Below are positions 1 through 64,000 of a DNA stretch of 64,000 bases, piece by piece. The notes below the pieces were generated by a model, which did not search any database, was not told where the DNA came from, and worked only from the letters and a program-made list of their open reading frames with translations. The first letter of the stretch is position 1. Every line of letters begins with the position of its first letter. Position numbers and translations under genes: made by a program. This DNA comes from Chaetoderma sp. LZ-2023a (lineage: Eukaryota; Mollusca; Caudofoveata; Chaetodermatida; Chaetodermatidae): contig CM067372.1 in NCBI GenBank assembly GCA_034401795.1, forward strand, positions 16,764,924 through 16,828,923, given 5' to 3'.

Positions 1-2690
1 TAATCCCTGATTAGAGACAACACCACACTACAACACTTAATCCCTGATTAGAGACAACACCGCACTACAACACTTAATCCCTGATTAGAGACAACACCAC
101 ACTACAACACTTAATCCCTGATTAGAGACAACACCGCACTACAACACTTAATCCCTGGTTAGAGACAACACCACACTACATCACTTAATCCCTGATTAGA
201 GACAACACCGCACTACAACACTTAATCCCTGATTAGAGACAACACCACACTACATCACTTAATCCCTGATTAGAGACAACACCGCACTACAACACTTAAT
301 CCCTGGTTAGAGACAACACCACACTACATCACTTAATCCCTGATTAGAGACAACACCACACTACAATACTTAATCCCTGATTAGAGACAACACCACACTA
401 CATCACTTAATCCCTGAGGAGAGACAACACCGCACTACATCACTTAATCCCTGATTAGAGGCAACAGCATACTACAACACTTAATCCCTGATTAGAGACA
501 ACACCGCACTACATCACTTAATCCCTGATTAGAGACAACACCGCACTACATCACTTAATCCCTGATTAGAGACAACACCACACTACAATACTTAATCCCT
601 GATTAGAGACAACACCACACTACAACACTTAATCCATGATTAGAGACAACACCACACTACAACGCTTAATCCCTGATTAGAGACAACACCGCACTACATC
701 ACTTAATCCCTGATTAGAGACAACACCGCACTACAACACTTACTCCCTGATTAGAGACAACACCGCACTACAACACTTAATCCCTGATTAGAGACAACAC
801 CGCACTACATCACTTAATCCCTGATTAGAGACAACACCGCACTACAACACTTAATCCCTGATTAGAGACAACACCGCACTACAACACTTAATCCCTGATT
901 AGAGACAACACCGCACTACATCACTTAATCCCTGATTAGAGACAACACCGCACTACATCACTTAATCCCTGATTAGAGACAACACCATACTACAATACTT
1001 AATCCCTGATTAGAGACAACACCACACTACAATACTTAATCCCTGATTAGAGACAACACCACACTACCTCACTTAATCCCTGATTAGAGACAACACCACA
1101 CTACAATACTTAATCCCTGATTAGAGACAACACCACACTACAACACTTAATCCCTGATTAGAGACAACACCACACTACAACACTTAATCCCTGATTAGAG
1201 ACAACACCGCACTACAACACTTAATCCCTGATTAGAGACAACACCACACTACAACACTTAATCCCTGATTAGAGACAACACCGCACTACAACACTTAATC
1301 CCTGGTTAGCGACAACACCACACTACATCACTTAATCCCTGATTAGAGACAACACCACACTACAATACTTAATCCCTGATTAGAGACAACACCACACTAC
1401 CTCACTTAATCCCTGATTAGAGACAACACCACACTACATCACTTAATCCCTGATTAGAGACAACACCGCACTACAACACTTAATCCCTGATTAGAGACAA
1501 CACCATACTACAATACTTAATCCCTGAGGAGAGACAACACCGCACTACATCACTTAATCCCTGATTAGAGACAACACCGCACTACAACACTTAATCCCTG
1601 ATTAGAGACAACACCATACTACAATACTTAATCCCTGAGGAGAGACAACACCGCACTACATCACGTAATCCCTGATTAGAGACAACACCGCACTACATCA
1701 CTTAATCCCTGATTAGAGACAACACCGCACTACAACACTTAATCCCTGATTAGAGACAACACCACACTACAATACTTAATCCCTGATTAGAGACAACACG
1801 GCACTACATCACTTAAACCCTGATTAGAGACAACACCGCACTACAACACTTACTCCCTGATTAGAGACAACACCACACTACAACACTTAATCCATGATTA
1901 GAGACAACACCACACTACAACGCTTATCCCTGATTAGAGACAACACAGCACTACAACAATTAATCCCTGATTAGAGACAACACCGCACTACAACGCTTAA
2001 TCCATGATTAGAGACAACATCGCACTACAACACTTAATCCCTGATTAGAGACAACACCGCACTACAACACTTAATCCCTGATTAGAGACAACACCACACT
2101 ACAACACTTAATCCCTGATTAGAGACAACATCACACTACAACACTTAATCCCTGATTAGAGACAACATCACACTACAACGCTTAATCCCTGAGTAGAGAC
2201 AACACCGCACTACAATACTTAAACCCTGAGGAGAGACAACACCATACTACAATGCTTAATCCCTGAGCAGAGACAACATCATACTATAATACTTAATCCC
2301 TGAGGAGAGACGAAATCATACTATAATACTTAATCCCTGAGGAGAGACAATATCATACTACAATACTTAATCCCTGACCAGAGACAACATTCTACTACAA
2401 TACTTAATCCCTGAGGAGAGACAACGCCATATTATAATACTTAATCCCTGAGGCGAGACAACACCATACTATAATACTTAATCCCCGAGGAGAGACAACA
2501 TCATACTATAATACTTAATCCCTGAGGAGAGACAACACCATACTATAATACGTAATCCCAGATGACAGACAACATCATACTACAATACTTAATCGCTAAG
2601 GAGAGACAACACCATACTATAATACTTAATCCCTGACCACAGACAACATCATACTACAATACCTAATCCCTAACCAGAGACAACACGGCA
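1..2690. repeat. 37-bp minisatellite (truncated by window edge)
   Basis: About 72 head-to-tail units of 37 bp; unit starts at 1, 38 and 75 give the period directly. The core reads TAATCCCTGATTAGAGACAA followed by CACCRCACTACAAYACT. Frequent variants are A/G in CACCACACT versus CACCGCACT, and TGATTAG changing to TGAGGAG from about 2210 onward. The array starts before the window. A 37-bp period shifts frame every unit, so it is not coding. Confidence 0.97.
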
Positions 2691-4312
2691 CTATACAATA
2701 CTTAATCCCTGACCAGAGACAACACGGCACTATACAATATTTAGTCCCTGAGGAGAGACAACACGGCACTATACAATACTTAATCCCTGGGGAGAGACAA
2801 TACGGCACTATACAATGCTTAATCTCTGGGGGGAGATAACACGGCATTATACAATACTTAATCCCTGAGGAGAGACAACACGGCACTATACAATACGTAA
2901 TCCCTGGGGAGAGACAACACGGCACTATACAATACTTAATCCCTGACCAGAGACAACACGGTACTATACAATACTTAATCTCTGACCAGAGACAACATGG
3001 CACTATACAATACTTAATCCCTGAGGAGATACAACATGGCACTATACAATACTTAATCCCTGAGGAGAGACAACACGGCACTATGCAATACTTAATCCCT
3101 GACCAGAGACAACACGGCACTATACAATACGTAATCCCTGCGGAGAGACAAAACGGCACTATACAATACTTAATCCCTGACCAGAGACAACATGGCACTG
3201 TACAATACTTAATCCCTGAGGAGAGACAACACGGCACTATACAATACTTAAGCCATGGGGAGAGACAACACGGCACTATACAATACTTAATCCCTGACCA
3301 GAGACAACACGGCACTATACAATACTTAATCTCTGACCAGAGACAACATGTCACTATACAATACTTAATCCCTGAGGAGATACAACATGGCATTATACAA
3401 TACTTAATCCCTGAGGAGAGACAACACGGCACTATACAATACTTAATAGCTGAGGAGAGACAACACGGCACTATGCAATACTTAATCCCCGACCAGAGAC
3501 AACACGGCACTATACAATGCTTAATGCCTGACCAGAGACAACATGGCACTATACAATACTCAATCCCTGAGGAGATACAACATGGCATTATACAATACTT
3601 AATCCCTGACCAGAGACAACACAGCACTATGCAATACTTAATCCCTGAGGAGAGACAATACGGCACTATACAATACTTAATCCCTGCGGAGAGACAACAC
3701 GGCACTATACAATACGTAATCCCTGGGGGAGAGACAACACGGCACTATACAATACTTAATCCCCGACCAGAGACAACATGGCACTATACAATACTTAGTC
3801 CCTGAGGAGAGACAACACTGCACTATACAATACTTAATCCCTGGGGAGAGACAACATGGCACTATACAATACTTACTCCCTGAGGAGAGACAACACGGCA
3901 CTATACAATACTTAATCCCTGAGGAGAGACAACACGGCACTATACAATACTTAATCCCTGAGGAGAGACAACACGGCACTATACAATACTTAATCCCTGA
4001 GGAGAGACAACACGGTACTATACAATACTTAATCCATGGGGAGAGACAACACAGCACTATACAATACTTAATCCCTGAGGAGAGACAACACAGCATTATA
4101 CAATACTTAATCCCTGGGGAGAGACAACACGGCACTATACAATACTTAGTCCCTGAGAAGAGACAGGATGGCACCATACAAAACTTAATCCCTGACCAGA
4201 GACAACATGGCACTATACAATACTTAATCCCTGAGGAGCGACAACACGGCACTATACAATACTTAATCCCTGACCAGAGACAACACGGCACATTACATTA
4301 CTTAATCCCTTA
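2691..4312. repeat. 39-bp minisatellite, continuation of the 37-bp array
   Basis: About 41 units derived from the preceding array but lengthened to 39 bp (CACGGCACTATACAATACTT replaces CACCACACTACAACACTT). Because 39 is divisible by 3, frames stay open on both strands: 13-residue repeats like QYLIPDQRQHGTI on + and CCLWSGIKYCIVP on -. Both strands being open in an array with neutral-looking variation argues that these frames are by-products of the period, not genes. Confidence 0.95.
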
Positions 4313-5177
4313 GAATTTATATAAATTCCATTACCATGATCCAGACGATGATATATTTGTGAATTCAGATTTTCCCTGTTCTCTGTGTGTCATGGCAGGA
4401 ATGGTTAGTTTCGCATTAACGCGGCTGCCCGCCCGATTTTGTGGTACATCTGAGACTCAATTGGAACAACGCGAAGTTATTCCGGCCGTGAGGCGGAATA
4501 ACTGCGAGGAAATGGCTCACGGAGGATAATGAACGAGGCCTATTTCAATTATTTCTCCATAAAAATCTTACCATAGTATTACTGAAATTGATTATTTAAA
4601 GAATAAAATTAAAGAATTACATTTCCGACTTCAGAAATGTAAGCATTACTTATAGCTTAACCATAAAACCCTCAAATCGGTTCAAGGAAATTTCAACAAG
4701 AGAAGTTTATTTTTTGATAATTTACTGCTGGAATAACAAACTCGGTTATCGATTCAGTCATTTCAATGGTAAAGTTTCAAAAATAGACTTCTGTTCGTCT
4801 GTAAACGGACAATGGGGATTTCTCAAGACATGTGCAGAAGCCTTTTAAACATGCTTGAATGCTAAGAGTTAAATTACCGTGTCCGGTACAGAATTTTCCC
4901 ATTGTATACCATCTTTCCTGAAATCGGCCAGCTCGGCTCCTTTCTTGTGAGTCTCTAATGAACTGGACTTCAGAACATTGTATTCTCAAACGTTTATAAA
5001 AGCACACGGGCTCTCACTCGGGTATAATAATCATGTTAGAATTCCTCCTTATCTAATTACGCGATTACCAATTGCTATTCCTAACACCAGGTGCCCATAA
5101 CATTGGTATCTTGGACCTCTTCTAACGGGGATGATCAGAATAACTACCGGAAATGTACGTGTGGGGGGGGGGGGGGG
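4313..5177. other. Non-coding interval, partly duplicated at 12600-12790
   Basis: I see no supportable gene. The stretch from 4306 (AGAATTTATATAAATTCCATTA) to about 4420 is a diverged copy of 12630-12760 (AGAATTCATATAAATTCAAT, then GGTTAGTTT), so this is an old dispersed repeat or segmental copy. A run of 15 G occupies 5163-5177. Confidence 0.5.
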
Positions 5178-5585
5178 TTAGTCCGAGCGTCATATGACAA
5201 TAGAGAAAGCCAGTCTGTCAGTCAAGTATATGACGTCATAATCAATTACGCACATGTAGGCTGGCGTCACAATCAAATTCGTCATGAATGGCATATCTAA
5301 GTCCGTCATAAACGCTTAATAATCTGTCAAGGTGTACGAATTGTATTGTATGTCTACTATTTAATAACCATGCTGTTGAATATTTTGAAACTAATTTAAC
5401 TGGGCGCTGTTGCTGCCAAAGGCAGCAACAGAACCCAGTCAACTTAGTTTCAAAATATTCAACAGCTTATCTGTGTAGCTTTCTGGAAAATGAGATTCAG
5501 GTAGTTCAGTGTTCGACCGATCCTAACACGGACAAAGATTGGGCGGAGCTTAGGTGGGAATGGGCGGGGCATAGCTAAAACTGGA
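5178..5585 (+). mobile_element. Hairpin MITE, copy A
   Basis: First of six related elements (others near 11348, 11901, 13717, 14534 and 29795). Shared parts in order: a CRE-containing left part (ATATGACGTCATAATCAATT), a long near-perfect hairpin at 5372-5466 (arms begin GCTGTTGAATATTTTGAAAC, 3-nt loop), and a right part ending in GGGCGGGGCATAGCTAAAAC. No coding capacity. The left end is hard to place because a 15-G run precedes it. Confidence 0.75.
5372..5466. repeat. Long hairpin (46-nt arms, 3-nt loop)
   Basis: Left arm GCTGTTGAATATTTTGAAAC...GCTGTTGCTGCC and right arm GGCAGCAACAG...GTTTCAAAATATTCAACAGC are reverse complements with a few mismatches, separated by AAA. It is the core of the hairpin MITE and would fold into a stem of about 46 bp if transcribed. 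Confidence 0.92.
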
Positions 5586-6000
5586 TTCTTTCATTATGTC
5601 GAGCACCGTAATAAACATTCTGTGCTGCAGAAGACTGGCCGAGAAGCAAATACAAGACATTAAGTAATTATCAATTTGCTTGTCCAAAGATAATGAACAT
5701 TCAGAAGTAAATGATTACTTCATATAGTGTGAAAATGAAATGACCATGCTCATCTAATACATAACCCTGCTGTGACGTTACCCTCGCGTGAATTGATCTA
5801 ATCCGTAGACACTGCTGTGACGTCAGCTCTCACAAGGAGCGATATACTCCATAAACACTGCTGTGACGTCACCTCTCACCATGAGGATCTACTCCATACA
5901 CAGCGCTGTGACGTCCCCGCTCACAAGGAGTGATATACTCCATAAATACTGCTGTGACGTCACCGCTCACCAGGAGTGATATACTCCATAAAGACTGCAG

Positions 6001-6234
6001 TCTTCTTCTTTTCGTTCGCTGATCATACCTTTAGTCCTGTAAGTGACTATCGACATGATCATAAGCGTTAAGTGCGTGGATCCATGGTTTATTAGAGGGC
6101 GCCGTGCGGCCTGGAACCTCCGTCTTCAGCACTCGAGGTTTCTGTCAGGGTTACCTCACCCTTACCTCCTTTAGTCGCCTCTTACGACACGCAGAGGATA
6201 CGGAAGGTGTATTCTAAGCCCCACCTACAGGGCA
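6001..6234 (-). mobile_element. SINE-like retroposon inserted in the 46-bp array
   Basis: A 234-bp non-array block on the minus strand, beginning TGCCCTGTAGGTGGGGCTTA and ending in a short GAA-rich tail (CGAACGAAAAGAAGAAGA). Flanked by a 13-bp target duplication with one mismatch: ATAAAGACTGCAG (5988-6000) and ATAAACACTGCAG (6235-6247). A second copy at 18685-18914 has the same ends. It contains GGTTCCAGGCC, resembling a pol III B box (GGTTCRANNCC), but no clear A box at the usual spacing, so the SINE label is an inference from size, tail and duplication length. Confidence 0.75.
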
Positions 6235-6690
6235 ATAAACACTGCAGTGACATCACCTCTCACTAGGAGTGGTATACTCCATAAACACTGATGTGACGTC
6301 ACCGCTCACCAGGAGTGATATACTCCATAAACATGGGTGTGACGTCACCTCTCATTAGGAATGGTATAAACCATAAACATGGATGTGACGTCATCTTTCA
6401 GTAGGGGTGGTATAAACCATAAACATGGGTGTGACGTCATCCCCTATTAGGAGTGGTATAAACCAGAAACATGGGTGTGACGTCATCTCTCATTAGGAGT
6501 GGTATAAACCATAAATATGGGAGTGACGTCACCTCTCATTAGGAATGGTATAAACCATAAACATTGGAGTGACGTCATCTCTCATTAGGAACGGTATAAA
6601 TCATAAACATGGGCATGAGGTCATCTCTCATTAAGAGTGGTATAAACCTTAAACATGGCAATGACGCCGTCTCTCATTTGGAGTGGTATA

Positions 6691-7545
6691 TACGCACTCG
6701 CCTCGTTAGGTGAAACAAATTGGTCAACACTTGAAACACGTAAAAAATCTATGGACAAATTTTAACCTTCAGGAAATTTGGACCAATCAAACCACCGTAA
6801 ATATAAATTAATCTTCCAAACTATTAAAAGATGCTATGGAAACGAGGTACAAATCGACCCGGCGTCTCCATCTAAACAGTGATGTTATATGCCCTGTTGG
6901 CAAATTCCAACATGGATCTAAACTTCCAACTTACAGGACTTTCAAAAATAACGCTAATATCGAAAACTATCTACTAGTTAATGAAGACTATTCTAGGCGT
7001 AAGGATTTTGCGAAGTCAGTGCGCATAACCTCCAGATAGATGTGGGTAGGCATACTGCCCAAAACAATCCTGTAGAGAAAAGAGTGTGCTTACTTCGCTC
7101 TGTTGGAGTTGTTGAAGACGAGAAACATTTCATTGCTCGCTGCCCATTCTATGAAATCGAAAGACGTACTCTATTTAATTCCCTCAACCTCTAATTTTGG
7201 CTCAGGTGAAATTTTTTTATTCTTAATGTCGTATAATAAGGGGGACACTGAGGTTTGTAAAGCGGTATTGAACTATGTTTCAAAATGACCATTAAAAGGC
7301 AAAATGTCTTAACAAATACGCGAAGCACCGATCCACCAGTAACAAATGTCATAGCATAATATGTCAGTCTGTCAATCAAACGGCAGACTACATATAATTA
7401 TTTAATTATTTAATATATTAGCATTTTTTTATATCATAATTGTTCACTATTCGTCCCGTGTCTTGTAATCTGTATTATGTCTGTGTAACCTTCATGTCTG
7501 GCTATATCTTGTAAAAGATTTTGTGCCAATAAATAATCTGAATCT
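6691..7545 (+). pseudogene. 5'-truncated non-LTR retrotransposon 3' end (CR1/L2-like)
   Basis: Inserted in the 46-bp array between two copies of GGTATA (6685-6690 and 7546-7551). A frame at 6836-7039 and a second, shifted frame from about 7015 resemble the C-terminal end of non-LTR ORF2 proteins: VGRHTAQNNPVEKRVC followed by GVVEDEKHFIARCPFYE, the degenerate zinc-knuckle region near the end of CR1/L2/Jockey-type polymerases. The first Cys pair is damaged (C-x2-R). A frameshift lies near 7014. The 3' end reads CCAATAAATAATCTGAATCTG-like, a typical short-repeat tail of this group. No reverse transcriptase domain is present, so the copy is dead on arrival. Confidence 0.85.
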
Positions 7546-10275
7546 GGTATAAACGATAAACATGGGAGTGACGTCATTTCTCATTAGGAGTGCTATAAAC
7601 ATGGGAGTGACGTCATCTCTCATTAGGAGTGGGTATAAACCATAAACATTGGAGTGACGTCATCTCTCATTAGGAGTGCTATAAACATGGGAGTGACGTC
7701 ATCTCTCATTAGGAGTGGGTATAAACCATAAACATCGGAGTGACATCATCTCTCAGGAGTGATATAAACGATAAACATGGGAGTGACGTCATCTCTCATT
7801 AGGAGTGGGTATAAACGATAAACATGGGAGTGACGTCATTTCTCATTCGGAGTGGTATAAACGATAAACATGGGAGTGACGTCATTTCTCATTCGGAGTG
7901 CTATAAACGATAAACATGGGAGTGACGTCATTTCTCATTCGGAGTGGTATAAACGATAAACATGGGAGTGACGTCATTTCTCATTCGGAGTGGTATAAAC
8001 GATAAACATGGGAGTGACGTCATTTCTCATTAGGAGTGGTATAAACGATAAACATGGGAGTGACGTCATTTCTCATTAGGAGTGGTATAAACGATAAACA
8101 TGGGAGTGACGTCATTTCTCATTAGGAGTGCTATAAACCATAAACATGGGAGTGACGCCATCTCTCATTCGGAGTGGTATAAACGATAAACATGGGAGTG
8201 ACGTCATTTCTCATTAGGAGTGGTATAAACGATAAACATTGGAGTGACGTCATTTCTCATTCGGAGTGGTATAAACGATAAACATGGGAGTGACGTCATT
8301 TCTCATTAGGAGTGGTATAAACGATAAACATGGGAGTGACGTCATTTCTCATCAGGAGTGCTATAAACCATAAACATGGGAGTGACGCCATCTCTCATTC
8401 GGAGTGGTATAAACGATAAACATGGGAGTGACGTCATTTCTCATTAGGAGTGGTATAAACGATAAACATGGGAGTGACGTCATTTCTCATTCGGAGTGCT
8501 ATAAACTATAAACATGGGAGTGACGTCATTTCTCCTTAGGAGTGGTATAAACGATAAACATGGGAGTGACGTCATTTCTCATCAGGAGTGCTATAAACCA
8601 TAAACATGGGAGTGACGCCATCTCTCATTCGGAGTGGTATAAACGATAAACATGGGAATGACGTCATTTCTCATTCGGAGTGGTATAAACGATAAACATG
8701 GGAGTGACGTCATTTCTCATTCGGAGTGCTATAAACCATAAACATGGGAGTGACGCCATCTCTCATTCGGAGTGGGTATAAACGATAAACATGGGAGTGA
8801 CGTCATTTCTCATTAGGAGTGGTATAAACCATAAACATGGGAGTGACGCCATCTCTCATTCGGAGTGGTATAAACGATAAACATGGGAGTGACGTCATTT
8901 CTCATTCGGAGTGGTATAAACGATAAACATGGGAGTGACGTCATTTCTCATTCGGAGTGGTATAAACGATAAACATGGGAGTGGCGTCATTTCTCATTAG
9001 GAGTGGTATAAACGATAAACATGGGAGTGACGTCATTTCTCATTAGGAGTGCTATAAACCATAAACATAGGAGTGACGCCATCTCTCATTCGGAGTGGTA
9101 TAAACGATAAACATGGGAGTGACGTCATTTCTCATTCGGAGTGGTATAAACGATAAACATGGGAGTGACGTCATTTCTCATTCGTATTGCTATAAACGAT
9201 AAACATGGGAGTGACGTCATTTCTCATTAGGAGTGGTATAAACGATAAACATGGGAGTGACGTCATTTCTCATTCGGAGTGGTATAAACCATAAACATGG
9301 GAGTGACGCCATCTCTCATTCGGAGTGGTATAAACGATAAACATGGGAGTGACGTCATTTCTCATTCGGAGTGGTATAAACGATAAACATGGGAGTGACG
9401 TCATTTCTCATCAGGAGTGCTATAAACCATAAACATGGGAGTGACGCCATCTCTCATTCGGAGTGGTATAAACGATAAACATGGGAGTGACGTCATCTCT
9501 CATTCGGAGTGGTATAAACGGTAAACATGGGAGTGACGTCATTTCTCATTCGGAGTGGTATAAACCATAAGCATGGGAGTGACGCCATCTCTCATTCGGA
9601 GTGGTATAAACGATAAACATGGGAGTGACGTCATTTCTCATTCGGAGTGGTATAAACCATACACATGGGAGTGACGCCATCTCTCATTCGGAGTGGTATA
9701 AACGATAAACATGGGAGTGACGTCATTTCTCATTCGGAGTGGTATAAACGATAAACATGGGAGTGACGTCATTTCTCATTCGGAGTGCTATAAACTATAA
9801 ACATGGGAGTGACGTCATTTCTCATTAGGAGTGGTATAAACGATAAACATGGGAGTGACGTCATTTCTCATTCGGAGTGGTATAAACCATAAACATGGGA
9901 GTGACGCCATCTCTCATTCGGAGTGGTATAAACGATAAACATGGGAGTGACGTCATTTCTCATTCGGAGTGGTATAAACGATAAACATGGGAGTGACGTC
10001 ATTTCTCATTCGGAGTGCTATAAACTATAAACATGGGAGTGACGTCATTTCTCATTAGGAGTGGTATAAACGATAAACATGGGAGTGACGTCATTTCTCA
10101 TTAGGAGTGGTATGAACGATAAACATGGGAGTGACGTCATTTCTCATTAGGAGTGGTATAAACGATAAACATGGGAGTGACGTCATTTCTCATTAGGAGT
10201 GGTATAAACCATAAACATGGGAGTGACGTCACCTCTCACCATGAGTGATCTAATCCATAAGCAACGTTGTGACGT

Positions 10276-10610
10276 CACCTCTCACTATATCAGTTATTTA
10301 AAATTGAATATATCTGACGGAACGCTAAGGCCATATGACGCCTGAGGAATAATCGCAAAAATAGGAAAGCTTTCACGCCTCTGTGACACCAGCGGTGACA
10401 TGGGAAATTATAAAGCAATATATCAATCAATGTTCCATACAATATTGACAGTGTTATTAGTTCCTGGCATTACCGAGATAGCATTAAACATAGTAATATT
10501 TCCTATGCCATTAAAATGTCAATTTTGATGAACAATTTTATTTTTGTTGCTATTTTTTATAGCATTTCATAACATCAATAGTGAACAGTTTACCCGTTCT
10601 ACTAGCTCTC
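10276..10610. other. Non-coding interval, nothing recognised
   Basis: AT-rich sequence between the 46-bp array and the polypyrimidine block. No open frame or repeat family I can name. Confidence 0.4.
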
Positions 10611-10627
10611 CGCCCACTCTCTCTCTC

Positions 10628-10671
<44 letters not shown>

Positions 10672-10764
10672 CCCCCCCCCCCTTCCCTCCCTCTCTCTCT
10701 CTCTCGCTCTCTCTTTCTCTCTCTCTCTCTCTCCACCCCCCCCCCTCTTCCCTCCCTCTCTATA

Positions 10765-10806
<42 letters not shown>

Positions 10807-10852
10807 TCTCTCTCTCTCTCTCCACCCCCCCCCCTTCCCTCCCTCTCTCTCG

Positions 10853-10885
<33 letters not shown>

Positions 10886-10915
10886 CACCCCCCCCCTCTT
10901 CCCTCCCTCTCTATA

Positions 10916-10959
<44 letters not shown>

Positions 10960-10990
10960 TCTCCCTCACTCCCACCCTCCCCCTTCCTTC
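10611..10990. repeat. Polypyrimidine (CT)n block with C-tracts
   Basis: About 380 nt almost purely of C and T on the + strand: (CT)n with runs of 9-12 C and rare A (TCCACCCC, CTCTATATCT). A segment of about 150 bp is duplicated: the TATATC landmark occurs at 10761 and again at 10912. Open frames here are long Ser/Leu/Pro strings on + and Arg/Glu/Gly on -, products of composition. A mirror-like polypurine/polypyrimidine tract of this length can form triplex (H-)DNA. Confidence 0.95.
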
Positions 10991-11347
10991 CTCCCCCAAC
11001 CGCTCTCCTATCTCCCCCACCCCTCTACTTCCTGCCCCATACTTTTAAGCCAAATTGTTTTAACAAATGTTCAATAACCTTCATATTTACTTCATTTAGC
11101 CTCAGCCAAGATGAATTCCGTTAGACATTGTGGTCTATCCCATAATTAGTACTACGCCCTCTTTTTGTCACGTTCAACTGTTGTGTTTAATCAAATTGCT
11201 TTTTCAGTATAATCTTTACCATTGGGCAGTCCGTGTCTTTTCTTCGCGTTTCTCTAATGGACGTGTCTGGCAACCACTGTCTTGCCATGGCGTAATCCCA
11301 TCTGGAAACCACTGTCTGACCATGGCATAATCCTGTCATTATATAAT

Positions 11348-11735
11348 GGATCTTTTCCGTTTTAGCTATGCCCCGCCCATCTGTAGCTAAGCTCCACCCA
11401 TGCTTGGCCCGGGTTAGGATCGATAGATCCCTGAACTGTCTGACTACCAATTTCCGGAAAACCATACAGATAAGCTGTCCATTTTTAAAACTAGTGTGAC
11501 TAGGTGCTGTTGCTTCCTGGCAGCAACAACGCCCAGACAAATTAGTCTTAAAATATTCAACAGCATGTTTATTAAATAGCATACAATTCGTACAACGTGT
11601 CGGACTATTAAGCGTTTAAAACGGACTAAATCAAGTTGTTCATGCTGTAATTGATTATAGCGTGATCCTACACGTCGCGTAGTTGATTATGACGTCATAT
11701 GATGAATGGATAAACTGGGGGGGGGGGGGGGGTGT
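11348..11735 (-). mobile_element. Hairpin MITE, copy B (reverse orientation)
   Basis: Reverse-complement copy. The + strand reads TTTTAGCTATGCCCCGCCCA first, then the hairpin (about 11472-11563, decayed left arm, right arm ending AAAATATTCAACAGC), then the CRE part ATGACGTCATATGATG, ending at a 16-G run (11717-11732). Same block order as copies A and C-E. Confidence 0.75.
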
Positions 11736-11900
11736 CCATTATGACGGTTACTGTTGACCTTTGCCACTCTCACAACGGACCTGTGTAATTTGATTGTGCC
11801 TTCAACCTAACAAGTGATATATTTTGATTGTGACGTCAGATAATTGTTAGTTGAAAGAGTAATTGTTTTGTCGTAATTTTTGTCTAGTATGGAGTTGAAA

Positions 11901-12301
11901 TGGTCCTTTCCAGAGTACCCACCCATCATATGACGTCATAATGAACTGCGTGATGTGTGCAATGACATCATAATGAATGACGTCATGAATGATGTCGATA
12001 AGTACGTCACGAACGCATATTTGAAGACGGTCTATGGGCTGTTGTACAAATTGTTTGCTTTTACTATTTAATAAATATTCTGTTGAATATTTTGAAACTA
12101 ATTTGACTGGGCGCTGTTGCTGCCTATGACAGCAACAGCACCCAGTCTAATTAGTTTCAAAATATTCAACAGCTTCCCTGTATAGTTTTCAGGAAATTGA
12201 TAGCTAGGGCATTCGGGGATCGATCAATCCAAACACGGCGAGGTGTGGGTGGAGCTTACTAGTGGTGGGCGGGGCATAGCTAAAGATGGAAAGGTCCATT
12301 G
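11901..12301 (+). mobile_element. Hairpin MITE, copy C (best preserved)
   Basis: Ends are inverted: left TGGTCCTTTCCAGAG, right ATGGAAAGGTCCATT. Inside: CATATGACGTCATAATGAAC, a second full CRE (GAATGACGTCATGAATG), the hairpin at about 12080-12173 (arms CTGTTGAATATTTTGAAACT and its complement), then GGGCGGGGCATAGC. About 400 bp with no coding capacity, so a non-autonomous DNA-transposon derivative is the likely identity. Superfamily unknown, since I could not define a clean target duplication. Confidence 0.8.
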
Positions 12302-13716
12302 TCTATATGTTTGAATCTTGAGTCTGTGACCACGAGTTGTGAGGGGTGCAATGTGATTATTTGTGACGAATTGCCTCCCCCCCCCCCCCCCGCCCGCCCG
12401 CGTCTATAGTGTACTTCCTGTGTAGAACTGTACATGTTTCAATCAGACGCCACAACCCCACACCCTGAGTCTTAATATTTCATTGACTTAATCTTATGTA
12501 ATTTAAATCTTTCCCATGGCTTAGGCGTTTGAGAGTATAGATAGGTCTTCTACCATAAATTCATTCCCCCTAGTGGAGACAGCAACTCACAGTACTACTT
12601 AATCACATTTTATTCATGGGAAAAACACTCAGAATTCATATAAATTCAATTATCACAATTCAGCTGGGGATATTTGTCTGAATTCCAATTTTCGTTCCCC
12701 CCTCCCAAGTTCAAACATCATTGTCAGAATTGGTTAGTTTGGTATAGAATTGCGCTACAGTCGGCAAATGTAGTATTACATTGGAGGCCCAAAGGAAACT
12801 GGAAATGGAATTATACATTAAGATGAAGGAATGATATATCGTGAAATAATGGCAAAAGCCAGGTCACGTGAGAAACGAGCCAAGAATAACTCAATGCAGC
12901 ATTGAAGGATACGTTACTTTTCACCATACAGGAATGTCATCCTTAAGAGAAATGTTCTTTGTGTGACTATTTTCCAATAGGATGATCATTAATTTTGCAG
13001 ATTCTGTTGTCACTCATTTCATGACTTCTTACCTGACATAATTTTGTCCAGCTTATCTGCTATTTGTTTTGCTTATCTCCTCTTTATCAGGCTTACCTGC
13101 TCTTTGTTCAACTCATCCGCACTATGTATGGATTATCTCCCCTTTGTTTGGCTTATTTGCCCTTATGGCGCTCTGCGCGTTTCAATACTCAACGTCTGTC
13201 TAACGCACTTGTTGGGTATAGAAGACTGATTTTTGTCATGTGGATTTTTTTAATCCTTGGTGTCTATCAAGTCTAAAAACCCAATGCCATTTTAGAAAAT
13301 CAGATTATGACGTAATAGTGACGTCATTTCTAAGCTAGCTTAAATGACAGTTAACTGAATTTTTAACATTTTTATGTGAATATTTAATAGTTTCAGGAAT
13401 GTATATTAGTATTTAATTCCAGACAGAGAACAAACAGGCGTGCGAAATAATATAAAGCGGCTGATACAATGTAACACTAGAAGCACGCCTAACATAGCAA
13501 TTGAGATTTCCCCATACTCTTCAATCTTCAGTACACCAGCTGGATTTACGTGCATTATTTTGGCCACATATTAGCGATAGGCCTTCCATTCATTTCTAAC
13601 CATATCCTGGGTACTAGTTTTAAGAGTTCAAACGTGAAACATGGAAGTTTAAAATGCTTCACATATATCGAATTTGCTTAAAAACAATAGAAATTCCGGG
13701 ACCTCCTTGGCAATTC
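12302..13716. other. Non-coding interval
   Basis: No supportable gene. Contains a 15-C run (12377-12391), the diverged duplicate of 4306-4420 at 12630-12760, and a small pyrimidine-rich imperfect repeat at 13040-13170 (GCTTATCTGCTATTTGTTTT-type units) that gives two overlapping spurious frames. Confidence 0.45.
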
Positions 13717-14083
13717 ACCCTTCCAGAGTATCCATCCATCATCTGACCTCGTATGACGTCATAATCAGTTCGGCGCGTGTATGATGACGTCACAATCATT
13801 ACGTCACAAAGGGTTCCATATAGACCGTCATCAAATCTCAAATAGTCACGTTGTATGAATTGTGTCTTTGTAATTCTTTGCTATTTAATAAACATGATGT
13901 TGCTTAGGCAGCAACAGCACCCAGTCAAATTAGTTTCAATATATTCAACAGCTTACCTGTGTAGGTTTTTGGAAATTGATAGTCAGGTTGTTCAGAGATC
14001 GATCGATCCCAACACGAGCTAGATGTGGGGTGAAGCTTAGCTAGAGATGGGCGGGGCATAGCTAAAACCGGAAAAGGCCATTG
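13717..14083 (+). mobile_element. Hairpin MITE, copy D (left hairpin arm deleted)
   Basis: Begins CACCCTTCCAGAGTATCC, carries CGTATGACGTCATAATCAG, then jumps from ATTTAATAAACATGATGTTG into the right hairpin arm (GGCAGCAACAGCACCCAGTC to ATATTCAACAGC) and ends ACCGGAAAAGGCCATTG. Most of the left arm is missing, as expected if long palindromes delete during replication. Confidence 0.75.
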
Positions 14084-14532
14084 TTTTGCGAGTCATGATC
14101 CTTTGGCGTCTAATGGAATGGAGGCTAATGGACTCCCTGTTTCAGTTTGGTCTATGAGTCTGTTATATTAATCACGTGGGCAACACCGCGCATTAATTAA
14201 TATAACAGGCTCACGATTTATGGATGTCTACTAATGTCATGTCTTGATTGACTCCATGATTGCTCCGCAATTCTTGTTTCTTGACATGAATAAGATAAAG
14301 AAGAACAGCCGCCATTGTGCCGGGCGTAACACACGTCGTCGCAATCTAAAAATAGAGGCGAGGCTGACTGGCTTCTTCGAGAAAACACTTCAACGCACAA
14401 ATAATACTTTTCTGGATCTCGTATCGAAGGAGATCTCGCGAGATACGAATGACATCGTCGCCGTGTGGATATCACATGATATTTACAGAGAACGGTTACA
14501 ATCATTATCCAGGATTCACGCTGACTCTATTC
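14084..14532. other. Non-coding interval with a short inverted repeat
   Basis: No gene recognised. CTGTTATATTAAT (about 14160) and ATTAATATAACAGG (about 14199) form an inverted repeat around a CACGTG-containing spacer. A 108-codon + frame and a 95-codon - frame overlap here and neither shows family features. Confidence 0.4.
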
Positions 14533-14533
14533 A

Positions 14534-14873
14534 CCTTTCCAGAGTACCTACCCATCATATGACGTCATAATGAACTGCGTGATGTGTACAATGACATCAT
14601 AATGAATGACGTCGATAAGTACGTCACGAACGCATATTTGAAGACGGTCTATGCTTTGTTGTACAAATTGTTTGCTTTTACTATTTAATAAATATTCTGT
14701 TGAAACTAATTTGACTGGGCGCTGTTGCTGCCATATATATATATGCTGCCTGTATAGTTTTCAGGAAATTGATAGCTAGGGAATTTGGGGATCGATCAAT
14801 CCCAACACGGCGAGGTGTGGGTGGAGCTTAGCTAGTGATGGGCGGGGCATAGCTAAAATGGAAAGGTCCATTG
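14534..14873 (+). mobile_element. Hairpin MITE, copy E (right hairpin arm replaced by TA repeat)
   Basis: Begins CCTTTCCAGAGTACC, keeps the CRE part (ATATGACGTCATAATGAACT) and the left arm up to GCTGTTGCTGCC, then has ATATATATAT where the right arm should be, resumes at TGTATAGTTTTCAGG, and ends ATGGAAAGGTCCATTG. This deletion is reciprocal to that in copy D. Confidence 0.75.
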
Positions 14874-15174
14874 CTGCAATCTCTGTTAAAGGAACAGGCG
14901 GCAGATACTACTGCTGAGCTAGATGACATAGAACCTTAACCTTTATGATAAATCAGTAGCCACACGTTTGTGGTCTAAATGTCAATGTGTATTTAGAGCT
15001 GTAAAATGTAATAGCCATGTTGACATTATCGGCTGATGGAAAATTATTACCCATATATGAACTGGCTGGATAAATCAATCAATCAAGCAATCAATCAAGC
15101 AATCAACCAGTCTGATCTTACCCTCAGCCGCCCATGTGGCAGATATTTGAATAGACATAGGGGCCATAAGCCAA
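14874..15174. other. Non-coding spacer with CAAT-rich short repeat
   Basis: About 300 bp with no gene. Contains a short AATCAATCAAGC tandem repeat at 15075-15110. Confidence 0.5.
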
Positions 15175-17195
15175 TCTGCAACCAAGCAAACTTGTACTCA
15201 GCCAGTTTGTAACCGAGCAAACTTGTAGTCAGCCAGTTTGTAACCAAGCAACCTTGTATTCAGCCAGTTTGAAACCAAGCAAACTTGTACTTAGCCAATT
15301 TTGTAACTAAGCAACCATGTAATCAGCAAGTTTGTAACCATGAAACCGTGTACTCCGCCAGTTTGTAACCAGGCAAACTTGTACTCAGCCAGTTTGTAAC
15401 CAGGCAAGCTTGTACTCAGCCAGTTTGTACCCAAACAATCTTGTACTCAGCCAGTTTGCAACCAAGCAACAATGTACACAGCAAGTTTGTAACGTTGCAA
15501 ACTTGTACTCCGCCAGTTTGTAACCAAGCAACCGTGTACTCAGTCGGTTTGTGACCAGGTAAACTTGTACTCCGCCAGTTTGTAACCAAGCAACCGTGTA
15601 CTCAGCAAGTTTGTAACCAAGCAAACTTGTACTCAGCCAATTTTGTAACCAAGCAACCTTGTACTCCGCCAGTTTGTAACCAGGCAAACTTATACTCAGC
15701 CAGTTTGTAACCAGATAAACTTGTACTCAGCCGGTTTGTAACCAAGCAACCTTGTACTCAGCCGGTTTGTGACCAAGCAACATTGTACTCAGCAAGTTTG
15801 TAACCAAGCAAACTAGTACTCAGCCAATTTTGTAACCAAGCAGCCTTGTTCTCAGCAAGCTTTTAACCAAGCAACCTTGTACTCCGCCAGTTTGTAACTA
15901 GGCAAACTTGTAGTCAGTCAGTTTGTAATCAAGCAACCTTGTACTCAGCCAGTTTGTAACCAAGCAACCTTGTATTCAGCCAGTTTGAAACCGAGCAAAC
16001 TTGTAGTCAGCCAGTTTGTAACCAAGCAACCTTGTATTCAGCCAGTTTGCAACAAACTTGTACTTCGTCAGTTTGTAACCAGGCAAACTTGTACTTCGCA
16101 AGTTTATAACTAGGCAAACTTATACTCAGCCAGTTTGTAACCAGGTAAACTTGTACTCAGCCGGTTTGTAACCAAGCAACCTTGTACTCAGCCAGTTTGT
16201 GACCAAGCAACATTGTACTCAGCAAGTTTGTAACCAAGCAAACTAGTACTCAGCCAATTTGGTAACCATGCAGCCTTGTTCTCAGCAAGTTTTTAACCAA
16301 GCAACCGTGTACTCCGCCAGTTTGTAACCAGGCAAACTTGTAGTCAGTCAGTTTGTAATCAAGCAACCTTGTACTCAGCCAGTTTGTAACCAAGCAACCT
16401 TGTACACAGCCAGTTTGTAACCAGGCAAACTTGTACTCAGACAGTTTGTAACCAAGCAACCTTGTACACAGCCAGTTTGTAACCAGGCAAACTTGTACTC
16501 AGCCACTTTGTAACCAAGCAACCTTGTACTCAGCCAGTTTGTAACAAACTTGTACTTCGTCAGTTTGTAACCAGGCAAACTTGTACTTCGCAAGTTTGTA
16601 AGTAGGCAAACTTGTACTCAGCCAGTTTGTAACTAGGCAAACTTGTACTCAGCCAGGTTGTAACTAGGCAAAGTTGTACTCAGCCAGTTTGTAACCAGGC
16701 AAACTTGTACTCGGCCAGTTTGTAATCAAGCAACTTTGTACTCAGCCAGTTTGTAACTAGGCAAAGTTGTACTCAGCCAGTTTATAACCAGGCAAACTTG
16801 TACTCGGCCAGTTTGTAATCAAGCAACCTTGTACTCAGCCAGTTTGTAACCAGGCAAACTTGTACTCAGGCAGTTTGTAACCCGGCAAACTTGACATGGC
16901 CAGTTTGTAATCAAGCAACCTTGTTCTCAGCAAGTTTTAACGAGGCAAAGTTGTACTCAGCCAGTTTGTAACTAGGCAAACTTGTGCTCCACCAATTTGT
17001 AACCAGGCAAACTTGTACTCAGCCAGTTTGTAACCAAGCAACCGTGTATTCAGCCAGTTTGTAACTAGGCAAACTTGTACTCAGCTAGTTTGTAACCAAG
17101 CAAACTTGTACTCCGCCAGTTTGTAATCAAGCAACCTTGTACTCAGCCAGTTTGCAACCAAGCAACCTCGTAGTCAGCCAACTTGTAACCAAGCG
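15175..17195. repeat. 31-bp minisatellite (left part, split by the 10.8-kb element)
   Basis: About 65 units of roughly 31 bp: AGCCAGTTTGTAACCAAGCA + AACTTGTACTC, with CAAGCAACC and CAGGCAAAC alternatives. Several minus-strand frames (GYKLAEYKVAWLQT) are shadows. The array stops exactly at the left end of the mobile element and resumes after its right end. Confidence 0.95.
17190..17195. repeat. Target-site duplication CAAGCG, left copy
   Basis: CAAGCG directly precedes the terminal inverted repeat and recurs at 27963-27968 directly after the other end. Nearby array units usually read CAAGCA here, so the shared final G supports a true duplication of one target site. Confidence 0.85.
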
Positions 17196-18225
17196 AGTAG
17201 TAATGGGTGGGTCTGTACGTTATTGTTCTTCCCAGCAGGGAACAATGGGTTTTTCACGGGATCAAAGGAAAAGCAAGTGGAATGGAATGTTGAGAACAAT
17301 GGCGTCCAGCGGCACATGCATTCTAGAAAACAATGACGTACAGAACGCCACGTTTTCTCGATAACAATGACGCACAGCCGCACACGTATTTGAGATTCTG
17401 CCTCACTCTGGAATGTTCTATTATTTTGAATTAGTTAACCCTTAAAAGTTTAAAAGTTGTGTATTTTACATTTAAATGTAGTGGCGGCGCGCCCCCCTCC
17501 GTGGTTATCTACCGTTGTAAAAATAATAAGGGAGTAATGTAAAACTAATAGGGTTTAAGAGGTGGTCTGATAATGGAGGTCGTATGAGTATGAGGTTGAG
17601 GATGTATGAGGAATTACGGTATTGATGTATATTTTGAAAATAATTTGACTGTTTCGTCGATAACATTATTAGTAAACTGTAGAATATTTAGAGACTGCCT
17701 GTAAGCTGTTACTGTCTTAGCAACAGCTACCAGACAGATTAGTAACAAAATAGAGTTTAAGAGGTGGTCTGAATTGGAGGTCGTATGATGAGGAGGAGGG
17801 AGTATGAGGTTGAGGATGTTTGAGGAATTACGGTTCGCTATTGATGTATATTTTGAAAATAATGTGACTGTTTCGTTGCTAACGTTAATTTATTAGTAAA
17901 CTATTTTTGCTGAATATTTTGAAAACGTTTTGACTTTTAACCATCATTACGCACAAATTGTTTTTAAATACTTAATATTGCAATAATGTCAGTTGTTTTA
18001 GATGTTGCACGATGGGTAAAATGTAGTCATTATGTCTCTGAGTGCACCGTGCATTTATAGAATTGTATGTAGAGCGTACTTATGCTAAAAGGATTATTTA
18101 ATGCGTATGATTAAACCATTACTGCCACATTAGTCGTGAGATCGGTCCTTAATCGAGTTACAAACATGGCACATGTTAATAATGAAAGAATGTTAAAACA
18201 CCACCCGTCTCGTTCTAAGCACGGG
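17196..18225 (+). repeat. Left terminal inverted repeat
   Basis: Matches the reverse complement of 26600-27962 over its length. Shared blocks include TGTACGTTATTGTTCTTCCC, the GAACAATGGGTTTTTCACG block, TTAACCCTTAAAAGTT, AAGAGGTGGTCTGATAATGG and TTTTGACTTTTAACC. Homology fades after about 18225. An 88-bp internal block (AGTAAACTGTAGAATATTTA to AGTAACAAAATA) occurs once here but three times in the right copy. The two frames at 17137-17383 are not credible genes. Confidence 0.88.
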
Positions 18226-18507
18226 ATATTACAATGTCCTAGACAAAAGTTTGTTTTTATAAATCGATAATAACGCCTGCACCCGCTCACCGGCTATTGC
18301 TGTTTACCGACGATTAAAGATACGACAATTAAGAGCAACATTTTGAGCGTAGTAGCATAATCATAGATGGCCGTTTACTACAAATATAAATATATCCTTG
18401 TGGCTACAGAGCAGTGATACGTTATAACCATGTTTTCTACTATATAATTCAGTCCTTCCCTAAGCGACCACCTCGTGTTACATCATTACATGGATGCTAT
18501 TAACCCT

Positions 18508-19660
18508 TTTAACCCTAGAATTTCTTCAAGAAAATGTCAATTTTCTTCATATTCATATTTGTGGTACGAGAAGACTATTTTTGAAAATTTATCATCGGAA
18601 TGACTGGCACTGCAGGCTATCCATTTGTCTAGTCATTGCGTCGGCAAACACCCCCCACCAACCACCATCATCATCGCCAACACCTGCCCTGTAGGTGGGG
18701 CTTAGAATACACCTTCCATATCTTCTGCATATCGTAAGAGGCGACTAAAGGAGGTAGGGGTGAGGTAACCCTGACAGAAACCTCGAGTGCTGAAGACGGA
18801 GGTTCCAGGCCGCACGGCGCACTCTAATAAACCATGGATCCATGCACTTAACACTTATGATCATGTCGATAGTCACTTACAGGACTGGTGGTATGATCAG
18901 TGAACGAAAAGAAGATCACCAACACCCACCACCACCACCACCACCACCACCACCACTATGACCTACACCCAACACCATGCATTAACCCCACCACCACCAC
19001 CCATGCACCCGCCAACCCATAGCGAATTTCTTCATATTCATACTTGCATCCTTAGAGAAGGCTATTTTTGAAAATTTATCATCAGAATGACTGGCACTGT
19101 AGGCTATCCATTTGTCTAGTCATTGCGCCAGTAAACACCCCCACCAACCACCATCATCATCGCCAACACCCACCACCACCACCACCACCACCACCACCAC
19201 TACGACCTACACCCAACACCATGCATTAACCCCACCACCACCACCACCCACACACCCGCCAACCCATAGCAAATTTCTTCATATTCATACTTGCATCTTT
19301 AGAGAAGGCTATTTTTGAAAATTTATCACCGGAATGACTGGCACTGTAGGCTATCCATTTGTCTAGTCATTGCGCCAGTAAACACCCCCCCCCCCCCACC
19401 AACCACCATCAGCATCACCAACACCGACCACCAACAACACCACCACCTCCACCACTACAACCTACACCCAACACCATGCATTAACCCCACTACCACCACC
19501 CACGCACCCGCCAACCCATAGCGAATTTCTTCATATTCATACTTGCATCTTTAGAGAAGGATATTTTTGAAAATTTATCACTGGAATGACTGACTCTGAC
19601 AGCTATCCATTTGTCTAGACATTGTGGTCGGAAGGTGTGAGAGCGCTGTGTTTGAAAAAA
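18508..19660 (+). repeat. About 250-bp tandem repeat built on a MITE arm plus CAC expansion
   Basis: Four units (starting near 18508, 19027, 19274 and 19527) and a partial fifth at 19810-20040. Each has TTCTTCATATTCATACTTGC, then CTATTTTTGAAAATTTATC and GGAATGACTGGC (the arm of the TTAA hairpin MITE seen at 45246), then a (CAC)n-rich stretch. The first unit begins TTAACCCTAGAATTTCTTC, like the MITE end at 63042. The first unit also holds the SINE-like insertion. The small frames here are by-products of the repeats. Confidence 0.85.
18685..18914 (+). mobile_element. SINE-like retroposon, second copy
   Basis: 230 bp, same ends as 6001-6234: begins TGCCCTGTAGGTGGGGCTTA, ends GAACGAAAAGAAG. Flanked by ATCGCCAACACC (18673-18684) and ATCACCAACACC (18915-18926). 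The neighbouring tandem unit near 19158 reads ATCGCCAACACCCACC uninterrupted, which is effectively the empty pre-insertion site. Confidence 0.82.
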
Positions 19661-20054
19661 TGGCATATACGTTGGAGAGGGTATGTCAATGAGGATTTAA
19701 TAAAAGTCTCGCTCGTATGCACATGTGCTAATACGCGATACTGCTAGTTATACATTGTACCCGTGTGCGTGCATGCATGCCCCGGTGTGCACCCTTGTGT
19801 GCATGCATGCACCAGAAGACTATTTTTGAAAAGTTATCATCAGAATGACTGGCTCTGCTGGCTATCCATTTGTCTAGACATTGCGACAGCAAACACCACC
19901 CACGACCCACCTATATCCTCCACCCCATCATCATCACCAACACCCACCACCATCACGACGAGCATCAACACCACCGCCTTCAACACCACTGCCACTAGCA
20001 CCACCAACACCAGTACCGACATCCACCACCAACCACTAGGCACCACAACCACCA

Positions 20055-20500
20055 CCGTATGTTGCGGATTGTGACCTCTTGTTGTGGATTGCGTATTGCG
20101 GTTGCATGTTGAGGATTTGCCGGCATATGTTGTGGATTGCGGGCGCATGATGCGGATTTGCGGGCGTATGTTACGGAGTGCGGGCGCATGATGCGGATTT
20201 GTGGGCGTATGTTGCGGATTTGCGGGCGCATGATGCGGATTTGTGGATGCGTGTTGCGGATGGCACCAAGTGTATGTACATGCCTGAACATGCATACATG
20301 CCAAAATGCATGCATACAGGTGCGGCCTCATGCGGGCCGCATTTGCGGATTTGCAGGCATATGTTGCGGGCGCATGATGCGGATTGCAGGTGCATGTTGC
20401 GGATTTGCGGGCGTATGTTGCGGATTGCAGGCGCATGATGCGGATTGTGGGCACCATGTTGCGAATTTGTGGGCGCATATTGCGGATTTGTGGCCGCAGT
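20055..20500 (+). repeat. About 21-bp GC-rich repeat (TGCGGATTTGCGGGCGCATGA)
   Basis: Irregular tandem units such as TGCGGATTTGCGGGCGTATG and TGTTGCGGATTGCAGGCGC, interrupted at 20270-20335 by a CATGCATACATGCC segment. The same unit type recurs upstream of the second promoter module (22180-22230, 22710-22880). Frames of up to 234 codons on both strands arise from the roughly 21-bp period. Its position directly upstream of both TATA modules suggests a possible regulatory role. Confidence 0.85.
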
Positions 20501-20600
20501 ACATATAATCCTATAAATGGTACAAATTCAATCCCTTTTCTCATTCCAGTTTAAACATCGCAAAGTGGTTGGACGTGTAACTGCAGAGTAGTTAGGCAGT
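20481..20600 (+). promoter_or_regulatory. TATA-containing upstream module of the 185-codon ORF
   Basis: TATAAATG at 20512-20519 inside CCTATAAATGGTACAAATTC, about 140 nt before the ATG at 20660. Almost the same 120-bp block (through CCAGTTTAAACATCG, GTGGTTGGACGTGTAACTGC and AGAGTAGTTAGG) occurs at 22865-22987 before the 105-codon ORF. Conservation of the block upstream of two different ORFs supports a promoter function. The start of transcription is not known. Confidence 0.6.
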
Positions 20601-20659
20601 CAGATTTCTTTGAAGAACCTTGTAACTTGAATACTTGCTAGATTTATCCTATAATCAAT

Positions 20660-21217
20660 ATGCCGAGACATAAATATTTTGAATGTGCTTCAACTTTTAA
20701 TAGGTCAAATGACCTGAAGTGGCATAAGATCCGATTCCATAGCGATGAAGATAGCAAAAATCTAGACAGTGAAGATGAAGAAATGACAGAGATGAATAGT
20801 GACGATGATGAGCCAGTGGAGTTGGAGAGTGAAGCCGGTAATGACTCAGCAGAGACTGAGAGTGAAGATGAAAAAGATGCCATAGGCAATGAGGAACTAT
20901 TTACCATATTCCAAAATATTAAGCAGGTCTTAGACGCTGAACAATCAGGTTTAGAAGATGAGGATGGTGAAGTGGACACAGACCCAAATGGTGTAGGCAA
21001 TGTGCCTATTTCCGTATATGCTGATGCTTTAGTTACAAAGTGTATAGACGTAATGCTCCAGTCGAGAAGATTACAGAACTCTACGCTCAGTAAAATAATT
21101 TGTCAGGAAATTAAAGATTTTATCGATGAGGGGTACGCATATGATGAAGCAGTCTTCTCAGCTTTTCGAAAAAGAGTTTCTGATCAAGAAGTACATAAGG
21201 AACCATCTAGATGCTGA
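20660..21217 (+). CDS. Unrecognised 185-codon acidic protein with degenerate C2H2 finger
   Basis: I do not recognise the family. Residues 6-27 resemble a C2H2 zinc finger (C9-x12-H22-x4-H27, with the typical FNRSNDLKWH linker region), but the expected first cysteine at residue 6 is Tyr, one G-to-A change from Cys. Residues 28-110 are strongly acidic (Asp/Glu/Ser-rich), suggesting a nuclear, chromatin- or DNA-associated protein. Residues 113-175 look globular and helical (SVYADALVTKC...). Near 21165-21180 the reading frame appears disrupted: an overlapping frame continues with matching character to a stop at 21258-21260, so the last 10 or so residues of the annotated frame are probably artefactual. 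It lies inside the 10.8-kb element behind a TATA module. Whether it is functional is unclear. Confidence 0.6.
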   Translation: MPRHKYFECASTFNRSNDLKWHKIRFHSDEDSKNLDSEDEEMTEMNSDDDEPVELESEAGNDSAETESEDEKDAIGNEELFTIFQNIKQVLDAEQSGLEDEDGEVDTDPNGVGNVPISVYADALVTKCIDVMLQSRRLQNSTLSKIICQEIKDFIDEGYAYDEAVFSAFRKRVSDQEVHKEPSRC

Positions 21218-21260
21218 GGATAATGATGATGATTCTGTCGGTGATAGATCTGATCCATAA

Positions 21261-21720
21261 GGAATCAGTCATCGATAAAATGGATCTCCAGAACATTGAC
21301 TATTTGTTTATGCTACAGCAACTATACGTTTTATCATATGTAATATTTACTTCAATGTAAAAATATGGATACAAATAAAACATTGGTTCTTTTTGTGCGT
21401 GTTTGATGATTGTAGCTTCCCAGCCAGGTGCCCCCACATCCCTCGATATACAAATTGGAGTGCTGTTGTTCAATGCGACAATTTGACATAGGAAGCCACA
21501 ATTCCGCTTAGTTTCAAAATACTTTTTCACTACAACCACGAGGTACTGCATTGACCACCTAATACGTTAAACGATACAAGGGTGCTCATCATTATTCGTC
21601 AACGATGACGACGGTGAACATTGTTCCCAACATTTTAAAATTTAAATAATAATTAAATGACTGACGCTTTAAAGACCACTCCTTAAATACGAGATGCATG
21701 ATTATTATCTATATAATAGT
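21261..21720. other. Non-coding interval in the element
   Basis: No gene supported; an 83-codon minus-strand frame at 21300-21551 has no recognisable features. No histone-type stem-loop was found downstream of the 185-codon ORF. Confidence 0.4.
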
Positions 21721-22778
21721 ATGCATACAACATCGCTTGGCTTAGCTATATATATTACTCGCATAGAGATGTACATTGCTCTCTTTTAAAAAAAATTAAA
21801 TGACTGGTAGGAAGCCGCTTAGTTTCATGTTTGAGGGTTTTAGATGAAGGTTAATGCGTTTGCATACAAATCGAAGGATTAAAAGCGAATCATAGATGCT
21901 TTATGCACAATAACGAGGTGGTCAGGGAAAACATATTTCCCTGGATACTTTTTTAACGCGCACAGATTTTTATGCGTTTAAACCATTTAACAAACTAATC
22001 CATCGCGTCTAGCCTGTGAACATATCCAAGATTTTCGCCTGCATGTATGTGTCATTATATGGAGGTCAGTATGCAACAGTTTTTGATAGGACGCTAGTCA
22101 TCTCATGCGATATTCCTTATATTTTTTTGTAGTAGAGCGATGTAGTATAAATGTAAATGTTAATGTACTTTTGGCTAAAATGTGTTGCGGATTTGCGGGC
22201 GCGTGTTGCGGATGGCAACAAGTATATGCACATGCCTGAACACGCATACATGCATACAACATCGCTTGGCTTAGCTATATATATTACTCACATAGAGATG
22301 TACATTGCTCTCTTTTAAAAAAAATTAAATGACTGGTAGGAAGCCGCTTAGTTTCATGTTTGAGGGTTTTAGATGAAGGTTAATGCGTTTGCATACAAAT
22401 CGAAGGATTAAAAGCGAATCATAGATGCTTTATGCACAATAACGAGGTGGTCAGGGAAAACATATTTCCCTGAATACTTTTTTAACGCGCACAGATTTTT
22501 ATGCGTTTAAACCATTTAACAAACTAATCCATTGCGTCTAGCCCGTGAACATATCCATGATTTTCGCCTGCATGTATGTGTCATTATATGGAGGTCAGTA
22601 TGCGACAGTTTTTGATAGGACGCTAGTCATCTCATGCGATATTCCTTATATTTTTTTGTAGTTGAGCGATGTAGTATAAATGTAAATGTTAATGTACTTT
22701 TGGCTAAAATGTGTTGCGGATTGCTGGCGCATGTTGCGGATTGCGGGTGCATGATGCGGATTTGCGGGCGCATGTTGT
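21721..22778 (+). repeat. 529-bp tandem duplication (two copies)
   Basis: 21721-22249 and 22250-22778 are near-identical (landmarks GGAGGTCAGTATGC at 22061 and 22590, both offset 529). Each copy ends with a leader-like segment: TTCCTTATATTTTTTTGTAG, GAGCGATGTAGTATAAATG, then TTTTGGCTAAAATG. A third copy of only that leader sits directly before the 105-codon ORF (22990-23080), where the same ATG is the ORF's start region. Confidence 0.92.
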
Positions 22779-22864
22779 GGATGGCAACAAGTATATGTAC
22801 ATGCCTGAACACGCATACACGCCAAAATGTATGCATACATGTGCGGACGCATACGGTCTGCATG

Positions 22865-22987
22865 TTGTGGATTTGCGGGCGCAGTACATATATTCCTATA
22901 AATGGTACAAATTCAATCCATTTTCTCATTCCAGTTTAAACATCGTAAAGTGGTTGGATGTGTAACTGCAGAGTAGTTAGGTAGCCT
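22865..22987 (+). promoter_or_regulatory. TATA-containing upstream module of the 105-codon ORF
   Basis: Near-duplicate of 20481-20600. TATAAATG at 22897-22904, followed by the same AAATTCAATCC..CTCATTCCAG..TTTAAACATCG series. The ORF begins about 170 nt further on. Between them lies the leader block that also ends each 529-bp repeat. Confidence 0.6.
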
Positions 22988-23069
22988 TAGGCAGTCTCAT
23001 GGGATATTCCTTATATATTATTTTTTTGTAGTAGAGCGATGTGGAATAAATGTAAATGTTAATGTACAT

Positions 23070-23387
23070 TTGGCTAAAATGGCCAGCAGTACAAACTTTG
23101 ACGGATCAGACACTGGGTATGTGCGATGTCGTTGGTGTTCCATCGACATCCGCGACACCATATGCCGACGGTCGAAACACGAGAGGGTCTGTAGGCGTAT
23201 GATCAAGAAAACAGAACCTAAAGAGATGGTGTACACCTGCAAGGAGTGCTATTGTCTATTACCAATCAAACAGTATCCGCATGGGTGTCCTGTAATCGGT
23301 GATACTCCGACTGATATACAAAAAGCAAACATGATGCAGTTTGTTACCAAACTGACAACCGCGCCTGTGCAGATCTGCGAAGACTGA
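23070..23387 (+). CDS. Unrecognised 105-codon cysteine-rich, zinc-finger-like protein
   Basis: Family not recognised. Two likely zinc sites: C20-x2-C23-x13-H37-x3-C41 (C2HC type, VRCRWC...KHERVC) and C57-x2-C60 with H71/C73 further on (YTCKEC...PHGC). The centre is basic (RR, KK), suggesting nucleic-acid binding, possibly nuclear. Start: the first ATG (23070) lies in CATTTGGCTAAAATGGCC; a second Met at codon 4 is also possible. Upstream is a TATA module duplicated from the 185-codon ORF. Downstream, 17 nt after the stop, is a histone-type 3' stem-loop, followed by AATAAA-like sequences at about 23458-23478 as possible back-up poly(A) signals. The frame is intact and the neighbours are non-repetitive, so this is the best gene candidate in the element. 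Confidence 0.7.
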   Translation: MAKMASSTNFDGSDTGYVRCRWCSIDIRDTICRRSKHERVCRRMIKKTEPKEMVYTCKECYCLLPIKQYPHGCPVIGDTPTDIQKANMMQFVTKLTTAPVQICED

Positions 23388-23404
23388 GACCGATCTCAAA
23401 ACAC

Positions 23405-23420
23405 GGCCCTTTTCAGGGCC
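23405..23420 (+). terminator. Histone-mRNA-type 3' stem-loop after the 105-codon ORF
   Basis: GGCCCT-TTTC-AGGGCC: a 6-bp stem with the order G-C, G-C, three Y-R pairs and a top T-A pair, with a 4-nt TTTC loop. This is exactly the replication-dependent histone mRNA signal that SLBP binds. It has an A-rich 5' flank (CAAAACAC) and, 12 nt downstream, a purine-rich GAAAGAGA (23433-23440) at the place of the histone downstream element paired by U7 snRNA. The 3' flank CACAAA deviates from the usual ACCCA. Confidence 0.8.
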
Positions 23421-23853
23421 CACAAATCATTTGAAAGAGATCTCTCTATCTGTTCAAAAAATAAAATAATGTAATAAAGTTTTTACACACAACAACCCGC
23501 TTCACACATGCATTCGCAAGCACACATTCTGATCCATCAAAAGTGGTCGATGGATGCTACTGTTCTAAATGGTCATCTGTATGCTATTGTTCGTGGATGA
23601 TTAATGCATTGCCATTGACTAGGTACACATTTTGTTCATATTTTTGAAAAATTTATAATTAAATGACTGCCATTTTAAAGACATAAATATGATAGATAAA
23701 ACTATCTATATAATAGCATAGGAAAACTTACTGTGTACGTGTCTGACTTTGAAAAATTAAATGACTGGAGAACACATTTTGCTCATATTTTTGAAATTTT
23801 AATAATTAAATGACTTCCACTTTAAAGAATCACCTTAAATACGTAAGATAAAA

Positions 23854-23932
<79 letters not shown>

Positions 23933-24219
23933 ACGTAGATCACTATAACCCATTTAACGCAACGCTCTGATTTTTTTATTTTAAATTGAATGACTGGGAG
24001 TTTGTTCATATTTAAAAAAAATTTAATAATTAAATGCTTGATGCTTTAAAGACATAAATATGGTAGATAAAACTATCTATATAATATTATACATCGTCAA
24101 CGATGACCATTTCCATAGCAATTTTGAAAATTTAATAATTAAATGACTGCCATTTTTAAATGACTTAAACCAAGGAGGAGGTTAATGGTGACTAAACCGC
24201 CAGCGGCTTACAATCAATT
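23421..24219. other. AT-rich non-coding interval
   Basis: No gene. Contains repeated AAATTTAATAATTAAATGACTG-like pieces (near 23655, 23790, 24030 and 24120) and the (TA)n tract at 23858-23936. These short pieces probably come from one small repeat family within the element. Confidence 0.5.
23858..23936. repeat. (TA)n microsatellite
   Basis: About 79 nt of uninterrupted TA, bounded by AAAATTATT on the left and CACACAACG on the right. Confidence 0.98.
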
Positions 24220-24990
24220 ATTTTCAAAATATTCGTACAGAGATATCGCGCAAGACGTTGCCTCGGCGAATACACTAGCATATACGTCAGCCATCCTCCT
24301 CATCCCTCGCGACACCTCTACGAGCGACAACCTGCATTTTCTTAAAGGACCACCAGCCGAATAAAGGCACGCTCATGCATGGAGAACAATGCCAAGCAGA
24401 GGGTGTCCGAGATAGCATTCCTCCCTCCTCCTTCGACCTCCATTATCAGACCACCTCTCTCTTACCTAACATCGCCTAATAAGAAATTAAAATTTACACA
24501 GTCAAATCATTTTCAAAATATTCAGCAACCAATCAATTTTATTCAGCAACCAATCAAAATATTCAGCAACTGATTATCATAATATTCAGCAACCAATTAT
24601 CAAAATATTCAGCTACCACTCAAATTATCAAAATATTCAGCAACAAATTATCGAAATATTCGTACATCGTGCATACCTTGTAAACAAGTATGCTAGCATC
24701 GCCCTCATAATCATCCAGCAATATCAACTGAGGAGGAATGCTATATCATTCTGCCTCAACTGACACAGACAGTCAAATTATTTACAAAATATTTGTACAT
24801 AGAGAATTGCCTTGTAAACAAGTACGCTAGACCCTCAAAACCAACTTCTACTGAGCAAGAATGCTAGCCTCATCTACCTCCCACTCCTCACCATACGACC
24901 TCCCTTATCAGACCACCTCTTAAACTCCTTCCTCATATTATCATAACACCACTTAAACTCTATTATTTTTTACCTTACATACCACAATGA
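24220..24990. repeat. Internal copies of terminal-repeat motifs
   Basis: Blocks typical of the right inverted repeat recur here in the same orientation: TTCGACCTCCATTATCAGAC near 24430, TACGACCTCCCTTATCAGAC near 24890, TTAAACTCTATTATTTTTTA at 24953, plus several TTTCAAAATATTCAGCAACC units (24480-24680). It may be a remnant of an older or nested element end. The 64-codon frame at 24379-24573 is made of these repeats and is not called as a gene. Confidence 0.65.
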
Positions 24991-24999
24991 AACGTCTGA

Positions 25000-25520
25000 C
25001 AAACAGGATTCTGAAGAAAAAATGATCATATTTAATGTATAATTATTTATGTACTATGTTTTCTTTTTAATTATCGTGAATAAATATCGCTAATATTTAT
25101 CATAAAAATGCACGTGTCAATAAAAAATACATTTATTTTGTAAAAATATGTTATTATTTCTTCGTGTTCCCATCTCAACCCTCACCGAACCCCAATTATC
25201 GCTATTTTGATAATAAAAAAAAAAAATGTAATGGTACACTAGGCACGCGGGGTGTACCACAATGATCCAAAGATCCGTAATTAATCGTATTCACATCGCG
25301 ACAATGACAAAATGCGGACATATTTGAATACAGAGGAAACCATATGACGTGCTCTGTAATTGAACCCTGTGTATCAATTCCAGTTTTCTATAACTGGAAT
25401 GTCATTCAAACATGGTGCGATAGTAATGTTTTGTAAACCGATGATGTTAAGCGGTGGAGAAAAAACACGTGACTGAAATAAGGGTGTGTTCAGATTGGAA
25501 AGATAGTTTTAGTGACAGCT
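25000..25520. other. AT-rich non-coding interval
   Basis: No gene or named repeat seen between the internal terminal-repeat motifs and the promoter of the 88-codon ORF. Includes short A-runs and AATAAATAT-like sequence near 25078. Confidence 0.4.
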
Positions 25521-25531
25521 CATATTTTAGC

Positions 25532-25539
25532 TATAAAAG
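25532..25539 (+). promoter_or_regulatory. TATA box of the 88-codon ORF
   Basis: TATAAAAG within TTTTAGCTATAAAAGCTAAA, 61 nt before the ATG at 25600. With an initiator about 30 nt downstream the 5' leader would be only about 35 nt. This is a good match to a strong TATA element. Confidence 0.65.
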
Positions 25540-25599
25540 CTAAATGCGCGCGACTAGTAAGGCATACAGCTTTTTTTTTAATTTAACAAAACACGTAAA

Positions 25600-25866
25600 A
25601 TGGAATCTCAATTATGCGATCGATGGAGAACGATAGGTTCTACGCCTATTAATTGTGGCTGCATCCAATGGAACCAATATAAAGAGGTTCCAGTACGGCA
25701 ACCATTTGCAATGTCATTGCGTGAAATCCGTAACCGCTGGAGAGAATATCTAGTGGATCTGGACGAACGCAATTACAACAAATGGTTGCATATGAAGTAC
25801 CAACTTCGTAATGATTGTTGTATGTGTATGTCGTGCAAACAAGACAGAAGTTATTGTTTGCATTAA
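25600..25866 (+). CDS. Unrecognised 88-codon protein with cysteine-rich tail
   Basis: Family not recognised. The middle (residues 39-69, SLREIRNRWREY...NKWLHMKYQLR) is rich in Arg, Trp and Tyr and probably helical. The tail has C73, C74, C76, C79, C86 and H88, a possible metal-binding knob; C19 and C21 lie in the N-terminal third. Net basic, no signal peptide or membrane segment. The start follows a TATA box at 25532 by 61 nt, and a histone-like stem-loop begins 44 nt after the stop. Such a compact TATA-ORF-stem-loop unit mirrors the 105-codon gene and suggests co-regulation. The small size makes expression uncertain. Confidence 0.6.
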   Translation: MESQLCDRWRTIGSTPINCGCIQWNQYKEVPVRQPFAMSLREIRNRWREYLVDLDERNYNKWLHMKYQLRNDCCMCMSCKQDRSYCLH

Positions 25867-25910
25867 TTGAGATAAAAATATTTACGTTAGCAAAATAAAA
25901 AATAAAAATA

Positions 25911-25930
25911 GGCCTCTTTTTTAAGGGGCC
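25911..25930 (+). terminator. Histone-like 3' stem-loop after the 88-codon ORF
   Basis: GGCCTCTT-TTTT-AAGGGGCC folds with an 8-bp stem (one G-T pair) and TTTT loop, flanked by A-rich sequence upstream and ACCAAAAACC downstream. The GG...CC base, T-rich loop, A-rich 5' flank and ACC 3' flank recall the histone signal. The stem is two pairs longer than canonical, so this match is weaker than the one at 23405. Confidence 0.55.
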
Positions 25931-26599
25931 ACCAAAAACCAAAATTATGTTACATACACCCACACACAAACGGGTACATAAAAAAGACGCACACATGCAC
26001 GCACGACGTACACGCATAGGGGACAGGGAACACGGGTGACAAGTGGCATGCGCGTAGAACCATGCACGCATCGTCACACGCGTATCGTAACACGCGTGAG
26101 GTTATGCGCAGTACGTGAGTGTGTTGGTGCATCAGGTGCATGTGTGTGGGTACGTATGTGAAAAAAAGTAGGACACCCTTGTGGATGATAGATCAGTAAC
26201 AGTTTCCAACGATACAGATGCATTCAACCACATATTCCACCATGGGTGAAGCCTTTCGTCGTGGTACATACCAACAACATTATTAGTTCGCGAGGAAACA
26301 GACATTGACAAAATCTAACATCGCATGACCTTAAAGCGAATGAAGCGTACATGTTTAATGTTAATATGAGTAATGCGCAAACACACCATAAATATGCATA
26401 AAGCACTCGAGCACCAAAACGTGATATTCTAATAATTACCCAAGGGAATTAGTACATATGTCCACTCGGCTAAGAACTAGGAAACGATACGATATTGTAT
26501 CCAGACCACAAAGCTGTACACATTCGCAACTACAAAGTAAAATCTCCTAGTGAGTAGGCGATAATTCAATAGTAATTTTGAATATTTCTAAAAAATCAC
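25931..26599. other. Non-coding interval before the right inverted repeat
   Basis: No gene supported. 25960-26150 is a low-complexity ACGCACACATGC / GTGTGTG-rich patch; the minus-strand frames across it (up to 142 codons) show no family features. Confidence 0.4.
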
Positions 26600-27962
26600 G
26601 TAGTACGAGACTTGAGGTACTAACACATTCTTTCATTATTAACACATGGTATGTTTGTATCTCGATTCAAGCTTGATCTCACGGCTATTCAAAACATATG
26701 GTTAAATCATACGCAACAAATAATCTCTTTAGCATAAGTACGCTCCACATACAATTCTATAAACGGAACCCTCAGAGATATAATGACCACATTTTAACCA
26801 TCGTATCTAAAACGATTGACGTTATTGCAAAGTATTTTAAAAACAATTTGTGCATAATGACGGTTAAAAGTCAATCAAAATATTCAACAAAAAAATAGTT
26901 TTACTAATAACGTTGGCGACGTCAAATTAATTTCAAAAGATTCAACAGTTTTCCTGTATGGTATCGATAAAAATGAGCTATATATTCATCGGTATTAGGG
27001 TTAACTTCTTTTTAACCCAGGATACAATCCATCACCACCAAGTCTTGGTTACCATTCCAACCGAACATACCATTAATACAAGATTATTTTTAATATTTTG
27101 TTACTAATCTGTCTGGTAGCTGTTGCTAAGACAGTAACAGCTTACAGGCAGTCTCTAAATATTCTACAGTTTACTAAGGACGTTAGCGACGAAACAGTCA
27201 AATTGTTTTCAAAATATACAGCAATACCGTAATTCCTCATACATCCTCAACCTCCTCCTCCTACTACTACCTCCATTATCAGACCACCTCTTAAAATCTA
27301 TTTTGTTACTAATCTATCTGGTAGCTGTTGCTAAGACAGTAACAGCTTACAGGCAGTCTCTAAATATTCTACAGTTTACTATCAGACCACCTCTTAAAAT
27401 CTATTTTGTTACTAATCTGTCTGGTAGCTGTTGCTAAGACAGTAACAGCTTACAGGCAGTCTCTAAATATTCTACAGTTTACTAATAATGTTAGCGACGA
27501 AACAGTCAAATTATTTTCAAAATATACATCAATACCGTAATTCCTCATATATCCTCAACCTCATACTCCTACGACCTCCATTATCAGACCACCTCTTAAA
27601 CTCTATTATTTTTACATTACTCTCTTATTATTTTTACAATGGTAGATAACCACGGAGGGGGGGGGGGGGCGCCACTACATTTAAACGTAAAATACACAAC
27701 TTTTAAGGGTTAACTAATTCAAAATAATAGAACATTCCAGAGTGAGGGAGAATCTCAAATACATGTGCGGCTGTGCGTCATTGTTATCGAGAAAACGTGG
27801 CGTTCTGTACGTCATTGTTCTCTAGAATGCGTGTGCCGCTGGACGCCATTGTTCTCAACATTCCATTCCACTTGCTTTTCCTTTGATCTCGTGAAAAACC
27901 CATTGTTCTCGAAGACCCCCTGCTGGGAAGAACAATAACGTACAGCCCCACCCATTACTACT
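26600..27962 (-). repeat. Right terminal inverted repeat (longer than the left)
   Basis: Inverted copy of 17196-18225, longer because the block TTTTGTTACTAATCTGTCTG...TCTACAGTTTACT is present three times (27093-27175, 27300-27380, 27402-27483) against once on the left. Each of these blocks holds a small hairpin (AGCTGTTGCT AAGAC AGTAACAGCT). A 13-G run at 27657-27669 replaces CCCCCC of the left copy. Confidence 0.88.
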
Positions 27963-27968
27963 CAAGCG
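27963..27968. repeat. Target-site duplication CAAGCG, right copy
   Basis: Identical to 17190-17195; it immediately follows CCCATTACTACT. The array then resumes with AAGGTGTACTCCACAAGGCT. Confidence 0.85.
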
Positions 27969-28200
27969 AAGGTGTACTCCACAAGGCTGTAACCAAGCAA
28001 ATTTATAGACAGCCAGTCTGCAACCAACTAACTTTAACCTGCCAGGCTTGGTGCGAACCAGACTTGAACCAGCCAGACTCGGTGTCAACCAGATGCCGAA
28101 CCAGCTAGACTTAGTGTCAACCAGAGACATAATCCGCCAAACTCGGTGCCAACCAGACTTGAACCAGCTAGGCTTGCAACCAGATAGACGTGATACCGAC
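27969..28200. repeat. 31-bp minisatellite, right remnant (diverged)
   Basis: CTGTAACCAAGCAAATTTAT and AGCCAGTCTGCAACCAACT continue the array of 15175-17195, but later units (GCCAGACTCGGTGTCAACCAG) are strongly diverged. This edge-of-array decay is normal for minisatellites. Confidence 0.8.
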
Positions 28201-29794
28201 TTCAGCCCAGCACACTTAGCAAATATAAATATATGTAATAAATATAAAAATATACATAAGTTCGTTATATTTCCTTCACAGCTGTATCCAATTAATTGCC
28301 TGTGCGACTTGTTATAGATAATACAGTCATCTGTTAGGATTTATATATTTCCCAGTTGTTCAGTAGTTCTTTTATTCTTAATTACAGCCCCTACCCAGCA
28401 GTGTCAGACCTTGCTTACTTTGGCATAGCGATCAAATAACTTCTATTGTTCCACTCACCTCATAAGTAGTGAGTTATGGTAGTGTTCTCCATATATGCAC
28501 ATACAGGTCGAGGCATTAGAGTTAAGCGTTAGGATAATCAATGTGGCAGTGAATATAGGCAGAGATATTAGATCCTTAACGGATACAGATAATTCGGACG
28601 ACTTGTCCACGGCTGAATAACCAACACTCCACTTACCTGTAAGATTCGGCAAGTTGAGCAGAAGGTAACGAGGTTGGAAAGGTGTTAAATCCACCGGCCC
28701 GATCACCTTGTAGCAAGTGGGGAATTTACTCAACCTATCCAATGACCTAGGTGACCTGCCGGGTCAAATTGACCTGCATGGTTGATGGCAGAAACCACTA
28801 CCAATCAACAGCGGGGACACCTCGCCCCATTGAAATGGTCAATGACCTTCTAAGGCAGGAGGTACAATGATTGGAGAAATGATATTACTTTGCCATCCTG
28901 AGTTAGCTTCTCCTACTACTCTCCATTCGCATGGGGCTAGTTCCGCCAACACCATACACACCTACAGTGGGCGGTGGAGGGCAGACCCGAGTACACTATG
29001 ACAGCCGTGTAAGTGATAGTTTCCCCCATAGAAATCTGCGTCTAGAAGCTTCATTTTACCCCAGTTTTGCATTCATTGGGCGACCTCTTGGTGCTCCCAA
29101 AAACTATTTCTATAGTAACCAATAGGAAACCCCATACCACCCTAATTCAAACTCCTGCTGCATAAGAATTACTTGATATTTTTAATCGAATCTAGATGAT
29201 CCATGTGACGATGTATTTTTCATATGATACAAAATCTTTAGCAAAAAAAAGAAAAGCACAGGAACATCTGAATGGTATGATAAATTAGCCAGGAAACAAC
29301 ACATCGCAGTGTGATAGGTGCCTCAAGCATAATGACTCATGTCTTTCTCCATATATACACATGCTAAGTCTCTAACCCATTGTGAGAATCTTGTTAACTT
29401 TTTCAAAGACAATTTAATAGAAAGGTTTCATTACAGCTAGGAAGAGTTCCAGTCAAAATATTTTCAAAATAAAAATGATGTTTCGAACTTAGCTCTTAGT
29501 GCGGGAGCCTGCGTAGCCAAAATAAGTTCCATGGAAATTTTCGGTATAGAGCTCGAAAATAGGTTTCCAGTAAATTTAGAATGAAATGTCTGTTTTGTAT
29601 TATGTTGGGCAAATTGACATATATATTTATGAGTCCTATGACTGTAATGTGCATAACAGCGACGCTGTTGATCTGGAAAGAGACATTTGCAAAAGCTTGC
29701 AATAGTTTTGCTCTAAACAAGTTATCTGAGGAACAGGAAATGTGTAGATTGGTTTTCGGTAACAAAAACCGCTAGTTTGGTTTACGCAATAAGC
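28201..29794. other. Non-coding interval, nothing recognised
   Basis: 1.6 kb without a supportable gene or repeat. Frames of 64-95 codons (28455-28742 -, 28931-29125 +, 29496-29775 both strands) have no family features and overlap on opposite strands. Confidence 0.4.
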
Positions 29795-30006
29795 GTACAG
29801 ACGAATATTTTGAATATTTTGAAACTAATCTGACGCAACAGCTCCCAGTCAAATTAGTTTCAAAATATTCAAAAGCTGACATGTATAGTTTTCTGGAAAT
29901 TGATAGTCAGGGAGTTCAGAGATCGATCGATCCCAATGCAGACGTGGTGTGGGTGGAGCTGAGATTGAGATGGGCGGGGCATGGTTAAAACTGGAAAGGT
30001 CCATTG
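29795..30006 (+). mobile_element. Hairpin MITE, copy F (right half)
   Basis: Retains a shortened hairpin (GAATATTTTGAAACTAATCT ... CAAATTAGTTTCAAAATATTC) and the right part ending GGGCGGGGCATGGTTAAAAC and TGGAAAGGTCCATTG. The CRE-containing left part is missing. A Tc1-like transposon begins 18 bp further on. Confidence 0.75.
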
Positions 30007-30023
30007 CTTCTATACATTATATA

Positions 30024-31680
30024 CACCTGTGCAAAAGTTAAGCACCAGCAAAAACAATAGAACGTAGAAACATGATGGTACAACTAGGCTGCCATACTTT
30101 TTGTCCCCGCGCTAGCTGACATAATTCCAAGTACGAAATGCACATGCATGCATGACTTCACGCCGCTTGATGTCCGTGCGTGGCGGGAAACAGCACACGT
30201 GTTCAGTTATGTAAAAGTCCAGTTTGAGGTGTAGAACATTACATACAGATTTAGGCGACAAGATTAGGAATTTTGTGTTCATGACCGTGGTTTATTTGTA
30301 CAGAGAGAATTAGCTCTTGATTGTGAACCGCTATGGCAAGACGAAGGTTAAGTGATCGTGTGAAATGGCAACTCATAGGCATGCATACCACTGGTATGTC
30401 ATGCAGAGAGATTGGCAGACAGCTGAACATTAACCATACTGTAATCAGTCGTTTGATTGCAAAACATGGGCAAACTAACGAGGTGAAGGACAGGCCTAGA
30501 TCTGGAAGACCGAAGAAGACTACTGCCCGTGATGATCGAGCCCTAGTACGCCTTGTTAGGAGATCTCCATTCACCAACAGCAGAGTGCTCAGCCAGCAAT
30601 GGGAAACGCGCAATAGAGTGTCAATGTCTACCGTCAAAAGGAGACTGTATGCTGCTGGCATGAAAGCTAGGAGACCTGCCAGACGTCCTCTCCTCACTGC
30701 ACACCACAAAGAGGAGCGTCTGAGGTGGTGCAACGAAAGAAGACACTGGAACATGAGATCCTGGAGACGGGTACACTGGTCCGATGAAAGTCGGTTCCTG
30801 CTTCATGCCACAGATGGTCGAACTCGTGTATGGAGGTCCAGACGCACGGCGTACGACCAACGTAACATCATGGAAGAAGTTCCATTTGGTGGAGGTTCCG
30901 TTATGATATGGGGGTGCATCTCATTTGATTGTAAGCTGGATCTGTTGACTGTACCTGGAACACTAAATGGACAAAGATATCAAGATTCCATACTGGATAG
31001 AGTTGTGGTCCCTCATTTTGTAAATCATGCACCTGGAACCCACCCTATATTCATGGATGACAACGCCCGACCACATCGTGCCAGAGCTGTGCATGAATAC
31101 CTCCTCCAGAATGCCATCGAAACCCTACCATGGCCAGCAAGGAGCCCTGACATGAACCCTATTGAGCATATCTGGGACATTCTGGGAAACATGATGAGAA
31201 GGAGGGATCCTCCTGTGCAGAACCTACAGGAATTAACAGACGCACTCCATCTTGAATGGCAACGAATACCACAATGGCGTATCAGTCGGTTGGTGACCAG
31301 CATGAGACGTCGTGTCCAGGCCGTCATCCAGGCACAAGGTGGATATACCCGGTATTAATAATGACAGTCTCAAACTCGTGCACAGATGTTAAACTTCGTT
31401 TTCAGACACCATTAATGACAATCTAGCCACGTGTGTCAACTGTAGGGCAATAGTTGTCAGTTGTGTCAACGTAACCATATTCAGGCCTCGTTTTCAAGTT
31501 CAAACAAAAACATACAGTGTTTCCCCACCATCATAATCAGCATTCCTCTAGTTGCATTATTACCTCTTGCACTAAGATGGATGGGTACATAAATGTTTAT
31601 GCTATTGCTTTCTTCATAGCACATGAATATACCCTCGCATGTGCGTAAAAATAGGGTGGTGCTTAACTTTTGCACAGGTG
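30024..31680 (+). mobile_element. Tc1-like transposon (1.66 kb)
   Basis: Terminal inverted repeats of at least 24 bp: CACCTGTGCAAAAGTTAAGC from 30024 and GCTTAACTTTTGCACAGGTG ending at 31680 are exact complements. TA dinucleotides flank both ends, as expected for Tc1/mariner insertion at TA; the surrounding TATATA makes the exact target copy ambiguous. It encloses one complete transposase frame. Confidence 0.95.
30333..31358 (+). CDS. Tc1-like DD34E transposase, full length
   Basis: 341 residues, typical for Tc1-family transposases, which cut out the element and reinsert it at TA sites in the nucleus. Residues 5-50 form the first helix-turn-helix (SCREIGRQLNINHTVISRLI), residues 54-62 the GRPK AT-hook-like linker, and residues 65-120 the second HTH. 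The catalytic triad is D151 (HWSDESRF), D243 (MDDNARPH) and E278 (SPDMNPIEHIWD), with 34 residues between the last two. No internal stop or frameshift. ATG at 30333 follows about 309 nt of left flank. The intact frame plus exact inverted repeats suggest a young copy, possibly still active. Confidence 0.96.
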   Translation: MARRRLSDRVKWQLIGMHTTGMSCREIGRQLNINHTVISRLIAKHGQTNEVKDRPRSGRPKKTTARDDRALVRLVRRSPFTNSRVLSQQWETRNRVSMSTVKRRLYAAGMKARRPARRPLLTAHHKEERLRWCNERRHWNMRSWRRVHWSDESRFLLHATDGRTRVWRSRRTAYDQRNIMEEVPFGGGSVMIWGCISFDCKLDLLTVPGTLNGQRYQDSILDRVVVPHFVNHAPGTHPIFMDDNARPHRARAVHEYLLQNAIETLPWPARSPDMNPIEHIWDILGNMMRRRDPPVQNLQELTDALHLEWQRIPQWRISRLVTSMRRRVQAVIQAQGGYTRY

Positions 31681-31830
31681 TATATATTAATGGTAGTAGT
31701 TTTTGTTTTCAACGATATTATGGGCGTGACAGCTTGCTTGATACATCAGTGTTCTGTTTATAACAGTTTTTATGTCATCTAATCAGTCTTAAGACGCGTG
31801 CTTCAACAGATAAGTCAATTCTCTTTCTAG

Positions 31831-32039
31831 TTAACCCGTACCAGTCTGATGTCAAAATTCTGTTTTTATTGGTTCGACAGCGATGAATCCTGGTGTACAT
31901 TTTTCAACAATTTTGGTGGACAATGTTGCTGTCTACGACAGCACCATCTTCCACCAAATTTGTTGAAAAATGAACACCAGTTTATCTTTTAATTTAATTT
32001 GAAAATTTAAAGGTTTGACATCATAGTGGTAAGAGTTAA
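31831..32039. mobile_element. TTAA-flanked hairpin MITE, family 2 (piggyBac-like)
   Basis: From TTAACCCGTACCAGTCTGAT to GACATCATAGTGGTAAGAG and TTAA, 209 bp including both TTAAs, the same length as copies at 55318 and 63252. The interior is a long hairpin: GTGTACATTTTTCAACAATT...GCTGTC-TACG-ACAGC...AAATTTGTTGAAAAATG. TTAA target plus CCC...GGG-like ends is the piggyBac signature. Confidence 0.82.
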
Positions 32040-32964
32040 TTAATATAATAAGATTTCTATGGTTTCCCCGCGCCAGGCGGTGTGAGCACTACAATTCTAA
32101 CTCTGATATAAAAAATTGTTTTTATTTTGAAATGATCACTATTTTTATTTGAGAGGTGATAACTATTAAAAACTACTCATCTGGAAAGCGTGTCATCTCA
32201 ATTTATTAGGTATCCATTCCCTCTGACTGGTAGCATAATCTGGTCATGGACCTGGAAGTTAAGATAATGCCAACAGATTCATATTGCGACCAGCTTCTTT
32301 CTGTGGAAATATTCACGTTATTTCTAGATCTGTGGTCGGAGGGTATCATTCATCGCTGGTTAATTGGTCTAATCATGCTGTGATCATTAGGCTGCTTAGT
32401 GTTTGTTGAGCATCTCTCTCAACTCTTTTTCTCTCAACTCGCGGCCAATGAGAAACACCTGGGATATTACCGTATCTCACCTAATATCGCGCGATGGTTT
32501 GCGTTATATATGGAGAAGGGCGGGTAGTTCCACCAGTTATGCCAGGCGTGAGTCTAGACCCTAGCATTGGGAACTAGCAAATAAACGCCGTAAAGATTAC
32601 CACACGCACGCACGCACGCACGCACGCACGCAGTTCCACCAGTCGTTTGATCAGCAGGCCCGGGATAGCGTTTGTTTTCCTCCATCTTATCTTTATTCCT
32701 GTTTTAATGGGAGAGAACACGTTGAGTGAACACACGCTAATAAGCGGACAGGATTCCGACTTTATTGTTATGCAGCAATTCTTGGAATGATTGTCCCTAT
32801 CATAGCGTTATCGCGCTCAATACTTCCTTGGAAACAGCGATTTAGATCGTGACGGCTGCGTACGCGCACGCGTCATGAGTTATGTACATACGGTAAAGTA
32901 AGATCTCACCGCATGTGGAGAGTGACGTCATGAGATAACAGGGTGTTCAATGTGAGAATCGGTT
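32040..32964. other. Non-coding interval with (CGCA)n microsatellite
   Basis: No gene seen. (CGCA)n at about 32603-32632. Confidence 0.5.
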
Positions 32965-35900
32965 CTATTAATCTGATTATTATTGCTCTTACGATGGCGG
33001 AGACATTAAGAAGACACGCCACAAGCACCTTGTTATTGCTCTTACAATGGTAGAGACATTAAGAAGACACGCCACAGGCGTCTTGTTATTGCTCTTACAA
33101 TGGTAGAGACATTAAGAAGACACGCCACAGGCATCTTGTTATTGCTCTTATAATGGTAGAGACATTAAGAAGACACGCCACAGGCATCTTGTTATTGCTC
33201 TTACAATGGTAGAGACATTAAGAAGACACGCCACAGGCATCTTGTTATTGCTCTTACAATGGTAGAGACATTAAGAAGACACGCCACAAGCATCGTGTTA
33301 TTGCTCTTACATTGGTAGAGACATTAAGAAGACACGCCACAAGCATCTTGTTATTGCTCCTACAATGGTAAAGACATTAAGAAGAGACGCCACAAGCATC
33401 TTGTTATTGCTCTTACAATGGTAAAGACATTAAGAAGAGACGCCACAAGCATCTTGTTATTGCTCTTACAATGGTAGAGACATTAAGAAGACACGCCACA
33501 AGCATCTTGTTATTGCTCTTACAATGGTAGAGACATTAAGAAGACACGCCACAGGCATCTTGTTATTGCTCTTACAATGGTAGAGACATTAAGAATACAC
33601 TCCACAAGCATCTTGTTATTGATCTTACAATGGTAGAGACATTAAGACACGCCACAGGCATCTTGTTATTGCTCTTACAATGGTAGAGACATTAAGAAGA
33701 CACGCCACATGCATCTTGTTATTGATCTTACAATGGTAGAGACATTAAGAAGACACGCCACAGGCATCTTGTTATTGCTCTTACAATGGTAGAGACATTA
33801 AGAAGACACGCCACAAGCATCTTGTTATTGCTCTTACAATGGTAAAGACATTAAGAAGACACGCCACAAGCATCTTGTTATTGATCGTACAATGGTAAAG
33901 ACATTAAGAAGAGACGCCACAAGCATCTTGTTATTGCTCTTACAAAGGTAGAGATATTAAGAAGACACGCCACAAGCATCTTGTTATTGCTCTTACAATG
34001 GTAGAGACATTAAGAAGACACGCCACAGGCATCTTGTTATTGCTCTTACAATGGTAGAGACATTAAGAAGACACGCCACAGCCATCTTGTTATTGCTCTT
34101 ACAATGGTAGAGACATTAAGAAGACACGCCACAGGCATCTTGCTATTGCTCTTACAATGGTAGAGACATTAAGAAGACACGCCACAGGCATCGTGTTATT
34201 GCTCTTACAAGGGTAGAGACATTAAGAAGACACGCCACAAGCATCTTGTTATTGCTCTTACAATGGTGGAGACATTAAGACACGCCACAGGCATCGTGTT
34301 ATTGCTCTTACAATGGTAGAGACATTAAGAAGACACGCCACAGGCATCTTGTTATTGCTCTTACAATGGTAGAGACATTAAGAAGACACGCCACAGGCAT
34401 CTTGTTATTGCTCTTACAATGGTAGAGACATTAAGAAGACACGCCACAGGCATCTTGTTATTGCTCTTACAATGGTAGAGACATTAAGAAGACACGCCAC
34501 AGGCATCTTGTTATTGCTCTTACAATGGTAGAGACATTAAGAAGACACGCCACAGGCATCTTGTTATTGATCTTACAATGGTAGAGACATTAAGAAGACA
34601 CGCCACAGGCATCTTGTTATTGCTCTTACAATGGTAGAGACATTAAGAAGACACGACACAGGCATCTTGTTATTGCTCCTACAATGGTAGAGACATTAGG
34701 AAGACACGCCACAAGCATCTTGTTATTGCTCTTACAATGGTAGAGACATTAAGAAGACACGCCACAAGCATCTTGTTATTGCTCTTACAATGATAGAGAC
34801 ATTAAGAAGACACGCCACAGGCATCTTGTTATTGCTCTTACAATGGTAGAGACATTAAGAAGACACGCCACAAGCATCTTGTTATTGCTCTTACAATGGT
34901 AGAGACATTAAGAAGACACGCCACAAGCATCTTGTTATTGCTCTTACAATGGTAGAGACATTAAGAAGACACGCCACAAGCATCTTGTTATTGCTCTTAC
35001 AATGGTAGAGACATTAAGAAGACACGCCACAGGCATCTTGTTATTGCTCTTACAATGGTAGAGACATTAAGAAGACACGCCACAAGCATCTTGTTATTGC
35101 TCTTACAATGGTAGAGACATTAAGGCACGCCACAGGCATCCTGTTATTGCTCTTACAATGGTAGAGACATTTAGAAGACACGCCACAGGCATCTTGTTAT
35201 TGATCTTACAATGGTAGAGACATTAGGAAGACACGCCACAAGCATCCTGTTATTGCTCTTACAATGGTAGAGACATTAAGAAGACACGCCACAGGCATCT
35301 TGCTATTGCTCTTACAATGGTAGAGACATTAAGAAGACACGCCACAAGCATCTTGTTATTGCTCTTACAATGGTAGAGACATTAAGAAGACACGCCACAG
35401 GCATCTTGTTATTGCTCTTACAATGGTAGAGACATTAGGAAGACACGCCACAAGCATCTTGTTATTGCTCTTACAATGGTAGAGACATTAAGAAGACACG
35501 CCACAAGCATCTTGTTATCGCTCTTACAATGGTAGAGACATTAAGAAAACACTCCACAGGCATCTTGTTATCGCTCTTACAATGGTAGAGACATTAAGAA
35601 GACACGCCACAGGCATCTTGTTATTGCTCTTACAATGGTAGAGACATTAAGAAGACACGCCACAGGCATCTTGTTATTGCTCTTACAATGGTAGAGACAT
35701 TAAGAAGACACGCCACAGGCATCTTGTTATTGCTCTTACAATGGTAGAGACATTAAGAAGACACGCCACAGGCATCTTGTTATTGCTCTTACAATGGTAG
35801 AGACATTAAGAAGACACACCAGAAGCATCTTGTTATTGCTCTTACAATGGTAGAGACATTAAGAAGACACGCCACAAGCATCTTGTTATTGTTCTTACAA

Positions 35901-36358
35901 TGGTAGAGACATTAAGAAGACACGCCACAAGCATCTTGTTATTGCTCTTACAATGGTAGAGACATTAAGAAGACACGCCACAGGCATCTTGTTATTGCTC
36001 TTACAATGGTAGAGACATTAAGAAGACACACCAGAAGCATCTTGTTATTGCTCTTACAATGGTAGAGACATTAAGAAGACACGCCACAAGCATCTTGTTA
36101 TTGCTCTTACAATGGTGGAGACATTAAGACACGCCACTGGCATCTTGTTATTGCTCTTACAATGGTAGAGACATTAGGAAGACACGCCACAAGCATCTTG
36201 TTATTGCTCTTACAATGGTAGAGACATTAAGAAGACACGCCACAGGCATCTTGTTATTGCTCTTACAATGGTAGAGACATTAAGGCACGCCACAAGCATC
36301 TTGTTATTGCTCTTACAATGGTAGAGACATTAAGAAGACATGCCACAAGCGTCTACTA
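32965..36358. repeat. 53-bp minisatellite
   Basis: About 63 units: TTGTTATTGCTCTTACAATG + GTAGAGACATTAAGAAGACA + CGCCACARGCATC. Very homogeneous, mainly A/G at CACAAGCATC/CACAGGCATC; a few units are shortened (TTAAGACACGCC or TTAAGGCACGCC). A 53-bp period keeps no frame open. Confidence 0.97.
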
Positions 36359-38969
36359 ATTGCTTTTTAATCAGCGTTTGCCTCTGTTTGTTTATTTTAG
36401 ACATTCGCATTTATCATCGTACTAATAAATGTATGCTTAACATTAAATACAATTACACCTGTCTAGAATGTATACCTGCGTTGGGGGGGGCATAAGATGG
36501 TGGTTCTTTAAGATGGGTAGGCAGACGATCACTCATAAGAGCCACCACCTTGTGGCCCGCAGAAAGGACTGACTGCGGCAAACCTTATTAAGCGACCACC
36601 CACATTAAATAGTGGTCTGACACTTTATAATGGCCCATAATGTGTCCATTTATAGACCAGTTTGGCTTCCTCGGTATATCATGTTAATCAGAATGACGTT
36701 ACATCATTAGCTGTTGAAAGATACACCTTGCAACATCATCTAGCAACGCCATTAAACCTTTAACCCCGCTTGTATCAACTTAGCCCTTCAAACTTCAAAC
36801 GTTCTAGTTCAAACCAACTAAAATAAGCAACCGGTATGTAGTGGTCTTGAGGCATGTCTATTTGCAGGCCAAGAGAAGAGTATTTTTGAATATTTACCAC
36901 TGTCAATCCAGTGGTAAATATTCAAAAATACTCTTCTCTTGGCCGTCAAATAGACACCGGCCAGCCAAACACTTTATAAAAATAGTCTTCTAAAATTAAA
37001 ATTACTTTTAAAATGTTGACCATTAAAACGATTAATTGATGTAAGTAGTAGTTTGATCGCTTTGAGGCGCTGTTCACACAAGTGGGAGTAATGATTAAAC
37101 TTGGTCAAGAAAAAGGAAATATTTGCTTACTGAAATGTCTATTTGTAGGCCAAGAAAATACTCCTTTTGAAAATTTGCCACTGGAATGACTCACTCGGTT
37201 ATCAAGCAAGTCATTCAAGTGGTTAATTATCAAACATAATCTTCTCTTGGCCTTCAAATGGACATTTATGCGTGATTTTGGACAGCTTCGCCAAGCTTAA
37301 CAGAATGAACAGCAGTTTGATTCTGATAAGTTCGATCATACATAACCGTTTGAATTATCATTGTGATATGGCGTAGCACGTGCGTGTAATATTGTGGCAT
37401 TCGTGTAGCCATTACAATGATAGATGGTGATCTCCAATCGACACATCTTGTACACGGCCGCAAATAATTACATTCCGCTGCCAAGAAACTATCTCGGCTG
37501 ATTTAACTCGAATTTTTGTGGTGATTTTGCCATATGTTGAAATTAGTCTGGGATCCGCATTGAAAGTTGATTTGGGAACAGATCTAACATTAGCGTGTCT
37601 GGCAGCACTTTCGCAAAACTAGCTTTAATTAATTGGAATGATTCCAGATCGTTTAACATACATGTGCCTCTTGTGCTGTTTCGTGCTGTTTTACGATTAA
37701 GCATTCTTCTGGAACAGAATGAGAAAGCAGAAATAGCCGTCAGATTCTTATAGATAACAGGTTTGTGTATTTATCGGTTTCACGGCTGCCATTAGCTTAA
37801 TCAGTGTAGATCTCTCTGTCCAGCAAGTAGTCTTTTTGGGGATTAATCTGGGCGTATGTTTGATTGACTATTATTAGATAGTCCCAAAATAATAGTACGT
37901 TTTCAACTGCTAAATAGTCAGCAAGCGTTAACTTGAGCAGTCAAACACGCTATATATTATTAACGGACAATGACAACAAAAGTGTTATTAAGTGCGCACC
38001 TTAAACACATCTTTAGATGATATCTGTCATCAATCCAATCCAATGATCGTCTGCTAGTCGAAACCATAGACATTTTTATACGATTTCTATGGTCGAAAGT
38101 CTGATTTCTGCAAGCCAACAGAAAATAGACAACTCCGGACCTGCTGAATATTTTGAATACAATTTGACTGAACGTTGTTGGTGGCTTAGCCACCAATAAC
38201 TTTTAGTTCAATTGTATTCAAAATATTCAGAATATCCAGAGGTAACCCCCATGGTACATGCAGTCTGCAGAAATTCAGCAGGAAGACAGTTAGAGAGGTA
38301 TTTATAGTATGAACGACACTTTTCGCGCCCACCTTGAGATCTTCTGCGTGTAAAAAAGAAGAAGAAAAGGAAGAAGAAAACGAAGAAGGAGAAGAAGATA
38401 TTGCCGTGGCATCTACTTCATACCAGGATGCTGCACTGTGTCGTGACATCGCCCTCATACCAGAATGCTGGACTAAGTCGTGACATCGCCCTCATACCAA
38501 AAATGCTGCACTAAGTCAATGCTGCACTAAGTTACGCCACAAGGCAAAAATAAACCCGTTCAATAAACAGTCGCTTGCTGTGAGGTACATTGTTCTGGCA
38601 CAGGTACGAGGTTAATTCAAAGTAATTGTTTATAGCACACCTGCTTATTTGTTGTCTCAGACAGAATCAAGCTGTGTTTATGGAATTGGTAGGCCTAACT
38701 GTGTATATCCGGTTGTTTGCTGTGAAAAATCTGCCAATACCACCATACACGTTTCTCTTATGGAACTTCTGTCCTCCTAAAGGGATTGTATAATACTCAA
38801 AGCTACAGTTGATAGGGTTGATGATGCCATCAACATGGCGGCACAGTTGCATGCTAAATAACTTAGATATAGTTTCCAAAGATGGTTCAACGATACAATG
38901 ATACAATGAAAGGACATCTGACAGCAGTCAACTAGTATTGAAGTAGAATTGAGAATACACGTAGGTTTA
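36359..38969. other. Non-coding interval with three hairpin MITE remnants
   Basis: No gene supported. Hairpins: 36856-36955 (nearly perfect, arms GTCTATTTG..GCCAAGAGAAGAGTATTTTT), about 37137-37266 (CTATTTGTAGGCCAAGAAAA to GGCCTTCAAATGGACAT, decayed), and 38144-38230 (CTGAATATTTTGAATACAAT to ATTGTATTCAAAATATTCAG around GGTGG-CTTA-GCCACC). A GAAGAA-rich patch lies at 38355-38400. Confidence 0.7.
36856..36955. repeat. 100-nt near-perfect hairpin
   Basis: The left arm from GTCTATTTG through AGAAGAGTATTTTTGAATAT and TTACCACTG is mirrored by CAGTGGTAAATATTCAAAAA...CAAATAGAC, with a loop of about 6 nt. It belongs to the TTAA family-1 hairpins by its arm sequence. Confidence 0.92.
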
Positions 38970-40197
<1,228 letters not shown>

Positions 40198-40499
40198 GGT
40201 GTTGGCATTGTCGCGTGCATTCGAACCCATTCTTGCAATCCCAGCTGGAGTCTCCGTCCTATGTAGCATAGTCCATCAATGTCTCTAATTTAGTGGCGCT
40301 GTCTGTATGCCTGCCTGCATGCTGCCTGCTTGCCTGCCTATCTGCCAGCTTGTGTGTATGGCTGTGTCTGCCTGTCTGACACATTTTAACCGTAGAAAGT
40401 ATGTTCTCATAGATTACAATTTCCCCGTCTTTGATGATCTTGTTTAGGCCCTACATGTACGGACCTCTCCATTATATCTATTTCACTTCTTGGAAATAA

Positions 40500-42955
40500 T
40501 GCGGCCATGTTTTAGAACGCTATAGACGGAATTTACTTCACCTAAAAGAAGCTAACTCTGCTCTCCTTAGCTCGTTGCCATCAAACGAAAATGCTGTTCA
40601 ACTGCTCACAGAAGCTGACACAAAGAGACATATTGATTCAATGAAAAATGGTAAAGCTGCAGACTCATTTGGCCTATCGGCGGAGCATGTGAAGTTTGCT
40701 GCTGAGGAAGTAATAAGTGTCGTCACACGCCTAATTAACGGAATACTGAAACGTGGGACGATTCCAGACGGTATGAAAATGGGCATCGTATCACCAATCT
40801 TGAAGAAAGGAAAACCAGCAAACAATCCAGACAGCTATAGGCATATTACGGTTACATCCCTTTTAAGCAAGTTGCTAGAGAAAGAACTTCTGAAACGGTC
40901 AAGGGCAGTCTTGGACCCAGAACAAAACAAGCTGCAATTTGGATTCACCAATAGATGCTCTTCTACTCATGCAGCCTTCTTGCTTACTGAATGCTTAGCT
41001 GAGGCAAAAGATAGTGCGTTGGCACTGCTTATTACATTCATGGATGCTTCAAAAGCGTTTGACATAGTCCGTCACAAAAGCATGCTGAACGCAGCCTCTT
41101 CTTAAGGACTAGATGGCAGACTATGGGAGCTATTTAACAGCATGTATACCGGCATCACATCAGTAATCAAGTGGCAGGGGAATGTATCTAGAGCCTTCAA
41201 TCAAGAACTCGGCATCAGACAGGGCGCATACACATCTCATGATCTCTTCAAACAACGTAGCAACCCATTACTGAATAAACTGACAGCTCATCCAGGTGCA
41301 TTTCGCATTGGTTCTATTCTTACTGGCGCCTTCATGTGTGCAGACGACCTGGCCATTATCTCCAAGAGTGCCTTTCAAATGCAGCAACTATTGAATATTG
41401 CAGAGCTCGATGCATCAAACGAGCGATACCTGTTTAGCACAGCAAAGACCAAAGCTATGGTCCCAAAAACAGCACCTGATGCATTTCTTCATCTTAATGG
41501 AGCTGAACTGGAACTTTCCCCAGAGGAAACACATTTGGGTATTCACAGATCAAATAATGTAAAAAAACAAGTCAACAATCGTTGCACGTATTGACTCAGT
41601 CCGCCGAGCAGCATACTCGCTGATGGGCGCCTGAATGCACGGTCTTAATGGTATCAACCCAATGACATCCATCAAGCTATGGGAGATCTATATCACACCA
41701 ATCCTTCTACATGGCTTAGAAGCAGTTGTGCTCTCAAACAGCGAAGTCCAAATGCTGGAGGACTACTACAGAGGGACTTTAAAAAGACTGCAGCATCTAC
41801 CTGCCTCAACCGCTAATGCTGCTGTTTACCTGCTCCTTGGCGTTATCCCAATTGAAGGTCAAATCCATAAGAGAATACTGACACTGTTTCTCAACATGCT
41901 GCAACGACCTGACTCAATTGAAGCATTAGTTATTAGACGACAGCTGGCAGTCAAAAGCTACAACTCCCATAGCTGGGTGATTGTTGTTAGAAAGCTCCTG
42001 ATTCAGTATAAGCTTCCATCAGCGTTCAACCTTGTAAAATCCCAACCTACAAAATGTTCCTGGAAGAAGCTGTTGCATGCTAATGTGAATAACTACTGGC
42101 TAGAAATCCTACTCGAGGAAGCTGCAGCGAAAGTAACATTGGGATACATCAACTTATCATCCTGCAAAATAGGAAGTTGCCACTCAATCTGGAATATGGC
42201 AAACACTGATACCCTTATGGTCATCAAAGCAACAGTCAAAGCAAAGTTGCTCACTCAGCACTATAACTTGTATGCCGGCTCTACTCGAAACCGTGCCTCT
42301 AACACTGATTGTCCACTCTGCGAATCTGAACCAGAGACCACTGAACATTTCCTTCTTAATTGTCCATGTCTGGAAGAAACCCGCTAACCACTCATCAACA
42401 AGATTGAACACATCATGTTAGCCGGTAACCCCCAAACCTTGAAAGAATGTCAGCAGGACAACATCGTTAAACTAATTCTCGACACCTCCCATACATTCAC
42501 TAAATGCAATCCGCTCGCGATCATGCTAGAGGAGGCCACCCGTGACCTCTGTTTCAAGCTGCACCACAAGAGATCTTGCATACTAACTGGAAAGTCTCAG
42601 TACACTATATTTCGTCCAAGAAGGCATGATAACACAACGCGACAAAATCAACACTTTACATCAGCTAGGAACTTAGTGCCGGCTGGTGGTTCTACTAGAA
42701 CAGAGAGGAGGGATTTACATAACAATGAAACAATGAGAAGAAATGTCTTTGAAACACATAACTTGGCTGTCAGAAGAGGATTCGTGTGATAACCAGATAA
42801 CATATTTTCAGCTCTGCTCTGTTTCTAATTACACGAATATATTTCTGTATATTTGTACGTATTGTCTCCTAAATCCGTGAACCACACTTGTTGAAGTTGC
42901 TCTACCAAATAATGTTCTTGTAAAGTTAATTGCTGTTAAATAAACCTATCTATAA
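40500..42955 (+). pseudogene. Non-LTR retrotransposon ORF2, C-terminal part, inactivated
   Basis: Reverse transcriptase in order: KRGTIPDGMKMGIVSPILKK, QFGFTNRCSSTHAAFLL, motif A DASKAFD, a TAA stop at 41103-41105, motif B GIRQGA, motif C MCADDLAII, then a frame change near 41595. The third part (41635-42387) is the C-terminal domain with a zinc-knuckle-like CPLCESEPETTEHFLLNC (C-x2-C-x8-H-x4-C), a TAA stop at 42385-42387, and a tail frame to 42789. The endonuclease is absent, so the copy is 5'-truncated as well as broken. The sequence near 42940 (TGTTAAATAAACC) may be its 3' end. Different family from the copies at 6691 and 38970. Confidence 0.88.
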
Positions 42956-42959
42956 CGGA

Positions 42960-44075
42960 CACTGTGTTTGGGACCAAAATGGCAAGTCATCATCAAGACA
43001 AGTGGGCTAGCTACATACTGGAGTTAGTCACAAGGGGGGAATAACTGTGTACTGGAGTTAATCACAACAAGCGGAATAACTATGTACTGGAGTTAGTCAC
43101 ATCAAGGGAGATAATTATGTACTGGAATTAGTCACATCAAGTGGGGTAACTATGTCCTGAAATTAGTCACATCACAGGAGATAACTGTAATTGAGTTAGT
43201 CACATCAAGGGGACGATAGCTATGTACTGGAGTTAGTCGCATCAAGGGGGGGTAACTGTGTCCTGGAATTTGTTACAAGGGGGGTAACTATGTACTGGAG
43301 TTAATCACAATAAGTGGGGGATAACTATGTACTGGAGTTCGTCACAATAGGGGGTGTGTGTGTAAATATGTCCTGGAGTTAGTCACATCAAAGGGGATAA
43401 CTATGTACTGGAGTTAGTTACAATAAAGGGGGGATAACTATGTACTGGAGTTCGTCACAATAAGGGGGGTAAAGATATCCTGGTGTTAGCCACAGCAAGG
43501 GGAATAACTATGTACTGGAGTTAGTTACAATAAAGGGGGGATTACTATGTACTGGAGTTCGTCACAATAAGGGGGATAAATATATCCTGGTGTTAGCCAG
43601 AGCAAGGGGGATAACTATGTGTTGGAGTTAGTCACAGGGCTCATTTTTATCTGTATCTACTTAGTGATGAAAATGATCATGCCAGATTATGCGCGTGCTG
43701 TTGTAATCATGGCGTCGGTATCATGGGCGCACTCATGTGATGTTCTGAACGGGGACTTTTTCGTTCATATCATTTACTTAGCATATGTGCAGTGCACCAC
43801 ACATCACCTGGATTATGAGTCACAAGTATGGGGAATAACTATGAATAACTTGAGTTAGTCAAATCAACGGGGAGATATCTATGTACTGGTGTTAGTCACA
43901 TCAAGGGTGGATAACTAATAGCTATATACTGGAGTTAGGCACATGAAGGGTGGATAACTATGTACTGGAGTTAGTCACATCAAGGGGGTTAACTATGTAC
44001 TGGAGTTAGTCACATCAAGGGAGATAACCATGTACTGAAGTTAGTCACATCGAGGGGGGGATAACTATGTACTGT
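42960..44075. repeat. About 35-bp minisatellite with one insertion
   Basis: Irregular units GATAACTATGTACTGGAGTT + AGTCACATCAAGGGG, period 33-37 bp because of varying G runs. Interrupted by about 190 bp of unrelated sequence at 43640-43828. Confidence 0.9.
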
Positions 44076-44235
44076 ACAAATCTACACTTTCACCTGTGCC
44101 CTCCATTACATAATCATATGGGTAACACGCATAACAAATTTGGTATAATTCTACCAAACTGTTTCGCAGGAGATAGCGTGACAGACAGACAGACAGACAT
44201 TGCATCGATGTGATTGCAATAACCCACACATTTTA

Positions 44236-44995
44236 GCCCACCTACCCCAATAGCCAAGTGAGCTTATGCCAAGGCGGTAATCCGTCATCTATCTGCCGTC
44301 CGCCCGTCCAAAGCGCATCTCCTCCATAGCGGTTTCACTGATTTCAACAGAGCTACGCTCTAGAAACGCTATTCAAAATTTTGGTGCCCAATTTTTGGGG
44401 GTGAAAATTTTTGATTTTATGAAAAATGTACCGGAGATTGTCAAAATACCTAAGGCTATGTTACCCTTAGGGTAAATTACAATCAAATTTTACAGGAAGT
44501 ATCCTATATGGACATAAGCTCTAGAATTTTTATTCACAATTTTGATTCGTCATTTTTTAGGTGGAAATCTTAGATTTTATAAAGAATTTACTGCAAATTG
44601 CCAGAATGTATCGCCTCCGTAGCCGCTTCACGGATTTCAACCAAATATGTCTAGACGGACCCTATGGAGACAGCCTCCAGAACTCTATTCAGAATTTTGC
44701 TTGGTAAATCTTTTGGGTGAATAACTAGGATTTTGTTAAAAATTTACCGGAAATGGTGAAAACACATAGATCTCCTCCTTAACCGTTTGGTGAATTTTAG
44801 CCAAATTTGGTTAGAAGTATCCTCTGGGAGTTACACCTGTAGAACTTCGCATCAGAATTTTCATGTGTCGATTTTTTGGAAGCCATCTTGAATTTTCTGA
44901 AGATTATCCGTCATGCCTAGATTTAAATGCAAATGGTTCAAATGCTAATGGGCCAGGTGAGTGTCACAGGCCCTTGTGATCTTGTATTGGAGATG
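44236..44995 (+). mobile_element. Dispersed mollusc-type repeat, copy 1
   Basis: Starts TTTTAGCCCACCTACC, AGTGAGCTTATGCCAAGGC and ends GGTTCAAATGCTAATGGGCC, AGGTGAGTGTCACAGGCCC. Inside are four or so diverged subrepeats (TCAGAATTTTGATT, AAATCTTAGATTTTAT, CCGGAAATTGTCAAA). It is a diverged relative of 60866-62032. Elements with this AGCTCACCTG / CAGGTGAGC end structure are widespread in molluscan genomes; the mobility class is not known to me. Confidence 0.65.
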
Positions 44996-45014
44996 TGTGT
45001 GTGTGTTTAACCCG

Positions 45015-45241
45015 TTAACCCTCATATAATCAGCCAAAAACAGCTTCTGCAGTAGTCTTGAGAAATGGCCATTTGCAGACCAAGAGAGGACTATTTTTGA
45101 AAATTTACCACTGGAATGACTTGCTCGATAACCGAGCCAGTCATTCCAGTAGTAAATTTTCAAAAGCAGTTTTCTCTTGGTCTGAAAATGGACATTTTCT
45201 ATGACAAAATCGAAATTTTCTTGAATAAATTTAAGGGTTAA
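45015..45241. mobile_element. TTAA-flanked hairpin MITE, family 1 (piggyBac-like)
   Basis: TTAACCCTCATATAATCAGC at the left, AAATTTAAGGGTTAA at the right: inverted CCCT/AGGG ends next to TTAA. The interior is a hairpin with arms CAGACCAAGAGAGGACTATT...ACTGGAATGACT and their complement. Only 4 bp separate it from the next copy. Confidence 0.82.
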
Positions 45242-45245
45242 AGGG

Positions 45246-45475
45246 TTAAGACTCATATCAGCCAAAAATGGCTTCTGCAGTGGTCTTGAGAAATGTCCAT
45301 TTGCAGACCAAGAGAGGACTATTTTTGAAAATTTACCACTGGAATGACTGGCTCAATAACCGAGCCAGTCATTCCAGTGGTAAATTTTCAAAAACAGTTC
45401 TCTTGGTCTGCAAATGGACATTTTCTATGAGAAAATTGAAATTTTCTTTAACAAATTTGAGTGTTACCGGGTTAA
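45246..45475. mobile_element. TTAA-flanked hairpin MITE, family 1, adjacent copy
   Basis: TTAAGACTCATATCAGCC to GAGTGTTACCGGGTTAA. The hairpin at 45291-45423 is nearly perfect: arms from AAATGTCCATTTGCAGACCA to GGAATGACTGGCTC, 6-7 nt loop. Same orientation as the preceding copy. Confidence 0.85.
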
Positions 45476-46118
45476 TGTTGATGGTAATGTTGATGATGCT
45501 TTGATGTATTTGCCTCCAGGGGTCATATCACTATAGCTGCTTGGAGAAACTATATGCTGCAAGCATTGTTTTATCAATGGTATTTGATCTCGTTACATTC
45601 CAGGTTAACAATGCGTGTGCTCATCAACCATCTTATTATCAAATTTGTTAAAGAAAATTTCAATTTTCTCAGAAAATTTCCATTTTCAGACCAAGAGAAG
45701 ATTGTGTTTCAAAATAAATTAACAACGTTATGATTAGCTCTATTATCAGGCCAGTTATTCTTACAGAAAATCTTTGAAAAACAGTCTTCTCTCATCTACA
45801 AATGCAGATTGCAGCGGCCCTATCTGACCAGGCAGAATAGTAAATGATTAAGTGCTTAACTCACAGCCATGATTCTCCAATAAAACTGTCTTCACCACTT
45901 GAAGCATCTGTTCTGGAGCATGACACCATCACCTTGATGCCATAAATGATTGGCATTTTTTCATATTTAATTTCTTAACACTATGCTGCTTTTGTTATAA
46001 ACAATTTCACTGAAGGTGACTAAGACAGAAACAACTTTCAGTCAAATTTCATTCCACAATATAAGATTTTAGCATGTTGTGTGACTTGGAATACAGCATG
46101 AAAAACGATCGCTGTCCC
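45476..46118. other. Intronic or intergenic interval with a MITE fragment
   Basis: Contains a decayed family-1 piece at about 45640-45810 (AAGAAAATTTCAATTTTCTC, CAGACCAAGAGAAG). No PDE exon was recognised here. Confidence 0.5.
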
Positions 46119-46317
46119 TTAACCGCCTGACTGCTGAATTGTTGCACACGACACATTCCAGGAGTTATATCTCTAGACCTGCTACTTATTTTGAAAACAA
46201 TTTGACTGAAGGCCACCAACAACTTTCAGTCAAATTGTTTTTGAAATATTCAGCAAGTGAGGAAGATTTTGCGCACTGTATTTATTGTCTGTTGGCTTGC
46301 AGCGGTGAGGCAGTTAA
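46119..46317. mobile_element. TTAA-flanked hairpin MITE, family 3
   Basis: TTAACCGCCTGACTGCTGAA on the left and TTGCAGCGGTGAGGCAGTTAA on the right (one base off a full mirror). The interior hairpin is TTTTGAAAACAATTTGACTG...CAGTCAAATTGTTTTTGAAA. 199 bp in all. Confidence 0.75.
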
Positions 46318-46371
46318 CCAGTTAACCAATCACCGGCCAGAAATGACAGATTCTGCTTGATCTAGGGATAT

Positions 46372-46453
46372 TTTGTTGAACACTCTGAAGCTAGTTTGAT
46401 TGGGAGCTGGTATGGCAGCAACAACCTCCAGTCAAATTAGTTTTTAAAATATT
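46372..46453. repeat. Decayed hairpin remnant
   Basis: GTTGAACACTCTGAAGCTAG...GCTGG-TATG-GCAGCAACAACCTCCAGTC...TTTAAAATATTCAACCGC. Arms are related to the hairpin of MITE copies A-F. Confidence 0.65.
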
Positions 46454-46626
46454 CAACCGCTTACCTGTATATTTGTCTTGCAATTTGAGATACTGGATAT
46501 TCAATGCGCAAACAGTTAATAGACTTTCTCATGTTAGCCAAACAAACTGGCTGGATGTAAATCCTCAGCTGATTTATGAAATGTTGATCAATTAAATAAA
46601 TAGATCACTATCTGTTTATGTTACAG

Positions 46627-46788
46627 GATTCCAGATTCAATGATGCGGTCGACTTACGGACAGGGTATAAAACTCGCAGCATGCTCAGTCTGCCTATCAA
46701 GGATTCAGATGGGAAGGTGATCGGGGTGGCACAGGCCGTCAATAAGATCTCACCTGAAGATGAACCCTTTGATGAGCAGGATGAAAAG
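46627..46788 (+). CDS. PDE5A: PDE5/PDE11-type phosphodiesterase exon (GAF-A, NKFDE motif)
   Basis: 54 codons, phase 0 at both ends, bounded by TTACAG (46621-46626) and GTATGG (46789). Begins DSRFNDAVDLRTGYKTRS, then SMLSLPIKDSDGKVIGVAQA, and ends with the GAF signature N39-K40...F48-x3-D52-E53, the NKFDE motif typical of cGMP-binding PDE GAF domains. Such enzymes hydrolyse cGMP (PDE11 also cAMP) in the cytosol, and cGMP binding to GAF-A activates the catalytic domain. The exon alone resembles PDE5 and PDE11 about equally; the next exon favours PDE5. The exon joins the one at 62368 in frame. The open frame continues past 46788, but the match stops at the donor site. Confidence 0.92.
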
Positions 46789-46936
46789 GTATGGGATTAT
46801 TGGAAAGTAATTAGTAATTTATCTATATACTCCTATTACCTCGCTCATCTTCTTGTGGGATTTTGTAGCCATTTAAGACTTTCAACTCCAAATCGCCCGA
46901 AAAGGTAGATTTTTTATGATATAAAACTTATTTTGG

Positions 46937-47016
46937 TGAATATTTTGAAATTAATTTGACTGGAAGCCATGCATGATGCAGCAATGGCTTCTGGTCAAAT
47001 TAATTTCAAAATGTTC
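46937..47016. repeat. Hairpin MITE remnant just after the PDE exon
   Basis: TGAATATTTTGAAATTAATT-TGACTGGAAGCCAT...ATGGCTTCTGGTCAAATTAATTTCAAAATGTTCA, a hairpin of roughly 36-nt arms, about 150 nt inside the intron. Confidence 0.85.
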
Positions 47017-47509
47017 ATGTCTTGTATGTTTGCCTTGAAAACGAGATATGGGCTATTCATCAGTGAAATTGTTAATGGATAAAATAGAGCAAGAACATTT
47101 AAAAGATTTATCGGTGAATGTTCCGATTTGCAAACCAAGAAAATATTATTCTTTCAAAACTTATCTTTGTAGTGACTGGCTTGTTATATTCGAGCTGTTT
47201 ATACTCATGATACGTTTTCTCATGGTTTCTTCATTTCTTCGGCATCCCTCATTACCACAGCAGAAGCCATTTGTGGGATAGCTTAACCATAAGTAATTAG
47301 TAACTTCTACATAACGTCATCTTGATGTGTCCTGCATTTCCTTTCTGAATTAGCACTTTAATGGTCAAGCTGGCCAAAGCCGACCTTTACAGTGAGTCTT
47401 GAGGAATGACCAATTGTGGGTGAGGAGAAAATTACTATTTAAGTTTTACAATGGCTTATATTATGAGGACATAACATCAGACTCTCCGTAATACGGGTTA
47501 ACCATACAC

Positions 47510-50500
47510 TGGCAGTCACTGACCACATGACATCAGAGTGACCATTAGCCCTTAAATGTCAATGACTGACCACATGACATCAGAGTGACCATTAGCCCTT
47601 CAATGTCAATGACTGACCACATGACATAAGAGCAGGGCTTCCTCGAATTTCTAAACACTATTGGGAGTCCAAGCAAGAAATGTGGAAGTCTAAAATTGTT
47701 CAAATACATGTAATTTTGTTTAAAACATTGTTTTTAGAGATGACAGGGCCAAAAAAGAGGAATTCCTTGGTATGTTTTTGGGGTGTCCAAACATGAACTT
47801 TGGGAGTATAGGACTCCCAGACTTCCACTAGTGGAAGCCCTGCATCAGAGTGACCATTAACCCTTCAATGTCTGACTGACCACATGACATCAGAGTGACT
47901 GTTGACCCTTCAATCTCGATGACTGACCACATGACATCAGAGTGACCATTAGCCCTTCAATGTCAATGACTGACCACATGACATCAGAGTGACCATTAAC
48001 CTTCCAATGTCAATGACTGACCACATGACATCAGACTGACCATGAACCATTCAATGTCAATGACTGGTCACATGACATAAGAGTGACCATTATCCTTCTG
48101 ATGGTAATGACTGACCACATGACATCAGAGTGACCATTAACCTTCCAATGTCAATGACTGACCACATGACATCAGAGTGACCATTGACCTTCCTATGTCA
48201 ATGACTGACCACATGGCATCAGAGTGACCATTAACCTTCCAATGTCAATGACTGACCATATGACATCAGAGTGACTGTTGACCCTTCAATATCAATGACT
48301 GACCACATGACATCAAAGTGACCATTAGCCCTTCAATATCAATGACTGGTCACATGACATCAGAGTGACGAATAACCCTTCAATGTCAATGACTGACCAC
48401 ATGACATCAAAGTGACTGTTAACCCTTCAATGTCAATGACTGGCCACATGACATCAGAATGACCATTAATCTTCCAATGTCAATGACTGACCACATGACA
48501 TCAGAGTGACCATTAGCCCTTCAATGTCAATGACTGGTCACATGACATCAGAGTGACTGTTAACCCTTCAATGTCAATGACTGGCCACATGACATCAGAA
48601 TGACCATTAATCTTCCAATGTCAATGACTGACCACATGACATCAGAGTGACCATTAACCTTCCAATGTCAATGACTGACCACCTACATGACATCAGAGTG
48701 ACCATTAACCTTCCAATGTCAATGACTGACCACATGACATCAGAGTGACCATTAACCTTCCAATGTCAATGACTGGCCACCTACATGACATAAGAGTGAC
48801 CATTAACATTCCAATATCAATGACTGACCGCATGACATCAGTGACCAAAGCCTTCCAAGGTCAATAACTGGTCACATGAAATCAGAGTGGCCATGAACTT
48901 TCCAATGTCAGTAACTGATCACATGACATCAGAGTGATCATTAACCTTCCAATGTCAGTAACTGACCACATGACATCAGAGTGACCATTAGCCCTTCAAT
49001 GTCAATGACTGACCACATGACATCAGAGTGACCATTAACCTTCCAATGTCAATGACTGACCACATGACATCAGAGTGACCATTAACCTTCCATAGTCAAT
49101 GACTGACCACATGACATCAGAGTGACCATTAACCCTTCAATGTCAATGACTGACCACATGACATCAGAGTGACCATTAACCTTCCATAGTCAATGACTAA
49201 CCACATGACATCAGAGTGACCATTAACCTTCGAATGTCAATGACTGACCACATGACATCAGAGTGACCATTAGCCCTTCAATGTCAATGACTGGTCACAT
49301 GACATAAGAGTGACCATTATCCTTCTGATGGTAATGACTGACCACATGACATCAGAGTGACCATTAACCTTCCAATGTCAATGACTGACCACATGACATC
49401 AGAGTGACCATTGACCTTCCTATGTCAATGACTGATCACATGGCATCAGAGTGACCATTAACCTTCCAATGTCAATGACTGACCACATGACATCAGAGTG
49501 ACCATTAACCCTTCAATGTCAATGATTGGCCACATGACATAAGAGTGACAATTAACCTTCCAATGTCAATGACTGACCATATGACATCAGAGTGACTGTT
49601 GACCCTTCAATATCAATGACTGACCACATGACATCAAAGTGACCATTAGCCCTTCAATATCAATGACTGGTCACATGACATCAGAGTGACGAATAACCCT
49701 TCAATGTCAATGACTGACCACATGACATCAGAGTGACTGTTAACCCTTCAATGTCAATGACTGGCCACATGACATCAGAATGACCATTAATCTTCCAATG
49801 TCAATGACTGACCACATGACATCAGAGTGACCATTAGCCCTTCAATGTCAATGACTGGTCACATGACATCAGAGTGACTGTTAACCCTTCAATGTCAATG
49901 ACTGGTCACGACATCAGAGTGACCATTAACCCTTCAATCTCAATGACTGACCACATGACATCAGAGTGACCATTAACCTTCCAATGTCAATGACTGACCA
50001 CATGACATTAGAATGACCATTATCCTTCAATGTCAATGACTGGCGACCTACATGACATAAGAGTGACCATTAACCTTCCAATGTCAATGACTGACCACAT
50101 GACATCAGAGTGACCATTAACATTCCAATATCAATGACTGACCGCATGACATCGGTGACCAAAGCCTTCCAAGGTCAATAACTGGTCACATGAAATCAGA
50201 GTGGCCATGAACCTTCCAATGCCAGTAACTGACCACATGACATCAGAGTGATCATTAACCTTCCAATGTCAGTAACTGACCACATGACATCAGAGTGATC
50301 ATTAACCTTCCAATGTCAATGACTGACCACATAACATCAGAGTGATAAGACTGACCATTAACCTTCCAATGTCAATAACAGGTCACATGAAATCAGAGTG
50401 GCCATGAAGCTTCCAAGGTCAATAACTGACCACATGATCTTTAACCTTCCAATGTCAATGAGTGACCACATGACATCAGAGTGACAAGACTGACCATTAA

Positions 50501-51200
50501 CCTTCAATGTCAATGACTGATCACATGAAATTAGAGTGACAAGACTGACCATTAACCTTCCAATGTCAATAACTGACCACATGACATCAGAGTGACAAGA
50601 CTGACAATGAACCCTTCAATGTCAATGACTGACCACATGACATCGGAGTGGCCATGAACCTTCCAATGTCAATGACTGACCACATGACATCAGAGTGACA
50701 AGACTGACCATGAACGATTCAATGTCAACTGACCACATGACATCAGAGTGGCCATGAACCTTCCAATGTCACTGACTGACCATATGACATCAGAGTGAGC
50801 ATTAACCTTCCAATATCAATAACTGACCACATGACATCAGAGTGACCAGTAGCCCTTCAGTGCCAATGACTGACCACATGACGTCAGAGTGATAAGCCTG
50901 ACCATTAGTCTTCCAATGTCAATGACTGGCCACATGACATCAGAGTGACAAGACTGACCATGAACCATTCAATGTCAATAACTGACCACATGACATCAGA
51001 GTGGCCATGAACCTTCCAATGTCAATGACTGACCACATGACATCAGAGTGAGCATTAACCTTCAAATGCCAATAACTGACCACATGACATCAGCATGACC
51101 AGTAGCCCTTCAGTGCCAATGACTGGCCACATGACATCAGAGTGATAAGACTGACCATTAACCTTCCAATGTCAATGACTGGCCACATGACATCAGAATG
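47510..51200. repeat. 47-bp minisatellite in the PDE intron
   Basis: About 75 units: TGACCACATGACATCAGAGT + GACCATTAACCTTCCAATGT + CAATGAC, with variants (GACTGTTGACCC, AGCCCTTC, insertion CCTA before CATGACATC). A higher-order duplication of about 1.3 kb is visible: rare variants CCTTCTGATGG (48093, 49321), CGAATAACCC (48369, 49690) and ACCGCATGAC (48828, 50141) recur in the same order. From about 50340 some units gain AGACTGACC. Confidence 0.95.
47633..47842. mobile_element. hAT-like MITE inside the 47-bp array
   Basis: 210 bp with inverted ends CAGGGCTTCC and GGAAGCCCTG, flanked by 8-bp duplications CATAAGAG (47625-47632) and CATCAGAG (47843-47850). CAGGG termini and 8-bp duplications are the hAT hallmark. 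The one mismatch (A/C) is itself a common variant in the array, so it may have arisen by exchange among units. No coding capacity. Confidence 0.85.
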
Positions 51201-53054
51201 TTAATGGTTTAAATTGTGATTATATATTTACAAGAAACATTTGTAAGCAAAAGTTTTTTAAGGCATCTCCCCTGAGATCAAAGCATCAGTAGACAATGAG
51301 TATATATATATATAGGTTCACACTAGTCAACACCACGTTTGTCTGATGACTGGAATTTCAGACTGGAAACGATTTTCAGATAATTTGTGTGATTTTATAA
51401 GAAAGATTGTTGTTCCACTGATGGATTATGACACAAAGGATAAATCAGATCTAAGGATAGTGTTATGGTGCTTTTAGACCAGATATAGAAAATTATTTGG
51501 ATTACATTATATCAGTGGTTTTACATATAATGCTGGTAATTGTGACCACCAGAACCATGTGAAATCAAGCGCGACGATTCCTGTAGACTATAGCCCAGAG
51601 AACAATAGCCCTATTGACAACACTTAAGCCGCCCACACTGGTCTTGAGGACAACATATTTCAGCCATGCTTATACTTGAACATTTATTTATAAAGCTTCC
51701 ATTCTGTGTTTACTAAATTATGTGTTTATAATCTGATAACCCCTTTCCTTCTGAATACCCATAAATATAGTTTCAACACATTTCTATAAGTATTTTGGAA
51801 ATAATTTGACTGAAAGTTGTTGCTGCCTATGGCAGAAACAACTTTCGCTTTGATTGTTTTCAAAATGGTCATCAGGAATTACTTAACTTAGTAGATCAAA
51901 ATACTCTTAACATGTATATGGAATGGAAGCGGTTAAATCGATTTGTTTCATTGAATTGCATAATTCTGTATTCATAAAAGTATTATTATTAACAATTTGA
52001 TATTTTCTGACAAATTAGGAATGGTTTTAGACATGTTTTGAATTTATGTGTAACATGTTTCTTAACTACATATCTGTTTACTATAGATACAACTAGGTAT
52101 AAAATGTGAATGACTTTGTATATTAAACAGATAGAATTAGAGAGATATATGTGGCGTGACTAGAGTGACAGACAGATAGATTTAGAGATACATATAAAGA
52201 TTTAATGACAGATTGTTAGAGAAAATTAGAGATAAATAATTATTGTTTATGAAGTTTCCTATCATCAGTATATCTTTTAAAAGCAAAGTTTGGAATCATT
52301 AAAAGCTCAGTATCAGTAATATTTGAAGACGCGACTTGCTTATTGTCTATTAGAGTGTCTTCACCTGTCGTCTCATCATGAAGTGTAGCAGAGCTATTTC
52401 CACCCAGCTACTCCCCGTATTTAGAAATAGGTGGAAAATAGCCCTGTAACAATAGCGTGAGTGGTGTATGTGTTGCGGCTGACAATGGAAGAGTTTCATA
52501 CATTTACCGGGTGTTGTTTGTTGCGTGTCTGGATTATTGATGATGTCACTAATTAGGGTCTCATCATTCACCCCGCGATCATTAACATTCTTTATTCACA
52601 TGTTCCAGTCTCAGACTCGAGCTTCACCATGCATCACATGAGTTACTGGGACAGAAATTAATTAATACGCTCATGCTTTATTTTAAAGGAACACTGTGAT
52701 TAGTTTCCTCCGGGGAATTCATGTGAATTCTGCTGATTACAGTTCTTACTGTTTGATTAATGTAAGGATGCAGTCTGTGGGGAATAAAGGAAAATTGAGC
52801 TAATTTTGAAAGAAAGGGTTGCTGTAATCTGCCACAAAATATTACAAAATAACACACAATTAACATTCCAGTGAAAATATGGACATTTTCGATGCAATAA
52901 TAATATGTGCTGATATTTAACCTGTAAAACTTTCTAATACACAATTACTGATATCATTTAGAATTAAAAGGCCATTCCCACAATTTTGGACTGAACTTAA
53001 CTGGTATTTTAAGAATTTAAAAATCTATGCCTACCAGTACCGTATTATATTTCT
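51201..53054. other. Intronic non-repetitive interval
   Basis: No exon recognised. Contains a hairpin at 51790-51870 (TATTTTGGAAATAATTTGAC ... GATTGTTTTCAAAATGG around GCTGCC-TAT-GGCAG) and a short TA run at 51301-51314. Confidence 0.6.
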
Positions 53055-53825
53055 TTTGTGGATGGGACATTGACATCTTCTGGTTAAATCTATGGAGGGG
53101 ACATTGATATCTACTGTACTTTAGGTCTGTGGAGGGGACATTGATGTCTACTTTACTTTAGGTCTATGGATGTGACATTGATGTCTACTCTACTTTAGGT
53201 CTATGGATGTGACATTGATGTCTACTTTACTTTAGGTCTATGGATGTGACATTGATGTCTACTTTACTTTAGGTCTATGGATGGGACATTGATGTCTTCT
53301 CTTTAGGTCTATGGATGGGACATTGATATATACTTTACCTTAGGTCTATGGGTGGGACATTGATGTCTACTTTACTTTAGGTATATGGATGGGACATTGA
53401 TGTCTACTTCTCTTTAGATCTGTGGATGGGACATTGATGTCTTCTCTTTAGGTCTATGGATGGGACATTGATATCTACTTTACTTTAAGTATGTGGATGG
53501 GACATTGATATCTACTTTACCTTAGGTCTATAGATGGGGCATTGATGACTACTTTACTTCTATGGATGGGACATCGATATCTACTTCTCTTTAGGTCTTA
53601 TTGATGGGACATTGATGTCTACTTTACTTTAGGTCTATGGATGGGGCATTGATATCTACTTTACTTTAGGTCTATGGATGGGACATTGATGTCTACTTTA
53701 CTTTAGGTCTATGGATGGAACATTGATGTCTACTTTACTTTAGGTCTATGGATGGGATGAAGATGTCTACTTTACCTTAGGTCTATGGATGCGACATTGA
53801 CCTCTACTTTATATTATTTCTATGT
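53055..53825. repeat. 37-bp minisatellite in the PDE intron
   Basis: About 20 units: GGTCTATGGATGGGACATTG + ATGTCTACTTTACTTTA, with shortened units (ATGTCTTCTCTTTA) and A/G changes. Confidence 0.93.
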
Positions 53826-54382
53826 AGATGATCACTCATGCTGTGAGTTTGTAAGCAGACCTCCATGGAGACATTGTTACCATTCGTCCTTTGTCCATTT
53901 CTTATGATATCTTGTCAGAAGCATCGTCCACTTCATGGAATTAGATCCAATCTTTATTGATCGCATCGAGGGTTAATGCGCTTTGCATCCCCAAGTGTTA
54001 TTCTAGATTTATTGCGAACCAAATGGTGCATTACGACAAAGCGAGTTAATGTCGGGTGCAAATGACGGGAAATGAAGTCATATCGATGTATTCTGTTTGG
54101 AGATAGCTTAAGTTCTGCTGTTCTTTGAGACATCTTCAGCTCTGAGCTTATTTGTACAGTCGCCGAGGATAATAGGAGCATGTTCAATAGAGATGCGTCC
54201 TGAAAATGTACTGACATTTGTGATCTAAGAATGCTTTCTGGGATAACGATGCTGTACATTGGATCTAATGACACATCTGTCACATTAAGGCACATACAAG
54301 ACGGATGCTTCCAGAACAAACTCTGATCATTGATAATTTCCAGGAAACACTCATGTCCAGGTAAACAAAGACACTGCTCAAG
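53826..54382. other. Intronic interval, nothing recognised
   Basis: A 144-codon minus-strand frame at 53954-54388 is the longest non-repeat frame here. It shows no family features I recognise, and part of it runs into the next short repeat. Confidence 0.4.
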
Positions 54383-54545
54383 TGTCATGTCCGCTCAGTG
54401 CTCAAATACCAGCTGGACAACTTGGTATGTCCGGTCAGTGCTCAAATACCAAGCTGGACAACTATGTATGTCCAGTCAATGCTCAAATAGCAACGTGGAC
54501 AATTGGGAATGTCTGGTAAGTGTTCAAATACCCATCTGGACAACT
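54383..54545. repeat. Short tandem repeat, about 41 bp x 4
   Basis: AGTGCTCAAATACCAGCTGG, ACAACTTGGTATGTCCGGTC and variants, four units with about 80% similarity by eye. Confidence 0.85.
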
Positions 54546-55317
54546 GGACTTATGCCTGTAGCCATTTCCATCCTGAATTGACAGGTGATAAGGTAGAAGC
54601 TAATGTGAAACATCAGGACAACTCTCAAAGCTTTCAGGCAAATTGTTTAAACAAATAATCATTGCTCATCATTTTGCCTACAGTATTTAATGCATGTTGA
54701 TAATTATGGGATGCTGACTGATTGTGTACTAAGGAACACATTATACCTGATCTGATATCTTCTCCTCCTGCTGTGTCAGTGTCAGGGGGTGGGGGTGGTG
54801 TATCTGACAACATTCTTGGCTCCACCAGCTGTGACTGTATCTGGGGATCTCATTGTGTCCACCTGCTGTGATAGTATTCAATGAGAACCCAAGCACAATC
54901 ATTCAGATTAACCATTGATTTCATTGAGAACAAAGAGCACGGATAATTTTATTGGATTTGCCCCACATTCCTGTCAGTGACAGACCTGAGACTGTGGTGA
55001 TAGAGGCATTTGTGTCGTGTCGATCGTATTTTTGTCATGTTCTCTATAATTAATAGAAGCGGTGCTGAGAATCCAATAAATGTTCATCAGACTGTTACTC
55101 ATTTTCCCATTCTAGGAACAATCACGAGATATTAAGTTATAGTAATGCTGAACAGCTGCTACAGATATTAAAACAGACCAGCTGATGAAAATCTGCGATC
55201 CAGGAATGGAATGGAATGATCCAATCTGTCATTCAATCCAATAATATCACTTGTTAGCTGACGTCACGAGCAAATGATGAGGCAAGCCTATGTCATGAAA
55301 GTGGCAAAGGCCTATCA
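54546..55317. other. Intronic interval, nothing recognised
   Basis: No exon, array or element seen in about 770 bp, beyond a short G-rich patch near 54785. Confidence 0.45.
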
Positions 55318-55526
55318 TTAACCCTTGCCACTCTGATGTCAATATTCTGTCTTTTACTGTGTCAATAGCAAAGAAACTGGTGCCAATTTTTCAACAATTT
55401 TGGTGGACTATGTTGCTATCTGTGACAGCACCATCTTCCACCAAATTTGTTGAAAAACAAACACCAGTTCATCTTTTGATTTAATTTGAAAATTTTAAAT
55501 GTTGACATCGGCGTGGTAAGGGTTAA
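55318..55526. mobile_element. TTAA-flanked hairpin MITE, family 2
   Basis: TTAACCCTTGCCACTCTGAT to GTTGACATCGGCGTGGTAAG and GGTTAA; 209 bp including both TTAAs. The outer 25 bp are inverted repeats and the inner part is the hairpin around GCTATC-TGTG-ACAGC. Confidence 0.87.
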
Positions 55527-55659
55527 CTGTCCAAATTGTATGTCATTTGTGAATGGCACAATCTAATGAACATTCTGGAGAATATATTCAAAATAATTTG
55601 ACTGGGAAATATTGTTGATAAGTTTCAAAATATTTAACAGTTTACCTTTATAATTACTG

Positions 55660-57290
55660 GGAAATTGTGATTCTAGTGCGGTCAAAGATAGAAATATGCA
55701 GGTCAAAGCTGGAAGTATGCAGGTCAAAGCCAGAAATATGCTGGTCAAAGCTAGACGTATGCGGGTCAAAGCTAGACATATGTGGGTCAAAGCTTGAGAT
55801 ATGCGGTTCAAAGCTAGAAGTATGCTGGTCAAAGCTAGAAATATCTGGTCAAAGCTAGAAATATGCTGGTCAAAGCTAGAAGTATGATGGTCAAAGCTAG
55901 AAGTATGCGGGTCAAAGCTTGAGATATGCGGGTTAAAGCTTGAAGTATGCGGGTCAAAGCTAGAATTATGCAGGTCAAAGCTAGAAATATGCTGGTCAAA
56001 GCTTGAGATATGCTTGTCAAAGCTAGATCTATGCAGGTCAAAGCTAGAAGAATGCGGGTCAAAGCTAGAAATATGTGGGTCAATGCTAGAAATATGCAAG
56101 TCAAAGCTAGAAATATGTGGGTCAAAGCTAGAAATATGCGGGTCAAAGCTAGATGGATGTGGGGCAAAGCTAGAAATATGTGGGTCAAAGCTAGAAATAT
56201 GTGGGTCAAAGCTAGAAATATGTGGGTCAAAGCTAGAAATATGTGGGTCAAAGCTAGAAGTATGTGGGTCAAAGCTAGATGTATGTGGGTCAAAGCTATA
56301 AATATGCGTCTCAAAGCTATAAATATGCGGGTCAAAGCTAGAAGTATGCGGGTTAAAGCTAGAAATATGCAGGTTAAAGCTAGAAATATGCGGGTCAAAA
56401 CTAGAAGTATGCCGGTCAAAGCTAGAAATATGCGGGTCAAAGCTAGAAGTATGTGGTTCAAAGCTAGAAGTATGTGGGTCAAAGCTAGAAGTATGCGGGT
56501 CAAAGTTAGAAATATGCGTGTCAAAGCTTGAGATATGCGGGTCAAATCTAGAAGTATGCGGGTCAGCTAGAAATATGCGGATCAAAGCTAGAAACATACG
56601 GGTCAAAGCTTGAGATATGTGGGTTAAAGCTAGACGTATGCGGCTCAAAGCTAGAAGTATGCGGCTCAAAGCTAGAAGTATGCAGGTCAAAGCTAGAAAT
56701 ATGGCGGTCAAAGCTAGAAATATGTGGATCAAAGCTAGAAATATACGGGTCAAAGCTTGAGATATGTGGGTTAAAGCTAGAAGTATGTGGGTCAAAGCTA
56801 GAAGTATGCAGGTCAAAGCTAGAAATATGTAGGTCAAAGCTAGAAATATATAGGTCAAAGCTAGAAGTATGCGGGTCAAAGTTAAAAGTATGTGGGTCAA
56901 AGCTTGAGATATGCGGGTTAAAGCTAGTAGTATGCAGGTCAAAGCTAGAAATATGTGGGTCAAAGCTAGAAATATGCAGGTCAAACCTAGAAATATGCGG
57001 GTCAAAGCTAGACGTATGTGGGTCAAAGCTAACAGTATGCGGGTCAAGGCATAAGATATGCAGGTCAATGCTAGAATATGCAGGTTAAAGCTAAAGTATG
57101 TGGTTCAAAGCTAGAAATTTGCTGGTCAAAGCTAGAAATATGCTTGTCAAAACTAAAAATATGCGGGTCCAAGCTAAAAATATGTGGGTCATAGCTAGAA
57201 ATATGCTGGTCAAAGCTAGAAATATGCGGGTCAAAGCTAGAAATATGTGGGTCAAAGCTAGAAATATGTGGGTCAAAGCTAGAAATGGTC
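55660..57290. repeat. 21-bp minisatellite in the PDE intron
   Basis: About 77 units of ATGCGGGTCAAAGCTAGAAA + T. The 21-bp period keeps frames open as 7-residue repeats, giving a 501-codon minus-strand frame (SFDPHIS / LALTRIF repeats) and shorter plus-strand frames. Variation changes residues freely, and the frames read both strands of an intron. Each unit contains GGGTCAAAG, resembling a nuclear-receptor half-site. Confidence 0.95.
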
Positions 57291-57639
57291 ATCCAAAAAA
57301 CCAGCATCATAGCATTTTTTGAAAGCGACCCGCCCCCACACCATATATCATATTTAATAAATGCAAAGTATAACAGAGATTGGTATGTCACGTTTTGAGG
57401 TTCATCAGGCAGGTTTGGTGTGTGTGTGGCAGATTCAAAACTGGTCTATGAGTTGACCTCCTTGCCTCTGATCCATGAGTGTGACATGGTGTGGTGGTAG
57501 GTGAATATCTCATAATTAGGTTGACCCTGTGCAGAATAGGATAGAGTGATTGTTATATTAGGTTCTCTGTGTCATTTCATTAACATGTCAATGCCTGACC
57601 TTTGTCAGTCTTTAATAACAATGGATACCTATCAGTAAT
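57291..57639. other. Intronic spacer, nothing recognised
   Basis: About 350 bp between two arrays, with no exon-like or repeat features. Confidence 0.5.
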
Positions 57640-59065
57640 CTAACTGTCCTCCAAGAAAGGTCAGGGTCACAATCTAACTCTGTCCTCCAGGAAAGGTCAG
57701 GGTCACAATCTAACTCTGTCCTCCAAGAAAGGTCAGGGTCACAATCTAACTCTGTCCTCTAAGAAAGGCAACGGTCACAATCTAACTCTGTCCTCTAAGA
57801 AAGGCAAAGGTCACAATCTAACTCTGTCCTCCAGGAAAGGCAAAGGTCACAATCTAACTCTGTCCTCCAGGAAAGGCAACGGTCACAATCTAACTCTGTC
57901 CTCCAAGAAAGGTCAGGGTCACAATCTAACTCTGTCCTCCAAGAAAGGTCAGGGTCACAATCTAACTCTGTCCTCCAAGAAAGTTCAGGGTCACAATCTA
58001 ACTCTGTCCTCTAAGAAAGGCAAAGGTCACAATCTAACTCTGTCCTCCAGGAAAGGCAAAGGTCACAATCTAACTCTGTCCTCCAGGAAAGACAAAGGTC
58101 ACAATCTAACTCTGTCCTCCAAGAAAGGTCAGGGTCACAATCTAACTCTGTCCTCCAAGAAAGGTCAGGGTCACAATCTAACTCTGTCCTCCAAGAAAGG
58201 TCAGGGTCACAATCTAACTCTGTCCTCTAAGAAAGGCAAAGGTCACAATCTAACTCTGTCCTCCAGGAAAGGCAAAGGTCGCAATCTAACTCTGTCCTCC
58301 AGGAAAGGCAACGGTCACAATCTAACTCTGTCCTCCAAGAAAGGTCAGGGTCACAATCTAACTCTGTCCTCCAAGAAAGGTCAGGGTCACAATCTAACTC
58401 AGTCCTCCAAGAAAGGTCAGGGTCACAATCTAACTCTGTCCTCTAAGAAAGGCAAAGGTCACAATCTAACTCTGTCCTCCAGGAAAGGCAAAGGTCACAA
58501 TCTAACTCTGTCCTCCAGGAAAGACAAAGGTCACAATCTAACTCTGTCCTCCAAGAAAGGTCAGGGTCACAATCTAACTCTGTCATCCAAGAAAGGTCAG
58601 GGTCACAATCTGACTTTGTCATCCAAGAAAGGTCAGTGTCACAATCTAATTCTGTCCTCCTAGAAAGGTCAGTGTCGCAATCTAACTCTGTCCTCCAAGA
58701 AAGGCAAAGGTCACAATCTAACTCTGTCCTCCAAGAAAGGTAAGGGTCACAACCTAACTCTGTCATCCAAGAAAGGTCAGGGTCACAATCTAACTCTGTC
58801 CTCCAAGAAAGGCAAATGTGACAATTGAACTCTGTCCTCCAAGAAAGGTCAGGGTCACAATCTAACTCTGTCCTCCAAGAAAGATCAGGGTCACAATCTA
58901 ACTCTGTCCTCCAAGAAAGGCAAAGGTCACAATCTAACTCTGTCCTCCAAGAAAGGCAAAGGTCACAATCTAACTCTGTCCTCTAAGAAAGGCAAGGGTC
59001 ACTACCTAACTCTGTCCTCCAAGAAAGGTCAGGGTCACTGTCTAACTCTGTCCTCCAAGATAGGT
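57640..59065. repeat. 36-bp minisatellite in the PDE intron
   Basis: About 39 units: GAAAGGTCAGGGTCACAATC + TAACTCTGTCCTCCAA, alternating with GAAAGGCAAAGGTCAC. Blocks of the two unit types recur in order (near 57720, 58010, 58220 and 58440), indicating higher-order duplication. 36 is divisible by 3, giving a 107-codon minus-strand frame that I treat as spurious. Confidence 0.95.
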
Positions 59066-59329
59066 CAGGCTCAATGTTAAAGCAACCATGAAGATAAATC
59101 ATTGAGCATATAGGTCAATCCTGTGATGTTGACGACAATGTTTCTGTATCTAAGTACCACATCTCACTCTTTAAAGACTGCTCAATCCTATTGGACCAAA
59201 CACGGACATGTATGGTTATCAATTAGCCACTCATTCCATTTAAATGAATTGTTAAAAAGATTCTTCTCTTGGTCTGTAAATGGACATTTCTCATCTTTCC
59301 CAAGACCTGTGTGAAAACCATATTGGGCG
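59066..59329. other. Intronic spacer with a family-1 MITE remnant
   Basis: TTCTTCTCTTGGTCTGTAAA, TGGACATTTCTC and CCCAAGACC at about 59258-59306 match the right side of the family-1 hairpin elements. No gene seen. Confidence 0.6.
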
Positions 59330-60690
59330 TCATAATAATGAGAGTGGTTAGCGGTAGCCATAGACTGCTGTCTGTACATTATAGACTCATACCCAGCGTG
59401 AAAGCCATTTTGACAGTCATGATAATGTAGTGGTAGACCTAGAGTGCTGTCTGTACATTATAGACTCATACCCAGCATGAAAGCCATTTTGACAGTCATG
59501 ATAATATAGCTGTAGACCTAGAGTGCTGTCTGTACATTATAGACTCATACCCAGCATGAAAGCCATTTTGACAGTCATGATAATATAGCTGTAGACCTAG
59601 AGTGCTGTCTATACATTATAGACTCATACCCAGCGTGAAAGCCATTTTGACAGTCATGATAATGTAGTGGTAGACCTAGAGTGCTGTCTATACATTACAG
59701 ACTCATACCCAGCATGAAAGCCATTTTGACAGTCATGATAATGTAGCTGTAGACATAGAGTGCTGTCTGTACATTATAGACTCATACCCAGCATGAAATC
59801 GATTTTGACAGTCATGATAATGTAGTGGTAGACCTAGAGTGCTGTCTATACATTATAGACTCATACCCAGCATGAAAGCCATTTTGACAGTCATGATAAT
59901 ATAGCTGTAGACCTAGAGTGCTGTCTATACATTATAGACTCATACCCAGCGTGAAAGCCATTTTGACAGTCACGATAATATAGCTGTAGACCTAGAGTGC
60001 TGTCTATACATTATAGACTCATACCCAGCGTGAAAGCCATTTTGACAGTCATGATAATGTAGCTGTAGACCTAGAGTGCTGTCTACATTATAGACTCATA
60101 CCCAGCGTGAAAGCCATTTTGACAGTCATGATAATGTAGTGGTAGACCTAGAGTGCTGTCTACATTATAGACTCATACCCAGCATGAAAGCCATTTTGAC
60201 AGTCATGATAATGTAGCGGTAGACCTAGAGTGCTGTCTATACATTATAGACTCATACCCAGCGTGAAAGCCATTTTGACAGTCACGATAATGTAGCTGTA
60301 GACATAGAGTGCTGTCTGTACATTATAGACTCATACCCAGCGTGAAAGCCATTTTGACAGTCATGATAATGTAGCGGTAGACCTAGAGTGCTGTCTGTAC
60401 ATTATAGACTCATACCCAGCGTGAAAGCCATTTTGACAGTCATGATAATGTAGCGGTAGACCTAGAGTGCTGTCTGTACATTATAGACTCATACCCAGCG
60501 TGAAAGCCATTTTGACAGTCATGATAATGTAGCTGTAGACCTAGAGTGCTGTCTATACATTATAGACTCATACCCAGCGTGAAAGCCATTTTGACAGTCA
60601 CGATAATGTAGCTGTAGACCTAGAGTGCTGTCTGTACATTATAGACTCATACCCAGCGTGAAAGCCATTTTGGTCATCATGATAATGCGA
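59330..60690. repeat. 79-bp minisatellite in the PDE intron
   Basis: About 17 units: TGATAATGTAGCTGTAGACC + TAGAGTGCTGTCTGTACATT + ATAGACTCATACCCAGCGTG + AAAGCCATTTTGACAGTCA. Very homogeneous; some units lack TGTA or TATA (CTGTCTACATT). Confidence 0.96.
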
Positions 60691-60865
60691 GGGGTTAGTG
60701 GTAGACATATGCATGTTAGGACCCATCTTAAGCTGTCCAGGAAATCAAATACTTGTTATAAGTAATAGGTAAACTGTATTCATGTATATTGTGATGTTTA
60801 AATGTCAAGACTGGTCAAGGTCAAAAATATTTCCTGTGTCCATTTGTCAAGAGAGTGCTATTTTT

Positions 60866-62032
60866 AGCTCACCTGACCAGAAAGGCCAAGTGAGCTTATG
60901 CCAAGGCGAATGTCCGTCCAGTGACAGTCGTCTTTCAACTTTTGCTTGAAGACGTTTCTCCTCCTTAACCAATAGACAGATTTTAACCAAATTTTGGTCA
61001 GAGGATCATATTGAGCTTGGCTCCAGAATTTTGATTTCTCAATTGTTTGGCTCAAAGTCTTAGATTTTACCATTTTGACCGATTTCTACTGAATTTGGCT
61101 GAAAGGACCCAATCGTCGTAGGCTCCAGAACTACCATTCAGAATTTTGATTCATCAATTTTTGGGGTGAAAATCTTAGATTTTAGGAAAAATGTACCGGA
61201 AATTGTCAAAATGCTCCTTACCATTCTGAGCGATTTCAGCCAAATATGGCTGAAAAAATCCTATGGTCGTAGGTTTCACACCTGCCTTTTAGAATTGTTA
61301 TTCATCAATTTTTTGGGTGAAAATCTTAGATTTTATGAAAAATGTACTGGAAATTGTCAAATTGCTTCTTCTCCTTACCATTCTGAGCGATTTCAACCAA
61401 ATTTGGTGGAGCAGATCCTGTGGTGATGGGGTCTAGAATTTTCATACAGAATTTTGATTCATCAATTTTTGGGGGTGAAATCTTAGATTTTATTTTAAAT
61501 GTACTGGAAATTGTCAAATTGCTTCTCCTTACCATCTTGACCGGATTTAACCAAATTATGCTGAAAGGATCCTATGGTCATATGCTCTAGAACTTCCATT
61601 CAGAATTTTGCTTCATCAATTTTTGGCATGAAAATCTGAGATTTTATGAAAAATGTACCGGAAATTGTCAAATTGCTACTTGACATATTTTAACCAAATT
61701 TCACTAATGTATCCTTGGTGGTACAGTAGGCTCTAGAAATTATATTCAGAATTTTGATTGATCAATTTTTTGGGGGAAAATATGAGATTTTATGACAAAT
61801 TTACCAGAAATTATCAAAACGTTGCTTCTCCTTAGTTGCTTGACATATTTCAACCAAATTTGGCTAGAATGACCCTATCAAGGTAGACTAGAATTTCTAT
61901 TCAGAATTTTGATTGGGAAATTTTTGGGTTGGCCATCTGATTTTCCGAAAATTACCCATCATATCTATTTAAATGCAAATGGTTCAAATGTTAATGGTCC
62001 AGGTGAGCGCCACAGGCCCTTGGGCCTCTTTT
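60866..62032 (+). mobile_element. Dispersed mollusc-type repeat, copy 2
   Basis: Starts TTTTAGCTCACCTGACCAGA, AGGCCAAGTGAGCTTATGCC; ends GGTCCAGGTGAGCGCCACAG, GCCCTTGGGCCTCTTTTT. The inside is five to six diverged subrepeats of about 150-190 bp (AATTTTGATTCATCAATTTT, AATCTTAGATTTTATG, ACCGGAAATTGTCAAA). The 86-codon + frame and 69-codon - frames come from these. Longer relative of 44236-44995. Confidence 0.7.
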
Positions 62033-62110
62033 TGAAATTGACCACTGGATTGACTAGCTTGATTATCGAGTCAATCATCGTAGTGGTAAATTCTCAAAAA
62101 TAGTCTTGAC
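62033..62110. repeat. Family-1 hairpin remnant
   Basis: TTTTGAAATTGACCACTGGA, TTGACTAGCTTGATTATCGA and the complementary ATCGTAGTGGTAAATTCTC, AAAAATAG; adjoins the end of the mollusc-type repeat. Confidence 0.75.
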
Positions 62111-62367
62111 TTGCTCAGCACATTCCTTAAGACTACTGCAGAAGTGATTTTGTGCAGACTGGATCATTAAAGAGTTAACATTGTCTGGGTTGTATGTTCT
62201 CACTCATTCTGCTGTGAAGCAGTGACCAGTGGTCAATACTCCTGATGACCGTTATTGTATAGCCTTTATGCCTGCTGTCTCCCACCACTGAGAGTAGTCA
62301 AGCATGTATAATTCCCATTTTTAGACTCATTAATTTCTAATCACGAAGCGTTTTCATTACTTTCCAG

Positions 62368-62457
62368 GTGTTTGCTTCGTACTTGGCTTTTTGCGGAATA
62401 GGCTTGAAGAATGCACAGCTGTATGAAAGATCTCAGCTCGAGAACAAAAGAAATCAA
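62368..62457 (+). CDS. PDE5A: PDE5/PDE11-type phosphodiesterase exon (end of GAF-A)
   Basis: 30 codons, phase 0 at both ends, after TTTCCAG and before GTGAGT. Encodes [20 protein letters not shown] followed by [10 protein letters not shown]. This corresponds to the stretch after the NKFDE motif at the end of GAF-A and the start of the connecting helix; from memory it is closest to PDE5A, which has a very similar YLAFCGI...NAQLYE...LENKRNQ series. It splices directly to the exon at 46627-46788 (DEK|VFASY). Neither the upstream GAF-A start nor the next exon is recognised in the window, so the gene continues on both sides. Confidence 0.93.
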
Positions 62458-62518
62458 GTGAGTTCTGCTGATGATTTACGATTGATAATTCTACAAGTGT
62501 ACTTCACTCCTTAGCCCT

Positions 62519-62711
62519 TTAATGCTCACACAAGGCTTCTGTAGTCATCTGTGAGGAATGTTCATTTGAAGCTTAAAAGAAGACTATTTTTGAAAAATTT
62601 CTACAGAAACGACTAGCTCAATATCAGAGACAGTCATTTGAGTGGTAAATTTTCAAACATAGTCTTCTCTTGGCCTGCAGTCGGCTACTCATTGAGCAAA
62701 TATATCATTAA
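62519..62711. mobile_element. TTAA-flanked hairpin MITE, family 1
   Basis: TTAATGCTCACACAAGGCTT to CAAATATATCATTAA. The hairpin around CTAGCTC...is decayed (AAGAAGACTATTTTTGAAAA / TTTTCAAACATAGTCTTCTC). It shares its last TTAA with the next element. Confidence 0.7.
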
Positions 62712-62858
62712 CCCTGAGGAATGGCCATTTGCAGGCCAAGAAAAGAATGTGTTTGAAAAGTTACCACTGAATGGACTAACTCGATAATGGTACCAGTCAT
62801 TCCAGGGGTAACGTTTCAAAGTCTTGGCCGGCATATGGGCATTCACTAGACTGTTTAA
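62708..62858. mobile_element. TTAA-flanked hairpin MITE, family 1, shortened
   Basis: TTAACCCTGAGGAATGGCCA to CATTCACTAGACTGTTTAA. The arms GGCCAAGAAAAG...TACCACTGAATGGACT and AGTCATTCCAGGGGTAACG are partly deleted. Confidence 0.65.
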
Positions 62859-63041
62859 CCAATCATCACAGGTAAAGAGTGAAAATCAATGATTTCATTT
62901 TGTAACAAGAACTGGAAAAGGTAGATGTTTACAGATTTTTGATAGCCAGTTCAATAGAGGCTGGAAAAGGTACTTATTTAAAGGTTATTCATAGCCCTGG
63001 ATTCAGATGACCAGATATACAGCAAACTAACATTAACATCT

Positions 63042-63255
63042 TTAACCCTCAAATTTGTTCAAGAAAATTTCAATTTTCTCACAGAAAGTGTAGATTTGCA
63101 GACTAAGAGTCAATTATTTCTAAATTTTTACCACTGGAATGACTGGCTCGATTATCGAGCCAGTCATTCCAGTGGTAAATTTTCAAAAAACATCTCTTGG
63201 TCTGCAAATGGACATTTCCCAAGACCACTGCAGAATCTGTTTTTGGCTGCCTTAA
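63042..63255. mobile_element. TTAA-flanked hairpin MITE, family 1 (reverse orientation)
   Basis: TTAACCCTCAAATTTGTTCA at the left; ATCTGTTTTTGGCTGCCTTAA at the right (read 20 or fewer at a time). The central palindrome GACTGGCTCGAT-TATCGAGCCAGTC is perfect. It shares the TTAA at 63252-63255 with the following family-2 element. Confidence 0.8.
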
Positions 63256-63460
63256 TCCTTACGACTCTGATGTAAATATTCTATATTTTACTGTGTCAGT
63301 AGCAAAGCAACTGGTGTACATTTTTCAACAATTTTGGTGTACGATGTTGCTGTCTACGACAGCACCATCTTCCACCAAATTTGTGGAAAAATTAACACCA
63401 GTTCATCTTTTAATTTAATTTGAATATTTATAATTTTGACATCAGTGTGGTACGATTTAA
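63252..63460. mobile_element. TTAA-flanked hairpin MITE, family 2
   Basis: TTAATCCTTACGACTCTGAT to TTGACATCAGTGTGGTACGA and TTTAA; 209 bp, the same length as 31831 and 55318. The inner hairpin is around GCTGTC-TACG-ACAGC. Confidence 0.83.
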
Positions 63461-64000
63461 GTGTTAAATGGTTAAACACGTAGCTCAGGGACAGGACATT
63501 CCTGATGATGTACATGTATTATTCTGTTGAATAATTTAAAACTAACTGGCTGAAAATTCTGATGTATGTGTCTGTTGACATTAAGACATTTGACCTTAAC
63601 TGGCCCTACAAGTAGATATGTATATTTTTTTAAGATAGTCCCCTAGCTGCCCCCTGTAGGTGGTCGTGGTTACGATTGTTGATTCACAAAAGATGGCATT
63701 GGCCATGTTGATCAAAGTATAGATTATCAACAAGGCATCCAATTTGTCATTTATTGTGTGGGGGGGGGGGGGGGTGGTGGTTTGTCTATATCCCATCTCA
63801 CAGTACGTGATATTGACAATATCTGTCAAGGCAGCATATCAACGAGGAATCCAATTTCTCACTTATTCTGCCGTCTGTACATTACATCCTGCTTCGTAAT
63901 TAGTTGCTGCACATTAACAATAACATTTTAGCATCAATCATGGCTGATCAGTAAACCTAACCACTTTATCAGATCTTAAGTCATCTCCATAAACATGCTA
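63461..64000. other. Intronic interval with a 15-G run
   Basis: No exon recognised. G15 at 63760-63774. A hairpin-family half-site (CTGTTGAATAATTTAAAACT) lies at about 63523. Confidence 0.45.

Follow-up and report, generated by a model that had tools for sequence, protein, structure and literature searches.

A non-autonomous Polinton/Maverick derivative carries, behind a small gene that does not encode a histone, the stem-loop and the histone downstream element (HDE) that its host uses in replication-dependent histone genes. Judging from its sequence, the mRNA of this gene, ORF2, is likely to be processed at its 3′ end by the host SLBP and U7 snRNP and thereby tied to S phase, with polyadenylation as a fallback. 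The element lies in a 64-kb window, the whole stretch of DNA analysed here. All coordinates are window positions, and the host genome searched comprises 2.44 Gb. The features discussed below are:

17190–17195: left copy of the target site duplication, CAAGCG
17196–27962, + strand: whole element, 10,767 bp, a non-autonomous Polinton/Maverick derivative with termini AGTAGTAATGGG...CCCATTACTACT, long terminal inverted repeats (TIRs) and a 6-bp target duplication
17196–18193, + strand: left TIR, from self-comparison
20475–20596, + strand: promoter-like block upstream of ORF1 (putative promoter), TATAAA at 20512, 93% identical to 22860–22981
20660–21217, + strand: ORF1, 185 aa, acidic, with an ordinary AATAAA behind it at 21374
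22860–22981, + strand: matching promoter-like block upstream of ORF2 (putative promoter), TATAAA at 22897
23079–23387, + strand: ORF2, 102 aa, Cys/His-rich (CxxC...HxxxC, CxxC...HxC), not a histone
23405–23420, + strand: histone-type stem-loop GGCCCTTTTCAGGGCC, GGCCCT-TTTC-AGGGCC, identical to the host H3, H4 and H2B stem-loop
23432–23452, + strand: HDE, with 19 of 21 bases as in the host H4 HDE
23460–23478, + strand: two AATAAA poly(A) signals, at 23460 and 23473, a possible fallback 3′ end
25600–25866, + strand: ORF3, 88 aa, with no Pfam match, common to integrase-bearing Polintons
25911–25930, + strand: weak second hairpin behind ORF3, GGCC...GGCC then ACC, Rfam Histone3 17.6 bits (E 0.7)
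26625–27962, − strand: right TIR, with an internal tandem duplication, from self-comparison
27963–27968: right copy of the target site duplication, CAAGCG

The histone-type signal behind ORF2

The preliminary description placed a stem-loop 17 nt past the stop of a 105-codon ORF and a downstream element 12 nt past the stem-loop. Both distances are correct: the ORF2 stop (TGA) occupies 23385–23387, 17 nt before the stem-loop, and GAAAGAGA begins at 23433, 12 nt past it. The ORF itself has 102 codons. With a 6-bp stem and a 4-nt loop, the stem-loop fits the histone criterion GGYYYUNHNHARRRCC, and a purine-rich HDE lies within the ∼12–15 nt past the stem that are usual for histone ends. The segment 23388–23452 is predicted to form a stable fold (z −3.4). 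The two AATAAA signals start 8 and 21 nt behind the HDE.

A chance origin of the signal is excluded by three comparisons. A degenerate histone stem-loop pattern has its sole match in the window, on both strands, at 23405–23420, where shuffles give an expectation of 0.08 per window (two matches occurred in 1 of 100 shuffles). The host H4 HDE, searched with up to three mismatches, has one match in the window, at 23432–23452 with two mismatches, against an expectation of 0.00. In the host genome, 532 copies of the exact 16-mer (259 + 273) stand against 0 + 1 for the reversed control and an arithmetic expectation of about 1. Rfam Histone3 (RF00032) scores the window stem-loop at 25.3 bits (E 9e-4), under the gathering score of 34, so that a scan of the window at the gathering threshold reported no match; two further element copies score 25.1 and 24.2 bits. 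The host controls reach 39.2 (H3), 35.2 (H4) and 32.6 bits (H2B). The element is thus a weaker match than true histone ends, yet one genuine host end, that of H2B, is also under the cut-off.

Histone arrays of the host were located via histone H4 (14 H4 matches, 12 loci fetched), and stem-loops in these loci were filtered for GG..CC ends, six standard pairs and TT at bases 6–7. All 35 stem-loops that passed have the element's sequence and fall into three contexts, with 12, 12 and 11 occurrences. In L075, the one locus where the genes were identified, the contexts lie behind H3, H4 and H2B; an H2A end was not seen among the host histone loci examined. The three ends in L075 consist of the 16-mer, 13 nt and then GAAAGAGATC, and the host H4 HDE is CGAAAGAGATCTCTTTATCTG. 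In these host genes, 13 nt separate the stem from GAAAG; the element has 12 nt there. GAAAG is preceded by a CA at a distance of 8 nt in the element as in H4 and H2B, and of 9 nt in H3. The A that follows the stem in host H3, H4 and H2B is absent from the element. The spacer and flanks of the element are also unlike those of the host genes, so the agreement is restricted to the parts read by SLBP and U7 snRNP. Capture followed by selection, or independent gain, would both give such a restricted match; it would not be expected of a decaying passenger. With the identical 16-mer in host H3, H4 and H2B and an HDE nearly identical to that of H4, the earlier reading of the signal as histone-type is borne out.

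The host encodes SLBP: its RNA-binding domain (PF15247) gave four exon matches at loci on C15 and C11, all over the cut-off and one with an internal TAG. Rfam and pattern searches yielded no confident host U7 snRNA. The Rfam scan is uninformative, its controls being silent too. One pattern search for U7 found 266 places against 95 in the control, a single repeat making up most of the places listed, and the last found 44 against 34. One candidate, L087, contains CTCTTTC together with an Sm-like site; it lacks a clear 3′ hairpin, as does another candidate, L091, and Rfam does not match it to U7. Because L087 is not established as U7, its good pairing with the HDEs is not used as evidence (−18.2 kcal/mol for H4, −16.5 for the commonest element form and −11.7 for the window copy, the last value being reached by 9 of 500 shuffles).

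The Polinton derivative and its relatives

The preliminary description assigned the signal to a mobile element of unnamed type. Defined ends, TIRs and a 6-bp target duplication confirm the assignment and place the element among non-autonomous Polintons/Mavericks. Its termini, AGTAGT...ACTACT, have the form (AGT)2//(ACT)2, one of two that mark Polintons/Mavericks, the other being (AG)n//(CT)n, and its TIRs span about 1 kb: positions 17195–17772 align with 27963–27382 at 93.6%, and further pieces, down to 80% identity, extend to 18193. A genome search with the TIR gave 40 scored matches of 1836 candidates, including at least five pairs beyond the window's own, 13.7 to 17.5 kb apart. Three of five TIR pairs inspected have a 6-bp target duplication: those of the window, C1:190.19 Mb (AACAGA) and C12:158.4 Mb (GATGTG). 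Of the other two, the pair at C14:67.5 Mb has inverted flanks, and the C10 pair gave no clear right end. At C14:67530663–67547526 (L044, L041), the two Polinton ends have identical inverted flanks (14 bases compared) rather than a target duplication, as if the element plus its flank had been duplicated in inverse.

Other repeats lie within and near the element. A tandem duplication of ∼493 bp (21721–22741, 98% identical) is located inside it, upstream of ORF2. A 231-bp repeat, probably a small insertion element, occurs at 18685–18915 inside the element and, in inverse orientation and 95% identical, at 6004–6234 outside it. An open frame for a 341-aa Tc1-type transposase (HTH_Tnp_Tc3_2, DDE_3) is found at 30333–31358.

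Pfam gave no match over cut-off in ORF1, ORF2, ORF3 or six other element frames of at least 100 aa, and Polinton PolB, integrase, ATPase, protease and capsid genes were not found in the window element by this means. We therefore regard it as a non-autonomous derivative and not as a full Polinton. A relative on C10 (17.5 kb; interior pieces L069 and L070) encodes DNA_pol_B_2 and an rve integrase with a chromodomain, both over Pfam cut-offs, and has weak, below-cut-off matches to the poxvirus A32 ATPase (E 5e-4) and the adenovirus endoprotease (E 0.005); no capsid match was found in it by Pfam. The relative shares with the window element the right-hand 1.3 kb that includes ORF3 (window 24988–26257, 91%). 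ORF1, ORF2 and the stem-loop are absent from the 14.5 kb of it examined. In this integrase-bearing copy, two adjoining short frames with a stop between them (L069:5412–5942) show by eye CxxC/HxC patterns like those of ORF2, and may be a distant ORF2 relative that has no stem-loop.

The two element types were compared through lists of matches: 150 of 978 for ORF2, 150 of 3328 for ORF1, 132 of 8881 for the integrase and 100 of 532 for the stem-loop. Since these lists cover part of larger numbers, positive counts are lower bounds and absence holds for the listed places. Among the 150 + 150 listed matches there are at least 33 ORF1–ORF2 pairs in which both share a strand and ORF1 is 1.9–4.3 kb upstream; no listed pair is in opposite orientation. 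At least 16 of the 100 listed stem-loop places have ORF2 directly upstream, and at least 11 have ORF1 2.3–4.6 kb upstream. Within 20 kb of the 132 integrase matches listed there is no listed ORF2 (150), ORF1 (150) or stem-loop place (100). By eye, ORF3 stands behind both types: for instance, the integrase at C8:97620521 is accompanied by ORF3 at C8:97625495, and ORF2 at C2:36046455 by ORF3 at C2:36048908.

The hairpin behind ORF3 likewise occurs in both element types. We rejected it as a second histone end because its Rfam score is weak, no HDE accompanies it and one pair is broken in the L070 copy, which has no Histone3 match; it is possibly a degenerate histone-like end.

ORF2 is not a histone, in keeping with the preliminary description: it has no match in Pfam, the PDB or the protein database. 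Its Cys/His pairs look like zinc-binding ones. Homologues of ORF1, ORF2 and ORF3 were not found in the protein database, and for ORF1 and ORF2 none was found outside the host genome; a search of viral contigs for ORF2, the Polinton integrase and stem-loop-plus-HDE patterns returned no result. Of ORF1 and ORF2, only ORF2 has the histone-type signal, since behind ORF1 there is an ordinary AATAAA. In most of the 150 ORF1 copies listed, the match is limited to residues 1–172 and the open frame is longer, at 210 aa; the window's ORF1 thus represents a minority form of the C-terminus. The 3328 first-look candidates for ORF1 suggest a family larger than that of ORF2.

Copies of ORF2 and its signal in the host genome

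ORF2 has 978 first-look candidates in the host genome, and all 150 of those scored match. Histone genes account for at least 35 of the 532 exact 16-mers. All eight loci fetched from the 16-mer list are copies of the element's 3′ end, one of them (L008) without the end of ORF2. In seven ORF2 copies for which the stem-loop, rather than the ORF, was the selection criterion, non-synonymous and synonymous differences number 38 and 26 against an expected ratio of 2.74, or 0.53 of neutral, which shows some purifying selection on ORF2. The same set contains five stop-changing differences and, in one copy, a 10-base deletion.

Conservation of the signal was assessed in copies located through ORF2, irrespective of the stem-loop. 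Fifteen of 30 such copies, the window's included, have the exact 16-mer; the conservation set consists of 29 of them, again with the window's, one of a near-identical pair having been dropped. All six stem pairs are kept in 21 of the 29 copies, five of which end in T and so have a G–U pair, and 8 of the 29 break a pair. The HDE agrees with that of host H4 at 20 of 21 bases in 13 copies, at 19 in 9 (including the window's) and at 18 in 5, and is deleted in 2. Diversity over the 29 copies is 0.068 in the stem-loop, 0.047 in the preceding 17 nt, 0.046 at third codon positions of ORF2 and 0.12 behind 23453. In the 3′ region, 63 of 157 16-nt windows, the stem-loop's own among them, have diversity as low or lower.

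The preliminary description looked to compensatory changes as a sign that the stem is conserved. The pairing itself is kept in most copies, as given above; two-sided changes do not occur among the 29, and there is no excess of conservation. Copy-to-copy conservation as a proof of function was therefore rejected: the stem-loop is kept no better than its neighbours, and comparison of the copies does not prove selection on the stem. Mean pairwise distance in the sample is 5.3% (largest 18%). These copies are young and decaying after insertion, which leaves the conservation test with little power either way.

A further sequence, GGCTCTTTTCAGAGCC, has two sites in the whole genome, L072 (C3:47644683) and L071 (C1:60161802). 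Rfam Histone3 scores L072 at 37.8 bits and L071 at 28.3 bits, the latter with a second stem-loop just before it. No histone ORF was seen by eye at either site among frames of at least 50 aa on that strand.

Proposed mechanism and comparison with known systems

In the mechanism we propose, the non-autonomous element would move by means of related Polintons that carry integrase and polymerase. Its ORF2 mRNA would present the host signal, whose sequence identity is described above: the stem-loop to SLBP and, 12 nt on, the HDE to U7 snRNP. Histone pre-mRNA is cleaved after a CA ∼5 nt past the stem (PMC6303110). SLBP and U7 snRNP would similarly cleave ORF2 pre-mRNA after the CA a few bases past its stem, giving an mRNA without poly(A) whose production, stability and translation would fall in S phase and which would be degraded once replication stops. 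The ORF2 protein would then be made during host replication, when an element copied at a DNA stage could profit from it. Outside S phase or in other cells, the AATAAA signals at 23460 and 23473 may serve to make a polyadenylated form. We lean, less firmly than for the processing itself, towards the wider view that a Polinton satellite took over the host histone mRNA pathway, and that a non-polyadenylated, S-phase-limited mRNA for the Cys/His protein times element activity to host replication.

The same arrangement would arise if the histone signal were a captured passenger, with the AATAAA sites as the main place of cleavage and polyadenylation of ORF2 mRNA and the stem-loop having no role. 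The position of both AATAAA signals just behind the HDE is consistent with this, as are the ordinary AATAAA that ends ORF1 in the same element and the conservation data, in which 8 of 29 copies have a broken pair and the stem shows no excess conservation. We nevertheless consider it unlikely, because agreement with the host's working signals persists in the stem and HDE but not in the spacer and flanks, a pattern unexpected for a decaying passenger. Human H2AC18, in which an AAUAAA overlaps the HDE, is processed both ways and still yields a histone-type end too (PMC9756948).

Two other explanations are less likely still. ORF2 could be a family of dispersed host genes with histone-type ends, joined to the Polinton by insertion only, and some purifying selection on ORF2 would agree with that; the fixed ORF1–ORF2 order, with at least 33 same-strand pairs and none opposite among the 150 + 150 listed matches, and the location of the window's ORF2 inside TIRs flanked by a target duplication make it very improbable. 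The palindrome might instead act as DNA, for instance by forming a hairpin in replication or recombination of the element, and resemble the histone loop by coincidence; its perfect 6-bp inverted repeat lies in a DNA element, and Polintons replicate as DNA. That reading leaves an HDE at histone spacing unexplained, and the integrase-bearing relative has no such motif in the 14.5 kb examined; we find it the hardest of all to credit.

If ORF2 mRNA is indeed processed by SLBP and U7 snRNP, a mobile element of hundreds of copies using the histone mRNA signal would break the rule on that signal's use. A selfish element would then have an RNA-level means of reading the host cell cycle, and ORF2 mRNA would escape poly(A)-based RNA-seq. 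Among the titles and abstract openings listed in a search of the open-access journal literature, none described a mobile element with a histone-type 3′ end. Such use of SLBP/U7 would, to our knowledge, be without precedent for a mobile element or for a non-histone gene family of this size.

The 3′ end of ORF2 resembles those of replication-dependent histone genes in its stem-loop, identical to the host's, its nearly identical HDE and its nearly equal spacing. It differs in having a non-histone ORF, a different base next to the stem and an AATAAA close by; unlike the signals of a histone array, it sits in a dispersed mobile element. In human H2AC18, too, an AAUAAA is close to the HDE, and the histone and canonical machineries may therefore compete (PMC9756948); but this is a histone gene in which AAUAAA overlaps the HDE, whereas the element's AATAAA starts 8 nt behind it. 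Vertebrate Mavericks have 6-bp duplications and (AGT)2//(ACT)2 termini (PMC8097293). The window element shares with Polintons/Mavericks these two features, the long TIRs and a PolB- and integrase-bearing relative in the host genome; unlike them, it has three small ORFs, one with a histone-type 3′ end, and no core genes were found in it. The Polinton element itself is of a known kind, and the borrowed RNA pathway is the new part.
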